A stretch of 64,000 nt of DNA from positions 1 through 64,000 of IMG/VR virus record IMGVR_UViG_3300046366_000047; one strand, written 5' to 3'. Below, one piece after another: positions 1 through 64,000 of this stretch. The DNA is from a virus. The position numbers and the translations under genes were made by a program. How positions within the stretch are numbered: the first letter of the stretch is position 1; each line of letters begins with the position of its first letter. The notes beneath the pieces are model-generated. The model saw only the letters and a list, made by a program, of their open reading frames with translations, was not told the origin of the DNA and did not search any database.

Positions 1-45
1 GAGTCATTTATTAGAAGGTTAAACGAAGATTTGAGGAAGCTATGA
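1..45 (+). CDS. C-terminal end of a truncated upstream gene
   Basis: The frame is open from base 1 and ends at a TGA that overlaps the next ATG (ATGA). Only 14 C-terminal residues are present, rich in Arg, Leu and Glu, so no function can be given. The stop/start overlap is the usual spacing in this operon, which is why I read it as a real gene end. Confidence 0.5.
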   Translation, partial: ESFIRRLNEDLRKL

Positions 46-284
46 AACAATGCTTTGAATGTAGGAGAATGCTTTCACTAGATAACTTCACCGACAATAA
101 ACGCCAGTACACATTGAAGACTGACCTCGGAAAGAATCGAGTTTGTAAGATCTGTACTTTTGATCGTTCGGTTAAGAGTAAGAGTCTTGTGCAATATAAC
201 TTTGAGGAAAATAAATTTGACAACATTAAGTTTTATGACATCGGTCAGGTGGCAGAGTACTTTACTAAAAACAATATGATATGA
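42..284 (+). CDS. Small protein with two CxxC pairs
   Basis: An 80-aa protein with CFEC at residues 4-7 and CKIC at 35-38, the spacing of a zinc ribbon or treble clef. The segment between is Lys/Arg-rich. It resembles the N-terminal zinc half of phage HNH-like proteins, but no His-Asn-His core follows, so nuclease activity is not supported. The start codon overlaps the previous stop and the end overlaps the next ATG, so it is translationally coupled. A nucleic-acid-binding role is inference. Confidence 0.7.
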   Translation: MKQCFECRRMLSLDNFTDNKRQYTLKTDLGKNRVCKICTFDRSVKSKSLVQYNFEENKFDNIKFYDIGQVAEYFTKNNMI

Positions 285-496
285 GCTTAGTAAACTTTCC
301 GGAATTTAGGATTAAGAAATACCCTAGAGGATATGTGGTTGAAATAAAAAATAAAAAGTGGTGGGGTAAAGAGTATTGGGTACACATCATATCTGTAGCA
401 GGCATGGAAGATGAGCCATGGGGATTTACAAATTATGAAACTGCTTATCTAGAGGCAATTAGATTAATCAATAAACACATAACACAAAACCTATGA
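281..496 (+). CDS. Conserved small phage protein, WWGKEYW type
   Basis: 71 aa, unknown function. The aromatic motif KKWWGKEYWVH (about residues 25-35) and a PWGF-Y-E-A segment near the C-terminus are the recognisable parts. From memory, similar 60-70 aa proteins recur in early regions of Bacteroidota phages. It overlaps both neighbours by 4 bases. Confidence 0.7.
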   Translation: MSLVNFPEFRIKKYPRGYVVEIKNKKWWGKEYWVHIISVAGMEDEPWGFTNYETAYLEAIRLINKHITQNL

Positions 497-675
497 AAAG
501 CGAATACTACATAGATAGAAGTAAGTCTATCAGGAAGTCAGTTATAATCTATCATATAGATGGATCAGTCCATTCACCTGTTGTCTATCTTAGTAAACCT
601 AAATGGATTAAAGAGGAGGACTTCAATGACTTGTTAGATAGGATGCAGATAATGATTAAACCAAAAGAGATATGA
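493..675 (+). CDS. Hypothetical protein, 60 aa
   Basis: Unrecognised. Basic N-terminus, a short predicted beta stretch (SVIIYHIDGSVHSPVVYL) and a helical acidic middle. No transmembrane segment or cysteine. It is retained because of 4-base overlaps with genes on both sides and coding-like sequence. Confidence 0.6.
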   Translation: MKSEYYIDRSKSIRKSVIIYHIDGSVHSPVVYLSKPKWIKEEDFNDLLDRMQIMIKPKEI

Positions 676-875
676 CAGCAACACAATGGTTATTTGAAAA
701 GCTATGGGATACACCCAAAGATAAGTTTGCTTGGTATGCATTAATGAAGGAAGCTGAGGAGAAGTTTCAGCATCAAATTGAAGATGCTTATGAAACAAGT
801 CATATATCAATGATGACAAGTAAGCAATACTATAATGAAACATTTGGCGTAGATAAACGGAATAAAACCGATTAA
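672..875 (+). CDS. Small helical phage protein, MTAxxWL type
   Basis: 67 aa beginning MTATQWLFEKL, followed by an amphipathic helix with A-E-E-F-QI. Proteins beginning MTAVEWL and ending in an AKEMEKQQI-like helix are common small phage proteins of unknown role. A second copy-like gene lies at 61599-61730 in this window. It overlaps the upstream stop (ATGA). Confidence 0.65.
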   Translation: MTATQWLFEKLWDTPKDKFAWYALMKEAEEKFQHQIEDAYETSHISMMTSKQYYNETFGVDKRNKTD

Positions 876-899
876 GTATAAATTTTAAAGCAGAATAAT

Positions 900-1112
900 A
901 TGGTAGGTGCTTTTTTATGTCCGTATTGTAAGACACACAATGCGTGCAACTGTGAGACCTGTAGACCTTACATAATAGAAGGTGAGTATATTAATACTTG
1001 GACTGAAGATGGTGAGAATATGATATGCGGTAAGTGTAATGAAACGTATAGCCCAGATCAATCAATGGAGGAAGAATTTAAACAAAGAAAAGATGAGACA
1101 AATAGTTTATAA
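900..1112 (+). CDS. Zinc-ribbon-like small protein
   Basis: 70 aa with CPYC at 7-10, then C-N-C-ETC, and CGKC near residue 43. Probably binds one or two zinc ions; function unknown. Its C-terminal 20 bases overlap the start of the next gene. Confidence 0.6.
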   Translation: MVGAFLCPYCKTHNACNCETCRPYIIEGEYINTWTEDGENMICGKCNETYSPDQSMEEEFKQRKDETNSL

Positions 1113-1482
1113 CGCGATTAAATGCCTTGAATGTGGCGAGACGATTGTAAGCCGTAGCCGGCACGATTACAATACCTGTGGGTGCCCTAACGGGGTCATG
1201 GTTGATGGAGGTAATGAGTACGAGAGGTACGGAGCCATGGATATGGATAAGATTGAACCTAAGTATGTCTATGCCGATGATGACTTCGAGATTGTGAGAA
1301 AGTATGCAACAAGAGGGAGCCGTGGAGTAGATGGCAGACAGCCACTAACGTACATCGCGATATGCGATATCAAGGACGACTACCTATGGGCAATCTTAGA
1401 GTATGGTGGACCTAAGTGGCACCTTGATCTAATTAGAAAAGAAATTAAATACAGAGAAGATGGACGAAGTAACGAAGTTTAG
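1093..1482 (+). CDS. Zinc-motif protein, DUF7695-like N-terminus
   Basis: 129 aa from the ATG at 1093. A longer in-frame start at 1039 lies inside the upstream gene and is less likely. The N-terminus has C-L-E-C, then HDYNTCGCPNGVMVDGG. From memory this C..C/H-D-Y/C-x-C/VDGG signature is that of the DUF7695 family, common in phages. The remaining about 70 residues are an unrecognised extension rich in Tyr, Asp and Lys. Zinc binding is inferred. Confidence 0.65.
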   Translation: MRQIVYNAIKCLECGETIVSRSRHDYNTCGCPNGVMVDGGNEYERYGAMDMDKIEPKYVYADDDFEIVRKYATRGSRGVDGRQPLTYIAICDIKDDYLWAILEYGGPKWHLDLIRKEIKYREDGRSNEV

Positions 1483-1699
1483 AGAAAGACTCAAGAAAAT
1501 TGGAATCGAGCTTGAGCTTAAGGGTAATGCCCCATGGATATACCTTGACAAGGTAAATGGAAATAGAATTCAGCGTGAAGACTATAGTGCTAATCATGGA
1601 TATACAATCGCTTGGTTTCCTATGCTACATGATGATGAGTTTACCCTTAATTGGCATGACATAAAAAAAACATTTGAAATAATAAGAAAATACAGATGA
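1460..1699 (+). CDS. Conserved small phage protein, PWIYLDKVNGNR type
   Basis: 79 aa with the motif APWIYLDKVNGNR followed by ANHGYTIAW and a C-terminal D-I-K-T-F-I-R-K-Y helix. I recognise this as a recurrent small protein of Bacteroidota phages with no known function. It overlaps the gene before by 23 bases and the next by 4. Confidence 0.7.
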   Translation: MDEVTKFRERLKKIGIELELKGNAPWIYLDKVNGNRIQREDYSANHGYTIAWFPMLHDDEFTLNWHDIKKTFEIIRKYR

Positions 1700-1929
1700 A
1701 AGTAACAATTGAATTTGACGGAGACGAAGAAAGAGAAGAACTTCGCACAGCATTGGATGGCTACAAGTGGAAAGGCGCTGTATGGGATATTGACCAAAAA
1801 CTACGTGAGATAACCAAGTATGGTTATGTTGACAAGAAAGAAGCTACTGATCAAGAAAGAGACTTAGCTGATAGACTTAGAACAGAATTAAGAGGAATAT
1901 TAGAAGAATGGAACTTAAATTTAGAATGA
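1696..1929 (+). CDS. Acidic small phage protein, 77 aa
   Basis: Starts MKVTIEFDGDEEREEL and continues as two charged helices. The N-terminal strand plus helical layout recalls small MKIxIEFD proteins of Bacteroidota phages. Function unknown. It overlaps the preceding gene by 4 bases and the tiny membrane-protein gene at its 3' end by 22 bases. Confidence 0.65.
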   Translation: MKVTIEFDGDEEREELRTALDGYKWKGAVWDIDQKLREITKYGYVDKKEATDQERDLADRLRTELRGILEEWNLNLE

Positions 1930-2015
1930 TGGAAAACTATCCACAGTGGGTAAACAATCTTGTTTACTTTTTAGCAGGAATTGGTGCGGCAGGCTTAATG
2001 ATTTTATCATTGTAG
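1908..2015 (+). CDS. Tiny single-pass membrane protein
   Basis: A 35-aa reading frame: a polar N-terminus, then a hydrophobic stretch (residues 16-35, LVYFLAGIGAAGLMILSL) running to the stop. It begins inside the end of the previous gene and is followed 2 bases later by the next ATG, so it fits the overlapping operon style. Likely an inner-membrane microprotein of unknown role. Confidence 0.5.
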   Translation: MELKFRMMENYPQWVNNLVYFLAGIGAAGLMILSL

Positions 2016-2017
2016 AT

Positions 2018-2329
2018 ATGTTTGATATATTTGAGGAGAAACCCAGGCCCAAGATATACTGCTGTGATGTAGTTATCGAAGTGAAAGTCCTAGCTAGAGG
2101 TAAGCAAAAGAAGTACGATTCAATGATTGTAAAATTGTACAACATATCTTTAGTGATGAATGACGGAGACATAGCTACTCAAAAACAAAAGAATCATTTA
2201 TTCAGAAAAATATTTGATAAGCACATACATAGGGGTGATTTTAAGAATGCTATATTCGACATCAAAGAGATCAAAGTATTAGGATTAATGGGAAATGTAG
2301 CATATGATTTTAATTATCTTCTACATTAG
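2018..2329 (+). CDS. Hypothetical protein, 103 aa
   Basis: Start chosen at 2018, directly after the TAG of the membrane microprotein; upstream in-frame codons would overlap that gene fully. The protein is basic, with a beta-rich N-terminal half (IYCCDVVIEVKVLA) and helical middle. A CC pair at residues 14-15 is the only unusual feature. Not recognised. Confidence 0.6.
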   Translation: MFDIFEEKPRPKIYCCDVVIEVKVLARGKQKKYDSMIVKLYNISLVMNDGDIATQKQKNHLFRKIFDKHIHRGDFKNAIFDIKEIKVLGLMGNVAYDFNYLLH

Positions 2330-2345
2330 TGTTAACAATTTTATT

Positions 2346-2353
2346 TATATTTG
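2346..2353 (+). promoter_or_regulatory. TANNTTTG -7 box upstream of the MazG-like gene
   Basis: TATATTTG, ending 17 bases before the ATG at 2370. No TTG or TTTG is found 19 bases upstream, so it is a -7-only match. Transcription from here would give a 5' leader of only about 8-10 nt. Confidence 0.45.
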
Positions 2354-2369
2354 CTAAAAAAATATTAGT

Positions 2370-2990
2370 ATGCAGCGACAAATCTTACAAGTAGTAAAAT
2401 TCCAAGAAGCATTTGGAATCCAAGGGCCAGAGCAACCTAAGATGCTTAAGAAAACAAGAGCAAGACTTCGCCAAATTCTTTTAGAAGAAGAGGTACAAGA
2501 ACTTAGTGAAGCGAATAACCTATTAGATGTTGCTGATGCAATTTGTGATATCATGTTCATCACACTAGGAACTGCTCATGAGTATGGATTAACTGATCGC
2601 TTAGAGATGTTATTCGATGAGGTGACTAGATCTAACATGAGTAAGATAGATAACGTCACAGGTAAAGCTATATTTAGAGAGGATGGAAAGATTCTTAAGC
2701 CTGAAACATTCTCAGAGCCTAAGCTTCGTCCAATCATTGAGCGTAACTTTAAGCTATACAAAGACAGCGATGTTATGAAACAGATTGCTGAGGTAGAAAA
2801 GAAGCTTACAGAGAACAGAATCAAGCATAAAATCAAGTCTAAGTTGAATCTTGTTGACCGTGCTTTGTTTTGGATATCAGATAAGATTGAAACGTACTTA
2901 AAGAGACAAGTGCAGGTTACTTTCCCTCAAACAATTGATGGAGATATTATTGTAAAGGTATACGATGAACAACATACCATCAACTCGTAA
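2370..2990 (+). CDS. MazG-like nucleotide pyrophosphohydrolase
   Basis: 206 aa. The N-terminal half has the all-alpha NTP pyrophosphohydrolase signature: EEEVQE at 40-44 followed by DVADAICD at 53-60, the metal-binding EExxE...ExxD-like pattern. The family hydrolyses NTPs/dNTPs to NMP plus PPi; phage members are proposed to adjust nucleotide pools or (p)ppGpp signalling. Residues 90-125 (NMSKID..G.A..REDGKILKPETF) match the C-terminal part of phage PRA-PH/MazG-like proteins. Residues 135-206 form a helical extension I do not recognise. The 3' end overlaps the nuclease gene by 26 bases. Confidence 0.75.
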   Translation: MQRQILQVVKFQEAFGIQGPEQPKMLKKTRARLRQILLEEEVQELSEANNLLDVADAICDIMFITLGTAHEYGLTDRLEMLFDEVTRSNMSKIDNVTGKAIFREDGKILKPETFSEPKLRPIIERNFKLYKDSDVMKQIAEVEKKLTENRIKHKIKSKLNLVDRALFWISDKIETYLKRQVQVTFPQTIDGDIIVKVYDEQHTINS

Positions 2991-3360
2991 GTACGGGAAC
3001 AAAAAGATAGAAGCGAATGGGATTAAGTTTGACTCCAAACTAGAATTCTATTGCTATAATGTATTTAAAGATTTGGGATTTGATTTTGACTTCCAACGAA
3101 CTGTGCTATTGCAGGAGGGCTTTAGATATGTAGGTAAGGCAATAAGACCGATAACAATGATAGTTGATTTTGTCCTGAGGATAAATGGAACATCATACTA
3201 CGTTGATACAAAGGGATTCGCCACTGAAACATCTAAGCTTAAATACAAGATGCTCAAGTTTCAATTGAAGGGTGACTCAAAGACAGATGTTATTTGGTTG
3301 CATTCCCAGAAAGAAATCAAAGAATTTGTAAATAAAGTAAATAAGTTAGAAAATGAGTAG
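2965..3360 (+). CDS. DUF1064-type PD-(D/E)XK nuclease
   Basis: 131 aa. KYGNKK-x-GIKFDSKLE at 9-27, RPITMIVDF at 61-69 and YYVDTKGFAT at 78-87 are the hallmarks of DUF1064. The presumed active-site residues are E27, D68 and D81-x-K83. The family is predicted to be a phage Holliday-junction or branched-DNA endonuclease. Placement between the MazG-like gene and SSB supports a DNA metabolism role. Overlaps SSB by 8 bases. Confidence 0.8.
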   Translation: MNNIPSTRKYGNKKIEANGIKFDSKLEFYCYNVFKDLGFDFDFQRTVLLQEGFRYVGKAIRPITMIVDFVLRINGTSYYVDTKGFATETSKLKYKMLKFQLKGDSKTDVIWLHSQKEIKEFVNKVNKLENE

Positions 3361-3766
3361 TGTAAACAAAGTGACATTATTAGGAAATGTCGGAAACATC
3401 GAGGTTAAGAGCTTCGAAAACGGAAAAAAATTAGTTCAATTATCTTTAGCTACATCTGATGGCTACAAGAAGAATGATGAGTGGGTAGAGAAAACAGAAT
3501 GGCATAGATGTATTTTTGCTATTCCTGCTTTAGCTGAACGTGCTGCATCAATTCAGAAAGGCGATAAGATCTATGTTGAAGGAAGCATTAGTACAAATGC
3601 ATGGACAACTAAGGATGGTGAGAAGAAAGAGATTAAAGAGATTGCATGTACAATGTACAAAACATTCTCTAGAGCAAAGGCTGCTGAAGGAGAATTCAAC
3701 CAACCTAAGACAACAGTCACTAAGCCTGCTTCAAGCTTCGATGACTTCGGAGATAGTCCTTTTTAA
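3353..3766 (+). CDS. ssb: Single-stranded DNA-binding protein
   Basis: 137 aa, near the usual bacterial SSB length. OB-fold landmarks: NKVTLLGNVG at 4-13, the aromatic-rich EWVEKTEWHRCIF strand, and KGDKIYVEGSI. The C-terminus is a disordered linker ending DDFGDSPF, the acidic tip that recruits partner proteins. It coats ssDNA during replication and recombination. It is last in the overlapping gene chain before the structured RNA spacer and tRNA. Confidence 0.92.
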   Translation: MSSVNKVTLLGNVGNIEVKSFENGKKLVQLSLATSDGYKKNDEWVEKTEWHRCIFAIPALAERAASIQKGDKIYVEGSISTNAWTTKDGEKKEIKEIACTMYKTFSRAKAAEGEFNQPKTTVTKPASSFDDFGDSPF

Positions 3767-3773
3767 TATTTAA

Positions 3774-3915
3774 GAAGAACGAACCCCATGGCCTCTCTTA
3801 GATGCGCACCAGTGGGAGTACGATAGACAGGGCAGCTGACTGATTCTATCTAGCTGTGTAAGGCAAGATGTCATTCGCTTACACAAGACCACCAAGCTAA
3901 AGTCGGGTGGTTTAT
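3774..3915 (+). other. Structured spacer with three consecutive hairpins
   Basis: No reading frame. Stems visible: CAGCT 3833-3837 with AGCTG 3852-3856; GTGTAAG 3856-3862 with CTTACAC 3878-3884; ACCACC 3888-3893 with GGTGGT 3906-3911. The last ends 4 bases before tRNA-Trp and lacks a U-run, so it is a processing or RNA-structure element rather than a clear terminator. An alternative stem GATAGA/TCTATC overlaps the first. Confidence 0.45.
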
Positions 3916-3989
3916 GCGTCTGTAGCTCCAATTGGTAGAGCATCGGATTCCAAATCCGAGTGTTAGTGGTTCGAATCCACTCAGGCGTG
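3916..3989 (+). tRNA. tRNA-Trp (anticodon CCA)
   Basis: Complete 74-nt cloverleaf: acceptor GCGTCTG/CAGGCGT, D stem GCTC/GAGC, anticodon stem TCGGA/TCCGA with loop TTCCAAA (anticodon CCA), variable GTGTT, T arm AGTGG-TTCGAAT-CCACT. The CCA tail is not encoded. Phage tRNAs usually compensate for codon or tRNA-depletion differences with the host. Confidence 0.95.
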
Positions 3990-4011
3990 CTAACAATTTT
4001 AATTATATACT

Positions 4012-4227
4012 ATGAGTGCATTTTATGAAAGACTTCTAAAAGAAGCACAGGAATTAGCAATTAAGGCAAATTCTTTGAATGATTTCATGCGAACACAAGC
4101 TTTTGTTGATTTAGACAGACAGAATAAAGACTTGCTATATAAACAATCAAGGTTAATGAATGAATACCTGCAAGTATTAGGTCAGAGATTAGAAATTTTA
4201 GGAGAAAAGTTCTCTTTTAAGAGCTGA
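4012..4227 (+). CDS. crAss001_48-related small coiled protein
   Basis: 71 aa, all helical: an F-x-R-L-x-E-x-E-L start, FVDL in the middle, then L-L-x-x-Q-x-x-x-M-x-x-Y-x-x-V-L-x-x-R-L-E. I recognise this pattern as the widespread small phage family annotated crAss001_48-related. No biochemical role is known. It sits alone between the two tRNA-type genes. Confidence 0.7.
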   Translation: MSAFYERLLKEAQELAIKANSLNDFMRTQAFVDLDRQNKDLLYKQSRLMNEYLQVLGQRLEILGEKFSFKS

Positions 4228-4263
4228 TAAAGACAAATGACAGCTCGGAAAGACGAGCAATAT

Positions 4264-4381
4264 AGCGCAGTGGCGGAATCGGTAGACGCTATGAGCAGAA
4301 CACAGCCTAGTCCCGATTTGCGTGGATACACAGGTTAATCAAAAAGTGTGTTCATAACAGGTTCGAATCCTGTCTGCGCTT
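4264..4381 (+). tRNA. tRNA-like gene with an enlarged central region
   Basis: Acceptor arms AGCGCAG (4264-4270) and CTGCGCT (4374-4380) pair perfectly. A Leu/Ser-style D arm (GCG-GAATCGGTAGA-CGC) and a perfect T arm (ACAGG-TTCGAAT-CCTGT) are present. Between D and T arms there are about 67 nt instead of the usual 30-45. TATGA/TCATA can close this region as a 5-bp anticodon-type stem, and ACACA/TGTGT can pair further in, but no normal 7-nt anticodon loop is seen. Isotype is undetermined. It may be a tRNA-Leu derivative with an insertion or a tRNA-like decoy. Confidence 0.6.
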
Positions 4382-4394
4382 CAAAATAAATATT

Positions 4395-4628
4395 ATGGAA
4401 AAATACGAATTAGATTTAACAGCTGGAGATATCGGAGAGATCATTGAGATTATCCGTGTTCAGCATTTAAGATTACACGCAGAGCCATTCGCTAATAAAA
4501 TAGGAATGAAAGAAAAAGTTCTGTTATCTATTGAAGAAGGAAGAGGGCCACATGGTTTACTTGCCCTTAAGAAAATGAATGAGACCTTCCACAATGTGAA
4601 GGTAAAAATACTTGTAGAGGTTTATTAA
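4395..4628 (+). CDS. Putative small helix-turn-helix protein
   Basis: 77 aa. Residues about 30-65 (FANKIGMKEKVLLSIEEGRGPHGLLALKKM) have the spacing of a Cro/C1-type helix-turn-helix: hydrophobic first helix, IGM turn, then S-I-E-E-G-R-G. It lies 14 bases after the tRNA-like gene, last in the plus-strand arm. Its TAA overlaps the stop of the convergent minus-strand gene by 3 bases. DNA binding is inferred. Confidence 0.6.
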   Translation: MEKYELDLTAGDIGEIIEIIRVQHLRLHAEPFANKIGMKEKVLLSIEEGRGPHGLLALKKMNETFHNVKVKILVEVY

Positions 4629-4762
4629 TGACCTTGACCTACGTTTCGCTTTTTGTACAGCTTAGAACCTTTGATCTTACTTGATCCTTTCTTAGCATGA
4701 ACTCCTGGACGCTTCTTTTTAGGAGTTTCCAACTTCAGTGTTGTACCTGCTTGCTTTGCCAT
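4625..4762 (-). CDS. Small basic protein, 45 aa
   Basis: MAKQAGTTLKL then KKKRPGVHAKKGSSK and KGSKLYKKRNVGQG, about one third Lys/Arg. From memory, similar KKKRPGIHSK proteins of 40-50 aa occur next to virion genes of Bacteroidota phages. It is coupled to the gene upstream by a TAATG overlap and is last in the late operon. Probably a DNA- or RNA-binding virion component. Confidence 0.65.
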   Translation of the reverse strand: MAKQAGTTLKLETPKKKRPGVHAKKGSSKIKGSKLYKKRNVGQGH

Positions 4763-5043
4763 TATTTAAAAAATTGACGTTTCTTATCCGCTCTATTCTT
4801 AGATTGGGATTGACTAATAGTTGTTGTCTTAGATGTGTGGGCTACGTCCTTACCATCATGATTTCCGGCCGTACCGTTCTTACGGTTGATAGCTTGTAAG
4901 ATAGTACGATACTTTCTACGTGCAGGAGTATCCTGATACTTAGTATCATAAGCTACCTTTTTCTTACGAGCCTCCGGATGAGTCTGGTAATACTTAGCAC
5001 TTTTAGATGTACCTGTTTTAGTACCTGCTAGTTTATTTCTCAT
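4762..5043 (-). CDS. Conserved basic virion-type protein (SAKYYQTHPEARKKK)
   Basis: 93 aa, strongly basic. The motif run K-L-A-x-T-K-T-G-T-S-K-S-A-x-Y-Y, PEARKKKVAYDTKYQ and R-R-K-Y-R is a widespread signature I recall from phages of marine bacteria and Bacteroidota. The function is unknown; the charge and highly conserved block suggest nucleic-acid binding inside the particle. It overlaps the lysis gene upstream by one base. Confidence 0.7.
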   Translation of the reverse strand: MRNKLAGTKTGTSKSAKYYQTHPEARKKKVAYDTKYQDTPARRKYRTILQAINRKNGTAGNHDGKDVAHTSKTTTISQSQSKNRADKKRQFFK

Positions 5044-5618
5044 TAGAATTCATTTATTAAGCAGTAACTTACTAATTTCTCAGTCTTTAATAGTCTGATC
5101 ATAGTCTTGTACTTGTTTGGATTATTTACCACTTGACATCCAGCAGACCACCAGCCAATGCTATCACCTGATACACCATCTAAGTTGTATGTATTAGGAT
5201 GAAAGTTGATACCGTAGTATCCTTCTTGTAATTTACCCTGCTCTTCTGACTTAGAATCCTTATCAGTATCACGATATACTTTTACTTTAGATCCTAATTG
5301 AAGTAATGCTTCTACCTTTCCATTGTGCTTTCCGTACTTCCAAAGTTTGTAGTACCACTCATCAGCTTTAACTACAGCAGCACCATCGTTATTAACCTTC
5401 TCAAATTGCTTTAATGTAGGTACGCCTGGATTAGTTGTAGCCGTTGTTACCTCGATGAACTCTTCACCCTTGAATAGGTATATCTTATCGTCAAAAGTAT
5501 TTGGTTTATCCTCTTTTGATCTAACTCCCAACAACCAATAGCCACTAGGAATTTCTTTGTAAGAATCGAGTTGTTTAACTCTTTCTAAAAGTTCTTTATC
5601 TTTAAATGTGCGAACCAT
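5043..5618 (-). CDS. YkuD/L,D-transpeptidase-fold protein, candidate endolysin
   Basis: 191 aa. The C-terminal half has G-I-N-F-H140 followed 18 residues later by W-S158-A-G-C161-Q-V-V, matching the YkuD pattern H-x(14-17)-[ST]-x-G-C with Cys as nucleophile. Residues 25-75 look like a beta-rich accessory domain. No signal peptide. It lies one base from the holin gene with a spanin further upstream, which implies peptidoglycan attack at lysis. Alternatively it could be a cell-wall-modifying transpeptidase. The second motif residue is Ala where many family members have His. Confidence 0.7.
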   Translation of the reverse strand: MVRTFKDKELLERVKQLDSYKEIPSGYWLLGVRSKEDKPNTFDDKIYLFKGEEFIEVTTATTNPGVPTLKQFEKVNNDGAAVVKADEWYYKLWKYGKHNGKVEALLQLGSKVKVYRDTDKDSKSEEQGKLQEGYYGINFHPNTYNLDGVSGDSIGWWSAGCQVVNNPNKYKTMIRLLKTEKLVSYCLINEF

Positions 5619-5619
5619 A

Positions 5620-6069
5620 TTATTTCCATTTATCGCTTTCAGTTTTTAACCCTGTAATGAAGTCTTTGAATGACTTAAGCATATCTTTACCTGTAACGTA
5701 TTTATAGCTCTCATTCATGCTCTTAACCTCTGTTACAACGAAGAATAATGCCACTGCCTTAGTGAGTAATAATTCGATTGATATAAAGTGAGCTATGATG
5801 TCTCCTGCGATATACTTCTCTACTAGAAAGAAGAAAGATATAACAGCTGAATAAATTAAAGACTTAACACCCGTAGCAAGCATTTTTTTACTTTGAATGA
5901 TGTCGCCTATCTTGGCTTCTGAACCTTCTTTTCTTCTGCTTTTAACAGATCTCCAGATTCCAAATCCAAAATCAAATGCAATAGAAATTAGGGCGATTGT
6001 TACTAATGGGCCTATAGGCGCAAATAGCGTGATAAAGCTAGAGAGGAGAATCAATGTGTTAGTCTTCAT
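5620..6069 (-). CDS. Phage holin family protein
   Basis: 149 aa with hydrophobic segments at about 6-32, 70-88 and 95-115, a basic loop (SRRKEGSEAK) after the first, and a charged C-terminus. The layout F-D-F-G-F-G-I-W-R-S fits the phage_holin_4-like group. It would form inner-membrane lesions that release or activate the endolysin. Overlaps the spanin gene by 4 bases and precedes the endolysin candidate by one base. Confidence 0.75.
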   Translation of the reverse strand: MKTNTLILLSSFITLFAPIGPLVTIALISIAFDFGFGIWRSVKSRRKEGSEAKIGDIIQSKKMLATGVKSLIYSAVISFFFLVEKYIAGDIIAHFISIELLLTKAVALFFVVTEVKSMNESYKYVTGKDMLKSFKDFITGLKTESDKWK

Positions 6070-6494
6070 TTTAAATATTTATATAGCTTATAAGCAATAA
6101 AAAGTATAACAAAGATAATGAAAAAGGCTAACAGGTTATTTAAGAGCTTCTTCCACCATGGGTACTTCTCATAGTAATTTACAGGTATCTTTCTCTCTAC
6201 AATTTTAGTAATGTAAATAGGATCACACTTGCCCTGGATATAAACCTTCTTTTCTTTTGGTACATACCAAGCCTTTACAGTCACTCTATCTTTCGTTAAT
6301 GTGATTGTATCAGTCAACTGCTTTAACGTCACTACGGTGTCTGTATGCACCTCAGGTACGTATAAAGTAATGGTGTCATGTACGATTAATGTATCCTGAG
6401 TTAACAAATAAGGATACTTTTCGATTAATCGGTTAAACCTCTTCGCTGGACTGCACGCTGTCAGTAGGAGCAGCATTATTAATAGATGCTTCAT
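6066..6494 (-). CDS. Unimolecular spanin (u-spanin)
   Basis: 142 aa. The N-terminus is a lipoprotein signal with lipobox LLTAC (Cys14), and the C-terminus is a single transmembrane segment (about 112-136, LLAFFIIFVILFIAYKLY) with a short basic tail. The periplasmic part is beta-rich (TDTITLTKDRVTVKAWYV). This two-anchor topology is that of T1 gp11-type u-spanins, which fuse inner and outer membranes at the end of lysis. Position upstream of holin and endolysin agrees. Confidence 0.82.
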   Translation of the reverse strand: MKHLLIMLLLLTACSPAKRFNRLIEKYPYLLTQDTLIVHDTITLYVPEVHTDTVVTLKQLTDTITLTKDRVTVKAWYVPKEKKVYIQGKCDPIYITKIVERKIPVNYYEKYPWWKKLLNNLLAFFIIFVILFIAYKLYKYLK

Positions 6495-6588
6495 TTAGAA
6501 TGTTTAATAATGAAATAGCAAATCTACCAGGCATCTCACCGATAAGTACTTCGATTTGCTTTACTTGTTCTTGATTTAATTGGATCAT
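6433..6588 (-). CDS. Small protein overlapping the spanin start
   Basis: 51 aa from the ATG at 6588 (MIQLNQEQVKQIEVLIGEMPGRFAISLLNIL...). The longer in-frame start at 6645 would run deep into the preceding gene and is less likely. The 3' end overlaps the spanin gene by 62 bases. Similar MIQL-Q-Q-L-K-Q-I-E-LIGEMP proteins are known in Bacteroidota phages, function unknown. Confidence 0.6.
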   Translation of the reverse strand: MIQLNQEQVKQIEVLIGEMPGRFAISLLNILNEASINNAAPTDSVQSSEEV

Positions 6589-6607
6589 AATATAATTTTT
6601 TGCTAAT

Positions 6608-6880
6608 TTACGAAATAATTGTAACTCCGATCGCTTCAGCAACATATTGATTTACTACTGAGTTATCAAGCCCCCAAGTAGCAAACTGCTCCTCAGTCAT
6701 ATAGTAATTACCTTGTTGAAGTTGTTCTCCTTCTTCAGTTAGTAATCTCCAATAAGTGTTGGTAGATGTTGCGTCGGTTTCAAATTCTAAGACCTTTACA
6801 GTCATACGTGTAGCCACTCCTTGTGGTACTTGAAATGGAACTGGCTCAATTGCTATTCCGTTTGTTGGTGTTGTTGTCAT
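6608..6880 (-). CDS. Small virion-associated hypothetical protein
   Basis: 90 aa, acidic, beta-rich, with T-Y-W-R-L-L-T-E-E-G-E and YYMTEEQFATWG. No membrane segment. It sits between the fibre genes and lysis genes in the late operon, so a fibre accessory or baseplate-like role is plausible but unproven. Confidence 0.6.
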   Translation of the reverse strand: MTTTPTNGIAIEPVPFQVPQGVATRMTVKVLEFETDATSTNTYWRLLTEEGEQLQQGNYYMTEEQFATWGLDNSVVNQYVAEAIGVTIIS

Positions 6881-6898
6881 GTTATTTATTAAAAGTTA

Positions 6899-8818
6899 TT
6901 ACATCGGTGAATGATTGATCTTAACCCAAATACCTGCTTGATAAACACACATATGTGAAATGGTAGTATTGTAAACCTGAAGCCCTTCGGCAGGCGTTAC
7001 GATAGCATTTATTTGTGTTGTTGTCATTCGTGGAGGTAGGAAGCCGCGCGTTGTTGAGTCAATTTGAACATGAGCAGATGCATTTGCAGTAATTACACCT
7101 ATTGCTAATTGACCTGCTATATAGTTTTGAGCAGTTCCTGATAGGTATAAATTATAATGATTTGATGCAGCGATTAAACCACTTGAAAATGCTTTAATGG
7201 TAGCCCCTACTTCACTAACTATTGTAGGGCTAAAACTAAAACCAAGTAAATCAATAGCGCCATCTGTAAGATTTATATTTCCCCTAACAACAAAATATTC
7301 ATTAGTAGTTGTTTGTCCTTGCGCAATACTATTATATGTTGCGACAATTCCAGATCCTTGCCCTCCTATAACAGTGTTAAAACTACGAGGATTAGCATTA
7401 TTAGTTGCAATTGCACCATTACTTACAAAATATCCACTTAGGGCTATTCCAACTTGATTTGCAGAAGCAGCTCCTAGTGTTAACCCCCCTCCACCTACAC
7501 TTCCCGTAATTACTCCCTGCACCCTAACAGTACCATTAATGTCAACCTTATACCCTGCAAGAGTTGATGTGCCAACAAGCAAACTTCCCGATGTTGTAGC
7601 TAACAATACATCTCCCGTAACTGTTTCAATAGCTCTATGTGTAGTGCCGGTAAGAGAAGTTAGGGTAGGATTGTAGTACAGACCCCTAACAATACCTGAG
7701 TATGTACCAGTATTATTTATTGCATATCTTATATTAAGTCCTATTAAGGCAGTTGTTCCAGAAGATTGAGCAATTATATTAGATATTCCAACAGCTTCTC
7801 CCCCTACTGTATTACCAAAAATATTACCTCTACTGGTAGAATTAAATTCTTGACCTACTATAAAGACTCTATTGCCACCTCCTACCTGCAACCAAGTTCC
7901 TATATTTGAGCTAGACGCAACAAGAGTATTTGCAGCATTCATAGTAAATGAAAATCCTCCAGCAAATGAAGGACTTGTGATAGAAAAACTACTATTAACT
8001 CTTAAGCTTCCGTTAATATCAGCTTTGTATCCTGCGTCTGTGGCTGTGTTGACTCCGATGTTTCCTGTGGTAGCAAAAATTCTCATTCTTTCAATAGACA
8101 CAGAACCACTACCGCTCCAAGTATTAAATCGAGTTCCGCCCCCATTTGTCATAATTATGGAATCTAAATATCCGCTTCCGCCTATATGAATTCCATTACC
8201 TGTGGACTCAGCTTTTATACCTCCAACAGATCCACCTGTAGATGATCTATTAATAACTAATTCACCTTGAACACCTAAAGATCCAAGATTAAGTTTATTT
8301 CCTGCAATGTCCCAAAATATACTTGCCGATTCACTAACTACTGCTCCGGTACCTTGAAACAATACTCTTCCATCAACACCACCCGTAATAGGTGTAGTAT
8401 TTACAGTAATACCTGTTGATACAGTTGCCCAAGTTAAACCACCTGAGCCATCATTTTTTAGGTATCCATTGGCATTGATCGGAATAGTATTACCTAGTAA
8501 TTTAATTACACTTGGGTTAGGATAAGAGCCTGATAGGTCTCCTCCCGCCACAGATCCCACTCCTAAGTACTGAGGTATATTTAATATGTTACCAATAAAA
8601 GTAGATGCGCCACTTGAACCTGTTGTGGTTAATGTTATCTTATCCTGTTTGGTAGATATTTCAGTTTGTACTTTTTTAATCAGAGATGATTGATCATTCG
8701 ATAGACTAGCTAAAGCCCTAATGTCATCAATATTTTTATTAGCCGTAAGTCCATTGAGCTCCTTCTTTTTCTGAGGGCTCCCTGTTGTAACTGATCGTTT
8801 GGACTTAGGCTTGTACAT
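6899..8818 (-). CDS. Large tail-fibre-like protein
   Basis: 639 aa, rich in Gly, Ser, Thr and Asn. Residues 90-110 (GGDLSGSYPNPSVIKLLGN) are the classic phage-fibre linker. Repeats of G-Y-K-[AV]-D-I-N-G-[ST]-[LV]-R-V occur twice, as in intramolecular-chaperone fibres. The C-terminus has GFLPPRMTTTQINAI-x-PAEGLQVYNTT, a typical tip segment in Bacteroidota phage fibres and prophage structural proteins. It probably mediates host recognition. Start overlaps the next gene by 14 bases. Confidence 0.75.
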   Translation of the reverse strand: MYKPKSKRSVTTGSPQKKKELNGLTANKNIDDIRALASLSNDQSSLIKKVQTEISTKQDKITLTTTGSSGASTFIGNILNIPQYLGVGSVAGGDLSGSYPNPSVIKLLGNTIPINANGYLKNDGSGGLTWATVSTGITVNTTPITGGVDGRVLFQGTGAVVSESASIFWDIAGNKLNLGSLGVQGELVINRSSTGGSVGGIKAESTGNGIHIGGSGYLDSIIMTNGGGTRFNTWSGSGSVSIERMRIFATTGNIGVNTATDAGYKADINGSLRVNSSFSITSPSFAGGFSFTMNAANTLVASSSNIGTWLQVGGGNRVFIVGQEFNSTSRGNIFGNTVGGEAVGISNIIAQSSGTTALIGLNIRYAINNTGTYSGIVRGLYYNPTLTSLTGTTHRAIETVTGDVLLATTSGSLLVGTSTLAGYKVDINGTVRVQGVITGSVGGGGLTLGAASANQVGIALSGYFVSNGAIATNNANPRSFNTVIGGQGSGIVATYNSIAQGQTTTNEYFVVRGNINLTDGAIDLLGFSFSPTIVSEVGATIKAFSSGLIAASNHYNLYLSGTAQNYIAGQLAIGVITANASAHVQIDSTTRGFLPPRMTTTQINAIVTPAEGLQVYNTTISHMCVYQAGIWVKINHSPM

Positions 8819-9209
8819 CCACTAAAAATTGTGGTTCGTATGGAAATTCCTCCGTTGTTGCATGTCCTGCGAAAGCGTGTTTAGGATTCTTAGGCTCTAC
8901 TAAATTACTACCGAATTCGTACGTGTTTTCACTCATCACGTCGTAATGATATCCATCTGCATAAACGGGCGGTGTAACGATTACCATTCCATCCATTACG
9001 GGTGGAGTAATCATGATGAGTCCTATCTCAACAACCGCTTGAACGCCTTCTCCGTATGCTTCGTGTTTTTCTCCGTTGAACTCCACCTCTACAAGAATGC
9101 CTTTTGCTTTCAAGTCTGCGAGTGCTTGTTCCTTGTCTGTATAACTAAGTTTGAATATCATATGCTTGTCAATGTTTGTAGCTGTGTATTTGTTAAGCGA
9201 GTTTTCCAA
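8805..9209 (-). CDS. Fibre-associated hypothetical protein
   Basis: 134 aa. N-terminal half: DIDKHMIFKLSYTDKEQALADLKAKG, a helical segment. The middle is hydrophobic with two similar M-I-x-T-P-P-V strands. It overlaps both flanking fibre genes (52 and 14 bases), suggesting a fibre chaperone or adaptor. Not recognised. Confidence 0.55.
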   Translation of the reverse strand: MENSLNKYTATNIDKHMIFKLSYTDKEQALADLKAKGILVEVEFNGEKHEAYGEGVQAVVEIGLIMITPPVMDGMVIVTPPVYADGYHYDVMSENTYEFGSNLVEPKNPKHAFAGHATTEEFPYEPQFLVDVQA

Positions 9210-10984
9210 AGGGCGATGACGTTCTGTAAAGTAGAACCAGTTGAAGAATAATGAGCATCTAAAAAGTTCATTAATCCACTAACCGAACCACTTGTGTCAG
9301 TTCCGATTTGCGTTCCGTTAATATATAAAACGAAGTCATTGTTTTTATATCCAAAACCTATTTTATATCTTCCGATTGGTTGACTTGGTGCGGTTTCAAT
9401 TCTCACTTGTAATGCACCACTTCCGTAATAACCTACCGCAATGATTCCCGTATTTTCACGTTGGATAAAAGCGAACGTATCAAAGTTAGCAACGTCTTTC
9501 ATAAACCATCCATTGTAATCAGATACCTCTGTGAAATCAACATCCAAGAACATCGTCCCCTCCGTTTGTCCAATCAAGCTACTAATTCCCGTTTTTGAAA
9601 CTACGTCTGCGTTGCGTGTTACACTTGCTGATGTTGTAGGGATGTAGGATGTTGGGTAGCTTCCGAGTTCTAATTGGAATCCGTATGCTAAAAAGTCAGC
9701 GGTTAAAGAGGTTGATGGTATAGCTTCAAATATTAAAAACATAGCTTGTAAACCCGTACCAACGGCAGTTGCTGTAAATTCGTATCTTTCCCATTCATTA
9801 GAAAGCGTTACAATATTTGCATAAGAACCACCAACATTTGATAAAGCTACTGATGGCGTTCCGCTTAAGGACTTTAACCACACACTCCAAGTATAAGATT
9901 GACCAACAATACCCGTAATATTTTGAAGAATGTAAGAATATGAATTAGCTGTATTTGTTCTTGTTAATTGTATGCGTTGTGCGTTTTGTGAAACATCGGG
10001 GCTTATCGCATAATTATCAGTAATGATAGGTGCTAAACCTCCATTGTCAAAAAATTTCAGCCAAGTTGAATCGCTAATCTTATTACTATATAAACACGAA
10101 TTTGTCCTCTGCGGTTCTACTAACAAACTTGGACAAGTACCATTTGAGTAGTCAAGTCTTGGAATGTTTAGGCGTGTTTCCGTTTTTTGGTAGTCCTTCG
10201 CAGTTGTGCCTTCGACAAGTTGATATCCGTATGCTAAAAAGTCAGCGGTTAATGATGTAGTCGGTAACGATTGAAATAACAAAAATCCCGATTGTAGATT
10301 GGTGCTTAATGCAGTTGTAGTAAATTCGTATCTTTGCCATTCAGTTGTTAATGTAACAATATTAGTGTAGTTAGTTCCGTCATAACTTAATGATATTAAC
10401 GGCGTTCCACTTAATGATTTTAACCACACACTAAACGTATATGTCCCTCCGCTTGGAACTGAATTAGCTTGATAAACATAACTATAAGAAGACGAAGCAC
10501 TCGTTCTTGTTAATTGTATTCTATACGCAGTTTGTGTTCCATTTGGAGAAATACCATAATTAGGAGTTAAAATAGGAGCAGAACCCCCGTTTCCATTTGC
10601 TTGAGTCCAAATAGCATTATCAAACGCTTGGCTATATTGCAACAAATTATAAGGCACTAACTCAACCAACCCCGCACTATTTACTCTAGTTGCAGTTGTC
10701 GCTCGTGTTACCGTGAAATCTCCGTTACCATTCGATGGAATCACGGAAAATAACGTGCCTTCTTTGTAGCCGTTTGGCGTTACTATTAATGAAGCACTTC
10801 TAAGTAATCCATTATAGCTTAAGTCATTCAATGTATTGTATGAACATAATTCTGCTTCAGCAATACCTCCATCTGCTATAGCTCTACCTTCGCCTTTAAG
10901 CAATATCGTTCTAGGTAGATTAAAGTCTACTCTTGTATCATTCTCTGATCCTAGAGAATTTACGAAATTTATGTTCGTACTCAT
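9158..10984 (-). CDS. Receptor-binding/tail protein with two jelly-roll repeats and a LamG-like end
   Basis: 608 aa. Two copies of an about 155-aa module (roughly 110-270 and 285-450), each running W, ISP, YRIQLTRT, SYSY, FSVWLKSLSGTP, NIVTL, EWxRYEFT and TSLTADFLAYG. This looks like a carbohydrate-binding jelly roll. Residues about 470-605 (EGTMFLDVDF, NNDFVLYINGTQIG, ALWKTRLT) resemble a concanavalin-A/LamG lectin domain. It probably binds host surface glycans. The duplication is clear from the sequence; the ligand is unknown. Confidence 0.72.
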   Translation of the reverse strand: MSTNINFVNSLGSENDTRVDFNLPRTILLKGEGRAIADGGIAEAELCSYNTLNDLSYNGLLRSASLIVTPNGYKEGTLFSVIPSNGNGDFTVTRATTATRVNSAGLVELVPYNLLQYSQAFDNAIWTQANGNGGSAPILTPNYGISPNGTQTAYRIQLTRTSASSSYSYVYQANSVPSGGTYTFSVWLKSLSGTPLISLSYDGTNYTNIVTLTTEWQRYEFTTTALSTNLQSGFLLFQSLPTTSLTADFLAYGYQLVEGTTAKDYQKTETRLNIPRLDYSNGTCPSLLVEPQRTNSCLYSNKISDSTWLKFFDNGGLAPIITDNYAISPDVSQNAQRIQLTRTNTANSYSYILQNITGIVGQSYTWSVWLKSLSGTPSVALSNVGGSYANIVTLSNEWERYEFTATAVGTGLQAMFLIFEAIPSTSLTADFLAYGFQLELGSYPTSYIPTTSASVTRNADVVSKTGISSLIGQTEGTMFLDVDFTEVSDYNGWFMKDVANFDTFAFIQRENTGIIAVGYYGSGALQVRIETAPSQPIGRYKIGFGYKNNDFVLYINGTQIGTDTSGSVSGLMNFLDAHYSSTGSTLQNVIALWKTRLTNTQLQTLTSI

Positions 10985-10987
10985 ATA

Positions 10988-11521
10988 TTATGATACGTAA
11001 GCAATTAATAGTTCACATCCTGCAGCACTTGTATTGTAGTAAAATGCACCTGCTGGCATGTAGTTATTGATATCCCCAGCATCATATGATACAGTCTCTC
11101 CTGGTTTAATTATTACTGTCGTTCCGTTAACAAGAATCGTTGCATTTGCAGTACCTGTACTTGAAAATGAAATAGATGCAACATTAGCAGGAATCATTGT
11201 TAATGCAGCTCCTGTTGATCTGATGATGAATGGAGATTTTACAGTTGGAGTAATAGATGCAGAAGTAGAGGCCCATTGTGAAATCAATCTTACTAATTGA
11301 ATAGCACTAAGTTGACTATTTGTTAACCCTAAGTTAGTTACGTCCTTTAAGTACAATCTCAATGAGTTGTTCTTATCGTTAGCGATGAAGTTAATTAATA
11401 CGTACCAATTATTTCTAGCATCCACCTCAGGTGAAAAACTTTTCATCGTCTCAAACTTGTAGAATTCTTGACTATTACTAGTAATTATCTGTAGCTGATT
11501 ATTTACGTTATATAATTCCAT
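10988..11521 (-). CDS. Hypothetical virion protein, 177 aa
   Basis: Beta-rich, Ser/Thr/Ala/Asn-rich, without membrane segments. The C-terminal 70 residues (SISFSSTGTANATILVNGTTVIIKPGETVSYDAG...) resemble a small beta-sandwich decoration domain. It lies among fibre genes; likely a tail or decoration component. Confidence 0.6.
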   Translation of the reverse strand: MELYNVNNQLQIITSNSQEFYKFETMKSFSPEVDARNNWYVLINFIANDKNNSLRLYLKDVTNLGLTNSQLSAIQLVRLISQWASTSASITPTVKSPFIIRSTGAALTMIPANVASISFSSTGTANATILVNGTTVIIKPGETVSYDAGDINNYMPAGAFYYNTSAAGCELLIAYVS

Positions 11522-11532
11522 TTTTTTATTTA

Positions 11533-12090
11533 TTAAGTAGTTATTCTAATATAGTAGCAATCGTTAGCCTTACGTCCATTTGCGTCAGTAATTCTTACCT
11601 TAACCAATGCATCGCTAGTAGTTACAGTAGGAAGCAATGATACAGATGCTGAAGTAGATGATCCACTAATAGTAATCTGAGCTCTTGAATCCTGAATAAA
11701 CCATTGGTATGTGTAAGGAGCAACTCCACCCGTAGGAGTAGCTAACAATGTATTTGAACCTGTCTTAGTTACATCCACATATACTTGATATGTTGTCAAT
11801 GTATTTAAGTAAGTAGTAATGGCATCAATAGTCTGTTGGATCGAATATGTTCCAGGAGTAAGTCCATAAGGATTACCTGCCCCTATAGTAACACTAATCA
11901 TTCCATCCAATTCATTTACCATATTAGTAGTATACGCCTCTAATAAAGCAAGAATGTCATTTAAAGAAGCTCCACACGGAACCTCCAACGTATTTAATAT
12001 ACCATCAAATACCGTAATATCAGATGTCTTATTCGGACAGTTATCCGAGCAAGAACAATTTGATTTGCTTCCGCAACTTGTACAACTCAT
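11533..12090 (-). CDS. Cys-rich N-terminus plus Ig/PKD-like domain protein
   Basis: 185 aa. Residues 1-22 contain six Cys (MSCTSCGSKSNCSCSDNC). A helical middle (NDILALLEAYTTNM) leads to a C-terminal beta-sandwich with GGVAPYTYQWF, the PKD/Ig-like SprB motif pattern common in Bacteroidota surface proteins. The Cys cluster may bind metal or crosslink. Four bases separate it from another Cys-rich gene. Confidence 0.65.
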   Translation of the reverse strand: MSCTSCGSKSNCSCSDNCPNKTSDITVFDGILNTLEVPCGASLNDILALLEAYTTNMVNELDGMISVTIGAGNPYGLTPGTYSIQQTIDAITTYLNTLTTYQVYVDVTKTGSNTLLATPTGGVAPYTYQWFIQDSRAQITISGSSTSASVSLLPTVTTSDALVKVRITDANGRKANDCYYIRITT

Positions 12091-12093
12091 ATC

Positions 12094-13323
12094 TTAACAA
12101 TTACAATTTTCACTTAAGTTATTCATTAAACATTGCTCACTTTCTTCACATAACACTCCGTAAGGTAAACAATGTAATACATCCATTATCAAATGATGCT
12201 TAAATAAGCTAGACCATTCAGGGCCACATTTGAATCCGAATAATTCTTTTGATCGAATAGCATCGATATCCTCTACTAATTCGTATTTCTTTTTCTTGAT
12301 AAAGTTACTAAATCTTGGCGTATAGTAATCACAGCAGTCAAAGCACTCAGGTCCCGATACACTAAATCTATCAAACAATGCTCCCGCATTATATCCTCCA
12401 AATGGACACTCATTAGTTGAATCCAATGATGTGTAGTATAAAGGACTCTCTGACATGACCTGAGACACTCCCCAATACTCTCCATTGAAGAATAAGTAGA
12501 ATGTCATAGGCGTATCACCTGTAGTAATGCTAAATGAATAGTAAGAGTAACCATTGTACGCCAATGTATTACCAAATTCATCTACTGCGATATTTGCTAC
12601 TACTGAATAATCATCACCTTCAAAAGTGAAGTCTATATTCAATGTCTCATCACAACATCCACAATCTTTATCGTATATCTTAATGTAATATCCTGAAATA
12701 CCTAATGCTGATGTAGTTACTCTGAAAGTACCAGGGCCAGGAAGAACCTGCCAATTACCTAGAGGACAACTTAATGTTCCATCTGTTAATTCAGCTACAT
12801 TAACTCCTGTATCAGTTCTTTGAAAAGTCCATCTACCACTTGTTATATTGTAGTAAATCTGATAATTAATATTTGATCCTGATAGGTTGGAAGTAAATTT
12901 ATATACTTTCTTTCCATTGATATATTGACCTCCCCATGTAACTACTATAGCTGTCCCACTTTCTGGCACAAGTCTAAAAGAGATACAATCTAAATCCCAA
13001 TCACACATTGATGTTGGGCAAGGACTAGTCGTAGAAGGAAGTACTCCAAATACTACAGTTGAACTTAATGGAATGCTGAAATAAGACATCTCCCATTGTT
13101 CATTGACAGAATCATATTCTATACGAATAGGAGAAGTAACTCCCGGACTCCAAATAGTTGTCTCTGTTGTTTCAAAGAAATTATTTGTACCATCATTGTA
13201 TACATTGAAATCAACCGTATCTACAAGTAAATCTGTGGACGAATTATATATGTCCATAGTTACTCCACAGAGGCAAGTCATTACCTCATCACAGTTGATA
13301 TTTTGGTTACAAGTACAGCTCAT
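12094..13323 (-). CDS. Large Cys-rich virion protein
   Basis: 409 aa, beta-rich, starting MSCTCNQNINCDE. Cys pairs recur through the chain (CDCGCC-like turn, CFDCCDYY) and the last 70 residues hold at least seven Cys, ending ENCNC. The Cys-free stretches have Ig-like alternation. The start overlaps the previous stop by one base (TAATG). Likely a tail appendage stabilised by metal or disulphides; not recognised. Confidence 0.6.
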   Translation of the reverse strand: MSCTCNQNINCDEVMTCLCGVTMDIYNSSTDLLVDTVDFNVYNDGTNNFFETTETTIWSPGVTSPIRIEYDSVNEQWEMSYFSIPLSSTVVFGVLPSTTSPCPTSMCDWDLDCISFRLVPESGTAIVVTWGGQYINGKKVYKFTSNLSGSNINYQIYYNITSGRWTFQRTDTGVNVAELTDGTLSCPLGNWQVLPGPGTFRVTTSALGISGYYIKIYDKDCGCCDETLNIDFTFEGDDYSVVANIAVDEFGNTLAYNGYSYYSFSITTGDTPMTFYLFFNGEYWGVSQVMSESPLYYTSLDSTNECPFGGYNAGALFDRFSVSGPECFDCCDYYTPRFSNFIKKKKYELVEDIDAIRSKELFGFKCGPEWSSLFKHHLIMDVLHCLPYGVLCEESEQCLMNNLSENCNC

Positions 13324-14072
13324 TAGTTACAACAACAAAGTGATTTAAGTATATCAATGTGCTTCTGAGCACTTACCCAGTCTTGCGCACACGCAGCGAA
13401 TTCTAATCCATCCATTACTACTCGCATCTTCATAGCTTTCATAAAGTCTTTATTATCACACATATCTTTACATGGAGATGACTGCATTCCGCAGAAAGCA
13501 TCAGATACTGCCTTACGGTAGCAATCCATAATTGAAATACATAGTACTACAATCTTTTGAGTACTGCAATAGCGAGTGTCACTACAAGCAGAGGTATCAG
13601 TATAAAGATCCCAATAAGTATGGTTCGTATCAAGAGCAGGATCAACATTAGTAGAAGAACCAATAGCTTTGTACAATAAGCCATTGCGTAAGACAATCGG
13701 CTGTAAAAATGCTTGGTAGTAAACATCGTCTCTCCAGTTTGGATATGTGCAAATCTCAACAGTCCAAATTCCATCAACGTCTGTATTTAAGAAGCTGTAA
13801 GAAAATGAATTATTTGATACTAAATGAGATGGGATCGTCTTGTCCTTGTGCGCAACATCTGCCGTAGCCATGATGTATGAACTACCATCTCCTCTTGTGA
13901 TAGTGATAGTTCTACTAGTAAAGTCTGTTGACTCATGTCCTGGCAAGTCATTAGTAGTATAATTGGACGTGTCTTTAAAAGAAATCTTCTTGCAATCACA
14001 AGATATTTCTAATGAACTACATCCATCAACTAGTAATGAAGCTTTAAATGGGTTGTTTATAGGTGTTGCCAT
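13323..14072 (-). CDS. Cys-rich structural protein, 249 aa
   Basis: An N-terminal beta domain (FKASLLVDGCSSLEISCDCKKISFKDTSNYTTND) with C-S-S-L-E-I-S-C-D-C, then a helical C-terminal third with many Cys ending LCCCN. This matches the layout of proteins preceding fibres in flavobacterial phages, where the N-terminal domain may dock to the tail. It is the first gene of the fibre cluster and has a TAAATTTG box upstream. Confidence 0.6.
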   Translation of the reverse strand: MATPINNPFKASLLVDGCSSLEISCDCKKISFKDTSNYTTNDLPGHESTDFTSRTITITRGDGSSYIMATADVAHKDKTIPSHLVSNNSFSYSFLNTDVDGIWTVEICTYPNWRDDVYYQAFLQPIVLRNGLLYKAIGSSTNVDPALDTNHTYWDLYTDTSACSDTRYCSTQKIVVLCISIMDCYRKAVSDAFCGMQSSPCKDMCDNKDFMKAMKMRVVMDGLEFAACAQDWVSAQKHIDILKSLCCCN

Positions 14073-14087
14073 CTTATATTATTGTTA

Positions 14088-14095
14088 CAAATTTA
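14088..14095 (-). promoter_or_regulatory. TAAATTTG -7 box for the Cys-rich/fibre cluster
   Basis: On the minus strand this TANNTTTG box ends 16 bases before the ATG at 14072. No -33 TTTG is found at 19 bases. Confidence 0.4.
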
Positions 14096-14122
14096 AGTTT
14101 TTATTCGATACTTATTTTTTAG

Positions 14123-17100
14123 TTACCAGTTCTCCTCTATTCCTTCTCTTTTTACTTCGCTTCTCTTGTCATTTACAATTACTGGCTCATATGTATCCAC
14201 TTTATTTTGACGTGGTGTTTTTTTCAAGTAATCTTCATTAAAGATGAGCTTAAATAAATAATCTTCTTTATGTCTTTTTTTAGCGAACTCGAAGTAATCT
14301 TGTTCGTAATTCATAAATGCATCCATAAATGATTGATTACCTTCCATTGCATCCGTGAAATCTTTAATTTCTTCAACAATATTTTTAACTCCAAATATTT
14401 TAATTAAATTATTAATATCCTGAGGTGACATTCTCTGAGTTACAGAGGTATTTCTATATGCCTCAAATAATTGTTCTAATTCATCATCGGTTAAGTACCC
14501 TTTAGGAAGCCCTAATTCATCAAGCATTCTAGCTTGCTCTTCCTCAGTTAAATCTGTCCATTCTCTTTTGCTCAGCGCTTCTACGACTGCACTTCCTCCA
14601 TTAGCGATATTTGCTATGAATTGTATAAATGGAGCATTATTTTTCCACATATCATCTCTAGAAGCATTTAACATCCAATCTGCAACCATTCCAACCATTC
14701 CAAAGCCTTGAGCTGCAGATCCAATCTGATCCATTCCTAGATCATATTTAACTCTTTTCTCATCATCATCATCATAGATTGGGTTAGTAAATACATCATA
14801 CCCTGCATTTGATATCAAATTGAATAGTACAGAGCTAAATGCTGAGTAGTAAATAATGTCAGTAAATGCTTGAATTTTATCCTCATTTGTTGCATTCTTA
14901 GCATCCATTAAGGTTCTCATTCCTTCTGTTATTTTTCTAGCAGCACCAACTTGAGCTGATTTATACGTCAAAATCATACGTCCAATTTGATTTCTTTGGA
15001 AATTAGAAGTGTAATCTTCGCGAGATGTTTGCTGAGTTTCCTCTACGGCTTCAACAAATTGTTTGAATGCTGTGTCTTTAGCTTCTTCAAGAGATTTTCC
15101 CTTTGCCAATTCATTTCTTAATGCGGCAATTGCATAAGATCCACCACCACCAAATGGGAATGTAATAGTTAACCAGTCACCTGCGGCAGGTAAGTACATT
15201 CCTGTTTGGAATATTTTCTTTACAGCTTTCTTGTATTGCCTATCTGTTTTAGTAGCTAAAATTCTTTGAACCTCAACATCTAAACCGCTACCACTAAGTC
15301 TTTCTTTCAGATATTCACTTCCCATTATTTCTTTTAGGAATTGCCACTCTGCTTTTGTCGTAGGTACGGCTGTTATTACTTTTGCCGGATTCAATCCATG
15401 TTTAATTCCAGCTGACCAAAAGTGAGTAATTGATGCTAACTGTTTTGGAATAGATGCTATCTTAAATCCTAGTGTAGACATTACATTCCAATTCATTAAG
15501 GTATTAATGGATTCTATTGAATAATCGGCTGAAGATTTTTTTCCAGTAAGAATTATACCTAAATGTCTTTGTAAATCACTCAGTTCCTTGTAGCCAATTT
15601 TATTTGCAATATAAGGTCTATTTGCCTCATTAAATAATTGATTTAATGATTTAGCAACAGGAACTAAAGCTTTAGCTCTTTCCATATTATTTACATAGTC
15701 AGAGAATATTTCTTCAGATGTAAGAGTGGTATTGAATGGACCTTTGTAATTAGTTCTTTGCTTAAGGTTATCAACCATAGCATTTAATGCCTTAAACTCA
15801 TTTGTACTTCCATCAAATACATCTGTTTCACTAAATGTATCTTGAATAGGTCCTGATGCTGCATAAGCAGGGTAGTATATACCTTCAGGGAATGTGGTAT
15901 TCATAATTGAAATATACGTAGGCTCGTATCTTTCTCTCAATGAAGCGTATTGATCAATTAAGAAATCAGAATATTCTTTTAAGTCAGGATTATTCTCAAT
16001 GTATTCATTAAGCATATCAACATCAACTTTTGATTCTATTAATCTTTCTCTTCCATCCGTTAATTTGCCTAAGTTATATAAAGATACAAGTACAGTGTTT
16101 TTAACTTTTAATCCAGCATCGCTCATTGCTTTTATTGGATTAACATCTGCGTGTGCATCCAATCTTTTAGCGGCATTTCTTTGGCTACCAAATATCTTAG
16201 CTCTACCATCTCTAAATTCCTTAAATATTTTTCCTTTTGCAATTTTAGAATCTACAAAATAATCTTTTATTGGCTGACTAATATTCTCATCAATAAACTT
16301 CTTAAGCTCAGGTGATCCTTTATATATCTTCTGGAATTGACCATATATACTTTCTAATAAAGATGCTTTTTTAATCCATCTTCCTGCTTTCTTAACAGCT
16401 GACGTATTTTCTTCAGATATTACTCTAGCTTGATCAGCAGGTATTTTGTCGTATCCTTTAGCAGGCTCATTCAATATAGCTGGATTAGCTTTATTGTTGT
16501 ATGCGCTTTTAGCAAAATCACTCTTGTTATACAGCTGACCATCAACAATTACATGTCCACCTACAGAATCAAAGAATTCATTAATAGCGGCTACATCAGT
16601 AAGTATTCTTGGTTTACCTGCTAATTCTTCAAGCATTTTTGCATTCTCAGTTCTTTTTCTTGAATCTTGGATTTCCTTAACTCTTTTTAAGTCTGCCTTA
16701 CCTTCATTCAATATACCGTTAATAGTGTCCTCAACAGCTTGTAATTCATCCATTGACATGGATTCTATATCATTTAATGATTCAATGAAGTCCTTAAATT
16801 CTTGTTGAGCCTCAACAGAAACTTTTCCTTTCCATTTATCGTTGATTCTAGAATAAAGTGTTTTCTTACTCTTAATTGTTTTAGCAATATCTTTTGCTTT
16901 AGCTACTCTTGCTGCTTCTACTTTTCTTTCTGATAATGCTTGAATCTTATCGATAGCATCATTGACAGATTTTTCAGTCTTAGCTTTAGTAATAGCAGAT
17001 AACACAGCTCCAACCTCTCTAGCCGTGTATACGTCTTTAGGGAGATTTTCTTTAGCGAACTTACGAACCTCTTCTTTCATGTCATTAAGGTTCTTAGCTG

Positions 17101-17779
17101 TATCTCTTGATGATGCAGCCTGAGCTTTTATTCTAGCCTTAAGCAAATCGCTTTCTTTAGCAGTAATCATTTTAGGAACAGGTTTAACTCCTGTCACTTC
17201 GTTCACTGTTTGTCCAAATTCTTTAGCGGCAGCCTTTTCCTTACCTGTCATTTTCTTCTCGGTAAGAGCCTGCTCAATATTGTTTCTTAAATCATTAAAG
17301 TATCTAAGTCTTTCCTCTCTTGTTTTTAGGCTTTTATAGAATTCTGACTCTTTAAATGATTTCTCAGCGTCAGCAATACCTTTTCCAATAGCATCAGCAG
17401 CTTCTCCTGCGGTCTCAACAGTTACAGCGGCAACTTCCAATGCAGTGTTCCAAGCTTCATTCAATCCCGGAATAGATGACATCGCCAATCCTTTTGTATC
17501 TATTTTACCAGATCTAATTTTTTCAGCAAATGATTTGGATTTTTCTGTGATTGATGGTTTAAGAGTTGCATCTTCGGTCATCTTGCCGCCTTTACCTCTT
17601 CCTAATTTATAGGATTCAATTTTACCTGAGTCAGGCTTAAATCCTTTTAATGACGGAATAGATACTTGATTCTCTAATAAAAAAGTATCAAGAAGACCAT
17701 CATTTAATGCTTTCTTAAATTCAGCCTCAGACATCCAAGTGTCTTGACCTTTTATCTGATATCTACAAGGCTTCGCCAT
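14123..17779 (-). CDS. Very large virion cargo/ejection-type protein
   Basis: 1218 aa, mostly helical and coiled-coil, Lys/Glu-rich in the first 480 residues. The central part (about 580-680) contains ISIMNTTFPEGIYYPAYA. Hydrophobic segments occur at about 790-830 (TLGFKIASIPKQLASITHF), 890-910 (LTITFPFGGGGSYAIAAL) and 1000-1020 (IIYYSAFSSVLFNLI). It fits the pattern of podovirus internal virion proteins that leave the capsid with the DNA. No catalytic motif recognised. It lies one base from the ferritin gene. Confidence 0.6.
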   Translation of the reverse strand: MAKPCRYQIKGQDTWMSEAEFKKALNDGLLDTFLLENQVSIPSLKGFKPDSGKIESYKLGRGKGGKMTEDATLKPSITEKSKSFAEKIRSGKIDTKGLAMSSIPGLNEAWNTALEVAAVTVETAGEAADAIGKGIADAEKSFKESEFYKSLKTREERLRYFNDLRNNIEQALTEKKMTGKEKAAAKEFGQTVNEVTGVKPVPKMITAKESDLLKARIKAQAASSRDTAKNLNDMKEEVRKFAKENLPKDVYTAREVGAVLSAITKAKTEKSVNDAIDKIQALSERKVEAARVAKAKDIAKTIKSKKTLYSRINDKWKGKVSVEAQQEFKDFIESLNDIESMSMDELQAVEDTINGILNEGKADLKRVKEIQDSRKRTENAKMLEELAGKPRILTDVAAINEFFDSVGGHVIVDGQLYNKSDFAKSAYNNKANPAILNEPAKGYDKIPADQARVISEENTSAVKKAGRWIKKASLLESIYGQFQKIYKGSPELKKFIDENISQPIKDYFVDSKIAKGKIFKEFRDGRAKIFGSQRNAAKRLDAHADVNPIKAMSDAGLKVKNTVLVSLYNLGKLTDGRERLIESKVDVDMLNEYIENNPDLKEYSDFLIDQYASLRERYEPTYISIMNTTFPEGIYYPAYAASGPIQDTFSETDVFDGSTNEFKALNAMVDNLKQRTNYKGPFNTTLTSEEIFSDYVNNMERAKALVPVAKSLNQLFNEANRPYIANKIGYKELSDLQRHLGIILTGKKSSADYSIESINTLMNWNVMSTLGFKIASIPKQLASITHFWSAGIKHGLNPAKVITAVPTTKAEWQFLKEIMGSEYLKERLSGSGLDVEVQRILATKTDRQYKKAVKKIFQTGMYLPAAGDWLTITFPFGGGGSYAIAALRNELAKGKSLEEAKDTAFKQFVEAVEETQQTSREDYTSNFQRNQIGRMILTYKSAQVGAARKITEGMRTLMDAKNATNEDKIQAFTDIIYYSAFSSVLFNLISNAGYDVFTNPIYDDDDEKRVKYDLGMDQIGSAAQGFGMVGMVADWMLNASRDDMWKNNAPFIQFIANIANGGSAVVEALSKREWTDLTEEEQARMLDELGLPKGYLTDDELEQLFEAYRNTSVTQRMSPQDINNLIKIFGVKNIVEEIKDFTDAMEGNQSFMDAFMNYEQDYFEFAKKRHKEDYLFKLIFNEDYLKKTPRQNKVDTYEPVIVNDKRSEVKREGIEENW

Positions 17780-17780
17780 A

Positions 17781-18248
17781 TTATTTTCCTAACTCTTGGT
17801 CAATTAAAATAGGTTCTTTTGTTCTGCTTAAACGCGCGATTAAGTCTCCGTACTCTCCAACGCTCTCTACTTGAAGCTCAATATAATGATGGATGAGTGG
17901 CTTTAATTTAGGGCTACATTTGTCCCAAGCGTCCTCGTATTTAGAAAGAAGATCCATTTCCATATCAATAGCAGTTTCAAACGCTTCCATAAGGTCATCT
18001 ACCTCAATTGTAACAGCATCTAATGCAGTAACCTCTATTTGTTCATTCATATCATTCATGAATGCCTCTAATCCATTGAAATGCTCTCTCTCGCTATTTG
18101 ATTCATCCATAAAGAATTTTTCAGCTCCGGAAAAACCAATAGTCTTCATAGTATTTGATAGATGAAGATATGTATGACTCGCTTTTAGTTCTTCGTGACC
18201 CAAAGCATTAATCATTGCAACTTCTTTGTCTGTTAGTAATTTTTTCAT
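17781..18248 (-). CDS. Ferritin with a complete ferroxidase centre
   Basis: 155 aa. The four-helix landmarks match H-type ferritin: E20-L-K-A-S-H-T-Y-L (family E-L-Y-A-S-Y-V-Y-L), S-E53-R-E-H56 (family E-E-R-E-H), E91 in AFETAIDMEM, and H-Y-I-E-L-Q126-V-E-S-V-G-E-Y-G-D in helix D. Ferritins oxidise Fe(II) and store it as a mineral in a 24-mer cage. No signal or membrane segment. The gene lies in the virion operon, one base from each of two cargo-protein genes, so it is expressed late with structural proteins. Whether it is packaged or acts in the host cytoplasm is unknown. Confidence 0.85.
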   Translation of the reverse strand: MKKLLTDKEVAMINALGHEELKASHTYLHLSNTMKTIGFSGAEKFFMDESNSEREHFNGLEAFMNDMNEQIEVTALDAVTIEVDDLMEAFETAIDMEMDLLSKYEDAWDKCSPKLKPLIHHYIELQVESVGEYGDLIARLSRTKEPILIDQELGK

Positions 18249-18249
18249 T

Positions 18250-21200
18250 TTAACAATCTTTAAGTAATAATTCGCTCTTTATTAAGTTCCTAGCTATACT
18301 AGCAAAGTTACTATGTATTTTTGACATTCGCTTATACTGACCACCATGTTTCTCATCGAATGCAGCAATTGCTTCTTTTCTTCGTGATGGATTACTAATA
18401 TTATCTATGTCATTCAGTTCATCAAATGCACTAATGTCGGTTTGACCTTGCATTTCTTCTACTGTAGCACTTAATTCAGTTTTAGGCATGATGATTTTCT
18501 CAATCTCATTAACCAATCCTGGATTAGTACCATCTTCTTTTGCTTGAAGATATAAATCTGCAATAGTACTAGATTCTAGTTCTTGCTCAGATCCTTTTGC
18601 AATCTTAGATGTTTTACCTTTTTTGAGTCCTTTATCAGATGACAAGCTCTCTCCTAGAGTAGCTTTAATTCTATCCATTACCCCAGGATTATCAAGAGTA
18701 GCACTTTCTATTTCAGATGCTATTTGTTCAGCCGTTTTAGGTTTTTCAGTTACTACTGTTTGTTCTGTAGTTGCTCCCGCATTGGGAACTTCTGTAGTTA
18801 CTGTTTGTTCTTCTTGAACCACTCCACTAGGGCTAACCTCTTCTTGGCTTGTTTCAGTGATAGATTCGGTTTGCTGAGGTTTTTGCCCTTCTCCGACTTC
18901 ACTTGGTACCCCTTGCTTGTTTTCTTTATCATTTCCTTCTGCTTTCTTTTTATTTTCTTGCTCCTCTAACTTATCATCAGCATATTCTTCTGTAGCATTT
19001 TGTGCTGTATGAATGTCTGACTGAAGAGAGGATAATAAATCATCAACTTGTCTTCTTTTGCCTTCAGGAAGATTCTCGTACACATCTTTAGCTTTGTTAC
19101 CTTGGACAACACCAAATGCAGTACCTAGGATGAATGATGCTATTACGAATTCTTGAACCTTGTCAAATGTACCAAATGATTTATTGGCATTATCCATTAG
19201 CTCTCTAAAGTTATTTGATTGACTATAGATACTACCAAGTTCTTCACCTGTCTCCTGAGCAGTTTCACCAATACCACGAGATGCAAGTCTACCTGTTTTC
19301 TTAAGTGCATTTACAGCCATACTTGTTTTATCTCCAAATATCGCTTGCATGTAATTAATGACTTGGGTTTTTTCCATTTTACCCAATGCGGCAGCAAATG
19401 CCTCTCCAAATACCCCTCCTACTAATCCATTAGCCCAGTCTAATTCATCTTTGGCTGACTGAACAACAGTTCCTCCAATCTCAAAATTAATACCCTCATT
19501 GATTGCAGGCTTCAAGAATCTACCGAACTTAGTAAGGCCTAATACTTCGTTGTATGTATTCTGAATACCGTTAGCTAGTTTTGTTACTTGGGCAATATCT
19601 TTAGCCCCTGTAATTAATTTCTCTGCTGTGGCTAAACTTTTTAAAGCTGCGCCTGGCAATTCAGATGTCGCCATCAATATACCCATGAACGCAACTGATG
19701 TACCCGTCATCTTACCAAAAGATTCTTTACTCCAGAAATCTACAGTTTGTCTATCTTGTATTTTCTTAAGTGTTTCAGGAGTAGCAAAATCACTTGTATT
19801 AAATCCTTGTTCTTTTATTACTTCTAATGTTTTTTGGGCTTTTTCAGTTTCTAATTGATATCCATCTGCAGCAGACATAGTCGGCATAAGCATATTGGAG
19901 AATCCATTTACGAATGACTCCCAGAATCCTGCTGAATCAGATGTAAACCCATTATCATTATTATAATATAGGGACTTTAATGAATTAAGAGTAGCCTTAT
20001 TCTTAAGGTATTCTCTCTCTGCACTATTCAATGAATAAAATCCTTTCCAATCTAATATATCCTTGGTTCTCATTGCTATAAGATCCAATCCGCTATAATT
20101 AATATCGTTATCAATAGCAAGTTGCTTATTTTTTTCTTGAAGATTCTGATAGAATAAATCAAACTTTTGCTTTGGACCTAATCCTTTTGGCACTGAGTTA
20201 AATGATGATTTAGCCGATTCTGTAATGGTTCCTGCTACAGATTGAGCTACTTTCTTCGGCTCAGTCAAGAATACGGTATTGCTGCTTAATTGCTTATCCT
20301 CTATTAACTTGTCAAGATAGGATAATTTATTCTTCTCAGTCTCTAGCATCTGCTGAGTCTTCTTGTATAGCTCAGGGTTTGATCTTACTTCGGCTGAATT
20401 TAATTGACTTTTTAATCTAGCAATATTTGATTCAGTTACTTTCTTCTGACCCTTATTGCCTTCAATCTCCTCTCTTACCTCTGCGTATCTTTGTGATTGA
20501 ACCTTTTCGTATTCCTCTAGGTACCCATTTAATTTAGATTCAATATATTGACGCTCTCTTAACGAAACTCTGTCTGTAAATGAATAGGCTCCAGTATTTT
20601 TGTCAATATTAATCTTTCCGGCATCAGCATTCTCTAAAATGAAATTAGTCATATTGGATAATGACTTAAACATTTCTGCTCCAATTCTGTCAGATTCAGT
20701 AGATGCTTTAAGGTCATAGTCTTGCTCAAATGATTTTTGTTTCTTTTCAAAATTCAATCTGTCAATACTAACTCCTGCAGAATACGCTTCGTTAACTACT
20801 TCGTTAACTTTCATTGAATCATTGAAGAATTGTTCTCCACTTTTCAATAGCTCAGCTACCTTCTTTGCTTTGATGTCAGTATATTCTCCGTCACCAATAA
20901 TTTCTTTTATATCTTTCTGTAAATTAACAAGATTGTCTTTTTGATCATTTGTCAATTTATCTTTTACTTGAGCGTATATTGGAGTATCAATAAAATTTAC
21001 AGCATCATCAAAAGATGATTTTAAGTATGTTGCTTTTTGATCAACCTCAGCTATCTTATCCCACTTTGCATTTGCATTTAGAGCTTGAACTGCATTCTGA
21101 TTCTCAATAACTAATGCAGGCTTACCTGTTTCAAGGCCCTTTACTACAGACTTCAGAGATGGAGTAGTAGTGAGATTTACTAATGAGTCAATTCTAGGAA

Positions 21201-22431
21201 TAGCCCTAGCTTCAAGTACTTTTTCTCTAGCAGGTATATTATCTCCTGTTAATGGTTTAAATTCCTTACCTGTCTTTGTGATATCTACGTACCACTCTCC
21301 TTTTTCTTTCTTGAATATCGCATCATCTCGATCTGGGAATGTGTAATATCCATCATTCCTTCCTTCTTCGGATTTCTTAATCAATACTTGAGCCGCAGGA
21401 CTTGCCTCTGCCACATCGGGATTGTAATTAAAGTTTACAGTTCCATCTTTATTATATCGATCAGCACTAGTGCCTACGTTCGGCTTTGTTAAGTCTCTAT
21501 ATGTTATATTTTTAGAAACAGTTTTGTTTCCGCCCATAGTAACGTCTGAATTTGCAACCTGTGCTTTTACGTTACCAATTGTAGGTTTAACTACAGATTC
21601 TACTGTAGATAATGTTTTTGATGGGGCTAATTCAGCTTGACTCTCTAATACAGCATATCTTTTCTTTACATCGCCCTTATCTATCTTGAAATAAGTCTTT
21701 CCTTCATCAAGAGATTTATACCATGCATCTCCGTCCTTCTTGAATACCGCTTCTGGCTGCCATGATAATTTATAGATACCATCTTTCTTTGGTTTCTTAG
21801 GCTTATCTCCATCTCCCTCGCCATCATCTCCCTTGGGCTTATTAAACAATATTTTACTATGCTTAAGTTTAATTGGAGTGTCCTTGTATTCTTGCTCTAT
21901 TGCTTGCTCTTCTGCTTTTGCGTCTATTACAGTTGGATTGATAATTGTCTCTCCATCAGCGGTAGTTCCTGCATTATCCTCTTCATATTCAAATTTATCA
22001 TTTGCATCTGGAGCAGGTTGATCCATTGGATTTGGAACAGATGGATTTACGATAATTTCACCATCTGAAGTTTCACTATGGAAATCAGCATCCATAACAG
22101 GAGCCTCTGCTGTCTCAGCAACTACTTCGGTATTAGGTTTTTTAATATCAATCTCTTGAGTAGTAGCGTATTCAGGTAATTCAACCCCTGCATCTTGCAA
22201 TCCTAATTCTTCATATGGATTTACTTGTGGAGCTTGAGACTGTTCTTGTGGAGCTTGAGGCTCTACAGGTTGCTGATTAACAAGAGGTTGCTGCGTCTGT
22301 GCTTGAGGCTGCTCTTGTGTTTGAACAGGTATGTCTACATTAAATTGTTGTGCATCTACAGGAGTATTTGGTGCAGCCTGAATAGTTTCACCCTCGCCAC
22401 CAGTTTGTGTAGACATAAAATCTCTAGCCAT
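18250..22431 (-). CDS. Very large virion cargo/ejection-type protein with internal repeats
   Basis: 1393 aa. Residues 1-150 are Gln/Pro/Glu low-complexity. Two related modules of about 48 aa (roughly 215-262 and 370-418) share A-[VI]-F-K-K-x-x-G-x-W-Y, G-x-x-[FY] and VLE[SA]xA. The middle is coiled-coil. Hydrophobic stretches near residues 960-985 and 1140-1160 could insert in a membrane. The tail is Lys/Glu/Gln-rich and then globular. Probably ejected with DNA to help transfer; no enzymatic motif is seen. Confidence 0.6.
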   Translation of the reverse strand: MARDFMSTQTGGEGETIQAAPNTPVDAQQFNVDIPVQTQEQPQAQTQQPLVNQQPVEPQAPQEQSQAPQVNPYEELGLQDAGVELPEYATTQEIDIKKPNTEVVAETAEAPVMDADFHSETSDGEIIVNPSVPNPMDQPAPDANDKFEYEEDNAGTTADGETIINPTVIDAKAEEQAIEQEYKDTPIKLKHSKILFNKPKGDDGEGDGDKPKKPKKDGIYKLSWQPEAVFKKDGDAWYKSLDEGKTYFKIDKGDVKKRYAVLESQAELAPSKTLSTVESVVKPTIGNVKAQVANSDVTMGGNKTVSKNITYRDLTKPNVGTSADRYNKDGTVNFNYNPDVAEASPAAQVLIKKSEEGRNDGYYTFPDRDDAIFKKEKGEWYVDITKTGKEFKPLTGDNIPAREKVLEARAIPRIDSLVNLTTTPSLKSVVKGLETGKPALVIENQNAVQALNANAKWDKIAEVDQKATYLKSSFDDAVNFIDTPIYAQVKDKLTNDQKDNLVNLQKDIKEIIGDGEYTDIKAKKVAELLKSGEQFFNDSMKVNEVVNEAYSAGVSIDRLNFEKKQKSFEQDYDLKASTESDRIGAEMFKSLSNMTNFILENADAGKINIDKNTGAYSFTDRVSLRERQYIESKLNGYLEEYEKVQSQRYAEVREEIEGNKGQKKVTESNIARLKSQLNSAEVRSNPELYKKTQQMLETEKNKLSYLDKLIEDKQLSSNTVFLTEPKKVAQSVAGTITESAKSSFNSVPKGLGPKQKFDLFYQNLQEKNKQLAIDNDINYSGLDLIAMRTKDILDWKGFYSLNSAEREYLKNKATLNSLKSLYYNNDNGFTSDSAGFWESFVNGFSNMLMPTMSAADGYQLETEKAQKTLEVIKEQGFNTSDFATPETLKKIQDRQTVDFWSKESFGKMTGTSVAFMGILMATSELPGAALKSLATAEKLITGAKDIAQVTKLANGIQNTYNEVLGLTKFGRFLKPAINEGINFEIGGTVVQSAKDELDWANGLVGGVFGEAFAAALGKMEKTQVINYMQAIFGDKTSMAVNALKKTGRLASRGIGETAQETGEELGSIYSQSNNFRELMDNANKSFGTFDKVQEFVIASFILGTAFGVVQGNKAKDVYENLPEGKRRQVDDLLSSLQSDIHTAQNATEEYADDKLEEQENKKKAEGNDKENKQGVPSEVGEGQKPQQTESITETSQEEVSPSGVVQEEQTVTTEVPNAGATTEQTVVTEKPKTAEQIASEIESATLDNPGVMDRIKATLGESLSSDKGLKKGKTSKIAKGSEQELESSTIADLYLQAKEDGTNPGLVNEIEKIIMPKTELSATVEEMQGQTDISAFDELNDIDNISNPSRRKEAIAAFDEKHGGQYKRMSKIHSNFASIARNLIKSELLLKDC

Positions 22432-22448
22432 AAATAATTATTTAATTA

Positions 22449-22456
22449 CAAATATA
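22449..22456 (-). promoter_or_regulatory. TATATTTG -7 box for the cargo/ferritin genes
   Basis: Minus strand, ending 18 bases before the ATG at 22431. The -33 position reads AATG, not TTTG. Its position means ferritin and both flanking cargo genes could share this start. Confidence 0.4.
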
Positions 22457-22474
22457 ATGAAACTAAGCGCATTA

Positions 22475-25400
22475 TCATTGTGGGGTTGACATATTAAAGC
22501 CACCTGACTCGCCTGAACCAAATGATGTATCTGGATTTCCTTGCGCTTCTGCTGCTTGGTTTACTTTGTATCCAGATTGCTGATCTTTGTATTGTTGACC
22601 AGCTGAGTCATCGATAATAATCCACTCTCCCTTAATTTTACCCGGAAGCAACTCCTCAACATAATCAGCTTGAACGCCAATAGCTTTAGTGTTTGGAGTT
22701 CTTGAGTATGGTTGCTCAATATCTCTAGCCATTGTATGTTTGCGATTACTTTTGTTGTACTCATCAACATTATTTTCATTCAAGAACTGAAATTTATTAT
22801 TTGAATCATAATAACCTTTAGCTAGTTCGTGAGATACAACTTTAGTAAATATACTAGATGAAGCTTTACCATAATTCTCTAATTGCGCGCGAGTCATTGG
22901 AGATCTTTTATTCCCTTCATCTACCGTGGATACCGTTACGCCTTTTTTGTCTTTGTATTTTGCAAGCTGAACAGGAGTTAAGGATTTAACTTCTTCATAA
23001 TATTTGCCATCTTTTTTATATTTTATAGCTACATCAATAGTTCTTTGTGCTTTATTGCCAACGTAAATAGGTTTAGCAGTTATGTCTTTAGCTAATACTC
23101 CTGTAGCAGGTATGCTTGAATACCAAGTTCCATTTTTATTTTTCTGAACTGATCCATAAGAATATTGTTGCCAAACATTTCCAATGGCCTTATTAAGAGC
23201 TTCACCTGTTAATCCTTTACTTTTTAAATCAGCAATTTCTTGATTAAATGTTTTTCCTGTTTGCTTATTTACAGCATCGTTAAGATTAGCATTAATAGTT
23301 CCAAAATAAGATTCTTTATCAGATTGTTTTTGATATTCAAATTTATCTCTATCTAAATCCAACCTCATAGCACCAAGATTTCCTGTTGCTACAAATTTAT
23401 TTTCTAATTCAACTTGCTTTTGTAATTGACCAGCAACATAATTCATAGCAGCATCTTTTTGTTGTGCGCTATATTTTGTTGATCCTACTAAACCATCAAT
23501 AATCTGCTCGTAATTTCCAGTAAAGAATTTCTTGAATCCACTAATATACTCATCCTGTTCTAATGTGCCTCCACTAAGTTTCTGCATGAATTGATTTCTC
23601 TCTTCAACAAACTTAGGCTCATTATAAACTCCTCCAGTGCGCATATTAATAGGTAATCTACCCACTCTATTAGGATCCAATACTTCTTTAAGTACTTTAT
23701 CTACTTGAGGTATTATATTTTGATATACCTGTGCCTTAGCAAAAAGCGGGGCTAAATCTTTTTTACCCGTAAGTACTCCATCGATATCATCAACAAGAGC
23801 CCTCTTAATGTCTAAAGCATTTTTAACTTGTTCTGGATCAATGAACTTAGTATCATCAGCAGCGTCTTCCAATACACTACTAGCATATGCATCATATCCA
23901 TTAACATTCTTAGCTACAGCCTCTAACCTTGAAAATTCTCTTCTTGATTCAGGATCTGCTAAAAATGCATTTACATTTCCGCCATGTTTCTTATATAGTA
24001 GGTTATCCATCGCATCATTGACAGTCTCATTAAACTTAGGCTTAAACTGAGAGGCAATATCTATACCTGAATAATATTTATCTAATGCAGCGTTCTTTAC
24101 TTTAGCTGCATCTTTTAATGCTCTTTTTCTAGCATCATAAAGTCCTTGAGGTAATAATCCGCCTGCTCCTGAATAAACAGTTTGACTACCAATTCTACTT
24201 CCTGTAAATGTCCCTACAGCTATATCTCTACCAATCTCAGGGTAATAATCTTGTACACCTAGTCTATCAACTACAGCTTCTGGAATAGAAGAGTCAAGGT
24301 CTTGATACTGCTTTGCAATATCTTTCTCTACCTGATCTTTAGTTGCCACGGAAGAATATGCAGGTCTAGTTTGATTTGCGTTAATACCTCCCATTACACC
24401 AGCTGTAACAGGGGCAACAGGAATAGAGCCTTGATTTAATTGAGGCTCACTAGTTGCTTGATTAGCTAATTGCGTTGAAATAGCCTCAGTTGATTGTTGA
24501 TTGTTAGGTTGTAAAGCAGACTCTATATACTGGCCATTACCAGTTTTTATAACTTGTCCTGTACCTGCATCTATAGTAACAGCATTTCCCCCTAATAATG
24601 GTGGCTCCTCTTCTTCAAGTGCTTTTACCGTATTAACAGTATTTACATCAAGTTGAGTTTGTAATTTCTCAGCTTCTTTCTTAGCTTCTTCTGCTACTTT
24701 CGGTGCTTCAAATACTTGTCCTGCTGTTTCAGCGTTATCAATACCTGCTTTAAGTACAGCATTTTGTGTTTCTTGAGCTGCTGTATTTGACTGAATAGCA
24801 TTGTTTAATGCTACTCCTGGAGCAGGAGCGACATATTCAGCTGAACCTGTTTTAGTTACTTGTCCTGTACCTGCATCAATGGTTGTAACATTCTCTTCCA
24901 TTTCTTTCTGCTTTCTGTCTAATACACGTTGATTAAACTCGGCTTCATCAAATGGTTTATCAGTTTTTGATACTACTTCAGCAGCTTTAGATCCATCACC
25001 TGCTACTTTATTTTGTTGTTTACCCATATCTTCATTAGGTTTGCTTTCATTAGCTGGAAATATATTCTCATCTCCTTTTCTTGCAGGTCTTGAATATTCT
25101 TCTTTAGGCTTGTTCATGACTTCAGCTACTTTACTGCCTTCACTAGTATTATTTTTATCCCAATCCCTATATCCCTTTCCAGTTGGATTATTTAGTGAGG
25201 GCTGATCATGACTGGGAATACTTCCTACTCCTTTTCTTGCGGCCATTGCATTTCGATAAATTCCAGAACTTTCATTCCAAAATTCATTACCTTTAATTGC
25301 TCCATTAGTAGCAGTATATTGAGTCCATGGAGCTACTTGTTTTTTTTCTCCTGATTTTGTTTTATTTGCTTGATCTTCTTGCTTCCATTGCGGTACAATT

Positions 25401-25612
25401 CTATAATCGCTATATGAATTATTTGCTCCGTCATATTCCTCAAAAACTTCTCCAGGCGAATTATCATACTCCTCATCACTTACAGTTCTAGGAATTCTAA
25501 GGCCCATGTCGAATACTTTCTGTTCATCAGATCTAGTATCTACAGGTGCTTCTTTTTTCTTTATAGGATCAGCTACTACCTCAGCAATTTTTTTTCTTCT
25601 AGTCTTAGCCAT
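22475..25612 (-). CDS. Large virion protein, 1045 aa, with a repeated AGTGQV motif
   Basis: Basic N-terminus (MAKTRRKKIAEV). The first 430 residues are low-complexity and disordered and contain two copies of T-I-D-A-G-T-G-Q-V-x-K-T-G. The rest is helical, with FLADPESRREFSRLEAVAKNVNGYDAY among charged helices. It ends in Gly/Ser/Asn-rich sequence. Located between the gp14-like and 1393-aa proteins, it is the second of three cargo-type proteins. No enzyme motif recognised. Confidence 0.55.
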   Translation of the reverse strand: MAKTRRKKIAEVVADPIKKKEAPVDTRSDEQKVFDMGLRIPRTVSDEEYDNSPGEVFEEYDGANNSYSDYRIVPQWKQEDQANKTKSGEKKQVAPWTQYTATNGAIKGNEFWNESSGIYRNAMAARKGVGSIPSHDQPSLNNPTGKGYRDWDKNNTSEGSKVAEVMNKPKEEYSRPARKGDENIFPANESKPNEDMGKQQNKVAGDGSKAAEVVSKTDKPFDEAEFNQRVLDRKQKEMEENVTTIDAGTGQVTKTGSAEYVAPAPGVALNNAIQSNTAAQETQNAVLKAGIDNAETAGQVFEAPKVAEEAKKEAEKLQTQLDVNTVNTVKALEEEEPPLLGGNAVTIDAGTGQVIKTGNGQYIESALQPNNQQSTEAISTQLANQATSEPQLNQGSIPVAPVTAGVMGGINANQTRPAYSSVATKDQVEKDIAKQYQDLDSSIPEAVVDRLGVQDYYPEIGRDIAVGTFTGSRIGSQTVYSGAGGLLPQGLYDARKRALKDAAKVKNAALDKYYSGIDIASQFKPKFNETVNDAMDNLLYKKHGGNVNAFLADPESRREFSRLEAVAKNVNGYDAYASSVLEDAADDTKFIDPEQVKNALDIKRALVDDIDGVLTGKKDLAPLFAKAQVYQNIIPQVDKVLKEVLDPNRVGRLPINMRTGGVYNEPKFVEERNQFMQKLSGGTLEQDEYISGFKKFFTGNYEQIIDGLVGSTKYSAQQKDAAMNYVAGQLQKQVELENKFVATGNLGAMRLDLDRDKFEYQKQSDKESYFGTINANLNDAVNKQTGKTFNQEIADLKSKGLTGEALNKAIGNVWQQYSYGSVQKNKNGTWYSSIPATGVLAKDITAKPIYVGNKAQRTIDVAIKYKKDGKYYEEVKSLTPVQLAKYKDKKGVTVSTVDEGNKRSPMTRAQLENYGKASSSIFTKVVSHELAKGYYDSNNKFQFLNENNVDEYNKSNRKHTMARDIEQPYSRTPNTKAIGVQADYVEELLPGKIKGEWIIIDDSAGQQYKDQQSGYKVNQAAEAQGNPDTSFGSGESGGFNMSTPQ

Positions 25613-25614
25613 AA

Positions 25615-26298
25615 TTATTTTCCTAATCCCATTATACTCATTAGTGATGCCCCTTGTTGAGCAAATGCAGGTGTTGTTGCTGTAGTTGCAGTTGCTGATG
25701 TTGGATCATTTTTAAGAACTCCTAAGCCCATTCCTTTTTTCTTTTGAGCAGGAGTGCCAAGTCCTTGACCTCCACCAACAGTAGCTAATAAATTCTGAGT
25801 TCCTGCTTTCATTTGATTCTCAGCCTGAGCAGATAATCTACTTGATCTAAGTAATGCTAAGTCATTAGATAAGTTAGCCATATCACCTACTTGCTTTTGC
25901 TCCATGCCTAATACTTGATTCAATTGCTGACCATTTGCGGCAGCTAAGTTACCTGCAGCATTCTGCATTAATTGATTGTATTGACCGAAGTTAACAGGAC
26001 CACCTGCTCTCATAGCTCCAGTTTGATAACCTTTCGCCATTTGACGCATAGCAGCTGTATTAGCTGAATCAGCAGTACCTGTTTGTAAAGCTTGTCTTCT
26101 ACGTCTAATTGTATTGAGCATCTGACGCTCCATTGGATTCTCAGACATTGGAATTGCAGCATCTGCTTTCTTTCTATTGATGGCTCCTGCAATCATCTGG
26201 CCTCCTGCCATTGCTAGTTTAGCTCCTTGTCCTGACATTTCACCTGCCTTATCCATTATCTGCGGAGCCATACTCATTAACATTCCTAATCCTGGCAT
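25615..26298 (-). CDS. T7 gp14-like internal virion protein
   Basis: 227 aa, rich in Gly, Ala, Met and Gln. It starts with a hydrophobic Gly/Ala segment (MPGLGMLMSMAPQIM...AGGQMIAGAIN), then RRRRQAL, followed by Ala/Gln-rich helix. This composition and place ahead of large cargo genes are typical of small podovirus internal core proteins that form the outer-membrane part of the ejection channel. Family assignment is by pattern only. Confidence 0.55.
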   Translation of the reverse strand: MPGLGMLMSMAPQIMDKAGEMSGQGAKLAMAGGQMIAGAINRKKADAAIPMSENPMERQMLNTIRRRRQALQTGTADSANTAAMRQMAKGYQTGAMRAGGPVNFGQYNQLMQNAAGNLAAANGQQLNQVLGMEQKQVGDMANLSNDLALLRSSRLSAQAENQMKAGTQNLLATVGGGQGLGTPAQKKKGMGLGVLKNDPTSATATTATTPAFAQQGASLMSIMGLGK

Positions 26299-26312
26299 AA
26301 TATTTATTTTTT

Positions 26313-26320
26313 CAAATTTA
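26313..26320 (-). promoter_or_regulatory. TAAATTTG -7 box for the internal-protein genes
   Basis: Minus strand, ending 15 bases before the ATG at 26298; -33 is not matched. It lies inside the 26-base gap after the 1523-aa tail gene. Confidence 0.4.
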
Positions 26321-26324
26321 ACAA

Positions 26325-29300
26325 TTATTTTAATGCTTTGTATTGTACAGCAGTAGATGTAACTAGAAATTCCTCATCTAATGTGTTTACAATCTTAAAG
26401 ATGACTACACGACCTTGATTTCTTTCGTAAGGCGCAGTTAATGAACGAGGTATATAACATTCATAACCGAAGTAGTTTTTAATACTCAAAGGCACGGCAT
26501 TTGCGTCAACTACTGAATCAAATGTATCCGACTTATAATCAGCAAATGATTTATAGAAGTATATCTTCTCAGGCTTGCTATTTGAGTTAACTCTGATTCT
26601 AATGAACTCTTTATCAGCAATAATATCTTTATCAGATACACCTGTCAAGTAACACTCCATATCAACACCATCAATCTGATTTCCAACACCTAATTGATAT
26701 GTGCCGGAACCTTTCATTCCAAATAAGAAGTTCTTATAGTACAAATACTTATCGTAGTTGTATGAACTTTGACATTGTAATGCTGTCTGTTGTACACCGT
26801 AGATTAATGTGCTAAACTCAGGATCATCTCCTTTTGTAGCTACATTCATAATGTATTCTTTTGTCAATACATTGAATCCACCCGATACTTTAGACTCATA
26901 ACCTTCACCAATCAACTGATTGTATTTACGATTAAGTAATTCAAAGAATCCTGTTCTTGCAATTTCATTCAATTGGTTGTCAGAGAATGTATAAGCAGAG
27001 ATACCATTAGCAAAGAAGATTGCATTTGAATACTCAGCCCAACTTCTCCATGTCTCATCCGACATCCCAATAGTCTTATCTATCCAAAGTTGATTCAATA
27101 TGCCACCTATATCTGATCCAACAGTTGCTAACTCATTAGCGTTAATCTCATGGATAACACGCTTATCAACAAGTAACAAACAAATTCCGCTATCTGTAAA
27201 TGCATAAAGGTTATTTCCTTTGTCATTCGATAATGCACTCCATCCAAACTTAATCTCACCTGTATCATCGGAGATATCAAAGTAGTTATTTGAAGGGAAT
27301 GTTTTTACAGATGGTGTGTTCTGAACATTCATAGGTCTTTTCAATGACCATACGATACGTGTACAGAAGTCTGTCTGCTCTTCAAATCCTACACTTGGAA
27401 TAGTAGTAAATGTATTAGTTGTCTGAGTCTTAGAGTAATCAAGATTAGTCTGTAACTCATTCATTGTAAATCTAAATCCTCCCTTGTCCCATAGATTCCA
27501 TTCGTATCCATAGTCATCAAAGTATTCAGGTTTTAAATGATTATCTGATTCAAATTGAGTCCTGTCACCAGGATCACTTGTATTCCACTTATCAGGTCTT
27601 GGTATATAATTAATCAATGGGTAATATTGATCGCTTACAGCCTTATCAGGTTGCTCAACATTCCAAGCAAATGACAAATTGATTCTTGTCTCAGCTGTCC
27701 ATACAGTAACTAACTGACGGATAAATGATGAATGCGTACCAATGCTATCACAGAATTCAAACTGCTCATTGAAATTATATTGCCATGTATCCGTATTCTC
27801 CCACATTGGATACGTATCTGCGTACTCATATGTCTTTAATGGGAATGGAGCATTCATCTTAAACTCATTGTCTGGGAATAACCATCCTCCATCTGTTCCT
27901 GAAGGCTCTCCAAGATTATTGTAATTGTTATCAATAGGAGCCCAAATAGATTCATTAATGTAAGTATCTCCCCCGAATACACGAACAGGAATACGATTGT
28001 CATACTGAACGTATACTTTAGATCCTGCTGGTACTACTGAAAATGCTGTATAACCTACTATGTTATTGAAGTTTAGAGTGAATACTCTACAAACTCCATC
28101 ACTATCACCTGGTGTTTCTGTACTTGTATATACACCATAAATAGGAAATCCATTGGTTAATGTAGCATTGCTATAGGGAACACCTGCTGCTAATCCTGTT
28201 AATACAGTTGTTAAATCACCACCACTAAAAAATTGAACATTCATCCATCTACGAGATATACCATTAGCATCCTCTACGTAAACAAATCTTTTAATACTTG
28301 TATAAGCAGGAGATGTTTGCCCTGTAATTTGAGGTATACAATCTTCCCATCTTTCAGAAACTAATACAGCACTCTGAGTATTAGATCCATTTGATTCAAG
28401 AACTAATGACTTGAATTTAATGAAGTTAGCTCCATATTTATATTGAGTAGTAAGCCCAGGATTAATGTCAGTATTCTTGATGATATTCAATACATACATT
28501 GGCTCTCTCCACTCCATAACGCCTTCTACATCTGCGTTCTTACTTGTATTTGGAGGAGTATTCATTCCTGACCTATTATAAATAGCCCCAAGTCCAGCAT
28601 CATTAACTCTTACTTTGAAATAACTTTGTCTAGTAGAATTAGTAGTTACTTCATCAAATTCCAATATAGGAAATTGTTTATTTCCACTTCCATTACTTGG
28701 ATATGCAGGGGAGCTACCCGTAGTATAATTTGTATATCTTCCGTAAGCTACGTATCTATAATTTAATAATGGGAAAGTAGCATCATTAATACCTGATTGA
28801 TTTGCAATAACAGGATTAATAGGAGTCAAATCTCTATCTCTTAGGATTCGAGCATACGTAATCATATCAGCAGATTTCCTTCTCTGAGATAATCCATCAT
28901 TTCTACTACTATAAACCTCAGTAAAATAACCTAACGGAGATACTAATTGTAATTTATATGCAGTAGGATTATTAATAATATCATTTGCAATATCAGGATA
29001 TAGCAATTCTAAATCAGGGAAGTATGCCCAAAAAGTATCTACATCTTTCTGAGTATCATCACCAAATACACCTTCAGCAGGTTTTAACGAATAGAATCCA
29101 AGTCCTTGAGCAATAACTTGTTGAGCAGGATCAGTCTGAACTACAGAAAATCCATCAGCCCAAGATGGCCAAGAGTTAATTCCTTTAAAACCAAATCCTT
29201 GAGAGTAATAATTTAAACCAAATCCATCAGGAGTATAATCTTGCCAAGTAGGAGCTATACCAGAATTAGCAGCTACCCTAGAGTTTACTGCTTTATTTAA

Positions 29301-30896
29301 TTTGTTTCTTGTATCAAATTGAGATGTAGGAGATAACGCCTCATACGTCTCATCATCTTTATAATTGTATAAGTAAGGATCAACTGATCTATCATCATCT
29401 TGACCTGTCTTCTCTACTGCATCATAATGATCAAATACTTCGTGAGTTTTTGTAACTACTCCATCTGTATTAGCAGCTCTAACTACGCCTTTATATGACG
29501 TATAATTAGTTTCTGTTAAATCTGAAATGATAGTTCTTCTGTTCGGGAATTCAAAATTTGTCGCATTAGGTATTTCTGTGGCGTATGATGGATTATTATT
29601 CTTGTCGAATAGTACGACGCCAAAGCCTGTCTTTTCACCTCGCATATTGCTTTTATGCATCGCTGCATTATAAACGTGCTTATGTCCAGGTTTACCCATG
29701 TTCTCAATAGTAGCAAATCTACCATTTACAGAAGAATCTACAAATCCAATTTCCCCTTGAATATCTTTAGAGTCGTATCCAACATTCATTAAATACAATC
29801 TCTCATTGTAATATCTGATAGCCTTAGCTCTTCTAATTGAAGATCCGGTATCTGTTTGCTCGTCAAGAGTCAATATTGTTGATCCCTCAAATGAAGCTTC
29901 TGCTCTATCTAGCACATCAATTACTTCCATTCCATCAACTACAGGAATACTAGCAATGATTTCAGATACAGGAGGAACTCCAACAGGATCACCTGCGTAC
30001 CAAGAATCTCTTCTTAGTTCAATAAATGAGAATTGACTATCGTTTTGATATCTAATTCTAATATGATTTCCGTATGGCGTTGACGATGTAACATCGGGCG
30101 CACTAGAAAATGTTCTTGAATGAGGGTATTGTGGTTCATTACTAGGGCTGCTGTTTCTAACTACAGGAATTAATTCTGTAATATGTGAAAAAGGAGTAGC
30201 TTCACCTTGGTCATCAACAAATCTATATGAATAAGAATAACTACCTACACATAGTCCTGATGTTCCAACAACTACATCATATCCTGATGTACCTGAAACT
30301 TGTTTAATAAATGCAGGTTTGTACAGTGTAGCTGAAACTTGTACAGTGTAATCTTCTACATTGAACTCAGTGAAGTATGTTTCTGTACAGTCTGTATCAG
30401 GATTCATTCCTGAATTATCCATCAAGTCTTTAATGGAGAATACTAATGGAGGAGTATTATTGTTTGTAACGTAAATCTCTCCACCAATACAGCTTTCGTT
30501 CTTATCGTATTGTAAAGGGTGGTCTAAATCAAATGGTAGGTCACTGGAATATGCGACAATTTGACCGTCTACTCTAATTATTGGCTCCTCGCCTACCACT
30601 GATGATGCCCATATCTCTACAATATGTCCATTTACTTCTTGAGCCATCATGCACTCATAGCCTGTAAATGTCAATGTACCAATTGGATTACATCTATTAT
30701 CTATTAAAGCAAAAAGAATCTCTTCTCCTTTAATTTTCTTCTTAGCAAAGTTATCTCCATCCATGGAAATACTACGCATATTTAACGCATCAAGGTGTTC
30801 TCCATTTGGCGATGCACCTAGTATCTCTTTATTTGAGTCAGAGTTTATACCCTTCTCATAAGTCTTAATATCTTGAGGATGATGCTGTTGACGCAT
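26325..30896 (-). CDS. Tail tube/muzzle-like (stabilisation) protein
   Basis: 1523 aa. The N-terminus (KTYEKGINSDSNKEILGASPNGEHLDALNMRS) matches the opening of crAss-like tail stabilisation/muzzle proteins and similar podovirus tail nozzle proteins: K-G-[ILM]-N-x-D, then a proline-asn-G loop and A-x-N-x-R. The body is beta-rich, aromatic and Asn/Asp-rich, as in propeller-type tail tubes. It lies after three connector-size proteins, the normal position for the distal tail. Confidence 0.65.
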   Translation of the reverse strand: MRQQHHPQDIKTYEKGINSDSNKEILGASPNGEHLDALNMRSISMDGDNFAKKKIKGEEILFALIDNRCNPIGTLTFTGYECMMAQEVNGHIVEIWASSVVGEEPIIRVDGQIVAYSSDLPFDLDHPLQYDKNESCIGGEIYVTNNNTPPLVFSIKDLMDNSGMNPDTDCTETYFTEFNVEDYTVQVSATLYKPAFIKQVSGTSGYDVVVGTSGLCVGSYSYSYRFVDDQGEATPFSHITELIPVVRNSSPSNEPQYPHSRTFSSAPDVTSSTPYGNHIRIRYQNDSQFSFIELRRDSWYAGDPVGVPPVSEIIASIPVVDGMEVIDVLDRAEASFEGSTILTLDEQTDTGSSIRRAKAIRYYNERLYLMNVGYDSKDIQGEIGFVDSSVNGRFATIENMGKPGHKHVYNAAMHKSNMRGEKTGFGVVLFDKNNNPSYATEIPNATNFEFPNRRTIISDLTETNYTSYKGVVRAANTDGVVTKTHEVFDHYDAVEKTGQDDDRSVDPYLYNYKDDETYEALSPTSQFDTRNKLNKAVNSRVAANSGIAPTWQDYTPDGFGLNYYSQGFGFKGINSWPSWADGFSVVQTDPAQQVIAQGLGFYSLKPAEGVFGDDTQKDVDTFWAYFPDLELLYPDIANDIINNPTAYKLQLVSPLGYFTEVYSSRNDGLSQRRKSADMITYARILRDRDLTPINPVIANQSGINDATFPLLNYRYVAYGRYTNYTTGSSPAYPSNGSGNKQFPILEFDEVTTNSTRQSYFKVRVNDAGLGAIYNRSGMNTPPNTSKNADVEGVMEWREPMYVLNIIKNTDINPGLTTQYKYGANFIKFKSLVLESNGSNTQSAVLVSERWEDCIPQITGQTSPAYTSIKRFVYVEDANGISRRWMNVQFFSGGDLTTVLTGLAAGVPYSNATLTNGFPIYGVYTSTETPGDSDGVCRVFTLNFNNIVGYTAFSVVPAGSKVYVQYDNRIPVRVFGGDTYINESIWAPIDNNYNNLGEPSGTDGGWLFPDNEFKMNAPFPLKTYEYADTYPMWENTDTWQYNFNEQFEFCDSIGTHSSFIRQLVTVWTAETRINLSFAWNVEQPDKAVSDQYYPLINYIPRPDKWNTSDPGDRTQFESDNHLKPEYFDDYGYEWNLWDKGGFRFTMNELQTNLDYSKTQTTNTFTTIPSVGFEEQTDFCTRIVWSLKRPMNVQNTPSVKTFPSNNYFDISDDTGEIKFGWSALSNDKGNNLYAFTDSGICLLLVDKRVIHEINANELATVGSDIGGILNQLWIDKTIGMSDETWRSWAEYSNAIFFANGISAYTFSDNQLNEIARTGFFELLNRKYNQLIGEGYESKVSGGFNVLTKEYIMNVATKGDDPEFSTLIYGVQQTALQCQSSYNYDKYLYYKNFLFGMKGSGTYQLGVGNQIDGVDMECYLTGVSDKDIIADKEFIRIRVNSNSKPEKIYFYKSFADYKSDTFDSVVDANAVPLSIKNYFGYECYIPRSLTAPYERNQGRVVIFKIVNTLDEEFLVTSTAVQYKALK

Positions 30897-30898
30897 AT

Positions 30899-31090
30899 TT
30901 ATTTTTTAAATGGGAATCTCTTATTTAAAGTATCTTTTCGTTTGTTGCAGCTACTACAGCCGCCTGATTTATCTCCAGATGCTTTAGCTACAAATTTAGC
31001 AACTTTATCCATTTGTGTGATTCTAGCTACTTTCTCAACTACATCACCTAATCCTTGCATATGTGCCATGTGGAATATGTTATTTACCAT
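30899..31090 (-). CDS. Small GLGDVVE-type protein with CxxC
   Basis: 63 aa: M-x-GLGDVVEKVARITQM, then CSSCNKRKDTLNKRFPFKK at the C-terminus. This conserved small phage protein has a helix and a CxxC-RK tail, function unknown. Starts at 31093-31090 region; internal Met at residues 8 and 11 are alternative starts. It overlaps the upstream gene by 7 bases. Confidence 0.65.
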   Translation of the reverse strand: MVNNIFHMAHMQGLGDVVEKVARITQMDKVAKFVAKASGDKSGGCSSCNKRKDTLNKRFPFKK

Positions 31091-31356
31091 TTTACTTTAT
31101 CGGCCCAATAAGCAGCACTCATCTTTCCTTTAGCTATATTCTTAGCGTGACGAGATTTGAATCTATTTCTTCTACTTGCGTAAGCAGCGGATTCACCCTC
31201 TTTCTTAGGAGATCCTTTTACTCCTTGTTGTCCAAAACGAATAATTTTCTCTACTCCATTAGCACAAGCCTTTACAACGTGTGACTTAGTAGGATGGCTA
31301 GGAGTGCTCTTCGCTGAGTTGCATTTCATCAACTCTTTTTTAAGTTGTTTAGGCAT
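31084..31356 (-). CDS. Conserved basic virion protein, DUF6321-like
   Basis: 90 aa, basic. The sequence contains HVVKACANGVEKIIRFGQQGV, GSP..EGE, RRNRFKSRHAKNIAKGKMSAAYWADKVKW, a conserved block I recall as DUF6321, seen in phages and some large DNA viruses. It probably binds nucleic acid in the particle. Start overlaps the upstream stop by one base. Confidence 0.68.
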   Translation of the reverse strand: MPKQLKKELMKCNSAKSTPSHPTKSHVVKACANGVEKIIRFGQQGVKGSPKKEGESAAYASRRNRFKSRHAKNIAKGKMSAAYWADKVKW

Positions 31357-31748
31357 TAGTCTCTAAATTTAGCGGTTTTTTCTTTAATACTTTTTGGTTG
31401 TGCTACAAATTGTTTACCCATAGCTTTACCTACTCTTTTAGCTCTCGTTGTAGAAGCGTACTCAGATGAGGTTAATGATTTAATTGCTTTTTCAGGTAAG
31501 TATCTTTCTCCAGTCTTTCCACTTGGCTTTCCGCTTTTAGTTCTCCACTTTTGCTTAGTCCATTTAGACAAACTATTTGAAGAAGACTTAGATCCTGAAT
31601 AACCACCACCTGCTGCTTTGTACTTTTGCACTGCAAGCTGTGCCTTTCTAGCAGACCATTGCCCAGGGTTTCCACCCTTAGAACTAGCTTTAACAGAAGA
31701 TACTATTCTACTCCAAAGCCCAGGATTACTTTTCTTAGCTACACTCAT
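31356..31748 (-). CDS. Conserved basic virion protein, DUF5872-like
   Basis: 130 aa, Lys/Ser/Gly-rich. The block LSKWTKQKWRTKSGKPSGKTGERYLPEKAIKSL...STTRAKR.GKAMGKQFVAQP is the DUF5872-type signature as I recall it, also found in large eukaryotic DNA viruses. The N-terminal half (NPGLWSRIVSSVKASSKGGNPGQWSARKAQLAVQKYKAAGGGY) is a second conserved SP-type basic module. Likely packaged DNA-binding protein. Confidence 0.68.
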   Translation of the reverse strand: MSVAKKSNPGLWSRIVSSVKASSKGGNPGQWSARKAQLAVQKYKAAGGGYSGSKSSSNSLSKWTKQKWRTKSGKPSGKTGERYLPEKAIKSLTSSEYASTTRAKRVGKAMGKQFVAQPKSIKEKTAKFRD

Positions 31749-32518
31749 TATTTATGATACATTGAACTGATGTATTCTTCCATAGATTCTTTCTCTTTTG
31801 AATCCATAGACTTAATACGTTTTCTTGCTTTATTCCAGCTACCTGATGTCAAGTCATTTAACTTACTGAATGAATCTTGCCATAATGGACGATACATACG
31901 TACATCTCTTGACTTCATAGCGTTGTAGAATTTCTCCTCCACATAATCAACTACTGCACGCTCAAAGAAACGTGGGATAGTTGGCATATCACCATTCTCT
32001 ACACCCATTCCGTTGAATACAATACGTACATAAGGGAAACCACCACATTCTTTACTGAACATGATTAATCCATTCAATACATTGTAGTAGAATTTAGGAC
32101 CATAAAATCCTGCTTGATTATGCGTATAAACACGTTGGTTAGGCTGATAGATATCAGAACCATTACTTCCATCGTCTTTTACTTTGGCAGTATATCCATT
32201 TCCATTAGCTGTATTGTTAAATAAACGTTTCCAGTATACTACTTGGCTCTTTGTAGGGTTACAAAGTGTACCATTGTACATATATATCTCACGGATATTA
32301 AATACGTTCTTAGGCATCTCGATTTGGAAGTTATCAGGCATTTCATAGTCATGCTGAATCTTCAACCAAAATGTATCAAATGACAATTCTTGAATTGCAT
32401 CTTGAATACGTGAGATATACCATCCTTTTGGAAATCCCTTCTTATAATCAGTGTCATTTACAGTAGCAGTAATCTCTGCTAATAAATGCTCTATGGATAC
32501 AAAATCGTTAGCTGTCAT
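31748..32518 (-). CDS. Connector/ring-like protein, 256 aa
   Basis: N-terminal helices (SIEHLLAEITATVNDTDYKKGFPKGWYISRIQDAIQELSF), a beta-rich centre, and a charged helical C-terminus. The size, place downstream of MCP and one-base overlaps with neighbours fit podovirus head-tail adaptor or ring proteins. No direct motif proves it. Confidence 0.5.
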   Translation of the reverse strand: MTANDFVSIEHLLAEITATVNDTDYKKGFPKGWYISRIQDAIQELSFDTFWLKIQHDYEMPDNFQIEMPKNVFNIREIYMYNGTLCNPTKSQVVYWKRLFNNTANGNGYTAKVKDDGSNGSDIYQPNQRVYTHNQAGFYGPKFYYNVLNGLIMFSKECGGFPYVRIVFNGMGVENGDMPTIPRFFERAVVDYVEEKFYNAMKSRDVRMYRPLWQDSFSKLNDLTSGSWNKARKRIKSMDSKEKESMEEYISSMYHK

Positions 32519-33243
32519 TATTCTGCTTGTTGTTGAGTTGTGTCAGGAAGATTAACTGCTCTATTTGCATACATCTGAGTATTCAATTCACCGCCATCTT
32601 CACCATCATTAATATTTTCTTTTGGCATTAACATTACAAATCTACCTAATTGTAGTACTTGCATCATTAGGTCCTGAATCATTTCGTCTGGTAATGGAAT
32701 CTCATCATCAAGACTACATATTTGTCTTGGATCTAAAGTTGCCTTAATAGCAATCTCTACATCTGCAACAGGAACACACTCAAGACCAAGTAAATAAATT
32801 CTATTTACCTTAACTCCATCAATGTGATCTCCAATTCTATAGAAATAAGGGTTATGTGCACTTGGCTTTGTATACTCATCTAAGTATAAGTGTTGAACAC
32901 TACCAAGATTTACTCCCTGAAACCACACTTGTGCGAAAGCAGGACCTTCACATTTGCATGTTTCTTCGTTATATGTGATATAAACTACACCTGAGTTATT
33001 TGGCAAATCCATAATCTGCCCAGGTAAGTCTATGTATTTTCTTCCTTTGGTATCTGTCAATACAGGTACATCGTTAAATGTAGATGTAAACAAATCAGTA
33101 TTGGTAGCAATAGTTTGCTGTAGACGCATTCTATTAGCGACTACCATCACCCAATACATTAATTGATTTAAAGTGAAGTCAGCATCATCAAAAGCAGCAT
33201 TAAAGCTCTTATCTAGATCATATATTACGTATCTGTATGTCAT
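32518..33243 (-). CDS. Connector/ring-like protein, 241 aa
   Basis: YRYVIYDLDKSFNAAFDDADFTLNQLMYWVMVVANRMRLQ is an adaptor-like helical N-terminus, followed by a beta domain. Second of three similar-length genes between MCP and the tail tube. Function inferred from position and size only. Confidence 0.5.
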   Translation of the reverse strand: MTYRYVIYDLDKSFNAAFDDADFTLNQLMYWVMVVANRMRLQQTIATNTDLFTSTFNDVPVLTDTKGRKYIDLPGQIMDLPNNSGVVYITYNEETCKCEGPAFAQVWFQGVNLGSVQHLYLDEYTKPSAHNPYFYRIGDHIDGVKVNRIYLLGLECVPVADVEIAIKATLDPRQICSLDDEIPLPDEMIQDLMMQVLQLGRFVMLMPKENINDGEDGGELNTQMYANRAVNLPDTTQQQAE

Positions 33244-33244
33244 C

Positions 33245-34003
33245 TTACAATATAGTTAAAAGTTGCTGAATATCTTGTGCTGTTACACCGTATAAGTTAG
33301 TCTGATCTCCTTGTTTGTAAGAGATATAACTTAATGCTTTATCAAATAGTAATTGGAATACACTATTTGGAAATTCAATGTTTTGAGCCAATGAGGTAAT
33401 AACAGATGGTTTCTTTGCCCAAAATATTGTTACCTTATCATTTTTAATTTGTGGTCTAATCTCAATTTCTGCTGCTTTGTCTCCTATATTTACGCCTTGG
33501 TAATTTGTAGGGGCTAAATAAGCATATAATTTTAAAGCATCACAGATTTGATTTCCATCATATCCTGCCTCAAATGGATTAGATGCGTTAGTTGACCATT
33601 CCTCAACAGTCAATCTTTTACATGAATCAGTAGATGATAAATGCAATTTGTCACTCAAGAAATAACTCTTAGTTACATCAGGAGTTGGTACAGGAGGATA
33701 TCCTGCAATAGTACTTGTAGTAGGTTTGGCGAATACCCCTAAGATAGTCCATACCTCACTAGGGAATACATTTAGAGAAACCCTGGAAGTGTTCGTTGTT
33801 TGGAACACTCCAGAGTATGCTAAGTCTCTAAAAAACTCTTCTCCTAACTTATCTTGACCATACGCAGCATTTACGATATTAGTTAACCATTTTACCGAAG
33901 CATTAATTGCTGGTATATAGTCTAATGAATCCAAATAGTGATCTGAATTCTCTGCATCCAATGCGAATGCTAACTGATTACGTAATTCCTGTGCTGAGAT
34001 CAT
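33245..34003 (-). CDS. Connector/ring-like protein, 252 aa
   Basis: N-terminal helical segment (ISAQELRNQLAFALDAENSDHYLDSLDYIPAINASVKWL) resembles a head-tail connector subunit; the remainder mixes strands and helices. First of the three ring-like genes downstream of the MCP block. Its ATG is 2 bases from the next stop. Confidence 0.5.
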   Translation of the reverse strand: MISAQELRNQLAFALDAENSDHYLDSLDYIPAINASVKWLTNIVNAAYGQDKLGEEFFRDLAYSGVFQTTNTSRVSLNVFPSEVWTILGVFAKPTTSTIAGYPPVPTPDVTKSYFLSDKLHLSSTDSCKRLTVEEWSTNASNPFEAGYDGNQICDALKLYAYLAPTNYQGVNIGDKAAEIEIRPQIKNDKVTIFWAKKPSVITSLAQNIEFPNSVFQLLFDKALSYISYKQGDQTNLYGVTAQDIQQLLTIL

Positions 34004-34005
34004 GT

Positions 34006-34794
34006 CTAGTTATTAATTGTTTTTTCAGTAACTATACGTCCTTGTTGATCCATAGTTGAATTTCTCAAGTTACCGTAAAGCATTCTATCTTGTTGATTGA
34101 TAGATCGTTTTGCAGTAAGCTCAACTAATTGTCTACGCATAGCCTCTGGGCTTTGGTTAATTGTAACTCCTTCTTGTTTAGCACGTGCAATAATCTGCAT
34201 GTCAGACAATTTAGAGATAGATTGTTGTGCTTCAACCATTTTCTGAGCCCATGTAGAGTCAACATTCATTGCTGATTCCATGTTTTCGTAGAATGCAATA
34301 CCGTATTGGCTGTGATTTCTTAAGTAATCCAACTCTGATTGAGATTGAACTTTAACAGAAGATACAGATACAACTTGTACGTCACGTCCTTTTTTTCTAC
34401 GTGTTCTTACTAATGGTTTGAATTTAATAGCTCCGTGTGGAGGTAATGACTCTAGTCCACGTCTTTTGTCTCCATGAATAGAGAAGTTTAACGAGAATGC
34501 AAAGAATACTACAGGCTGATCTAACCAATCTTCTTCTAATTCAGCAACATAATTAGATTCCTCATTTAATGATTCTCTAGCTGATGATGTTTTTAGTTTG
34601 TTTAATTGATTAGTGAATTTAGCCTCTAGTTCTTGCATCCATTGCTGAACTGTGGATAATGGAATAGCAGGCTCTGCTTTAGGCTCTACGTATTCTTTCT
34701 CTTCTTTCTTTACCTCTACTGGTGCGCTCACTTCTTCAAATACTGATTCTTCAGCTTTAGGAGTAACGTCTTGATTTGCTTTTTTAATCGCCAT
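34006..34794 (-). CDS. MCP-adjacent virion protein, 262 aa
   Basis: Residues 1-60 are a disordered Glu/Lys/Pro/Val-rich arm, then a helix, a compact beta segment with RRKKGRDVQVVSVSSVKVQS, and a Gln-rich helical C-terminus. It lies just downstream of MCP across a terminator. Possible capsid-associated or minor structural protein; not recognised. Confidence 0.5.
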   Translation of the reverse strand: MAIKKANQDVTPKAEESVFEEVSAPVEVKKEEKEYVEPKAEPAIPLSTVQQWMQELEAKFTNQLNKLKTSSARESLNEESNYVAELEEDWLDQPVVFFAFSLNFSIHGDKRRGLESLPPHGAIKFKPLVRTRRKKGRDVQVVSVSSVKVQSQSELDYLRNHSQYGIAFYENMESAMNVDSTWAQKMVEAQQSISKLSDMQIIARAKQEGVTINQSPEAMRRQLVELTAKRSINQQDRMLYGNLRNSTMDQQGRIVTEKTINN

Positions 34795-34823
34795 GACTAA
34801 TTTATTTTAAATGATTAAATAAA

Positions 34824-34845
34824 GGGGGAGATTTTGTCCCCCCCT
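34824..34845 (-). terminator. Intrinsic terminator after the major capsid gene
   Basis: On the minus strand, GGGGGGACAAAATCTCCCCC is followed by TTTATTT. Because the operon continues, it probably trims MCP mRNA or causes partial termination, raising MCP over downstream genes. Confidence 0.75.
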
Positions 34846-34858
34846 GAATTTTTAAATA

Positions 34859-36097
34859 TTACAATGTAAGGTCTAACCATGCACATGCAAGTGGGTTGTG
34901 GAATTTAACCCCCATGTTACAGTCTACCCATACATCTCCGTAACGTTTTGGAACTCCGTCTTCTAATTTCAACGTGTCTCCAGAACGCTCACCCCAAAGT
35001 TGTGTACGTTTGATGTTTTTCATATCCAAGATTACGATACGGTTTTCGAATGAACCTGGGAATGATGCTTTGTCTTCGAAACGTTTGAAAGGCACAAGAA
35101 CGATACGAGAAGAACCTAAGTTTACTTCTTTCAAGTTCAATAATGCGATATCATCGTTAGGAGCGTAACGTGTCAATTCTTCTTTGTAAGCCAAAGATAA
35201 TGCACGGTGAACACGTGGAGTCATGAATGCCATACGAGCTTGACCGTAGTCACCATACTCAGAAGACAATACCATATCCTCGAATGCGTCAACTAAAGAT
35301 GCGTTCGTAGCCAATGCGTTTGGAGAACCAGCCTCTAACATTGAAGAGAATACACCACCTGTAGTTTTTGCAGGAGTACCATCAGCAGTGATGATTTCAC
35401 CTTTTTGTCCTGTCCAGAATGCGTTAGACAAATCGATACGGTGTTGGTTGAACATTGCATTACGCTCCATTTCAAGGAAGTTGGCAGTTGTTCCCAAAGT
35501 TTTCAATTTGTGTAATTCTACTTCAGAGTAACGAATCGCTTTGTTAAACAATTGGATGTAGTTGTTACGCTCGATTGTAGAAGCACGGAAGTACTGAGCG
35601 AAACCGTCAGATCCATCGTGGTCAACACTAGATACGTTAGCTAATACATCGTCAGGAGAAACTGCTGGTAAAGTATCACCATTGTAAGGAGAAACAGTAA
35701 TTGTCAACAAAGACGTGTCAACAGAAACAACACTACCTTTTTGTCCGTTAGGGTAAGAGATAATTGTGTTAGTTGAGATGTTGTCTGTAGACGTTACAGA
35801 AATTGTTTGAGTTGTAGGCCAAGATACAGTCGCAGATGCAGCTGTAGCTACAAGAGGCTCACGTTGGTAACCCATTTCTTGGTAGAAGAACTCGTCAGAG
35901 TTAACTTGCTCTGCAGCTACCATGTTCAACAATTTCAAATCCATGAACTGCTGAGGAGCAGCGTCAAAGATCGCACGGTTAGTTAATTTTTGTACTAACA
36001 ATGAAATATCATGTCCGTACAATGCAGCGTACTCAGACCCTACGGAGTTGTAGTTCTGATTGTCAAACTTTACGTTTGGTTCATTATATAAAGCCAT
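34859..36097 (-). CDS. Major capsid protein (HK97-like)
   Basis: 412 aa. N-arm NYNSVGSEYAALYGHDISLLVQKLTNRAIFDAAPQQF; an insertion-type beta region at 80-155; a spine helix with LHKLKTLGTTANFLEMERNAMFNQHRIDLSNAF; and a C-terminal RIVLVPFKRF...G..ENRIVILDM..IKRTQLWGERS segment typical of crAss-like and T4/HK97-type capsids. Codon use is more biased than its neighbours, consistent with high expression. Flanked by scaffold-like gene and a terminator. Assignment is by pattern and place. Confidence 0.8.
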   Translation of the reverse strand: MALYNEPNVKFDNQNYNSVGSEYAALYGHDISLLVQKLTNRAIFDAAPQQFMDLKLLNMVAAEQVNSDEFFYQEMGYQREPLVATAASATVSWPTTQTISVTSTDNISTNTIISYPNGQKGSVVSVDTSLLTITVSPYNGDTLPAVSPDDVLANVSSVDHDGSDGFAQYFRASTIERNNYIQLFNKAIRYSEVELHKLKTLGTTANFLEMERNAMFNQHRIDLSNAFWTGQKGEIITADGTPAKTTGGVFSSMLEAGSPNALATNASLVDAFEDMVLSSEYGDYGQARMAFMTPRVHRALSLAYKEELTRYAPNDDIALLNLKEVNLGSSRIVLVPFKRFEDKASFPGSFENRIVILDMKNIKRTQLWGERSGDTLKLEDGVPKRYGDVWVDCNMGVKFHNPLACAWLDLTL

Positions 36098-36131
36098 TTT
36101 GCTTCGGGTTTAAAAATTTACAATTTAATTA

Positions 36132-37298
36132 CTATGCGTAAGGGTCCCCTTTGAATAATCCACTTAAGTGTCCTGCCTCTTTAGCAAATGCACCCTGTTG
36201 AGGAGCAGCAGCTTTATTCTTGCGAAGTGCAGTTGGACTTGAGTCAACTATTTTTTGGTTCGCTTTACTCTCACCTTGTCGTTCAGCAATCTTTTTAACA
36301 GATTCTAACATTTTCTTGCCGTACATAGCGTATGCAACTAACTCTGCTGCATCCTCTTTATATGTACCATCAGCATTCATAAACAGATTCTCCGCTTTCC
36401 CCTCAACCAAGATAGTCCTAATCTTTGCAACCTCGGACTTACTGAAGCTTGGGTAAGCCTTACTTAGATTGTCTACGGAAAGGAGTGCTGTCTTTTTCAA
36501 GTTTTGAAACTCGTTTTTTTGACGGTTGGTAAACTCCTCACGCTCTTTTTCTAATGCTTGTTTATCTTCAGCGAATAAACGTTTTGTTGAATTTGCTAAA
36601 AGCCTTACGCTATTATCGAACTCAGACTCTGAGATATCTCCATCCTCTAAAGATGTTGTTAGCTCATCATACTGCTCTCCAAAATAGTGCTGGACAAGGC
36701 TCTCTGGATCTTGACTTTTATAGTCTCCTGAGAAGTCCAGTCTTTGTGAAGATGTAAATGCTTGAGTGTGATCTTCTCCATTTGCCCACAATTGAACTGC
36801 CATACGGATATCGCTTGGCATCGCTTGTAAGTCAGCTGTTAAAGCCTCATACTCTTTCTTTACTTCAGAACCCTCTTGGGCCTGATTTCTCCATGTATCG
36901 ACAGATGAAAAGAACTTAGAAGCATCATTAACCCCAAACTTCGAAGAGATGAGGTCAATCATTTCCTTCGGTGCTTCAAAGTTAAGTTTAATTTCTTTAC
37001 CCTTTTTTGGAGTTGCCATGATTCCAAAGATGTCATCGATGTCTGTGCTCTCGTCACTATCATCTTCGTCTTCTTCTTCCTCTTCGTCTTCCTCCTCATC
37101 TGCTTGAACGCTTGCTTGTCTCATGCTAGCCATCAAGTCTTTATACTCTGTTGAGTTTGCGAAGCTTGGATCCATTGCGGCCAATGCTTCAACTTGTCGA
37201 AGTTGTTCTTGCATCTCTGGCTCCAACTGCTCCAATGAAGGAGCGTTAGATAAATCACCAGATACTCTTTCAACTTCTTTTTCAAAGTTAGTATCCAT
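36132..37298 (-). CDS. Scaffold-like protein
   Basis: 388 aa, acidic and helical. Residues 65-85 hold a run of Asp/Glu, followed by a Phe-rich core and coiled-coil (ALEKEREEFTNRQKNEFQNLKKTAL). The C-terminus is basic and ends FKGDPYA. Located between portal and MCP, the usual site of a capsid scaffold. Assignment is by composition and place. Confidence 0.65.
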   Translation of the reverse strand: MDTNFEKEVERVSGDLSNAPSLEQLEPEMQEQLRQVEALAAMDPSFANSTEYKDLMASMRQASVQADEEEDEEEEEDEDDSDESTDIDDIFGIMATPKKGKEIKLNFEAPKEMIDLISSKFGVNDASKFFSSVDTWRNQAQEGSEVKKEYEALTADLQAMPSDIRMAVQLWANGEDHTQAFTSSQRLDFSGDYKSQDPESLVQHYFGEQYDELTTSLEDGDISESEFDNSVRLLANSTKRLFAEDKQALEKEREEFTNRQKNEFQNLKKTALLSVDNLSKAYPSFSKSEVAKIRTILVEGKAENLFMNADGTYKEDAAELVAYAMYGKKMLESVKKIAERQGESKANQKIVDSSPTALRKNKAAAPQQGAFAKEAGHLSGLFKGDPYA

Positions 37299-37317
37299 AA
37301 CTATTTATTATTTGGTT

Positions 37318-37325
37318 CAAAAATA
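37318..37325 (-). promoter_or_regulatory. TATTTTTG -7-like box before the scaffold gene
   Basis: Minus strand, ending 20 bases before the ATG at 37298. Weaker than the others: spacing is slightly longer and the -33 site is AAAC. Confidence 0.3.
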
Positions 37326-37333
37326 CGAATTTA

Positions 37334-39535
37334 TTATAAACCTTGTTTTTTAAGAAGGTCTCTTTCTGTCTTAGCAGTCTCCTTGAATGCAATTTTTTCC
37401 ATTTCTTGCTGATGTAGCATCTCTTGGTCATCCATTGCTTCTTGTTTTTGCTGTTGTTGTGCTCCTTGAAGTTGTTGAGCCATCTCTGCTTGAGCAGCCC
37501 TTCCTTGAATCATTCCTTCGTTAGCAGCTTTGTCAGATTGTTGCTGTGCCATTAACTTATCTCTGTGGAATTGACGTAATGCTTGAGCTACTAAATCAGG
37601 AGTTGCACGGTTAAACAAGTTAGCGAATGTGATTTGATCAATCATTCCTGCTTGAAGTAACGTAAACAATAGCTGATTTGCCGCATTTAAGCCTTGCTCA
37701 GGAGTTTCTGAACGCTTAATGAAGATTCTATAGTCTTGTAGTAAATGGTCCTCTGTAATCGTAATTCTTGAAAGACCCTCATCTCCTACCATCATAGCTA
37801 ATTTACGAGGATTGTCATGGTATACTGCTTTACCAACAGTTGCCATATGCTCATATGCTTGACGTAAGATAGATGTCAATGCCCAATAGAATGGTTCTTG
37901 TACCAATGAACCTCTTTGAATTTGAGCTTCAACTACTCCTACTAGCATATCACCGCCACCTTGTGTACCTGTCATTGCCTCATTCACACCGGTAACATCC
38001 TGAATAGATTGCTGTACAGTTTGAATAACTTGGAATAACTGAAGTGTACCTGATCCAATGTTTGTTCCGTATGTACCAATAGCATTTTGAACTGAACCAA
38101 CACGGTCAGTATCTACAAAGATTGGTTTAGATGAGTTAATGTTACGCATGATATCTGCCTCTCCATCTCGGTCATCAACTGCTGATTTGGAAATAACTGT
38201 ACCAGTTCCACGCATGTTAGCCATCTGAGACTCTACAACAGATAAAGTTCTGTTTAAGAAACGCTGTGGATCAATAACATCATCAAGTGGAGTTAATACC
38301 TCTCCTCTATCGTAAATGTATGTATAACATTTATACGGAAATTTTACGTTAGCTGGATCGTATAATTGTTTTTCTTGGTAAGGAAGTATACCGTACTCAA
38401 GAATGATATCACCATAACCAATTTCTTCCTGAGGAATCATAATGCAGTAACGAAGAATGTCAACAAAGATTGTTTGTTTCTTGCTCTTACCCATTTTCTT
38501 TTTGTGATCTTCAGTCTGAGGCTCAATCAAATCCTTGTCGGTATATTTTGAATCCTCATTGTTGATCATTGTGTAGTATGGATATCCTGCTTCATCAAGT
38601 ACCCAACCGTAATCACGTTTCTCAACATCTTTCCAATAAATCTCGTAAGTAGGAACTTTACCACCAGGGATAGTATAGATACCATTTACGATTTTATGCA
38701 TATTGTTTTGATTCGTTTGATTCGAATACTGTTCAATAGCTTGTCTTTCGTCCTTAGTTAAATCTTGGTATCTCTCGAAAATAGTTGGAGTATCCATATA
38801 ATACCATTCCCCCATAAATTCAGCATCAGATAAATCAGGCTTTTTAGCCGACATATCCCACAAGAAGAACAATGGGTTGATGGACTCAGCAGCGTAGTTG
38901 TCATTAGCTTCATATCCTTTGTATATTCCTAGTCCACAAATAGCTAAGTTACGAGTGATCTGAGTTTTTAACTCATCAATATTCACCTCGTTAGCAATGA
39001 ATTCAAGTAAGTTATTGATATCTTTTTCATAGTTCTCTACAAATGTATTGTAGAACAACTCTTCTGTCTCCATCTCTGTATCTTCGATAGGAGCATTTTC
39101 TTTGATAATATCTTTGAAGAATGGAAGTGCATCAGCTACTTTTTGAAGTGATTTCAATTTAGCTAATTCTTCTTCTCTTTTATTGATTACGAAATCAGAA
39201 ATACAATTTGCTTTTGCATCGTATCCTAAACGAATAGCATTACCAATGTATTGTTGTACCATTGGCTTGATAACGTTCTTTGTCCATTTAAGGCGATTAC
39301 GTACATCACCTGATTCATCTAGGAAGAAAGCCTCAATATCCTCTTCGAATATCCATTGACCATCTTGCCCCTTGAAGAAAGACCAGTTGATTAAGCATTT
39401 GTTAATGTATCTGCGGTAGATGTAATTACTCATTACGGCAAGGCAAAATTTTGCATATTCCTTATGGTAATCTTTATCTTTTTTGGAGGTTAACTTATTA
39501 GGTCTTTGTCTCCCTGTGCTAAACATGTAACTCAT
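37334..39535 (-). CDS. Portal protein
   Basis: 733 aa. Central segment D-V-T-G-V-N-E-A-M-T-G-T-Q-G-G-G-D-M-L followed by QIQRGSLVQEPFYWALTSILRQAYEHM fits the clip/stem-helix region of podovirus and crAss-like portals. The C-terminal 70 residues are a Gln-rich coiled coil (AEMAQQLQGAQQQQKQEAMDDQEML), often seen as the barrel end. Position between scaffold/MCP and TerL supports a dodecameric portal through which DNA is packed and released. Confidence 0.8.
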   Translation of the reverse strand: MSYMFSTGRQRPNKLTSKKDKDYHKEYAKFCLAVMSNYIYRRYINKCLINWSFFKGQDGQWIFEEDIEAFFLDESGDVRNRLKWTKNVIKPMVQQYIGNAIRLGYDAKANCISDFVINKREEELAKLKSLQKVADALPFFKDIIKENAPIEDTEMETEELFYNTFVENYEKDINNLLEFIANEVNIDELKTQITRNLAICGLGIYKGYEANDNYAAESINPLFFLWDMSAKKPDLSDAEFMGEWYYMDTPTIFERYQDLTKDERQAIEQYSNQTNQNNMHKIVNGIYTIPGGKVPTYEIYWKDVEKRDYGWVLDEAGYPYYTMINNEDSKYTDKDLIEPQTEDHKKKMGKSKKQTIFVDILRYCIMIPQEEIGYGDIILEYGILPYQEKQLYDPANVKFPYKCYTYIYDRGEVLTPLDDVIDPQRFLNRTLSVVESQMANMRGTGTVISKSAVDDRDGEADIMRNINSSKPIFVDTDRVGSVQNAIGTYGTNIGSGTLQLFQVIQTVQQSIQDVTGVNEAMTGTQGGGDMLVGVVEAQIQRGSLVQEPFYWALTSILRQAYEHMATVGKAVYHDNPRKLAMMVGDEGLSRITITEDHLLQDYRIFIKRSETPEQGLNAANQLLFTLLQAGMIDQITFANLFNRATPDLVAQALRQFHRDKLMAQQQSDKAANEGMIQGRAAQAEMAQQLQGAQQQQKQEAMDDQEMLHQQEMEKIAFKETAKTERDLLKKQGL

Positions 39536-39536
39536 A

Positions 39537-40100
39537 TCACTTCAGTACGTCATTAATTTTTACAAGTACCTGTTTTCTAGTTTTTCTCTCGACAACTTTA
39601 GCTCCGTATGATGACTCTAATGTCTTCACCATCTGCGGTAACTCTCCGTATACTTTAACCACTAGGTCAGTGTACTTTTTCTTTTCGTCAATGTCCATCC
39701 CTGCCAAGGTTACTGAGTCAAGGACAATCATTTCGTTTAATACTTCAAACATATACTGACTCATTAATTTCGCTCTCAACCTGTATTCAGGATTAAAAGA
39801 TTCCATCTTCTTGATGCCAGCAACAATTTCATCCGGGAGGTCTCCGTTTACTATTCCTCCCAAATCTTTTCTTATCGCATAATCCTTACCATAAGTAAGT
39901 TCAAGAGCTTTAACAACTCTTTCTCTTTTGCTCAAACTGTAAATAGGACTTGTTCTGTTTCCTAGTAACCAGCAGAGTCTTACCTCTTTTGCCTTTAGGC
40001 CTTTAAATTCATCTACGTCAGCTAGTTCAGGATATTCTAATCTTAGATCTCCGTCTCCCTCCATTCCAAAGATGATCAATTCAACTTCTTTCTCTGCCAT
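39537..40100 (-). CDS. Conserved pre-portal protein, 187 aa
   Basis: Start set at the ATG at 40100 (MAEKEVELIIFGMEG). The upstream in-frame ATG at 40127 falls inside a terminator stem. Acidic, helical, with EKKKYTDLVVKVYGELPQMVKTLESSYGAK near the C-terminus. A gene of this size often precedes portal in related phages; function unknown. Confidence 0.6.
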   Translation of the reverse strand: MAEKEVELIIFGMEGDGDLRLEYPELADVDEFKGLKAKEVRLCWLLGNRTSPIYSLSKRERVVKALELTYGKDYAIRKDLGGIVNGDLPDEIVAGIKKMESFNPEYRLRAKLMSQYMFEVLNEMIVLDSVTLAGMDIDEKKKYTDLVVKVYGELPQMVKTLESSYGAKVVERKTRKQVLVKINDVLK

Positions 40101-40117
40101 AAAATTAGTAAAAATAA

Positions 40118-40142
40118 GGGTAGGCACTTTTGATACCTACCC
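40118..40142 (-). terminator. Terminator after the 267-aa virion protein
   Basis: Minus strand: stem GGGTAGG/CCTACCC with an 11-nt loop, then TTATTTTTAC. It sits between the 267-aa protein and the portal block. Confidence 0.82.
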
Positions 40143-40164
40143 TACAAAGATAATTAAATTTTAA

Positions 40165-40968
40165 TTATACAGCTGGACAACCTAAGTATGCAGCGGTAGT
40201 TGCGAAAGAACCGTCTAAAATTGAAGTCAATTTAGTAACAGTTGCAGCAGTACCAGCATCAGCAGTATTCAAGTAAACCAAAGCAATAACAGGCTTGATA
40301 ACCTCAAGGCCATTAACGATGTTATGCTTGATTGATTTACGGTAAGTGATTTGGTATGTTTGGTAACCAGCAGCAGTAACGTAAGTGTTCAAGTTAACTT
40401 GAGCTAATACTTGAGCAGGTGTTCCAGCAGGAGAAACCCATGCAGTTTGATCAGTGATAACTGAAGCAGCAGGAGCTTTAACGATTAACGCACCAAATCC
40501 AGCATTGTCAGCAGTGATACGAACCGTAGTTCCACCTGTAACAACAGCAGAGAAATAAGCATTAACGTCAGCATTGATACGTGCAGCAAACAATGTAGCT
40601 AATTCAGCAGTAGTTGCAGATCCATCAACACCAACTTCGTAAGTACGAGCTTGGTAAGTAGCACCTGTTTCTTTACCTCCACCGAAGAAGTTTTGTACGT
40701 ATGGAGCGTAAACAGTCAACACGTAGTTACCGTTGTTAACCATTGTCACAGCAGACAAAGCAACGTCTACAACGTTAGCAGTTCCAGCAGCATTTGCAGT
40801 GTAACGGAAACCTAAAAGGTCAGAAGCTTTAATTTTCAAAGCAACAGCACCAGACTCGTCTTTGATGCTCAAAAGTCCTGAAGCTAAAACTACGTCTGTA
40901 GCAGCAACTGGAGTGTTCAGAATCAACGCTGAATCCGCATTGATAACTGGCAATTTGTAAGTAATCAT
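40165..40968 (-). CDS. Abundant-type virion protein, 267 aa
   Basis: Low-Cys, beta-rich, Ala/Thr/Val/Gly-rich protein with YRKSIKHNIVNGLEVIKPVIALVYLNT near its end. Codon use is biased in the same way as MCP, and the gene has its own promoter-like box and its own terminator, both signs of high expression. Candidates are capsid decoration or head fibre; a tail-tube function is less likely in a podovirus. Family not recognised. Confidence 0.6.
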   Translation of the reverse strand: MITYKLPVINADSALILNTPVAATDVVLASGLLSIKDESGAVALKIKASDLLGFRYTANAAGTANVVDVALSAVTMVNNGNYVLTVYAPYVQNFFGGGKETGATYQARTYEVGVDGSATTAELATLFAARINADVNAYFSAVVTGGTTVRITADNAGFGALIVKAPAASVITDQTAWVSPAGTPAQVLAQVNLNTYVTAAGYQTYQITYRKSIKHNIVNGLEVIKPVIALVYLNTADAGTAATVTKLTSILDGSFATTAAYLGCPAV

Positions 40969-41018
40969 AATAATTTGTTTTTTTCACTGACCGAAGTCTG
41001 TGTTGGTTAAAATTAATT

Positions 41019-41035
41019 AACTACACCGTGTAGTT
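41019..41035. promoter_or_regulatory. 17-bp palindrome at a late transcript start
   Basis: AACTACAC-C-GTGTAGTT, a perfect 8+8 inverted repeat. It lies 6 bases downstream of the minus-strand TACATTTG box at 41041-41048, so it overlaps the predicted start of the 267-aa virion mRNA. It could be an operator or a 5'-terminal mRNA hairpin that protects the transcript. Confidence 0.6.
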
Positions 41036-41040
41036 CTCTG

Positions 41041-41048
41041 CAAATGTA
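41041..41048 (-). promoter_or_regulatory. TACATTTG -7 box of the 267-aa virion gene
   Basis: Minus strand. Unlike the other late boxes it is 73 bases from the ATG (40968), leaving a leader with the palindrome. A TTG occurs 15 bases upstream but not at 19. Confidence 0.5.
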
Positions 41049-41100
41049 AACAAAAATTTATATCAAAAATTATGGGTTTGGGTTTTTTCTTTTTCTTTTT

Positions 41101-41242
41101 GATTAAGTATATGTGAGTATATACGTAGTATATACGAATATATAGTTAATCTTTTCTTTTCTCTTTTTCTTTTTTTGCTTCTTTTTTTCTTTTTCTCTTT
41201 TCTTATTTTTCTTTTTCTTTTTTAAAAAAAATGCAGAAATGT
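41101..41242. other. Polypyrimidine tract and GTATATAC repeats, gene-free
   Basis: GTATATAC occurs at 41117-41124 and 41128-41135, separated by GTA. Plus-strand bases 41151-41223 are 71/73 pyrimidine. It sits between divergent promoters. No ORF. It could be a DNA-unwinding, transcription-insulating or protein-binding element. Confidence 0.4.
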
Positions 41243-41273
41243 TTTGCAGATTAAAAAATCATTTCTAGATTTG
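41243..41273 (+). promoter_or_regulatory. Consensus Bacteroidota promoter for the leader RNA
   Basis: TTTG (41243-41246), 19-base spacer, TAGATTTG (41266-41273): an exact TTTG-N19-TANNTTTG. The expected start is about 41279-41281, at the first base of the pseudoknot arm. Confidence 0.8.
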
Positions 41274-41277
41274 CAGA

Positions 41278-41369
41278 GTGTTGGCACACAAGCATAGAAA
41301 AAATTTAAAGGTTATACTAGCCCCCTATTCTCCAATACTGCCAACACACACTCAATGGGGGGCTTTTTA
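41278..41369 (+). ncRNA. Pseudoknot-forming leader or short RNA ending in a terminator
   Basis: The predicted 5' end GTGTTGGCA (41278-41286) is fully complementary to TGCCAACAC (41339-41347), which lies in the loop of the downstream terminator stem (41319-41329 with 41354-41364). The arm order S1-S2-S1'-S2' defines an H-type pseudoknot. It may be an attenuator controlling the gene that begins 12 bases later, or a free about 90-nt RNA. Confidence 0.65.
41319..41369 (+). terminator. Intrinsic terminator just upstream of a start codon
   Basis: AGCCCCC with short extension pairs with GGGGGGCT, 24-nt loop, then TTTTTATTTTT. It lies 12 bases before the ATG at 41381. Confidence 0.78.
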
Positions 41370-41380
41370 TTTTTGTTGGT

Positions 41381-41665
41381 ATGGAACAATTTAGAGTATT
41401 ATGTGTGAATGACAGATTTTGTCCTACAGAATTTCCTTCTGGATGTTGGATTCAAAAAAATGAAGTGTATACGGTAGTAGACGCAAAGTACTTAGCCAGG
41501 CAACATATGACCATTGGCTACAAGCTTGCAGAGATTGATTTACCTGAAGATTCAGTGTATCAATACTTTCTGTCAAATCGATTTAGACCATACACTGATG
41601 AGGATGAAATGCTTGAGGCTGCATTAGAAGAATTACTAGAACAAACAGAACCTGTTGTTTTGTAA
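41381..41665 (+). CDS. Conserved phage protein with attenuated-type leader
   Basis: 94 aa: V-L-C-V-N-D-R-F-C-P, W-I-Q-K-N-E-V-Y-T-V-V near 23-33, then GYKLAEIDLP and Y-Q-Y-F-L-S-N-R-F, followed by an acidic tail. I recognise this as a common small phage/Bacteroidota protein of unknown role. Expression would be governed by read-through of the terminator directly upstream. Confidence 0.7.
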   Translation: MEQFRVLCVNDRFCPTEFPSGCWIQKNEVYTVVDAKYLARQHMTIGYKLAEIDLPEDSVYQYFLSNRFRPYTDEDEMLEAALEELLEQTEPVVL

Positions 41666-41684
41666 CGAATAATTTATATATTTG
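41654..41684 (+). promoter_or_regulatory. Bacteroidota-type promoter
   Basis: GTTG (41654-41657), 19-base spacer, TATATTTG (41677-41684). It overlaps the stop of the preceding gene and leaves a leader of about 30 nt to the ATG at 41723. Confidence 0.75.
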
Positions 41685-41722
41685 TTTCATAAAAATGACA
41701 AATTGAATTTAATTATCACATT

Positions 41723-42070
41723 ATGAGTACCTCTTCTTCGTACTCAAGCAACAAAATAAAGCAGGTCCTAAATAATGGGACCCAACATTTCATCGTCAAA
41801 TCTTACACCTATACAGCATTCGAATACGACAGAAAAGTTCCAGAGTATCACCTGTATTGGATCAATATGAATAAGGGTTTGCTTGAAGATATGCCTATGT
41901 ACCAGAGACTGTCATGTAAGCATATGAATAAGAAGGAGAAAAGCTACTTCTGGTCTATAGCTGATCAATATAATATTGTAATTAGCGGTGAAGATGGAAT
42001 AGTTTGGGAAAATAAAAAACTAGGCCTCAATAAAGACCTAGTTCAAAATCAATCTTATAAAGATCAGTAA
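41723..42070 (+). CDS. Hypothetical protein, 115 aa, Ser-rich start
   Basis: MSTSSSYSSNKIKQVLNN, then a basic, aromatic domain (YHLYWINMNKGLLEDMPMYQRLSCKHMNKKEKSYFW). Not recognised. The C-terminal codons overlie a minus-strand terminator. Converges with the gene ending at 42071 with no gap. Confidence 0.6.
   Translation: MSTSSSYSSNKIKQVLNNGTQHFIVKSYTYTAFEYDRKVPEYHLYWINMNKGLLEDMPMYQRLSCKHMNKKEKSYFWSIADQYNIVISGEDGIVWENKKLGLNKDLVQNQSYKDQ
42018..42043 (-). terminator. Minus-strand terminator embedded in the opposite gene
   Basis: Minus strand: AACTAGG..CCTAGTT stem, 12-nt loop, then TTTTTATTTTC. It ends the transcript of the 70-aa gene and lies inside the 3' coding end of the plus-strand gene, forcing its last codons. 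Confidence 0.72.
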
Positions 42071-42283
42071 TTATTCAATGATTTGTTTTGAGAAATGCTC
42101 CTCAAAATAACCAATTCCTTTTAATTCATCTACTCTTAACTTTGCTTCCTCTAATGTAGCAAATTCTTCTACAATTGGTTGACCTGTTTCAAATACAGAA
42201 TCTGTTTTAACGATTACAAAATGAATTACTTCAGCTTCGTTATGAGCCAATACATATTTTGTTGTTTCTTTACTTGTTGCCAT
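42071..42283 (-). CDS. Hypothetical protein, 70 aa
   Basis: Starts MATSKETTKYVLAHNEAEVIHFVIVKTDSVFETGQPIVEEFATLEEAKLRVDELKG: two strands and a helix with E-A-K-x-R-x-x-E-L, a common small phage fold. It overlies the end of the late LRR transcript. Its partner is the terminator 28 bases beyond its stop. Confidence 0.6.
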   Translation of the reverse strand: MATSKETTKYVLAHNEAEVIHFVIVKTDSVFETGQPIVEEFATLEEAKLRVDELKGIGYFEEHFSKQIIE

Positions 42284-42294
42284 AATATTATTTA

Positions 42295-43266
42295 TTAATT
42301 AGTTAATACTGTACATCCTCTTGAAATTAATATGTCTTTAGCCGCAATACCTACAGGCGATGGAGGAGCTGCTGGAAGATTAATAAATGAATTCTTCAAT
42401 ATTAAAGTGCCATTTGTTCCATCTAGTGATGCTAATTTAACTAGCGTTGCATCAACTTGAGCTTGATTCATTCCATCCATGTATATGTAAGTTCCACCAA
42501 TTCCTTTTACTGATTCAGGAAGTGCCATTGCAAAAGATCCATTTGCTTGAATAACAAAGCTTCCACCTATATATTCTAATGAACTTATATTTACTGAAGT
42601 CAATGAAGAATTCTGATTAAGAGAGAAGTTACTAACATATTTTAAAGAAGGTACATTGACCTCTGTTAAAGCATAGGTGTACTGAGCATAAAAATCAGTT
42701 ACTGCTTCTAGTGCAGGGCAGAAAAAAGACGGAACAGATGCTGGAATAGAAAGATAACCAGAAATAAATTTTAAAGATGGAAGATATATTGGAAATGAAT
42801 AATTAGTAGACGAATTAAGATTATTTGCGGCTACTAAATTTGGTGCGTTAAACGATGATGCGTAACCAAAATTAATTTGATCAAAATATTTTCCATTAAA
42901 AGTGGCATTAACAGGATACCCATTAAAATTTCCTATATATAAACTAGAGACATTCTCATTATTTATTACAACATTAGTTAAGTCTCCTTCAGTAGTAATA
43001 CTTCCCGTTGTGTATTTATCTATATAATATGTGTATAGTTTATTTAGATTTAAAGCAGGTATTTGAAAGGCTAAACCAACAAATCTAGTAGGAGGATATA
43101 ATACATAATTAGTTATGCTAACACGTGCAGAATTTGTAGAGTAACTTAATAATTCGTAGTAATTTGATACAGTATTAATTACATCTGTAACATCATCTAC
43201 TATAGCATTCTCATTTCTATTCGAATTGACATTGCCTTTCTTTACGGATTTTTGAATAAGTGCCAT
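42295..43266 (-). CDS. Leucine-rich-repeat-like surface or virion protein
   Basis: 323 aa, Asn/Ser/Leu/Tyr-rich. Residues 160-260 contain repeats of L-[PS]-[SA]-L-K-x-[IV]-S, VNVPSLKYVSNFSLNQN, SSLTSVNISSLEYIGG, of the BspA-type LRR pattern. The C-terminus (GMNQAQVDATLVKLASLDGTNGTL then a Pro-rich linker and ILISRGCTVLTN) matches LRR proteins of flavobacterial phages. Probable adhesion role. Located between terminase and virion genes with its own -7 box. Confidence 0.62.
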   Translation of the reverse strand: MALIQKSVKKGNVNSNRNENAIVDDVTDVINTVSNYYELLSYSTNSARVSITNYVLYPPTRFVGLAFQIPALNLNKLYTYYIDKYTTGSITTEGDLTNVVINNENVSSLYIGNFNGYPVNATFNGKYFDQINFGYASSFNAPNLVAANNLNSSTNYSFPIYLPSLKFISGYLSIPASVPSFFCPALEAVTDFYAQYTYALTEVNVPSLKYVSNFSLNQNSSLTSVNISSLEYIGGSFVIQANGSFAMALPESVKGIGGTYIYMDGMNQAQVDATLVKLASLDGTNGTLILKNSFINLPAAPPSPVGIAAKDILISRGCTVLTN

Positions 43267-43280
43267 AATTTATTTTTTTA

Positions 43281-43288
43281 CAAATATA
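43281..43288 (-). promoter_or_regulatory. TATATTTG -7 box of the LRR-like gene
   Basis: Minus strand, ending 15 bases before the ATG at 43266; the -33 position reads AAGT. Confidence 0.42.
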
Positions 43289-43297
43289 CTTTATTTA

Positions 43298-45358
43298 TTA
43301 ATCTAATACTTTTAGGATCTTTCCAGTTCGAGAGTCCACACGCGCCCGCTTCATCCTGAAATTAGTCTCCTTACACTGCACATATCTTATCACTACGTGC
43401 GTATTTTTGTCTTCGTTACGTATGTTCTCAGGTTCATACCTAGAATGCGCCTGAGCGTTTATATAAGCAAATGTAATAGCGAATATAGCATCATCATAAT
43501 CGTATCTAGTGTCCGCTGCTTGGTAACGTGTCTGTCTATGACTAGTCGAACTCTTTAAATCCTTCTCAACAAAGGTCTTCATCTGCTCCCATAGCCAGGG
43601 TACATCTATATTGATGCCGTAGGCATCAACCATTTCCTCAGTTTTCGCAATTATACGTGGTGCTGTGTTCGATTTGTTGGAAATGCCGAACCATTTCCCA
43701 CCATAAGTCTGAAAATATTCCGGAAGTTGTGAATTTGCGGTAAACTTATGCTTGAATCCGTGAATTTCTTGGAAATCTACGTGCATATCACCGATATTAT
43801 TCTCTACTAGCTCCTTTACACCACCTCTGCGTTGCTGATCGTAGTATAAACTCTGCAATAGTACCTGTAAGTAGGTCTGTTTGAACTTTCTGTCCCTATG
43901 GAATACTACGGAAGACACACAATTAGTCAATGCATCCCATATTGCACTACACATCATGGAGTGTCCTGTCTCTGAGTTGATGGGGTCAGTCCCTTGATAC
44001 CATCTATTCTTCCATATTTCGTTTTCCGGTGGGTGGTGTACGATTAATGCTGAGGTAGATACGTCTTCTCGGCCTGTTGTGTTCACCCATCTAGCTCCAA
44101 TGATCCTAAAATCAGTAAGTAAGTCAGGTGTTGGTTGGCTCATATCCATAATTGGCTCAAAATAACCGTATTCAATGGGTACATCCTTGCCATATATCTC
44201 TGCGAGGCGTTGATTACAGGTATGAATTGGAACTAAAGTACGCGCTTTACGCAAGAACATATCATCTATGGTGATTGGGTAGTGCTGATGGAACTGTACT
44301 TTGGCAACTTCACCTTTCTTTGTACCTTCTAGGGATAGATATGCTTTACGTTCGTTGTTGATGTGTTCATCTGTAACCCCTCTACGTGCATATGCGTTAA
44401 AGAATAATGGAATGATACCGTATTCAAAGTTTCTTTCTTTCCATTGGCTAAGACACATCTTGAATTCAGCCTCGAATACTGATCCACCTTTATCCATTTC
44501 ACCTCCTGTACCCCAAGCAATGAACTGCTGCTGCATGGTCATCTTACCTGTTTCAGGATTGTACTTAAATAAAGCAGGTCGACCTTCACGCATCATCTCA
44601 CCAAAGATGTCAAATAGACCAATCTCATCGATGAATACTGCAGATGGTGAACCCCCATTGATGGCATCTACCTGTGGGCTATCTACTTGGAAGCGTGATG
44701 CACCCCCATCGTCTCGTCCTTTCTTATCACCCTTCTTATCGAATGACATTACTTGATCGGTCCAGTTCTTTACGTCCTGTGCTAGGTAGTCAGGAATCTT
44801 TGTATATGTCCACTTAACTTTATCTCGGAAGATCTCCACCCCTTTATCTTTGGAGTGAGTAACGAACTTAATGAAATAAGATTTGTTTAAGTTGACACGT
44901 TTCATTCCTGCAAGACACATGGTTGTGGTAAAACCAATCTGACGGGCTTTACCAATCATCATAGAGTATCCACAGTCGAATAGGAATAGGAGCACTCTCT
45001 GTGCATCCCAGGCTTGATAACGAAGCATACCATTCTCTGCCTTATCCTCTTTAATCCATCCGTATTTATTACAGAAGTAAAGTGTATTATCGTTACACTT
45101 TTGGATTTCGGTAGCTAAGAAATTGTATTGATCTTCTTCGTTGTCTAGATCGGTAATAACCGTATCATCTTGTAGCCATATTCTGGCTTGTTCGCAATAT
45201 AGGTCAAAGGGCTTAAACTTCAATTTGTTCTGCCATCCTGAGTTAATGCTATCAATCCAATCTACAAATTCCTTTGGATATTCAAACTCTTTATGCGATG
45301 GTTTCCACTCTGTTGTAAGTATCCTCCTTTGAACTACATCGTCTTTTGATTGACGCAT
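43298..45358 (-). CDS. terL: Terminase large subunit
   Basis: 686 aa. ATPase: Walker-A-like GKARQIGFTT (136-145) and Walker B AVFIDE (240-245). Nuclease: RNase-H-like acidic residues D458 in QGTDPIN and the D-Y-D-D near 620-623. It cuts and pumps concatemeric DNA into the prohead through portal. The deviant Walker A and length agree with crAss-like and other Bacteroidota podovirus terminases. No small subunit is recognised next to it; one of the three basic genes upstream could substitute. Confidence 0.9.
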   Translation of the reverse strand: MRQSKDDVVQRRILTTEWKPSHKEFEYPKEFVDWIDSINSGWQNKLKFKPFDLYCEQARIWLQDDTVITDLDNEEDQYNFLATEIQKCNDNTLYFCNKYGWIKEDKAENGMLRYQAWDAQRVLLFLFDCGYSMMIGKARQIGFTTTMCLAGMKRVNLNKSYFIKFVTHSKDKGVEIFRDKVKWTYTKIPDYLAQDVKNWTDQVMSFDKKGDKKGRDDGGASRFQVDSPQVDAINGGSPSAVFIDEIGLFDIFGEMMREGRPALFKYNPETGKMTMQQQFIAWGTGGEMDKGGSVFEAEFKMCLSQWKERNFEYGIIPLFFNAYARRGVTDEHINNERKAYLSLEGTKKGEVAKVQFHQHYPITIDDMFLRKARTLVPIHTCNQRLAEIYGKDVPIEYGYFEPIMDMSQPTPDLLTDFRIIGARWVNTTGREDVSTSALIVHHPPENEIWKNRWYQGTDPINSETGHSMMCSAIWDALTNCVSSVVFHRDRKFKQTYLQVLLQSLYYDQQRRGGVKELVENNIGDMHVDFQEIHGFKHKFTANSQLPEYFQTYGGKWFGISNKSNTAPRIIAKTEEMVDAYGINIDVPWLWEQMKTFVEKDLKSSTSHRQTRYQAADTRYDYDDAIFAITFAYINAQAHSRYEPENIRNEDKNTHVVIRYVQCKETNFRMKRARVDSRTGKILKVLD

Positions 45359-45364
45359 AGTAGT

Positions 45365-45466
45365 CTATTTTTTTTTCGGCATTTCTTTTTTGCCTTTCTT
45401 AATCTTCTGTCCTAATGCATAAGCTTTCTTAAGCAAGATAGGATTGATTTCTTTCTTCTTGTCCAT
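45365..45466 (-). CDS. Tiny basic protein, 33 aa
   Basis: MDKKKEINPILLKKAYALGQKIKKGKK-type sequence, over 40% Lys. TAATG overlap with the upstream gene; 6 bases from terL. Function unknown; possibly a DNA-binding packaging cofactor. Confidence 0.5.
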   Translation of the reverse strand: MDKKKEINPILLKKAYALGQKIKKGKKEMPKKK

Positions 45467-45627
45467 TACTTTTTCTTTTTGAACTTAGACATCATCTTCT
45501 CTTTGAACTCTGTCTTCTTTGATTCACCTTTCTCGTGCATTTTTTTTGCTTTAGGAGATTTGTATGACTCCTCAGCCATGGATCCTTCGTATTCCATTAA
45601 GGCTTTCTTAATTGCTCTTCCTTTCAT
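45466..45627 (-). CDS. Small basic protein, 53 aa
   Basis: Starts MKGRAIKKALMEYEGSMAEESYKSPKAK and ends in a Lys-rich helix (KMMSKFKKKK). One-base TAATG overlaps on both sides. Its position upstream of terL and mixed charge raise the possibility of a terminase small subunit-like role, but it is too short for a classical TerS. Confidence 0.55.
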   Translation of the reverse strand: MKGRAIKKALMEYEGSMAEESYKSPKAKKMHEKGESKKTEFKEKMMSKFKKKK

Positions 45628-45806
45628 TAGTCGCAGTATTTTTTGTCTTTAGTATTCTTGTACATCAACTTAAACTTAGGTTGACAAGCGCAAGACATAT
45701 CTTGAGCTAGTGTAGGTGTCGCAACAGGTCTTCCTTCAACACGTCCCTTATCAGTATAGCTTCCGCTTTTCTTGGGATCTGATGCGTAATATTTATCTGT
45801 CTTCAT
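45627..45806 (-). CDS. Small Cys-containing protein, 59 aa
   Basis: First gene of the terL transcript. MKTDKYYASDPKKSGSYTDKG, then a TLAQDMSCACQPKFK segment and C-terminal KKYCD. The C-x-C and single C suggest metal binding. Not recognised. Confidence 0.5.
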   Translation of the reverse strand: MKTDKYYASDPKKSGSYTDKGRVEGRPVATPTLAQDMSCACQPKFKLMYKNTKDKKYCD

Positions 45807-45820
45807 GATTAATGTTTTCC

Positions 45821-45828
45821 CAAAGGTA
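45821..45828 (-). promoter_or_regulatory. TACCTTTG -7 box of the terminase transcript
   Basis: Minus strand, ending 15 bases before the ATG at 45806, just after a terminator, so a new transcript is expected here. Confidence 0.5.
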
Positions 45829-45873
45829 TAAATTATTTCCTTTATATTATTTAGCGAAAAGATATGCGCAAAA

Positions 45874-45906
45874 AAAGGAGGACCGCTTTCAACTGGAACC
45901 TCCTTT
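45874..45906 (-). terminator. Terminator after the metallophosphoesterase gene
   Basis: Minus strand: AAAGGAGG ... CCTCCTTT 8-bp stem, 17-nt loop, followed by TTTTTTT. It separates the 45.9-47.9 kb genes from the terminase transcript. Confidence 0.85.
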
Positions 45907-45946
45907 CTTTCATTACAAAAACAATTTCGAATTACAAATATAATGA

Positions 45947-46825
45947 TTAAATCGGAAACTTGATGCTATCTATTGATTTTAATAATACATCTTTTCCTCC
46001 TGAAGAATCTCTGCGTGTATTGATAATCAATATTCTACTTCCTACAGGTTTTGGAGGAGCTCCTCTTTCTACATGCCACCCTTTAGATCCATCACCGAAT
46101 TCTTCTTTGTAAGTACCGGTGATCATCATATGTATTTGTCGCTGCCTATTCCTATATCCTGTAACAGAGTGGTGCTCAATTACATCACGAGCTATATTAG
46201 TGCATTTGTTTTCGTGGATATGTCCCATAGCAAACACATCAAAATCCTCAGCCATTTCAAGGGCTCTAGTCAAATTGATCTCACCACGCGTAACAATTCC
46301 ACCGCCTCCAGAACCATGGAAATATTTTATCTTGGTGACTACGTTATACTTAGGCCTAGCTTCTTGACGAACAATAAACCACCCACCGTATCCACCTGTC
46401 TGCACGTTAGTGTGATTTTTATAATTAAGTAAGTCAACGAATCGCTGAAGCACATCTGTCTCCTGTCTTTTGATTACAGAAGTCTCGTGGTTACCATAAC
46501 CAATCACAGTAATTAGGTGTGCGTATGGTGAAAAGAAATCTACCGCAGTCTCCACAATAGAGTCTAGGTATTTAATGTTGTTATGCTCAGGTCTAATGTC
46601 GGATTTTGTCCCCCTTGGATCCCATTTTCCCTGCATAAGACAGAATGTATCACCATTAAACATCATTGGTATTGAGTGTTTAAGGCAGTAGTCCAAATCT
46701 CTTCTTAGCAAATCCCAATCACATTTAGGATTATCCCAGTGGATATCTGAGAACATTCCAATTTTAACTTTCGATCCCGTAATATTTAATTCGTGGATGT
46801 TTTTAGCATGCTTAATTAATTCCAT
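45947..46825 (-). CDS. Calcineurin-like metallophosphoesterase
   Basis: 292 aa. Metal-binding motifs in order: FSDIHWD (25-31), NGD (57-59), GYGNHE (109-114), YFHGSG (168-173) and MGHIH (200-204). These belong to the calcineurin-like superfamily of phosphodiesterases and phosphatases. In a phage it could process DNA ends, cyclic-nucleotide signals or nucleotides; the substrate cannot be told. Preceded two bases earlier by the winged-helix gene. Confidence 0.88.
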   Translation of the reverse strand: MELIKHAKNIHELNITGSKVKIGMFSDIHWDNPKCDWDLLRRDLDYCLKHSIPMMFNGDTFCLMQGKWDPRGTKSDIRPEHNNIKYLDSIVETAVDFFSPYAHLITVIGYGNHETSVIKRQETDVLQRFVDLLNYKNHTNVQTGGYGGWFIVRQEARPKYNVVTKIKYFHGSGGGGIVTRGEINLTRALEMAEDFDVFAMGHIHENKCTNIARDVIEHHSVTGYRNRQRQIHMMITGTYKEEFGDGSKGWHVERGAPPKPVGSRILIINTRRDSSGGKDVLLKSIDSIKFPI

Positions 46826-46827
46826 AA

Positions 46828-47367
46828 TTATTCGTTTGATTCATATTCTTCTTCAAGATCAGCATTACGCTTAGGCATGCGATCATATTCTTTTGAGCAA
46901 TAAAATATCTTCTTGATTGTTCCTTTGTAAAAGTAGATAGGATTAACCATATAGGTTCTTCTGTTTTTTTCTTTGGTAAATCTAATCACATCATGCTCGC
47001 ATAACTCGGCAATACTCTTCATGACATATCTCATGTTCATGTCAGTCAGTTGCTGAATATCTCTAAGGCTATAATTCTTGATTGTATTTCCGTAGTTCAT
47101 CTGTCTAGTAAAAAACCTCAGCATCTTATTAGCCGCAGGCTTCAGTTCGTCCATCACTTCTAAAGACTCCGTAAAGGTAATCATATACCGCATACGCTTT
47201 CTTTTAAGCAGGTTACTAATTACATCATCAACTTCAGCAGTATAGCTATCAGCCAATGGAATCAACTCACCGTGAAAATCCTTGTAGTATAAATCAAGGT
47301 CCTTCATCTTATGTGAGATTACCCTATCCGCCTCTAGCAAGATAAGGTCAAACACAATGTTACTCAT
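46828..47367 (-). CDS. Winged-helix protein, RepL-like
   Basis: 179 aa. Residues 80-150 (NKMLRFFTRQMNYGNTIKNYSLRDIQQLTDMNMRYVMKSIAELCEHDVIRFTKEKNRRTYMVNPIYFYKG) match the wHTH of RepL-type plasmid replication proteins, with the typical [YF]-M-V-N-P end. Could regulate transcription or initiate replication. Nearness to the candidate origin at 48.4 kb favours replication or control of the divergent promoters. Confidence 0.65.
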   Translation of the reverse strand: MSNIVFDLILLEADRVISHKMKDLDLYYKDFHGELIPLADSYTAEVDDVISNLLKRKRMRYMITFTESLEVMDELKPAANKMLRFFTRQMNYGNTIKNYSLRDIQQLTDMNMRYVMKSIAELCEHDVIRFTKEKNRRTYMVNPIYFYKGTIKKIFYCSKEYDRMPKRNADLEEEYESNE

Positions 47368-47672
47368 TTCTTCTTGTTATTAATTATTTCATCTACATTA
47401 ATCTTAATCTTCTTCAGATTAGATATACTCTCACGATGTCTAGTATGCTCATAGAATATTAATCCATTCAACGCCCTACTAAATTCAGTAATACTCATAT
47501 TACCTTTCATCTTATTACAATCACCACAACAAGGAACCTTATTATCATTACTCAACTTACCACCCCTGCTCTTAGGCCACAAGTGATCAGTTGTCCTGCT
47601 ATAGTTATCTAAGGCCGTCTTACAGTAAGCACACACACTTAGATCTATTCCGCTTTTAGTTATCATGCTCAT
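47364..47672 (-). CDS. HNH endonuclease
   Basis: 102 aa. C14-x-x-C17 and C49-x-x-C52 zinc pairs surround RTTDH-L-W-P-K-S-R-G-G-K-L-S-N-D-N, the HNH core (D29-H30, N44). K-G after the second pair is typical. Free-standing, so possibly homing or packaging-related. Overlaps both neighbours by 4 and 17 bases. Confidence 0.85.
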   Translation of the reverse strand: MSMITKSGIDLSVCAYCKTALDNYSRTTDHLWPKSRGGKLSNDNKVPCCGDCNKMKGNMSITEFSRALNGLIFYEHTRHRESISNLKKIKINVDEIINNKKK

Positions 47673-47916
47673 CTAAAAAGTATTTATCTATATCACTTAT
47701 AGATTCAGCAATAGTAAATGATTCCCCACTAGTAGTTCTTATCGTAGTACAGTCTTTAGTATCAGATTGATTCCAACCTACTATAGCATCAGTTTTAATT
47801 CTAAATACCTCATACTCATCTTCTGGCTCTATATTCATTGCTTCCAATTTTTCATGATTAGCAGGTCTGAATTTACAGTAAGTAATTAGATATCCATTTT
47901 TAATTGTTAGTCCCAT
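47656..47916 (-). CDS. Hypothetical protein, 86 aa
   Basis: A small beta-rich protein (LTIKNGYLITYCKF...) with an acidic C-terminus. First gene of the minus-strand transcript from the divergent control region. Not recognised. It may be an early regulator given its place. Confidence 0.55.
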   Translation of the reverse strand: MGLTIKNGYLITYCKFRPANHEKLEAMNIEPEDEYEVFRIKTDAIVGWNQSDTKDCTTIRTTSGESFTIAESISDIDKYFLDEHDN

Positions 47917-47932
47917 ATATTACATTTTAGTA

Positions 47933-47940
47933 CAAATATA
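47933..47940 (-). promoter_or_regulatory. TATATTTG -7 box of the leftward operon
   Basis: Minus strand, ending 17 bases before the ATG at 47916; no TTTG at the 19-base position (CCTA there). Confidence 0.42.
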
Positions 47941-48638
47941 ATACTATTTACACAACTACTAGGAAAAGTGTTACCACTCGTCTGGCACAACTTGTATACA
48001 CTTTTTACACCCTTAACTATCTGTACTACAAACACTTAAGAAAAAATCCCTTATATTGTTTATCTCTAAAGATCTCTTAATCGAAAAACATGACACCTGG
48101 AGATAGTATAATTCGATGATACTTCATCTGATTATCTGTCATAAGGATATGATCAACATAAACATCAATGATCCTGTACTTGTATCTACCTGTACTATGG
48201 TACTAGTACCCCTCCCCCTTTTTATATCCGATGTTCCCCACCTCAATTACAATACCCTCTGGTTCTGGGAAAAGTATCTGTATTTTTCAGAGTCTTCTAC
48301 GCCTGTTGGTATCCCCTCCCGTTCCCAAAAGGAAAACCAACATCGTAAATCCTTATTTATATTCATTCTAAACAATCCTTATTTCGTCTTGGTTAGTTTC
48401 TCATCATTTGCTTGACTAGTTTCTTATCATCGTAACTACTTTACGTTTTGGTGGTCTATACGAAAAAAAATCCACATATGCAAGTTATTCACAATATTTA
48501 TTTCACATTGTTTGACTGGGAATTATGCATACAAAAAAAACTTTATATATCCTAATTTTATTCCAACTATTTTCAATTACCTTGCTTATTTATAATCATT
48601 CTAAATTTCAAAAAAAATGTAATTATTTTACTATTTTG
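47941..48638. other. Gene-free divergent control region, candidate origin
   Basis: About 700 bp between divergent operons with no convincing gene. Holds GTAC-rich repeats near 48175-48210 and an AT-rich stretch with many A-tracts from 48450 to 48640. A DnaA-box-like site lies within it. This layout fits a replication origin or major regulatory hub. Confidence 0.4.
48485..48493 (+). promoter_or_regulatory. DnaA-box-like site TTATTCACA
   Basis: Matches TTATNCACA exactly. A partial box (AATCCACA) occurs 9 bases before it at 48469-48476, and TTATTCACC occurs at 56531-56539. Confidence 0.5.
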
Positions 48639-48669
48639 TTTGTAGGTTTATATATTATAGTTATATTTG
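48639..48669 (+). promoter_or_regulatory. Consensus Bacteroidota promoter of the rightward early arm
   Basis: TTTG (48639-48642), 19-base spacer, TATATTTG (48662-48669). Transcription should start near 48676 with an about 200-nt leader. Confidence 0.82.
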
Positions 48670-48675
48670 TATATG

Positions 48676-48874
48676 ATTAATTCAAACGATAAGCATATGT
48701 AAAAATGAAACCGCGAGACGCGAGACCTTGATTTTTTTTAATTACGTTCAAAAAATATACTTTGAGCAGGTGGGAGAGTAATGCCCTGTTAGCACCACAC
48801 CTTAAATAACGGACTCAGACCTAAACAAAGGTCGCAATGTATTACTATTTATTTATTTTTTATCTACCAAAATT
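48676..48874 (+). other. Long structured early leader with a short uORF
   Basis: Contains a tiny frame ATG...TGA encoding MKPRDARP (48704-48730), CGCG-AGA-CGCG hairpin within it, a T8 run, possible pairing GCAGG/CCTGT and AGGTG/CACC at 48766-48802, and hairpin GACC-TAAACAAA-GGTC near 48817-48833. Function not known. Confidence 0.4.
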
Positions 48875-49360
48875 ATGAAAACAATTTTTTTAAAATTCGA
48901 GCAAATCAACAAAGAAAACGAACTATTTTCGTTTAACACTAATGAAATTAAATTTAATGCTAAAAGCGATAATTTCGTTATAGTTTCAAATTTCTGTGAA
49001 CGTATATTTGATACGTTAGATATTGCGAAACAACGTAAACAAACGTTATTTGTGAACGGAAACAAATTTTATCCTAACAAGTCCTTTAATTTGTATGCAA
49101 ATATAAACGGAAAGGATTTTAGTTTAGATTCCGATTCGATTATTTCGTTTGATTCACCTGCTTTTAAGTTAGCTTATCCAACTATGAGAAAGGACAAAGA
49201 AGGGAACGAATATCTTAACACTAATTCACGAAAGGTATTCGCATTAATGTTATGGCAATTATTACAAGGTAGTGAAGGATTAAGCCAATTAATGAGTAAC
49301 AAAAATCAACCTTTACTTGAATCGGTTATTTTATCCAATGCAACTAAATTACTTGCTTAA
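48875..49360 (+). CDS. First early protein, 161 aa, unknown
   Basis: Mixed alpha/beta, Phe/Asn/Lys-rich, with KLAYPTMRKDKEGNEYLNTNSRKVFALMLWQLLQG in the C-terminal third. No motif recognised. It has a long leader and consensus promoter, so it is one of the first genes transcribed after infection; host takeover or anti-defence is possible but inferred. Confidence 0.6.
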   Translation: MKTIFLKFEQINKENELFSFNTNEIKFNAKSDNFVIVSNFCERIFDTLDIAKQRKQTLFVNGNKFYPNKSFNLYANINGKDFSLDSDSIISFDSPAFKLAYPTMRKDKEGNEYLNTNSRKVFALMLWQLLQGSEGLSQLMSNKNQPLLESVILSNATKLLA

Positions 49361-49386
49361 TTTATTAAAGTCCTAAATTAAACGAA

Positions 49387-49638
49387 ATGAAACTATATTC
49401 CAAACAAGGCGAAGAAACTACATTTTTTGTAGGTAGTGGTATCGCGTCAACCGATGCAAAAATAGTACATAGACAAAAGTCAAGTACAAACGGTTCAAAA
49501 CGTACACGAATGGAGGCAAAAAAAGACCACGTTTTTAATATAGCTACAAAATTTGAGTCAAGGGACAAATTGAAAAAAGACAAAAAAAATAAACGTGAAT
49601 TTTTACGCAATCAATCGGCTGGTGAAAAAAGATTTTAA
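49387..49638 (+). CDS. Basic hypothetical protein, 83 aa
   Basis: Lys/Arg/Ser-rich (KSSTNGSKRTRMEAKKDHVFNIATKFESRDKLKKDKKNKREF), start MKLYSKQGEETTFFVGSG. Probably nucleic-acid-binding. Followed by a strong terminator. Confidence 0.55.
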   Translation: MKLYSKQGEETTFFVGSGIASTDAKIVHRQKSSTNGSKRTRMEAKKDHVFNIATKFESRDKLKKDKKNKREFLRNQSAGEKRF

Positions 49639-49655
49639 TCAATTTAACCAACTGA

Positions 49656-49685
49656 AAAGGGAGGGCTTTTGTCCTCCTTTTTTTT
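49656..49685 (+). terminator. Intrinsic terminator
   Basis: AAAGGGAGG/CCTCCTTTT stem with a short loop, then a T8 run. Ends the transcript from the 48.6 kb promoter. Confidence 0.82.
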
Positions 49686-49748
49686 GGTCACTATCACTAT
49701 CATCACAAAGGGAAGTACGCAATTAAAATAACTAAATACCTAAATAAA

Positions 49749-49901
49749 ATGGAAAAGTTACTTATCAATCAAGGATACGATAAATCCGAATGTAAAGAAA
49801 TTATGGATGAAATGCGCGAAAGAATTATCAGCGGAGAATATGCCGATGATGTTTTAGCTGACTATTCATTAGAGCCTGATTATATAATGGAATTATTTTA
49901 A
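49749..49901 (+). CDS. Acidic small protein, 50 aa
   Basis: MEKLLINQGYDKSECKEIM then a helix ending DDVLADYSLEPDYIMELF. Amphipathic and acidic; not recognised. The ATG is the first after the terminator. Confidence 0.5.
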   Translation: MEKLLINQGYDKSECKEIMDEMRERIISGEYADDVLADYSLEPDYIMELF

Positions 49902-49923
49902 GTAAAAAGAAAAACTACCACAA

Positions 49924-50136
49924 ATGAAGAAAAACATTCTAATCAATCGAGTATTCAGTTTAGAGTACTCACTGGAATCAAACCGAACACTAATCTTACA
50001 GGGTGGCAAATGGATAGCCGTTAACACGTATCTACCACTGAAGAAAATCGTACGCAAGTACAAGAATGCAACGGACGTAATGTATGAGAACGCCCAGGAA
50101 GATCTATGCACACGTTATTATTCACTACAAAAATAG
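49924..50136 (+). CDS. Hypothetical protein, 70 aa
   Basis: Basic, beta-rich N-terminus (RTLILQGGKWIAVNTYLPLKKIVRKYKNATDVMYENAQE). No motif recognised. Confidence 0.5.
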   Translation: MKKNILINRVFSLEYSLESNRTLILQGGKWIAVNTYLPLKKIVRKYKNATDVMYENAQEDLCTRYYSLQK

Positions 50137-50141
50137 AAGAA

Positions 50142-50234
50142 ATGAATATAGGAGATATCATATACTTGAGCCTATTGGCAAACGTGTACCTACTAATGAA
50201 GTACATTCAATACAAACCGAAATTCAAGAAATAA
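50142..50234 (+). CDS. Membrane microprotein, 30 aa
   Basis: MNIGDIIYLSLLANVYLLMKYIQYKPKFKK: one hydrophobic helix and a basic tail. Follows the previous stop by 5 bases. Confidence 0.35.
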   Translation: MNIGDIIYLSLLANVYLLMKYIQYKPKFKK

Positions 50235-50263
50235 TATTCTGTTGTGGTAGATAGAGGCGGGGG

Positions 50264-50292
50264 AAAGCGTATGCATATTGTGTACGCTTTTT
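50264..50292 (+). terminator. Intrinsic terminator
   Basis: AAAGCGTA (50264-50271) pairs with TACGCTTT (50283-50290), 11-nt loop, followed by further Ts. Confidence 0.8.
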
Positions 50293-50330
50293 GCTTTGTA
50301 CCATAACACAAACCTTTAACATAAAAAGAA

Positions 50331-50663
50331 ATGAAACATTCAACAAAATTAGTAATTGATAATCATCAATTAAAAAAATCGGGATATGAAGCATATATCT
50401 ATTACGCATCAATTCAATTAGCAGAAGATGAATTCGATGAGGACATATTGGTTGTTATCGAAAGCGAAGAAGAGCATCACGACCTATTAGGTAGGTCTTA
50501 CAATAAAATTGAGGAGAGATTCACGGATATGCTTAGGGCTATGGACTGGGTTACATCAAAGAGTGAAGAACTTGTAAAAGAAGAACTCAGAATGGCAATA
50601 AAAAGAGGAAAGATTGCGGCAAATGAACTTGATGAGATAAGTGTAAACGGATTTAAACTTTAA
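50331..50663 (+). CDS. Hypothetical acidic protein, 110 aa
   Basis: Helical with DEFDEDILVVIESEEEHHD then R-F-T-D-M-L-R-A-M-D-W and a KEELRMAIKRGKIAANELDEISVNG tail. Not recognised. Confidence 0.55.
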   Translation: MKHSTKLVIDNHQLKKSGYEAYIYYASIQLAEDEFDEDILVVIESEEEHHDLLGRSYNKIEERFTDMLRAMDWVTSKSEELVKEELRMAIKRGKIAANELDEISVNGFKL

Positions 50664-50675
50664 CATAAAATAACA

Positions 50676-50849
50676 ATGACACAAAGAAAGAAAGAAAGAA
50701 TAGGGATGATGCTGATGTATTCATTCTTAGCAAGTGTAATCATTACATCTATGCTATTGACAAGTTGCGGTACGTCACGTGGTTGCCATACGAAAGGAGT
50801 ATACGTGTCAAAGAGTATCAAGAAAGCACAAAACAAGCAAAGAAACTAG
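50676..50849 (+). CDS. Small outer-membrane lipoprotein
   Basis: 57 aa. Basic start, hydrophobic h-region and lipobox LLTSC (Cys at 29), then a short mature chain with SRGC and a basic end. Small phage lipoproteins of this type can block superinfection by receptor inactivation (T5 Llp type). Only the lipoprotein signal is certain here. Confidence 0.65.
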   Translation: MTQRKKERIGMMLMYSFLASVIITSMLLTSCGTSRGCHTKGVYVSKSIKKAQNKQRN

Positions 50850-50851
50850 GG

Positions 50852-51103
50852 ATGAAATTCGATACCAACGTAGACTTGATAAATGATTTGATGCACAATT
50901 CACCGCATCCAATGGTATGTCAGACATTTTTATTAACAGCAATAAAAGAATATTGTATGTATGTACTCAAGAATAAGTCAGCATTAATTGATAACGAAGA
51001 GGACGCGCAAGTTAGTGGAATGTTGCCATTATTTCCAGCCCAAGTATGGGTTGATGTGGCTGATGATATCAATGATAAAGTCAGAAAGTTTTACGATAGG
51101 TAA
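50852..51103 (+). CDS. Conserved small protein, 83 aa
   Basis: Start set at the ATG at 50852. The longer TTG-started frame overlaps the lipoprotein gene and lacks a credible start. Sequence MKFDTNVDLINDLMHNSPHPMVCQTFLLTAIKEY... ends in W-V-D-V-A-D-D-I-N-D-K-V. The M-x-x-S-x-x-G-L-Q-Q-x-F-x-x-x-A-I-type helix is common in phages; function unknown. Confidence 0.6.
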   Translation: MKFDTNVDLINDLMHNSPHPMVCQTFLLTAIKEYCMYVLKNKSALIDNEEDAQVSGMLPLFPAQVWVDVADDINDKVRKFYDR

Positions 51104-51115
51104 TCACTATCAAAG
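51103..51115 (+). repeat. Intergenic repeat ATCACTATCAAAG, copy 1
   Basis: Begins in the last base of a stop codon and sits in a short gap before the next ATG. Copies at 53794 and 56512. Confidence 0.5.
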
Positions 51116-51124
51116 TAATGAAAA

Positions 51125-51361
51125 ATGAGCAGTCTAGTCAAGAAAATCAAAAAAGAAATGAATATTGTCGGTAAAGATGTATTCAAGGAAGCAGTAGCAG
51201 AATGCATAAAACAACGAGGTGAATGGCAATTAAGAGAGAGATTAGTAGATTATAGAGATGTGGGGATGCCTTATATAAATGCGCTTCAAGTTTGGAGTGC
51301 TTCAAGTAAAGGTCGTGATTTCTGGGAACAGCTCTGTCATAAAGTGAACATGTCAAATTAA
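51125..51361 (+). CDS. Small W-x-x-S-x-x-G-x-x-[FY]-W family protein, copy 1
   Basis: 78 aa ending in ALQVWSASSKGRDFWEQLCHKV. Shares the pattern F/W.W..S..G..[FY]W with four other small genes between 53.8 and 56.5 kb. Basic first half. Function unknown. Confidence 0.6.
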   Translation: MSSLVKKIKKEMNIVGKDVFKEAVAECIKQRGEWQLRERLVDYRDVGMPYINALQVWSASSKGRDFWEQLCHKVNMSN

Positions 51362-51415
51362 AATAGGGATAGCTGAAAACCTTATAGAGTAAGCACAATT
51401 AATTATTTAACTACC

Positions 51416-52876
51416 ATGAATAATAGAAATTTATTACCTGAAGATTTCTTAATTAAAAGAGATTCAAGCAGTCCATTATGGTCTGAGTACATTAACTACC
51501 TAAACACGTTCTTTGAGGGTGTTAAGCCTCGTGTAGCACTTAGTGGCGAGACAGATGGGTATTACGGGCTTATTGATGATTGCCCTATCATTATTGATGC
51601 ACACAATGGGCTATCAGTATTATCACTTACAGAATGGGATACGATCATTCATAGCGGAGACGATGTTGATAAGGTAACTACCTATGATGGCTTAGAAGAA
51701 CCTATTACTAGATGCGTTCAAATATGCGATGATGCGCCTTCGTACTCAGGAGAATGGGCTAGACGTTCGGATTGTGGATATGTTGAGAGTATTGGTTGGG
51801 TATTGTCAGAAGATACCATTACGACAAACGATGGCACAATTATGCTAGAGGGTGACGATGAGGCTGTATGGAGTGACTACCATAGCGAGTGGCTAGATGC
51901 GGGCAATGAACGAACTAGACACGGCTATATATCTAGAGGTGCTCAAGATTGGTTCTTTGATAGACATCATGATGCTGTAGAAATAAGCGGAGAAGTATAT
52001 AGAAATCATAGCACTGCTGAAGAATGCGGATGGAGATGGCATAATAGACGTGATGAATGGGTTGATGCTGATGACTATTGTAGTGTCGAGGATTGCAACG
52101 CAAGTTATCACGAACTTGAAAGAGTTCACAAGTTTGGCAGAGATGCTAAGTTTACTATTGGATTCGAGATTGAGAAGGAAGATGACGATGCTGGTATGAT
52201 TCATTACGAGGACTTGTACGATGAGACTAAATGGATTAAGGAGCATGACGGTTCACTAGATGATGACACAGGCTACGAGTTAGTTAGTCCCGCATTCAAT
52301 CTGTATGACGATGGCTTAGAAAAAGATATCAACTCTGACGATAGACTTGTTAGGCTAATCAATGCTGACAAATCAAGTAGTTGTGGTGGGCATATCAATG
52401 TAGCCGCCAAAGATTATGACACCGAGCAATTGTTCGAGGGCCTGTCACACTTCTTCCCATTGTTGTATTCATTGTACGATGGTCGACTAGACAAAAATTA
52501 CTCTAAGGCCAAAAAGAAACACAAGTACTACGACAAGGATAAGTACTCAGCAATATACATCAAGTCCGAGGTGCTTGAGTTTAGAATCTTCTCAGCTGTT
52601 AGTAGTGTTGATAACTTACTATGGAGACGGGACTTAATGCGTATCATGTGCGACAACATCAATCAATCAGAGCTTGACGTACTACGAATGCTTCTCAATC
52701 ATAAGTCAGCACTATACCTACACTTACGCAAGGCATACTCTCAAGAGAGATTGATAGATAAGATTGAGCGATTCATTAGAATGTGTAGCGACTTCAATAG
52801 CAAGAAGTTACCTGAGATTGTTCGAGCATCAATCAAGCCTGATAACTTAGACGCATCAAATGAATTAGGAGCATAA
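51416..52876 (+). CDS. Amidoligase-type enzyme (COOH-NH2 ligase)
   Basis: 486 aa. Residues 245-470 carry the Amidoligase_2 layout: TIGFEIEKE (247-255, E251/E253), WIKEHDGS (273-280), YELVSP (287-292), SCGGHINVAA (322-331) and EFRIF (388-392). Members of this glutamine-synthetase-like fold make amide bonds using ATP. Residues 1-240 are acidic and Trp/Tyr/Cys-rich with repeated [YW]-x-x-x-x-x-W-[LV]-D motifs, perhaps substrate docking. The downstream GATase is 30 bases away, forming a predicted peptide or glycopeptide amide-modification pair. Confidence 0.85.
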   Translation: MNNRNLLPEDFLIKRDSSSPLWSEYINYLNTFFEGVKPRVALSGETDGYYGLIDDCPIIIDAHNGLSVLSLTEWDTIIHSGDDVDKVTTYDGLEEPITRCVQICDDAPSYSGEWARRSDCGYVESIGWVLSEDTITTNDGTIMLEGDDEAVWSDYHSEWLDAGNERTRHGYISRGAQDWFFDRHHDAVEISGEVYRNHSTAEECGWRWHNRRDEWVDADDYCSVEDCNASYHELERVHKFGRDAKFTIGFEIEKEDDDAGMIHYEDLYDETKWIKEHDGSLDDDTGYELVSPAFNLYDDGLEKDINSDDRLVRLINADKSSSCGGHINVAAKDYDTEQLFEGLSHFFPLLYSLYDGRLDKNYSKAKKKHKYYDKDKYSAIYIKSEVLEFRIFSAVSSVDNLLWRRDLMRIMCDNINQSELDVLRMLLNHKSALYLHLRKAYSQERLIDKIERFIRMCSDFNSKKLPEIVRASIKPDNLDASNELGA

Positions 52877-52906
52877 TTAATTAATAACATTCAAAAAATA
52901 AACATC

Positions 52907-53791
52907 ATGTGTATAGCAATTTTAAATACAAATAGATCAACCTTAAAGAAACAAACTCTTCGTAACTGTTGGGAGAATAATGGCGATGGTGCAGGTATGC
53001 TGTATATCGACAACGATAACAAGTTGGGCGTCATCAAGGAGATGCGTAGCTTCGATAACTTCTACAACAACTACCTTGACATCAAAAGAAAGTACGGCAA
53101 ACGTAACATCGTGCTACACTTCCGCATCTCTACTCACGGTAAGGTCAACGAGACTAATTGTCACCCATTCATTACCAATGATGAGGTAGGGTTTGTACAT
53201 AACGGAATGATTTACGATGTGCCTACAAGTACTGAGTTCTCCGATACCTACATGTTCAATGAGACAATACTTAAATCGTTCAAGCATGGCTTCGAGACTA
53301 ACGAGGTTATCTTAGATATGCTTGAGTTGTACATCGGTCCAGGTAGTAAGTTAATCTTCCTTAATACTGACGATACATATTCAATTGTTAATGAGAAGGC
53401 AGGTCATTGGTCAATGGGTTGTTGGTTCTCTAATCATTCATACGAGCAGGTTAATAGTTGGGTTGACTACGGTGGTGTTAGAAAAAGCAAGGCGCAAGTC
53501 GGGTTCACCCCTCAGTACGCTACTCCACCTGTCAAACAACAAAACAATTGGTGGGCAGCAGATAGACAGATGTGTTCGTGTGTAGGTTGTGACTCAGTGT
53601 TGTACGGTGTACAAGAAATCAATGATGGTATGTGTACGTATTGCAAGTGGGATGAAATAGATGAACAGGCGGCTATGGATGCTCTAGAGGCTGTTGATTC
53701 ATGCGACATGTGTGGATTAGAAAAAGATAAGTTCATAGATGTAGAGGACTATTTAGTATGCGAAACGTGTAATGAATACCTAGGGGCATAG
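52907..53791 (+). CDS. Class-II glutamine amidotransferase
   Basis: 294 aa. Ntn-hydrolase features: Cys2 directly after Met (nucleophile), NGDGAG (25-30), HFRISTHG (71-78), CHPF (85-88), HNG (98-100), and a D-T at 113-114. It releases ammonia from glutamine. The C-terminal third has zinc-ribbon pairs C-x-C-x-x-C (223-228), CxxC (243-246), CxxC (266-269) and CxxC (285-288), likely for partner or nucleic-acid binding. Together with the preceding amidoligase it matches the phage neighbourhood predicted for peptide-tagging or cell-wall amidation. Confidence 0.85.
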   Translation: MCIAILNTNRSTLKKQTLRNCWENNGDGAGMLYIDNDNKLGVIKEMRSFDNFYNNYLDIKRKYGKRNIVLHFRISTHGKVNETNCHPFITNDEVGFVHNGMIYDVPTSTEFSDTYMFNETILKSFKHGFETNEVILDMLELYIGPGSKLIFLNTDDTYSIVNEKAGHWSMGCWFSNHSYEQVNSWVDYGGVRKSKAQVGFTPQYATPPVKQQNNWWAADRQMCSCVGCDSVLYGVQEINDGMCTYCKWDEIDEQAAMDALEAVDSCDMCGLEKDKFIDVEDYLVCETCNEYLGA

Positions 53792-53793
53792 TT

Positions 53794-53806
53794 ATCACTA
53801 TCAAAG
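53794..53806 (+). repeat. Intergenic repeat ATCACTATCAAAG, copy 2
   Basis: Lies 3 bases after the GATase stop, before the ATG at 53816. Confidence 0.5.
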
Positions 53807-53815
53807 CAATAAATT

Positions 53816-54067
53816 ATGAACGCAAAAGAAAGAATAAGAATACTAAAAAGCATCTATCCAGGTAAGGAATTAGTAGAGCTTATGGCAGATGCATTAAATC
53901 AAAGAGGACAACGTGAAATATCATTAAGATTTTGTTCAACATTAAGAAGTCAAAGCACAACATTCTCAGATAGGTTGTTGATATGGGATCTTTCACGCAA
54001 GGGAAGACTTTATCACAAAGAAAAACATGAAATTGAAGCATTGCGTTTACAAACTAGAAATATATAA
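53816..54067 (+). CDS. Small W-x-x-S-x-x-G family protein, copy 2
   Basis: 83 aa. SQSTTFSDRLLIWDLSRKGRLYHKEKHE in the C-terminal third matches the shared W..S..G..Y motif. The N-terminal half (KERIRILKSIYPGKELVELMADALNQRGQ) resembles the copy at 51125. Confidence 0.55.
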   Translation: MNAKERIRILKSIYPGKELVELMADALNQRGQREISLRFCSTLRSQSTTFSDRLLIWDLSRKGRLYHKEKHEIEALRLQTRNI

Positions 54068-54069
54068 TT

Positions 54070-54292
54070 ATGGTATTAAAGAAAGTAAATAAAAAGTATC
54101 GCGTCAACCTAGTAGCTGAAATAATGGCTAAAAGCAGAGGATATATATACCTCGGAGCAGTATTTAATGCGCGTGTTAAGTGTAAATATGAGTCCACAGT
54201 CTTTAATTGATGAGCCTCAATGGCATCAATGTCATCATGGATTTGAGTATTGGAAACAAGCATTCAATGAGCATGGAACTGAACAAAGATAA
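54070..54292 (+). pseudogene. Possible frameshifted member of the W-S-G-YW family
   Basis: Frame one (54070-54210) starts MVLKKVNKKYRVNLVAEIM then runs into unrelated sequence. Frame two carries a family-like end, QSLIDEPQWHQCHHGFEYWKQAFNEH, from ATG 54167 (or 54188) to TAA 54292. Joining frame one before about 54125 with frame two after it gives a typical protein. It could be a decayed gene, a sequencing or assembly error, or two overlapping small genes. Confidence 0.35.
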
Positions 54293-54297
54293 ATATC

Positions 54298-54492
54298 ATG
54301 GATAGATTCAAAAAATTAACCAGTCAGGAAAGAAAAGAGTACGTGGCTAATATCTTAAGTAGAGAAGATGAAGATTCATTAAGGTATAAATTAAGTTATG
54401 ATGTAGGCTTATCAAGTGCGTTCAATTGGGACACAACTATTCAAGGTCATGACTATTGGAGAACTATAAATAGAAGGATTGAAAACGGTTAA
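54298..54492 (+). CDS. Small W-S-G-YW family protein, copy 4
   Basis: 64 aa, ending GLSSAFNWDTTIQGHDYWRTINRRIENG; best match to the consensus A-F-x-W-x-x-[ST]-x-x-G-x-x-Y-W-x-x-I. The first part (LTSQERKEYVANILSREDEDSLRYKLS) is helical and charged. Confidence 0.62.
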   Translation: MDRFKKLTSQERKEYVANILSREDEDSLRYKLSYDVGLSSAFNWDTTIQGHDYWRTINRRIENG

Positions 54493-54494
54493 CT

Positions 54495-54737
54495 ATGGAA
54501 AAATTTGCAAGACGTTGTGATATCACAGGATGTGGTATGAATGAAGGATATGTATTCAACGATGGCGAAAAGTATGCGTGTGATGAATCGAGTGCCTTAC
54601 AAATCGCTCAACAATACGGGTACGATAATTTAGATGACGCATATACAAATGACGTATACTACTACACCGAATGGGATGAATTAGATGATGTATACTATGA
54701 TGCGGATGGTAATGAGTATGAACTTAAACAACAATAA
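54495..54737 (+). CDS. Conserved small protein with CxxxxCGMNEG motif
   Basis: 80 aa. CDITGCGMNEGYVFNDGEKYACDESS at the N-terminus is a zinc-finger-like module common in Bacteroidota phages. The rest is very acidic and Tyr-rich (YYYTEWDELDDVYYDADGNEYE). Function unknown; the acidity suggests DNA mimicry, which is speculative. The 3' end has an E-L-K-Q-Q variant of the start-site repeat. Confidence 0.65.
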   Translation: MEKFARRCDITGCGMNEGYVFNDGEKYACDESSALQIAQQYGYDNLDDAYTNDVYYYTEWDELDDVYYDADGNEYELKQQ

Positions 54738-54739
54738 CA

Positions 54740-54982
54740 ATGGAAAGAGCAGTATCGAATGACACAAGACAGTTTATGATTATGACAATCGTAACGATTC
54801 ACCAAAACATGGACATGATTGAGCCAGAGACTATCGCATCAATTTCAATGATGGATGATGAAGACCTGATTTATGAGATAGGCGAGACAGCAATAACATT
54901 AAGTAAGTATGTAGCTGAAACAGCATCTAACGCCAAGAAAGTATTAGACAACGCAACAGTTATAACAGATGGAAGCATTTAA
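54740..54982 (+). CDS. Hypothetical protein, 80 aa
   Basis: Acidic, helical; contains DTRQFMIMTIVTIHQNMDMIEPETIASISMMDDEDLIYEIGETA. No motif recognised. Overlaps the next gene by 14 bases. Confidence 0.55.
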   Translation: MERAVSNDTRQFMIMTIVTIHQNMDMIEPETIASISMMDDEDLIYEIGETAITLSKYVAETASNAKKVLDNATVITDGSI

Positions 54983-55205
54983 AGAAATAATCGGCAAGAA
55001 GATTGTCGAGGCTAGGCATATGTCTAGAGAGGAAGCTGATACATGGGGGTGGCATAAACGTCCAGTAATAATTTCATTCGAGGATGGCACTACGTTAGTG
55101 CCTACCTGTGATGATGAACAGAATGACGGTGGTGCTATGATTTATCTTGGCGGTAAAGATGGAGATGAATTCTTTACAGAACATCTATTCTATACCGAAC
55201 GATGA
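54969..55205 (+). CDS. Conserved phage protein, IGKxI...DDEQNDGGA type
   Basis: 78 aa: IGKKIVEARHMSREEADTWGWHKRPVIISFEDGTTLVPTCDDEQNDGGAMIY. This motif set (GW, F-x-D-G-T, P-x-x-D-D-E-x-N-D-G-G-A) is a frequent phage family of unknown role. It overlaps the next start. Confidence 0.72.
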   Translation: MEAFKEIIGKKIVEARHMSREEADTWGWHKRPVIISFEDGTTLVPTCDDEQNDGGAMIYLGGKDGDEFFTEHLFYTER

Positions 55206-55348
55206 ATACGTATCACATCTGCTACTTGTTAGCATCAGAACTTTGTACAGGCATAAACGTATATGCCAATGATTACATGACGGCTCTTAAACAATTCACG
55301 AGGAATTATGAGGGCAAACAAATTATTTACATAACCCAATTAAATTAA
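55202..55348 (+). CDS. Small protein, 48 aa
   Basis: MNTYHICYLLASELCTGINVYANDYMTALKQFTRNYEGKQIIYITQLN, with a TER/ATGA overlap upstream. Alpha/beta mini-domain, not recognised. Confidence 0.5.
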   Translation: MNTYHICYLLASELCTGINVYANDYMTALKQFTRNYEGKQIIYITQLN

Positions 55349-55353
55349 TTATC

Positions 55354-55827
55354 ATGCATTTATCTAAGACAAACAAAAAGTATTTGAATTTCTTACAAGA
55401 CTTTCACGGACATTGTAATTCAAACATTCAATTCGCTGCACGTGACCTCATCAAGGATCACAAAGTAACTACCACGGTAACAAACATTATGGCTCACGGA
55501 GGGCTGATAAAAATAAGTGGTAGAGGTCGCACTACTGAGTACACATGGAACTCTAAGGCTCCCGACATCAGAATGGTAATAGAGTTAAGAAAAAGAATGA
55601 CTGAATATCATAAGAAGTATCTTGCTGAGAAAAATAAACCAACATTTACTATTCATGATAACTCAATGCCTTTACAGGGGGCTCATAAGCTTATGTTAAA
55701 TGAAAGTAAATCTAACGAGGCTACATTGACATCAAAAGAGAAAAGAAAGTACGTTAAAAAGAATGTACCGATGCAAAAAAGTAAATCAATTAGTATCTTA
55801 TGGGGAGCATTTAAAATTACGTACTAA
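55354..55827 (+). CDS. Winged-helix-like DNA-binding protein
   Basis: 157 aa. Residues 10-65 (YLNFLQDFHGHCNSNIQFAARDLIKDHKVTTTVTNIMAHGGLIKISGRGRTTEYTWNSKAPD) read as a winged helix. The C-terminus is a conserved S-I-S-I-L-W-G-x-[FI]-K-[IF]-x-Y tail seen in Bacteroidota phage regulators. Probably a transcription or replication regulator. Confidence 0.62.
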   Translation: MHLSKTNKKYLNFLQDFHGHCNSNIQFAARDLIKDHKVTTTVTNIMAHGGLIKISGRGRTTEYTWNSKAPDIRMVIELRKRMTEYHKKYLAEKNKPTFTIHDNSMPLQGAHKLMLNESKSNEATLTSKEKRKYVKKNVPMQKSKSISILWGAFKITY

Positions 55828-55997
55828 TGATTGATCAATATGACGTAGTAAATGTAGCTAACTCCATCAATATGTATATCAATGAGGATATAATTGCTGA
55901 GGTTATGTATCAATATAACTCGACAGCTGATGACTCTGACTCTACATGGGACTTAGTCGTGGAACGAATACTATATGAGATTCAATCCCAATCATAA
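55827..55997 (+). CDS. Acidic small protein, 56 aa
   Basis: MIDQYDVVNVANSINMYIN then acidic helices with DDSDSTWDLVVERILYEIQ. TAATG-type overlap with the gene before; the 3' end overlaps the next gene by 23 bases. Confidence 0.5.
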   Translation: MIDQYDVVNVANSINMYINEDIIAEVMYQYNSTADDSDSTWDLVVERILYEIQSQS

Positions 55998-56109
55998 AAA
56001 TGCAGCCCTATTAATGCTAATAATAGTATACCAATATGGTGCGCTAATCTTTACACTGGGAATCGTCATAAATTTTCTCTACAAAGTAACGACAAAGAAT
56101 AATCATTAA
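55975..56109 (+). CDS. Membrane microprotein, 44 aa
   Basis: Two-part hydrophobic segment LLMLIIVYQYGALIFTLGIVINFLY with a basic tail. Likely inner membrane. Overlaps the previous gene. Confidence 0.45.
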   Translation: MRFNPNHKNAALLMLIIVYQYGALIFTLGIVINFLYKVTTKNNH

Positions 56110-56119
56110 ATTAGTAAAA

Positions 56120-56512
56120 ATGAAAGACATGAAAATCTTGGATTTGTTGATGAACTATTTACCTAATGAGTATGTAGATTGTGTAGTGAATAACCTTGAC
56201 GATTTCGATGTGTTAGAGGATGAAGGCTTCTCAATCGAGGCAGAGTTAATGACGCTATTCGATTGGGTAGAATCTAGAGAAGGATATGAATTTTGGAATC
56301 AAGTATTCCATTACGTCCTTGGAGATGCCGAGCTTCCTCCTTTACCTATAGATATTAATTACAAGCCATCATTAGTCATGAATATGAAAGATGGTATGTA
56401 TATAATGAATGCAGGTAACACAGGGCTTAACATCAAGTATGAGGTTATTATGAAAGACCTACATAAGGCAGAGAATAAAGCCCAGGAACAAGTGTTGATG
56501 TGGTTAAATTAA
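56120..56512 (+). CDS. W-S-G-YW family protein, long variant
   Basis: 130 aa. FSIEAELMTLFDWVESREGYEFWNQVFHYVLG carries the family motif; the extra C-terminal half is unrecognised. Acidic overall. Stop is followed directly by the ATCACTATCAAA repeat. Confidence 0.58.
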   Translation: MKDMKILDLLMNYLPNEYVDCVVNNLDDFDVLEDEGFSIEAELMTLFDWVESREGYEFWNQVFHYVLGDAELPPLPIDINYKPSLVMNMKDGMYIMNAGNTGLNIKYEVIMKDLHKAENKAQEQVLMWLN

Positions 56513-56523
56513 TCACTATCAAA
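56512..56523 (+). repeat. Intergenic repeat ATCACTATCAAA, copy 3
   Basis: Starts in the last base of the TAA; shortened by one base compared with the other copies. Confidence 0.45.
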
Positions 56524-56543
56524 CAAAAAATTATTCACCTAAA

Positions 56544-56574
56544 TTTTTTTATTTAAAAATGTTTTATACATTTG
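56544..56574 (+). promoter_or_regulatory. Promoter of the short kissing-loop RNA
   Basis: TTTT at the -33 position, 19-base spacer, TACATTTG (56567-56574). Start expected at about 56580-56582, the first base of hairpin 1. Confidence 0.6.
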
Positions 56575-56580
56575 TGTCAT

Positions 56581-56675
56581 CGAATCCACACTTCGATATC
56601 TAGTTTTGCTTATATCATGGTAGATATATAATAAAAAACCCTAGTCGAGTGTGGAAAGCGATTAGGGTTTTTTTA
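56581..56675 (+). ncRNA. About 95-nt RNA with a predicted kissing loop
   Basis: Hairpin 1: CGAA/TTCG (56581-56595), loop TCCACAC. Hairpin 2: ATATCTA (56596-56602) with TAGATAT (56621-56627). Hairpin 3 is the terminator, whose loop contains GTGTGGA (56649-56655), perfectly complementary to the loop of hairpin 1. No protein frame. Promoter, compact structure and terminator together argue for a real small RNA. Confidence 0.7.
56636..56674 (+). terminator. Strong intrinsic terminator of the short RNA
   Basis: AAACCCTAGTCG (56636-56647) pairs with CGATTAGGGTTT (56659-56670) over 12 bp with one G-U, then T7. Confidence 0.88.
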
Positions 56676-56947
56676 TGCCCGAAAGGCGTTGTATATAAGC
56701 AAGATACCCCTCCAAGTCACAAGCAAGGATATCGTGTTCTTTATGTAGCACGATGTAAAAATAAATGTCTTAAATGATATCAGGGTTTTCTTAACTTGTC
56801 TCCCAGTATCAGCCTCAAATGAAACTGACAACTCAACGGAAGTAAGTTATGGTGATAGATAAGTTGATAACCTTTCTAGTTGGGGTTGGGGTTGTCAACT
56901 TGTTTATTGTCACCTTAAATCTACATCCAATCTAACAAAAGTAAATT
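56676..56947 (+). other. Gene-free, structured stretch upstream of the HNH gene
   Basis: No ORF. Hairpin ATCGTG/CACGAT near 56731-56754. A long imperfect hairpin at 56851-56914: GGTGATAG/TTGTCACC outside, AAGTTGATAACC/GGTTGTCAACTT inside, 17-nt G-rich loop. May be a second structured RNA or the HNH leader. Confidence 0.45.
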
Positions 56948-57292
56948 ATGAATAGGAAAGAACAATACCTCCAATTACTTAAAGATGATAGATGGGCATC
57001 AAAAAGAAAAGAAATTTATATACGAGATGGGTATAAGTGTAAAGTTTGCGGACTTGGAAATAGAGTATTGCAAGTTCACCACAAAGTATACTACAGCAAA
57101 ACAAATCCATGGGATATACCCGATCAATTTTTAGTAACAGTATGTGTTAAATGCCATCAGCACATACATAACACAAAAAAAATAAGAACAATATCAAACA
57201 AAAAAATAACAACTGAAGCTAAAAAGATGAAGAAGTTATTGAAATTTAAGAAATTAGCCGAGGAAACAAAAAAGAAATACAGATTAGTATAA
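56948..57292 (+). CDS. HNH endonuclease
   Basis: 114 aa. W-x-x-K-R-x-E-I-x-x-R-D-G-Y-K-C31-x-x-C34, L-Q-V-H44-H45-K-x-Y, C66-x-x-C69-H70-x-x-I-H74 is the complete HNH core. The Lys-rich C-terminal tail adds DNA binding. Stand-alone; next to structured noncoding DNA, so mobile or homing behaviour is possible. Confidence 0.88.
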   Translation: MNRKEQYLQLLKDDRWASKRKEIYIRDGYKCKVCGLGNRVLQVHHKVYYSKTNPWDIPDQFLVTVCVKCHQHIHNTKKIRTISNKKITTEAKKMKKLLKFKKLAEETKKKYRLV

Positions 57293-57325
57293 AAGCGAAG
57301 CTATAAATAACAAATAATTAACAAT

Positions 57326-57427
57326 ATGAAGAATGATATCTTAACATTCATAAGCTTCTTCTTAGTAGTAGGCTCTTTAATGGCAGTAATTATTGCAGTT
57401 GCATCACAATTATTTGAAGGTATATGA
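57326..57427 (+). CDS. Membrane microprotein, 33 aa
   Basis: MKNDILTFISFFLVVGSLMAVIIAVASQLFEGI: one transmembrane helix. Overlaps the next start (ATGA). Confidence 0.45.
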   Translation: MKNDILTFISFFLVVGSLMAVIIAVASQLFEGI

Positions 57428-57681
57428 AACGTAGACAGATTGAACCATCAGACTATAGGTCAAGTAAACAATATAATTCGTCACTAGACGCTGTTGGAGT
57501 AGCATTACTTGGATTCATCATTATAATATTATCATTGATGATGATAAGTAAATGTAAATCACCTGATCAACCTAAGGCAAAGAAAGAAGTAATTGCTGTG
57601 TACAAAGAAAAGTATGCAGTTAATATTACTGACGGCAAACGTAAGTATTTAGACCACATATTTAAACAACAAGAACAATGA
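57424..57681 (+). CDS. Single-pass membrane protein, 85 aa
   Basis: Basic N-terminus, transmembrane helix VALLGFIIIILSLMMISKC (27-45), then a basic domain. Its C-terminus FKQQEQ is encoded by the start-site repeat. Confidence 0.58.
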   Translation: MKRRQIEPSDYRSSKQYNSSLDAVGVALLGFIIIILSLMMISKCKSPDQPKAKKEVIAVYKEKYAVNITDGKRKYLDHIFKQQEQ

Positions 57682-57686
57682 AAGAG
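57661..57686 (+). repeat. Start-site repeat copy 1
   Basis: TTTAAACAACAAGAACAATG followed by AAAGAG. Here the repeat is translated in the upstream gene as FKQQEQ and supplies the next ATG. Confidence 0.75.
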
Positions 57687-57893
57687 TTTAAGCAGTACAG
57701 AAGAAAGAGTATATCTGAGATGAGACCTTATGTTGAAGGTGAGATTTTAGATGGCAAGGTGTCAATCTCACAAGCCGACAAAGATAATGGAAGTCCAAAG
57801 TTAGGTGATATGATTGCAAGAAATCCAAAAAACCACGAAGACCAATGGCTTGTAGCCAAGCAATACTTTGAGGATAATTTAGAAGAAATTTAA
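57678..57893 (+). CDS. Conserved PKxGDMIARNPKNHxDQWLV protein
   Basis: 71 aa: R-K-x-x-x-S-E-M-R-P, GSPKLGDMIARNPKNHEDQWLVAKQYFEDN. A highly conserved small phage family of unknown function, also in T4-like phages. Basic N-terminus. Confidence 0.75.
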   Translation: MKEFKQYRRKSISEMRPYVEGEILDGKVSISQADKDNGSPKLGDMIARNPKNHEDQWLVAKQYFEDNLEEI

Positions 57894-57905
57894 ACAATAA
57901 GAATA

Positions 57906-58094
57906 ATGGAAGAGAAAAGACAAGATTTCCTTATATATGGAGTAGAGTACGACCTATTTAGAGATGGTCAACATATTGGTTCTGCAGTATGGACTGATGA
58001 TGAAAACATTGGTGATTCATTTGTCCAAGTACAACCGAACGGAGAAAACTTAGTATTTATAGCAGATGAATGGACCTTTAAAAAAGAAGAATAA
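57906..58094 (+). CDS. Hypothetical protein, 62 aa
   Basis: Beta-rich (DFLIYGVEYDLFRDGQHIGSAVWTDDENIGDSFVQVQPNGENLVFI), probably a small beta barrel. Not recognised. Overlaps the next start. Confidence 0.5.
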   Translation: MEEKRQDFLIYGVEYDLFRDGQHIGSAVWTDDENIGDSFVQVQPNGENLVFIADEWTFKKEE

Positions 58095-58180
58095 TGGAAA
58101 TAATAATAACACTTGCAGCAATTAATATCGCTATACCATTGTGGTCAATTGCATTTCAGATTAGTAAAAGAAGAGATTAG
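58094..58180 (+). CDS. Membrane microprotein, 28 aa
   Basis: MEIIITLAAINIAIPLWSIAFQISKRRD: one helix with a basic tail. Confidence 0.38.
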   Translation: MEIIITLAAINIAIPLWSIAFQISKRRD

Positions 58181-58209
58181 CAATCCTTTAAACAAAAAAA
58201 ATATAAAAA

Positions 58210-58575
58210 ATGATACATGATCCTTGGTATAAAAATTGGGAAGAAGCAATGAAAAAAAGACAAGAGGAAATAGGTAAATTACTAAATAACGTTAGTATTA
58301 GCCATGGAAGCACAACGCTTCATAATCACAGTGGATTCCTTGGTCTTATTAATGAAATGGGATCCGCTGAGAAACCTGTAAATGTAGAAGATATTACTGA
58401 TCCTGTAATTGAAGCACTCAAGAAAGAGTTTGATCAGAGAAGCTTCGTAGGTATCAAGAAGTACGGAACTACATTACATGACAATAATGAAGATGACTTC
58501 TTAGTGGAGTTGCATCACGAACTCATGGATGCATGTGCATACATTATGAAATTAAGGATGCAAAGAAATAAATGA
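58210..58575 (+). CDS. MazG-like/EbsC-type helical protein
   Basis: 121 aa. RSFVGIKKYGTTLHDNNEDDFLVELHHELMDACAYIMKL matches the KYG-T-L...E-L-x-D-A-x-Y signature of the short phage MazG-like family. Acidic residues of the H-E-L-M-D-A-C motif (about 104-110) could bind metal. Nucleotide pyrophosphohydrolase activity is inferred. Confidence 0.62.
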   Translation: MIHDPWYKNWEEAMKKRQEEIGKLLNNVSISHGSTTLHNHSGFLGLINEMGSAEKPVNVEDITDPVIEALKKEFDQRSFVGIKKYGTTLHDNNEDDFLVELHHELMDACAYIMKLRMQRNK

Positions 58576-58583
58576 TTTTATTT

Positions 58584-58614
58584 GTTGTATTTTAAATTAG
58601 AATTATTACATTTG
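58584..58614 (+). promoter_or_regulatory. Consensus Bacteroidota promoter
   Basis: GTTG (58584-58587), 19-base spacer, TACATTTG (58607-58614); ends 19 bases before the ATG at 58633. It opens the recombination/replication cluster. Confidence 0.78.
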
Positions 58615-58632
58615 TAAACAATCATATTACTT

Positions 58633-58923
58633 ATGAACAAAAAACAAGGAGTTAAGGACTTGATGAAGGCCAAGAGGTATTCAGTCATTCACCTTACAGA
58701 AGCCCTTCAGGTAAAGAATGTACCTGGTAATTGGGACACTTATCAAAATGTATACAACTTTATAAATGGTCGTACACCTCGTGATTCATATGCATTCATA
58801 GTGTTAGCAGACCTGTTAGATGTAGACTTAAGAACAATCCTTTTGAGATACTCAACCGTTGAGGAAGGAATGACAAAAGCAGTGGTTGATTTAAACGAAA
58901 AGAATTATGAGTATGGATGGTAA
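58633..58923 (+). CDS. XRE-like helix-turn-helix regulator
   Basis: 96 aa. The sequence reads as a small HTH: VKDLMKAKRYSVIHLTEALQVKN, YQNVYNFINGRTPRDSYAFIVLADLLDVDLRTIL. The I-N-G-R-x-P-R-D-S-Y turn corresponds to the recognition helix segment. It is the first gene after a consensus promoter, consistent with auto-regulation. Confidence 0.7.
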   Translation: MNKKQGVKDLMKAKRYSVIHLTEALQVKNVPGNWDTYQNVYNFINGRTPRDSYAFIVLADLLDVDLRTILLRYSTVEEGMTKAVVDLNEKNYEYGW

Positions 58924-59125
58924 GGAATTAGTATTTTCTATTATTGACGATGGAGAAAAGACTGATGTGAAAGTAGCAGGTTTAGCATCTGAATTAGTGA
59001 TGATGATTGGCAGTATACTTCATGAGAATAAAGATTTAAAGATGGTAATTGAATTATCATTAGAGGCTATCAAGTCTGGAGCTTTCGATGAAGAAAATAT
59101 AGTTAGAGCAAATGGAGATGCGTGA
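58907..59125 (+). CDS. Hypothetical protein, 72 aa
   Basis: Acidic mixed fold: K-E-L-V-F-S-I-I-D-D-G-E, then LVMMIGSILHENKDLKMVIELSLEAIKSG. Frequent in phages beside Rad52-like genes; function unknown. Overlaps both neighbours. Confidence 0.58.
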   Translation: MSMDGKELVFSIIDDGEKTDVKVAGLASELVMMIGSILHENKDLKMVIELSLEAIKSGAFDEENIVRANGDA

Positions 59126-59186
59126 TCGATTTTATGAGGCAATAGGAATTGCATTCGGATTATTATTAATGTATTTAATTTATTAG
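59118..59186 (+). CDS. Membrane microprotein, 22-24 aa
   Basis: MRDRFYEAIGIAFGLLLMYLIY, one helix, overlapping the previous gene. An ATG 6 bases upstream gives 24 aa. Confidence 0.35.
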   Translation: MRDRFYEAIGIAFGLLLMYLIY

Positions 59187-59187
59187 T

Positions 59188-60189
59188 ATGAACTATCAAG
59201 AATTATCAAGACCACTAGATATTAGTGACATCGACTTTAGAGTACAGTCAATTAATAACGGTGGCTATGCTACAATCTTAGCATACAAAGACGCACGTGT
59301 AGATATGGCACGATTAGATGCTGCTGTTGGTCCATTAGAATGGCAACGTAAGCATGAGATTATTAGTGGCAATCTTTATTGTCACGTTGGTATCTTTAAC
59401 GTTAGCATTGGCGAATGGGTATGGAAATGTGACGTAGGTACTGAATCAATGACTGAGGCTACCAAAGGGCAGTCTTCTGATTCATTCAAGCGTGCTTGTT
59501 TCAATTGGGGTATTGGTCGTGAACTATATGACTACCCAATGATTAGTGTGAAGCTTAATGATAATGAGTGGAGCAAAGATGGTGGTAGACCTAAGCAAAC
59601 ATACAATCTTAAGATTCGTGAATGGGTATGGTACTCTGAGTTTACTGATGATCGTTTATCTTTCTTAGCTGCTAAGGATGAGAATGGTAAGGTACGATTC
59701 AAGTGGGGAACTATGAAGCCTAAGCAAACTGAGCCTGAGTATAAGCCAGCATCAGGATCACCTGAGGCAGTAGAAGAAGTAGTAGCTGAACCTGTAGTAG
59801 TTAAGGATGAAGATGCTAACGTAGCAGGTATGCTTAAGAAAAAGAATGAGGAGTTAGATGAGGAGAGAGAGTTGTTAATCGCTGAGTATACTCGTGTTAT
59901 CGGTAAGAAGCCTGATGGTAGAATGAAGAATGAAACCATGAAGAAAGCTATTGATGATGCAGTTGCTCAAGCATTAGAGTTACCTGAAGAGTTGTTAGTT
60001 GAAGAACCTGCTGTTGTTGTTGCATCCTCGCTTAAAGATTTCTATGATAGAATCGGAGAGTTCAAGGTTCCAGCACAGTTCATTGCATGGGCTAGAGATA
60101 TCGTATCTAAGTATGAGGATATCGAAACAGCTGAAACAATTGAAGAGTTCAGAATCCTTTGTAATAATCACTACAAGAAAATCGCATAG
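59188..60189 (+). CDS. Rad52/22-like single-strand annealing protein
   Basis: 333 aa. Y-x-D-A-R-V-D-M-A-R-L-D-A-A-V-G-P-L-x-W-Q near 33-53, then GTESMTEATKGQSSDSFKRACFNWGIGRELYDYP at 81-117, the conserved Rad52/22 core of phage annealing recombinases. It pairs complementary ssDNA; the acidic linker (about 180-240) and C-terminal helices are a partner-binding tail. The SSB at 3.4 kb and gene 60192 fit a Red-like recombination module. Confidence 0.8.
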   Translation: MNYQELSRPLDISDIDFRVQSINNGGYATILAYKDARVDMARLDAAVGPLEWQRKHEIISGNLYCHVGIFNVSIGEWVWKCDVGTESMTEATKGQSSDSFKRACFNWGIGRELYDYPMISVKLNDNEWSKDGGRPKQTYNLKIREWVWYSEFTDDRLSFLAAKDENGKVRFKWGTMKPKQTEPEYKPASGSPEAVEEVVAEPVVVKDEDANVAGMLKKKNEELDEERELLIAEYTRVIGKKPDGRMKNETMKKAIDDAVAQALELPEELLVEEPAVVVASSLKDFYDRIGEFKVPAQFIAWARDIVSKYEDIETAETIEEFRILCNNHYKKIA

Positions 60190-60191
60190 TA

Positions 60192-60671
60192 ATGGATATT
60201 TTTAAAGAAGATAGCACAGGAATGGTAATAGCCTTGGATAATTTGTCTAAGGCTAACCTTTCTAAGATGGCTAATGAAATAGTATTGACCTCTATAGAAG
60301 GAGGCTACGAGGATCCACTAGAGGCTTACATTAAAGCTAAGGGATTGTCTGAGATTGCTGATGGTATTATGACTGGTCTTAAGGACTACGCTATGAAAGA
60401 AGCATATCGATATGAGAAAGATCAGAAGGTCTTAGGATGTAGTGTATTAGTAAAGGCTACACCTAATACGTATGACTTCTCACATAATCCTTCATGGATT
60501 CACCTCAACAATGAGATTAACAGACTGAAAGCAGAGCAGAAAGATATTGAGAAGCAGATGATTCTCGCTATCGGATACTCTGAGATGATATCAGCTGATG
60601 GAGAATTGATTGAGCCTGCTACGATTAAGAAGGCAGGAGGAGAAACTATTCAAGTAACAATACCTAAGTAA
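60192..60671 (+). CDS. DUF7173-like recombination-associated protein
   Basis: 159 aa. Helical N-terminus with KANLSKMANEIVLTSIEGGYEDPLEAYIKAKGLSEIADGIM; C-terminus F-S-H-N-P-S-W, N-x-E-I-N-R-L-K-A-E-Q-K-D-I-E. I recall the family as DUF7173, often next to Rad52-like genes. Role unknown. Confidence 0.65.
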   Translation: MDIFKEDSTGMVIALDNLSKANLSKMANEIVLTSIEGGYEDPLEAYIKAKGLSEIADGIMTGLKDYAMKEAYRYEKDQKVLGCSVLVKATPNTYDFSHNPSWIHLNNEINRLKAEQKDIEKQMILAIGYSEMISADGELIEPATIKKAGGETIQVTIPK

Positions 60672-60692
60672 CTAAACAACAAGAACAATGAA
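60672..60692 (+). repeat. Start-site repeat copy 2
   Basis: CTAAACAACAAGAACAATG: one T-to-C difference at the start. Confidence 0.65.
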
Positions 60693-60924
60693 TACACTAA
60701 AAATGACCCCAAATTTTTTACCACTAGAGAAAGTTGATTTTACAGAAGAGCAACTAATTGAGATGTATAATTTAGTCTTTAAGAGTCCTAAAAGTAATGG
60801 ATTTATGAAAGCAGAAATGAAGGATTTGCTTTTTGATAAAGACTATTGGTTTATGGAGTTCAAGCAGGACAATTGGGAAGAAAACTTGAAGAACAAGTTG
60901 ATTGAATTTGGAGTAGACCTTTAA
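60688..60924 (+). CDS. Hypothetical protein, 78 aa
   Basis: EKVDFTEEQLIEMYNLVFKSPKSNGFMKAEMKDLLFDKDYWFMEFKQDNWEENL. Helical, acidic; not recognised. Confidence 0.52.
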   Translation: MNTLKMTPNFLPLEKVDFTEEQLIEMYNLVFKSPKSNGFMKAEMKDLLFDKDYWFMEFKQDNWEENLKNKLIEFGVDL

Positions 60925-60945
60925 ACAACAAGACAATGAAAGAAC
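60920..60945 (+). repeat. Start-site repeat copy 3
   Basis: TTTAAACAACAAGACAATGA; it lacks two bases of the consensus. Confidence 0.6.
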
Positions 60946-60989
60946 AAACACTTGAAGAGTATTGGGATGAAAAGTTTAAACGACAATAG
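60936..60989 (+). CDS. Micro-ORF, 17 aa
   Basis: MKEQTLEEYWDEKFKRQ. It begins at a start-site repeat and ends in a degenerate copy (TTTAAACGACAATAGCAATG) that starts the next gene, which argues it is translated. Confidence 0.35.
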   Translation: MKEQTLEEYWDEKFKRQ

Positions 60990-60991
60990 CA

Positions 60992-61192
60992 ATGAGACTA
61001 GTTAAGACAAAAAACATGCTTCGAGAGTATATCACTAGAAACATGGAAGAACAAAGAGGCAGACCTATAACAGATATTGAAATTAGACAAGTAAAACAAG
61101 AGCTGACGAAGTTTGAAAGAATGCATAAGTTCTACATGATTAGTACAATACTTTTATTTGTTACACTTTTGGTAATACTATTCAACCTTTAA
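60992..61192 (+). CDS. Membrane protein, 66 aa
   Basis: Basic N-terminal helix-turn region (LREYITRNMEEQRGRPITDIEIRQVKQELTKFERM) and a C-terminal transmembrane helix FYMISTILLFVTLLVILF. Confidence 0.58.
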   Translation: MRLVKTKNMLREYITRNMEEQRGRPITDIEIRQVKQELTKFERMHKFYMISTILLFVTLLVILFNL

Positions 61193-61213
61193 ACAACAAG
61201 AACAATGAAAGAA
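61188..61213 (+). repeat. Start-site repeat copy 4
   Basis: TTTAAACAACAAGAACAATG exact. Its TAA closes the upstream gene. Confidence 0.75.
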
Positions 61214-61399
61214 GAACAACTTAAAGAAGCATTAGAAATAATCAGAAAATTTGTCAATGAATTTGATGAAGAAGGTGAAGTATCTTACAACACAAGGGAT
61301 GAGGCTGAGATTTTTTTAACTAAACAACAGCATCAAATAGTAACTCAATACAGAGATGGAACTATTCAAGTAGAAACATTTAAACAACAAGAACAATGA
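61205..61399 (+). CDS. Hypothetical acidic protein, 64 aa
   Basis: KEEQLKEALEIIRKFVNEFDEEGEVSYNTRDEAEIFLTKQQHQIV, ending TFKQQEQ from the start-site repeat. Helical; not recognised. Confidence 0.52.
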   Translation: MKEEQLKEALEIIRKFVNEFDEEGEVSYNTRDEAEIFLTKQQHQIVTQYRDGTIQVETFKQQEQ

Positions 61400-61403
61400 A
61401 AAG
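61379..61403 (+). repeat. Start-site repeat copy 5
   Basis: TTTAAACAACAAGAACAATG exact, again read as FKQQEQ in the upstream gene. Confidence 0.75.
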
Positions 61404-61536
61404 AATAGTTTATAACACATTAATTGTATTGGCAGTATGTTTATTTTTATTTATGCTTGGATTTTTAAAGTATAAAATATGGAGAGCAGAACACCCAACT
61501 GCAGAAACTTGGACTTTTTGGGTATCAAAAAAGTAA
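61396..61536 (+). CDS. Membrane microprotein, 46 aa
   Basis: One transmembrane helix (LIVLAVCLFLFMLGFL) then KYKIWRAEHPTAETWTFWVSKK. The H-P-x-A-E-T-W-T-F tail recurs in small Bacteroidota phage proteins. Confidence 0.52.
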   Translation: MKRIVYNTLIVLAVCLFLFMLGFLKYKIWRAEHPTAETWTFWVSKK

Positions 61537-61598
61537 AAAAATATACACGTATTACTTATTATGTATAGAAAATGAAAAAACATTAACACGTAAAAAAT

Positions 61599-61730
61599 AT
61601 GACAGCGGTAGAATTTTTAGTAAAAGAAATAAACAAACTAACGGGACTTACCATCGCAATGGATGAGCCTTGTGTTGAACAAGCCAAAGAAATGGAAAAG
61701 AAACAGATTATTACCCATAAAAAATCATAA
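61599..61730 (+). CDS. Small MTAVEFL-type protein
   Basis: 43 aa: MTAVEFLVKEINKLTGL, then EQAKEMEKKQIITHKKS. The AKEMEKKQI helix matches the small-protein family represented also at 672-875. Confidence 0.55.
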   Translation: MTAVEFLVKEINKLTGLTIAMDEPCVEQAKEMEKKQIITHKKS

Positions 61731-61733
61731 CTC

Positions 61734-62069
61734 ATGAAAACAGAAAAATACGCTGGCCTTGGGATATTCCAAGAAGCAAAGCAGAGAAAATTAGACGGTA
61801 TGGGATACCGAGCAAACCGAGTTAAAGTAATTTGGCAAAGCAAAAGCTGCGATTGGCAACATCTAAACTTGCAATGGGGAATTCGATGGTCAGACAAATG
61901 GCAACTATTTCCAATCAGAAACGTTAGCAGTAACTGCAACCGAGCATTGATGTTTGGGTTCTGGAAATTACACTTTACTGTTTCCTATGCACGAGCAGGA
62001 TACTTTAACCAATACCGCAAACTATTCTTACGCAAGAGATTGTGGAAGTTTTACCAATTAGTTTCTTAA
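61734..62069 (+). CDS. Hypothetical basic protein, 111 aa
   Basis: Trp/Arg/Asn-rich: KVIWQSKSCDWQHLNLQWGIRWSDKWQLFPIRN. No cysteine pair motif; high aromatic and basic content suggests RNA or DNA binding. Base composition is slightly more GC-rich than neighbours. Confidence 0.5.
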   Translation: MKTEKYAGLGIFQEAKQRKLDGMGYRANRVKVIWQSKSCDWQHLNLQWGIRWSDKWQLFPIRNVSSNCNRALMFGFWKLHFTVSYARAGYFNQYRKLFLRKRLWKFYQLVS

Positions 62070-62074
62070 AAACC

Positions 62075-62100
62075 TTTAAACAACAAGAACAATGAAAGAG
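62075..62100 (+). repeat. Start-site repeat copy 6
   Basis: TTTAAACAACAAGAACAATG exact, with AAAGAG after it as in copy 1. Confidence 0.75.
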
Positions 62101-62256
62101 ATGTTAGAATTTATACTTGAAGTAATAGGATTTACTATTATATGGCATGCGGTAAACTATAAAAGAGAAACAATAATAGAATCTTATTCAACTCTTTGGT
62201 TTTCAATAATTGGTATGATGATTATTGCAGGAACTTTAATACAAGTAAACCTTTAA
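62092..62256 (+). CDS. Two-helix membrane protein, 54 aa
   Basis: Hydrophobic segments LEFILEVIGFTIIWHAV and LWFSIIGMMIIAGTLI separated by a short polar loop. Confidence 0.48.
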   Translation: MKEMLEFILEVIGFTIIWHAVNYKRETIIESYSTLWFSIIGMMIIAGTLIQVNL

Positions 62257-62295
62257 ATCATAATAATCATATTGTTGGAGTCAACAAAATGATAA

Positions 62296-62320
62296 CTAAA
62301 CAACAAGAACAATGAAAGAA
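62296..62320 (+). repeat. Start-site repeat copy 7
   Basis: CTAAACAACAAGAACAATG with the same first-base change as copy 2. Preceded by a 39-bp gene-free gap. Confidence 0.65.
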
Positions 62321-62434
62321 GGAAAGTTTATTCTAACAAGTCCTGTACATAAGATATTCTATCGCAGATATCGTATGAATGATAGATTTATTAAAGCAGT
62401 TATGGGCTGTTACAAAAACAACGAAGAAGATTAA
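62312..62434 (+). CDS. Small basic protein, 40 aa
   Basis: MKEGKFILTSPVHKIFYRRYRMNDRFIKAVMGCYKNNEED. Begins at a start-site repeat. Not recognised. Confidence 0.45.
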   Translation: MKEGKFILTSPVHKIFYRRYRMNDRFIKAVMGCYKNNEED

Positions 62435-62435
62435 T

Positions 62436-62972
62436 ATGGCAAAGAAAAAGAAAGTAGAGAAGGCAGAGATTCAGTACGACACTGTATACTTGCTTCGTGG
62501 TGTAATGAAGATATCCTCAGCATTAGTTGATCTTGATGATATTATGGATAACGGAAAGTATTATCGATTCAGATTCAAGAAAGAAGTTGAGAAGTGGGCT
62601 AAGTTTATGGAGTTACATACTGCTCAGTTAATGAGTTCATTAGTAGAAGAAGACTCTACGTTGCTTATGGATATCTACAAGGCATTAGATGAATCAACGA
62701 ACAAGGTTCAGATAAGCCCGGAGAAGACTCCATTAGTTATATTCTATTGCAAGATCAAGAGTGCGATGAATGATATCGATGAGATGAAAGAGAATAGAAA
62801 TACATTCTATCCACGCTTCATTGAGATATATACCAGTGCTGTTATCAAGCAAATGGATAAACAATTCAATGCTATCCTTAACACGAAGGATGCAGAGGAC
62901 AGAGGATTGGATTTTATTATTAACTTCTTCGATGAGTTCGGTAAGAACATTATGAAATTCGAGGACAAATAG
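62436..62972 (+). CDS. Hypothetical protein, 178 aa
   Basis: Start chosen at 62436 (MAKKKKVEKAEI), right after the previous stop. The in-frame ATG at 62379 lies deep in the previous gene. All-helical, with EKWAKFMELHTAQLMSSLVEEDSTLLMDIYKALDE. Not recognised; placed ahead of replication genes. Confidence 0.58.
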   Translation: MAKKKKVEKAEIQYDTVYLLRGVMKISSALVDLDDIMDNGKYYRFRFKKEVEKWAKFMELHTAQLMSSLVEEDSTLLMDIYKALDESTNKVQISPEKTPLVIFYCKIKSAMNDIDEMKENRNTFYPRFIEIYTSAVIKQMDKQFNAILNTKDAEDRGLDFIINFFDEFGKNIMKFEDK

Positions 62973-62979
62973 ATTTACT

Positions 62980-63153
62980 ATGTTTAATTTTATTGGAATA
63001 ATATGTTACTCGATAGTTATATTGTTTTGCTGGATAGTTTCTACTAGCCTTACTATTAACTATGAGATTGATAACGAGACAAGGATGCTTCGTTCAGTAC
63101 ATTTCTTTTTAGCTGTTGCCTGTGCAATTGGCATCGGATTTCTTTTAAATTAA
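62980..63153 (+). CDS. Two-helix membrane protein, 57 aa
   Basis: Segments FIGIICYSIVILFCWIV and HFFLAVACAIGIGFLLN with an acidic loop between them. Confidence 0.48.
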   Translation: MFNFIGIICYSIVILFCWIVSTSLTINYEIDNETRMLRSVHFFLAVACAIGIGFLLN

Positions 63154-63158
63154 TTGTT

Positions 63159-63476
63159 ATGAGTTGGGAAGATTGGCTATTGAACAATGGTCACTCTAAT
63201 GAGATGTCAGCACACGATAGACTATTGGAGATGGCAATTGATTCATATGGTATCAGAGATAAAAATAGGAAGATGGAGATCATAGATAGAAAACATTTCT
63301 TAGTTTTATGGTGGAAAAAGAATCAAGATTTACTTAACAAGTATAACACTATGACTTCCCTGGCTAGGCTGATTAATATAAATCACGCTACCGTTAACCA
63401 CTACGAGAAGCATAGGAAGAAGTCACGATTATTCAATGAGAATACAGATTGCATTAGGGATTTTTTAAATAGCTAA
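63159..63476 (+). CDS. DnaA-domain-IV-like HTH protein
   Basis: 105 aa. NTMTSLARLININHATVNHYEKHRKKS in the C-terminal half matches the DnaA domain IV helix-turn-helix, including the D/N-H-[AST]-T-V-x-H signature that reads the box. The N-terminal part is unrecognised. Next to the initiator-type gene and helicase start, a role in replication start is likely. It may bind the TTATTCACA site near 48.5 kb. Confidence 0.68.
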   Translation: MSWEDWLLNNGHSNEMSAHDRLLEMAIDSYGIRDKNRKMEIIDRKHFLVLWWKKNQDLLNKYNTMTSLARLININHATVNHYEKHRKKSRLFNENTDCIRDFLNS

Positions 63477-63481
63477 CTACC

Positions 63482-63901
63482 ATGGTATATAAAAATTTAG
63501 ATGCGGTTCTGAATAAGTTATTCGGACCGTTTGCGGAAGAACGCACCCTTATTTTAAATGCTCTCAAGAAAGATGAAGAATTAAATGCATCACTCAGTAA
63601 GTCTGATGATGTGTCTAAGATTATAAATATCTTCAATGAGGTGTTTGGTAAGAACTCAAAGGTGATGAGTAAAAAGGTACTAAATAAGTACAAAGAGATA
63701 CTCAAGTATTACAGTCTTACTGAAGTACAATTAGCTATGCAGAATGCTAAGGCTGATGAATTCCATATTGAGAATAACTTTAAGTACTGTACTATTGAAT
63801 ACTTCTCTAGGATTGAACAAATGGACAAGTGGATGAACATCGTTAAGGAACAAAAACAAAAGGCTGAATTTATATTGCCGAAATTTAATGTTAGGGGGTA
63901 A
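63482..63901 (+). CDS. Replication-module protein, 139 aa
   Basis: Ends in KEILKYYSLTEVQLAMQNAKADEFHIENNFKYCTIEYFSRIEQMDKW, a conserved C-terminal domain of phage replication proteins upstream of DnaB-type helicases (DnaD-like/helicase-loader role). Supports a loader or initiator function by place. Confidence 0.62.
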   Translation: MVYKNLDAVLNKLFGPFAEERTLILNALKKDEELNASLSKSDDVSKIINIFNEVFGKNSKVMSKKVLNKYKEILKYYSLTEVQLAMQNAKADEFHIENNFKYCTIEYFSRIEQMDKWMNIVKEQKQKAEFILPKFNVRG

Positions 63902-63903
63902 GG

Positions 63904-64000
63904 ATGAATCAGATACAATTACGTTCAGAGAGATTAGTTATACACGCTATCCTCGCAAATCCTTCTTGCATTCATGACGTAATGAGTAAGATAACGTCTG
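63904..64000 (+). CDS. DnaB-like replicative helicase, N-terminal fragment
   Basis: Runs off the window end. The visible 32 residues (QIQLRSERLVIHAILANPSCIHDVMSKITS) fit the start of the DnaB N-terminal domain (E-x-x-V-L-x-x-[IL]-L). Context of a loader-like gene 2 bases before supports it. Confidence 0.55.
   Translation, partial: MNQIQLRSERLVIHAILANPSCIHDVMSKITS

Follow-up and report, generated by a model that had tools for sequence, protein, structure and literature searches.

Organization of the phage locus

The DNA that we analyzed (the window) comprises the first 64,000 nucleotides of a 64,984-base IMG/VR record of a dsDNA phage, in which terminase, portal and Erf/Rad52-type genes are present. 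A search of a genome collection returned no relatives of the portal protein, and the relatives of Erf that it returned lay on Bacteroidota MAG contigs, among others; together with the promoter type described below, these matches indicate that the phage host is probably a member of the Bacteroidota. The phage has one tRNA-Trp (CCA) gene, at 3916-3990 of the window.

The locus considered here (56567-56674) sits in the early-gene region, where all genes are on the same strand. Upstream of it on the + strand is a gene for a conserved 130-aa protein with no assigned function (56120-56509), which is 127-130 aa long among relatives, serves as a syntenic marker, and is always what the unit with the loop-loop complementarity described below follows at loci of this type. 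The sequence-only reading that preceded this work had noted a promoter-like element, which we confirm: a T-rich upstream element and a -7 box of the TAnnTTTG type (56544-56574, + strand), with the box, TACATTTG, at 56567-56574 and TTTT 19 nt upstream of it. The element is kept in all relatives, the box being TATATTTG in L014 and L015; the + strand of the early region (48.5-64 kb) has four plausible TAnnTTTG boxes, of which this is one. Because the TAnnTTTG -7 box of flavobacteria is located at -12 to -5 (PMC9723704), +1 is predicted at 56579. This is the first base of a hairpin, and the 5' end of the RNA would therefore be paired. The - strand has its nearest TTG-N18-22-TAnnTTTG matches at 56965 and 57828, and an antisense design is not evident.

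The predicted RNA is ∼95 nt long and has three hairpins, all on the + strand. The 5' hairpin, H1 (ATCGAA-TCCACAC-TTCGAT, 56579-56597), has a 6-bp stem and a 7-nt loop (56585-56591); H2 (TATATC-ATGGTA-GATATA) occupies 56611-56628; and the intrinsic terminator (56633-56674) has 15-nt arms (56633-56647/56659-56673) that are 93% complementary, an unusually large loop of 11 nt (56648-56658) and a T7 tract (56668-56674). H1 and the terminator had been correctly recognized from the sequence. The middle hairpin had not: the ATATCTA/TAGATAT pairing proposed for it (56596-56602/56621-56627) is not conserved, and the conserved hairpin is H2. The H1 loop, TCCACAC, is the exact reverse complement of GTGTGGA in the terminator loop (56649-56655), just as originally described, and the match extends to 8 nt when 56592/56648 are added; the H1 loop would thus form the 5' half of a putative kissing helix. 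The whole RNA folded better than 200 of 200 shuffled sequences (z -3.65). The TCCACAC heptamer is by itself not rare (6 seen against 4.9 expected), so the evidence lies in the arrangement and the covariation. A search with the exact DNA pattern of the RNA 5' end gave no matches, and a conserved leader peptide is absent, the AUG in H2 opening different frames (MVDI-stop in the window; different in L013 and L020).

The terminator is directly followed not by a start codon but by another noncoding element that is strongly conserved (type A, 56675-56947, + strand). In nearly all relatives the RNA is followed by an element of ∼270-320 nt of either type A or type B (e.g. L013:7473-7765), the two types sharing only a GGYGTTGTATR-like start. 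Type A has a favourable fold (z -4.18), and neither type matched an Rfam family. An HNH endonuclease ORF (56948-57292) lies directly after type A; it is missing in the close relative L010 and is therefore probably a mobile insertion. Type B elements have AGTATAAAAGCGAAGCTATAAATAA at their end (e.g. L013 near 7740), and this sequence also occurs after the HNH ORF in the window (57287-57311), hinting that type A and the HNH ORF may together have replaced type B.

The H1 and terminator loops covary in close relatives

Close relatives were found through the neighbouring proteins and the exact H2 motif, giving an alignment of 11 sequences (the window and 10 from IMG/VR). H2 was invariant in all 11. 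The H1 and terminator loops, in that order, were TCCACAC:GTGTGGA in the window, L009, L013 and L014; TTCGTCC:GGACGAA in L010; CTCCACT:AGTGGAG in L005; CTCCACC:GGTGGAG in L023; and CTCGTAC:GTACGAG in L011, L016 and L105. Two-sided changes were present in six of the seven kissing base pairs, and 94% of the cells in the alignment were paired. The covariation score of the whole structure was 0.275, compared to 0.163 for shuffled alignments (0/500), and was also above that of all slid versions; these values undercount the kissing pairs, as a result of where MAFFT placed gaps in L011, L016 and L105. The H1 stem also carries a compensatory change, G-C to U-A, in L023. A long antiterminator duplex built from extended kissing pairs, which appears in the minimum-energy fold of the window, was considered and rejected as the conserved structure: it is lost in L023 and L011, where the stems change independently.

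Loops that varied without compensation had been named in advance as the observation that would count against a kissing loop, and 10 of the 11 close sequences were favourable. The exception is L015, in which CCTCACC lies opposite GTGTGGA and the cis pairing is broken. Comparison of L015 (948-1042) with L014 (54-148) revealed that five of the seven H1-loop bases differ while the RNAs are otherwise identical; a GGTGAGG partner for the L015 loop was not found elsewhere in its contig. The covariance-model search that had been proposed as a check identified one distant homologue, L020, with GAGAAG in the H1 loop and CTTCTC in the terminator loop. In L020 the H2 stem has changed and the loop core UCAUGGUAGA is retained.

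The loops of close relatives are either identical or strongly different, while the remaining sequence differs by 6-19%. Most differing pairs of relatives have changes in 4-6 of the 7 H1-loop bases, with only 1-3 changed in L005/L023, L010/L105, L010/L011 and L023/L016, and identical loop types recur in divergent phages. Judged from these sequences, the evolution of the loops resembles the swapping of allotypes more than drift, which motivates one of the alternatives considered below. It was also our impression that kissing segments are richer in CAC/GTG (e.g. CCAC, GTGAG) than expected by chance.

Kissing pairs are found at a position predicted beforehand

We used an alignment of the conserved upstream protein as a query for new loci, with the prediction set beforehand that a kissing pair would be found beside the gene. 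Nine distinct new loci offered sufficient sequence, and new pairs were present at the predicted place in seven of them, i.e. L244, L246, L252/L253 (one type), L260, L261, L262 and L263; L264 and the weak match L265 had no kissing pair there. The first five were found by script. The pairs of L262 (ACAACCA with TGGTTGT) and L263 (AACACGACAT with ATGTCGTGTT) were read by eye and are less objective, the script having been silent because the second hairpin has no canonical T-tract. With these two loci lacking a proper T-tract, the class is therefore not purely terminator-based.

A wider class of kissing-terminator units

We scanned 6.3 Mb blind, using no sequence model but only a rule: a promoter box, a terminator, and, within the first ∼34 nt, a complement of at least 7 nt to the terminator loop. 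The scan listed 29 units, with one promoter-box mismatch allowed and close relatives included, and none in two passes over first-order Markov shuffles; a few of the 29 are likely to be chance matches, e.g. that on the Clostridium contig L182. Across many contigs the units are unrelated in sequence, yet the complementarity is kept at 7-10 nt. The terminator loop matched its own 5' region over at least 7 nt in 26 of 50 promoter-terminator units, compared to 44 of 2450 cross-comparisons, which include relatives sharing a loop type. Matched units were 85-111 nt long, and H2 is not conserved among them. Two genomes (G005 and G019) each have three units whose pairs all differ from one another; a third (G013) has two. 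The unit at 56567-56674, with its TAnnTTTG promoter, a complement of at least 7 nt between the 5' loop and the terminator loop, and a length within ∼85-111 nt, belongs to the proposed class. The rule missed a probable unit in L022 (1000-1115), where 5' ATCCTCCT and AGGAGGAT of the terminator loop are complementary and an ATG stands right after the terminator. L214, L232 (near 19617) and L238 (near 3558), from the same phages as kissing units, have short promoter-terminator units whose loops are an ordinary 6 nt and show no kissing match; these are natural negative examples.

The first 50 kb of Cellulophaga phage phi18:3 contained no kissing unit. In a nucleotide search of cultured phages only the promoter was matched (Tenacibaculum phage PTm1, within an ordinary ORF), and in Rfam 15 no family reached the gathering threshold, tRNAs being the only matches to pass and the sub-threshold matches being at chance level. 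A literature search of partial coverage turned up no account of an RNA of this kind, and the class looks undescribed. The kissing loop proposed from the sequence is strongly supported, by covariation in close relatives and by the blind search. The suggestion of a new, self-contained small RNA is only partly supported, as members of the class elsewhere are usually 5' leaders.

Most units lie shortly before a start codon

The blind scan also found a second unit in the window, on the + strand, with the promoter box TAGATTTG at 41266-41273. In this unit (41278-41368), GTGTTGGCA (41278-41286) pairs with TGCCAACAC (41339-41347), which lies in the loop of a terminator at 41320-41329/41354-41363. A relative, L228 (from G001), has the compensatory pair GTGTTGGCG:CGCCAACAC, a single A-U to G-C change. 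A 94-aa ORF (41381-41662, + strand) starts 17 nt past the start of the T-tract of this terminator, and its orthologues in L006 and L215, members of a small-protein family that is 45-53% identical, are also found behind kissing leaders.

A downstream ATG was located for 16 leader-type units, 15 of which have it at 11-29 nt from the start of the T-tract (48 nt in L067); a qualifying ATG was not found for L228 (where the locus ends early), L079 or L048. Leader-type members, including the window at 41266-41381, thus have a promoter, a structured leader and an intrinsic terminator before a gene, i.e. the layout of an attenuator leader. The genes that follow encode DnaD-like helicase loaders (L061, L026), an AntA antirepressor (L084) and NUMOD4/HNH homing endonucleases (L039 and, by sequence reading, L216 and L221).

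A few units have further copies of the loop sequence before the gene. In L260 the 8 bases right before the ATG (CATCTCAC) are a copy of the H1 loop, as are the 9 right before the ATG of L263 (AACACGACA). The pre-ATG ACGACCAC of L262, read by eye, would pair with the hairpin loop via one G-U. In the second unit of the window (41278-41386), TGTTGGTA, which overlaps the start codon, forms 8 pairs with the terminator loop, one of them G-U. We rejected a third copy at the start codon as a general rule, since it is exact only in L260 and L263 and absent in most units.

Proposed cis attenuation and its alternatives

The conserved complementarity of the H1 and terminator loops has about as much support as sequence can give, and the RNA class is well supported; the regulatory mode is what we infer from them. 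We infer that a kissing helix joins the two loops, probably inside one transcript. The reading that we favour, at somewhat better than even chance, rests on position: the unit would be a ∼95-nt leader RNA that acts in cis as a transcription attenuator, its terminator gated by the kissing loop. H1 would fold first and capture the emerging terminator loop, and this capture would set how often RNA polymerase stops or reads through into the downstream element or genes. Where polymerase stops, a stable 95-nt RNA would result. As each unit has its own pair, the units of one genome would not cross-talk. The kissing helix can coexist with the terminator stem, unlike the mutually exclusive structures of a classical either/or attenuator. 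In L260, L263 and (through a wobble pair) L262, the loop of the second hairpin also matches the bases before the start codon, suggesting that in this sub-lineage the same design may gate translation, with H1 as the competitor. Against a cis attenuator are the mismatch in L015, the occurrence of third copies in few units, and the fact that no start codon follows directly at 56567-56674; because a noncoding element follows there instead, a stable terminated RNA is possible at this locus.

The absence of that start codon would fit a self-contained trans-acting phage sRNA, whose kissing loop would close it and shield its ends, and whose H2 loop UCAUGGUAGA would bind a target RNA or protein. The invariance of H2 in 11 relatives whose kissing loops vary freely, the survival of its loop core through the stem change in L020, and the predicted burial of the 5' end in the H1 stem and of the 3' end in the terminator are consistent with such an RNA. 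However, H2 varies across the wider class, no target was identified, and most members elsewhere have a start codon directly after them, so that cis attenuation is the better default and we consider the sRNA rather unlikely. The allotype-like loops raise another alternative, namely that the loops of free RNA pair with nascent transcripts of their own allotype to control dosage or superinfection, and have diversified to avoid interference between related phages. This would account for allotypes that are discrete (identical, or mostly different at 4-6 of 7 bases, between phages differing by 6-19% elsewhere), common to divergent phages and different within one genome, and some of the downstream genes encode replication initiators or antirepressors, as in antisense-controlled plasmids. 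The same complementarity in cis should nevertheless beat pairing in trans, and the small number of allotypes observed may reflect recombination; we regard this explanation as improbable.

The repeats could also be operator half-sites in the DNA, read by a phage regulator, with the hairpins incidental, as each unit has its complementary 7-10-mers in about the first 30 nt and again near the end, beside a promoter. This is very hard to reconcile with repeats that are mostly in apical hairpin loops, with the compensatory change in the H1 stem of L023, with an H2 loop kept over a changed stem in L020, and with repeats of many different sequences, several in each genome, that a single regulator could not read; we give it hardly any weight. 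Leader position, own promoters and orthogonal pairs make cis regulation the best-supported use of these RNAs. A broader proposal, which we put forward as speculative and on balance doubtful, is that the two loops constitute an address code: a widespread switch with orthogonal pairs, several per genome and diversified between related phages, that would control replication, antirepressor and homing-endonuclease genes and might let each phage recognize its own transcripts in trans (RNA-based self/non-self or copy control).

Relationship to known RNAs and significance

In plasmid antisense attenuation of the pT181 and pIP501 class, a terminator leader precedes replication-control genes and is regulated through loop-loop pairing. 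The phage units are alike in their intrinsic-terminator leaders, replication-control genes, loop-loop pairing and expected sequence-specific incompatibility, but both of their partner loops belong to one strand and one transcript, and no countertranscript was seen. RNAI and RNAII of ColE1 are two opposite-strand RNAs that kiss through 7-nt loops; fully complementary, covarying loops of ∼7 nt are common to both systems, whereas kissing in the phage joins H1 and the terminator of one RNA. The loops of phi29 pRNA join separate molecules on the packaging motor. It too is a phage RNA with covarying kissing loops, while the units described here are short promoter-terminator leaders, up to three per genome. 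Flavobacterium has leader-peptide and other structured 5' leaders (PMC9723704). Structured leaders of Bacteroidota resemble the phage class in combining a structured leader with a TAnnTTTG promoter, and differ from it in that the phage class has no conserved leader peptide or class-wide ligand-type core.

If the favoured reading is true, these units would represent a previously undescribed kind of leader RNA, carried by uncultured phages that are probably of Bacteroidota, in which loop-loop contact ties a terminator to the 5' end of the transcript that it belongs to. The class, found by a simple rule and present in up to three copies per genome before replication, antirepressor and homing-endonuclease genes, would provide a natural set of orthogonal terminator-kissing pairs, and would offer a testable model of early gene control in phages for which almost no regulation has been worked out.
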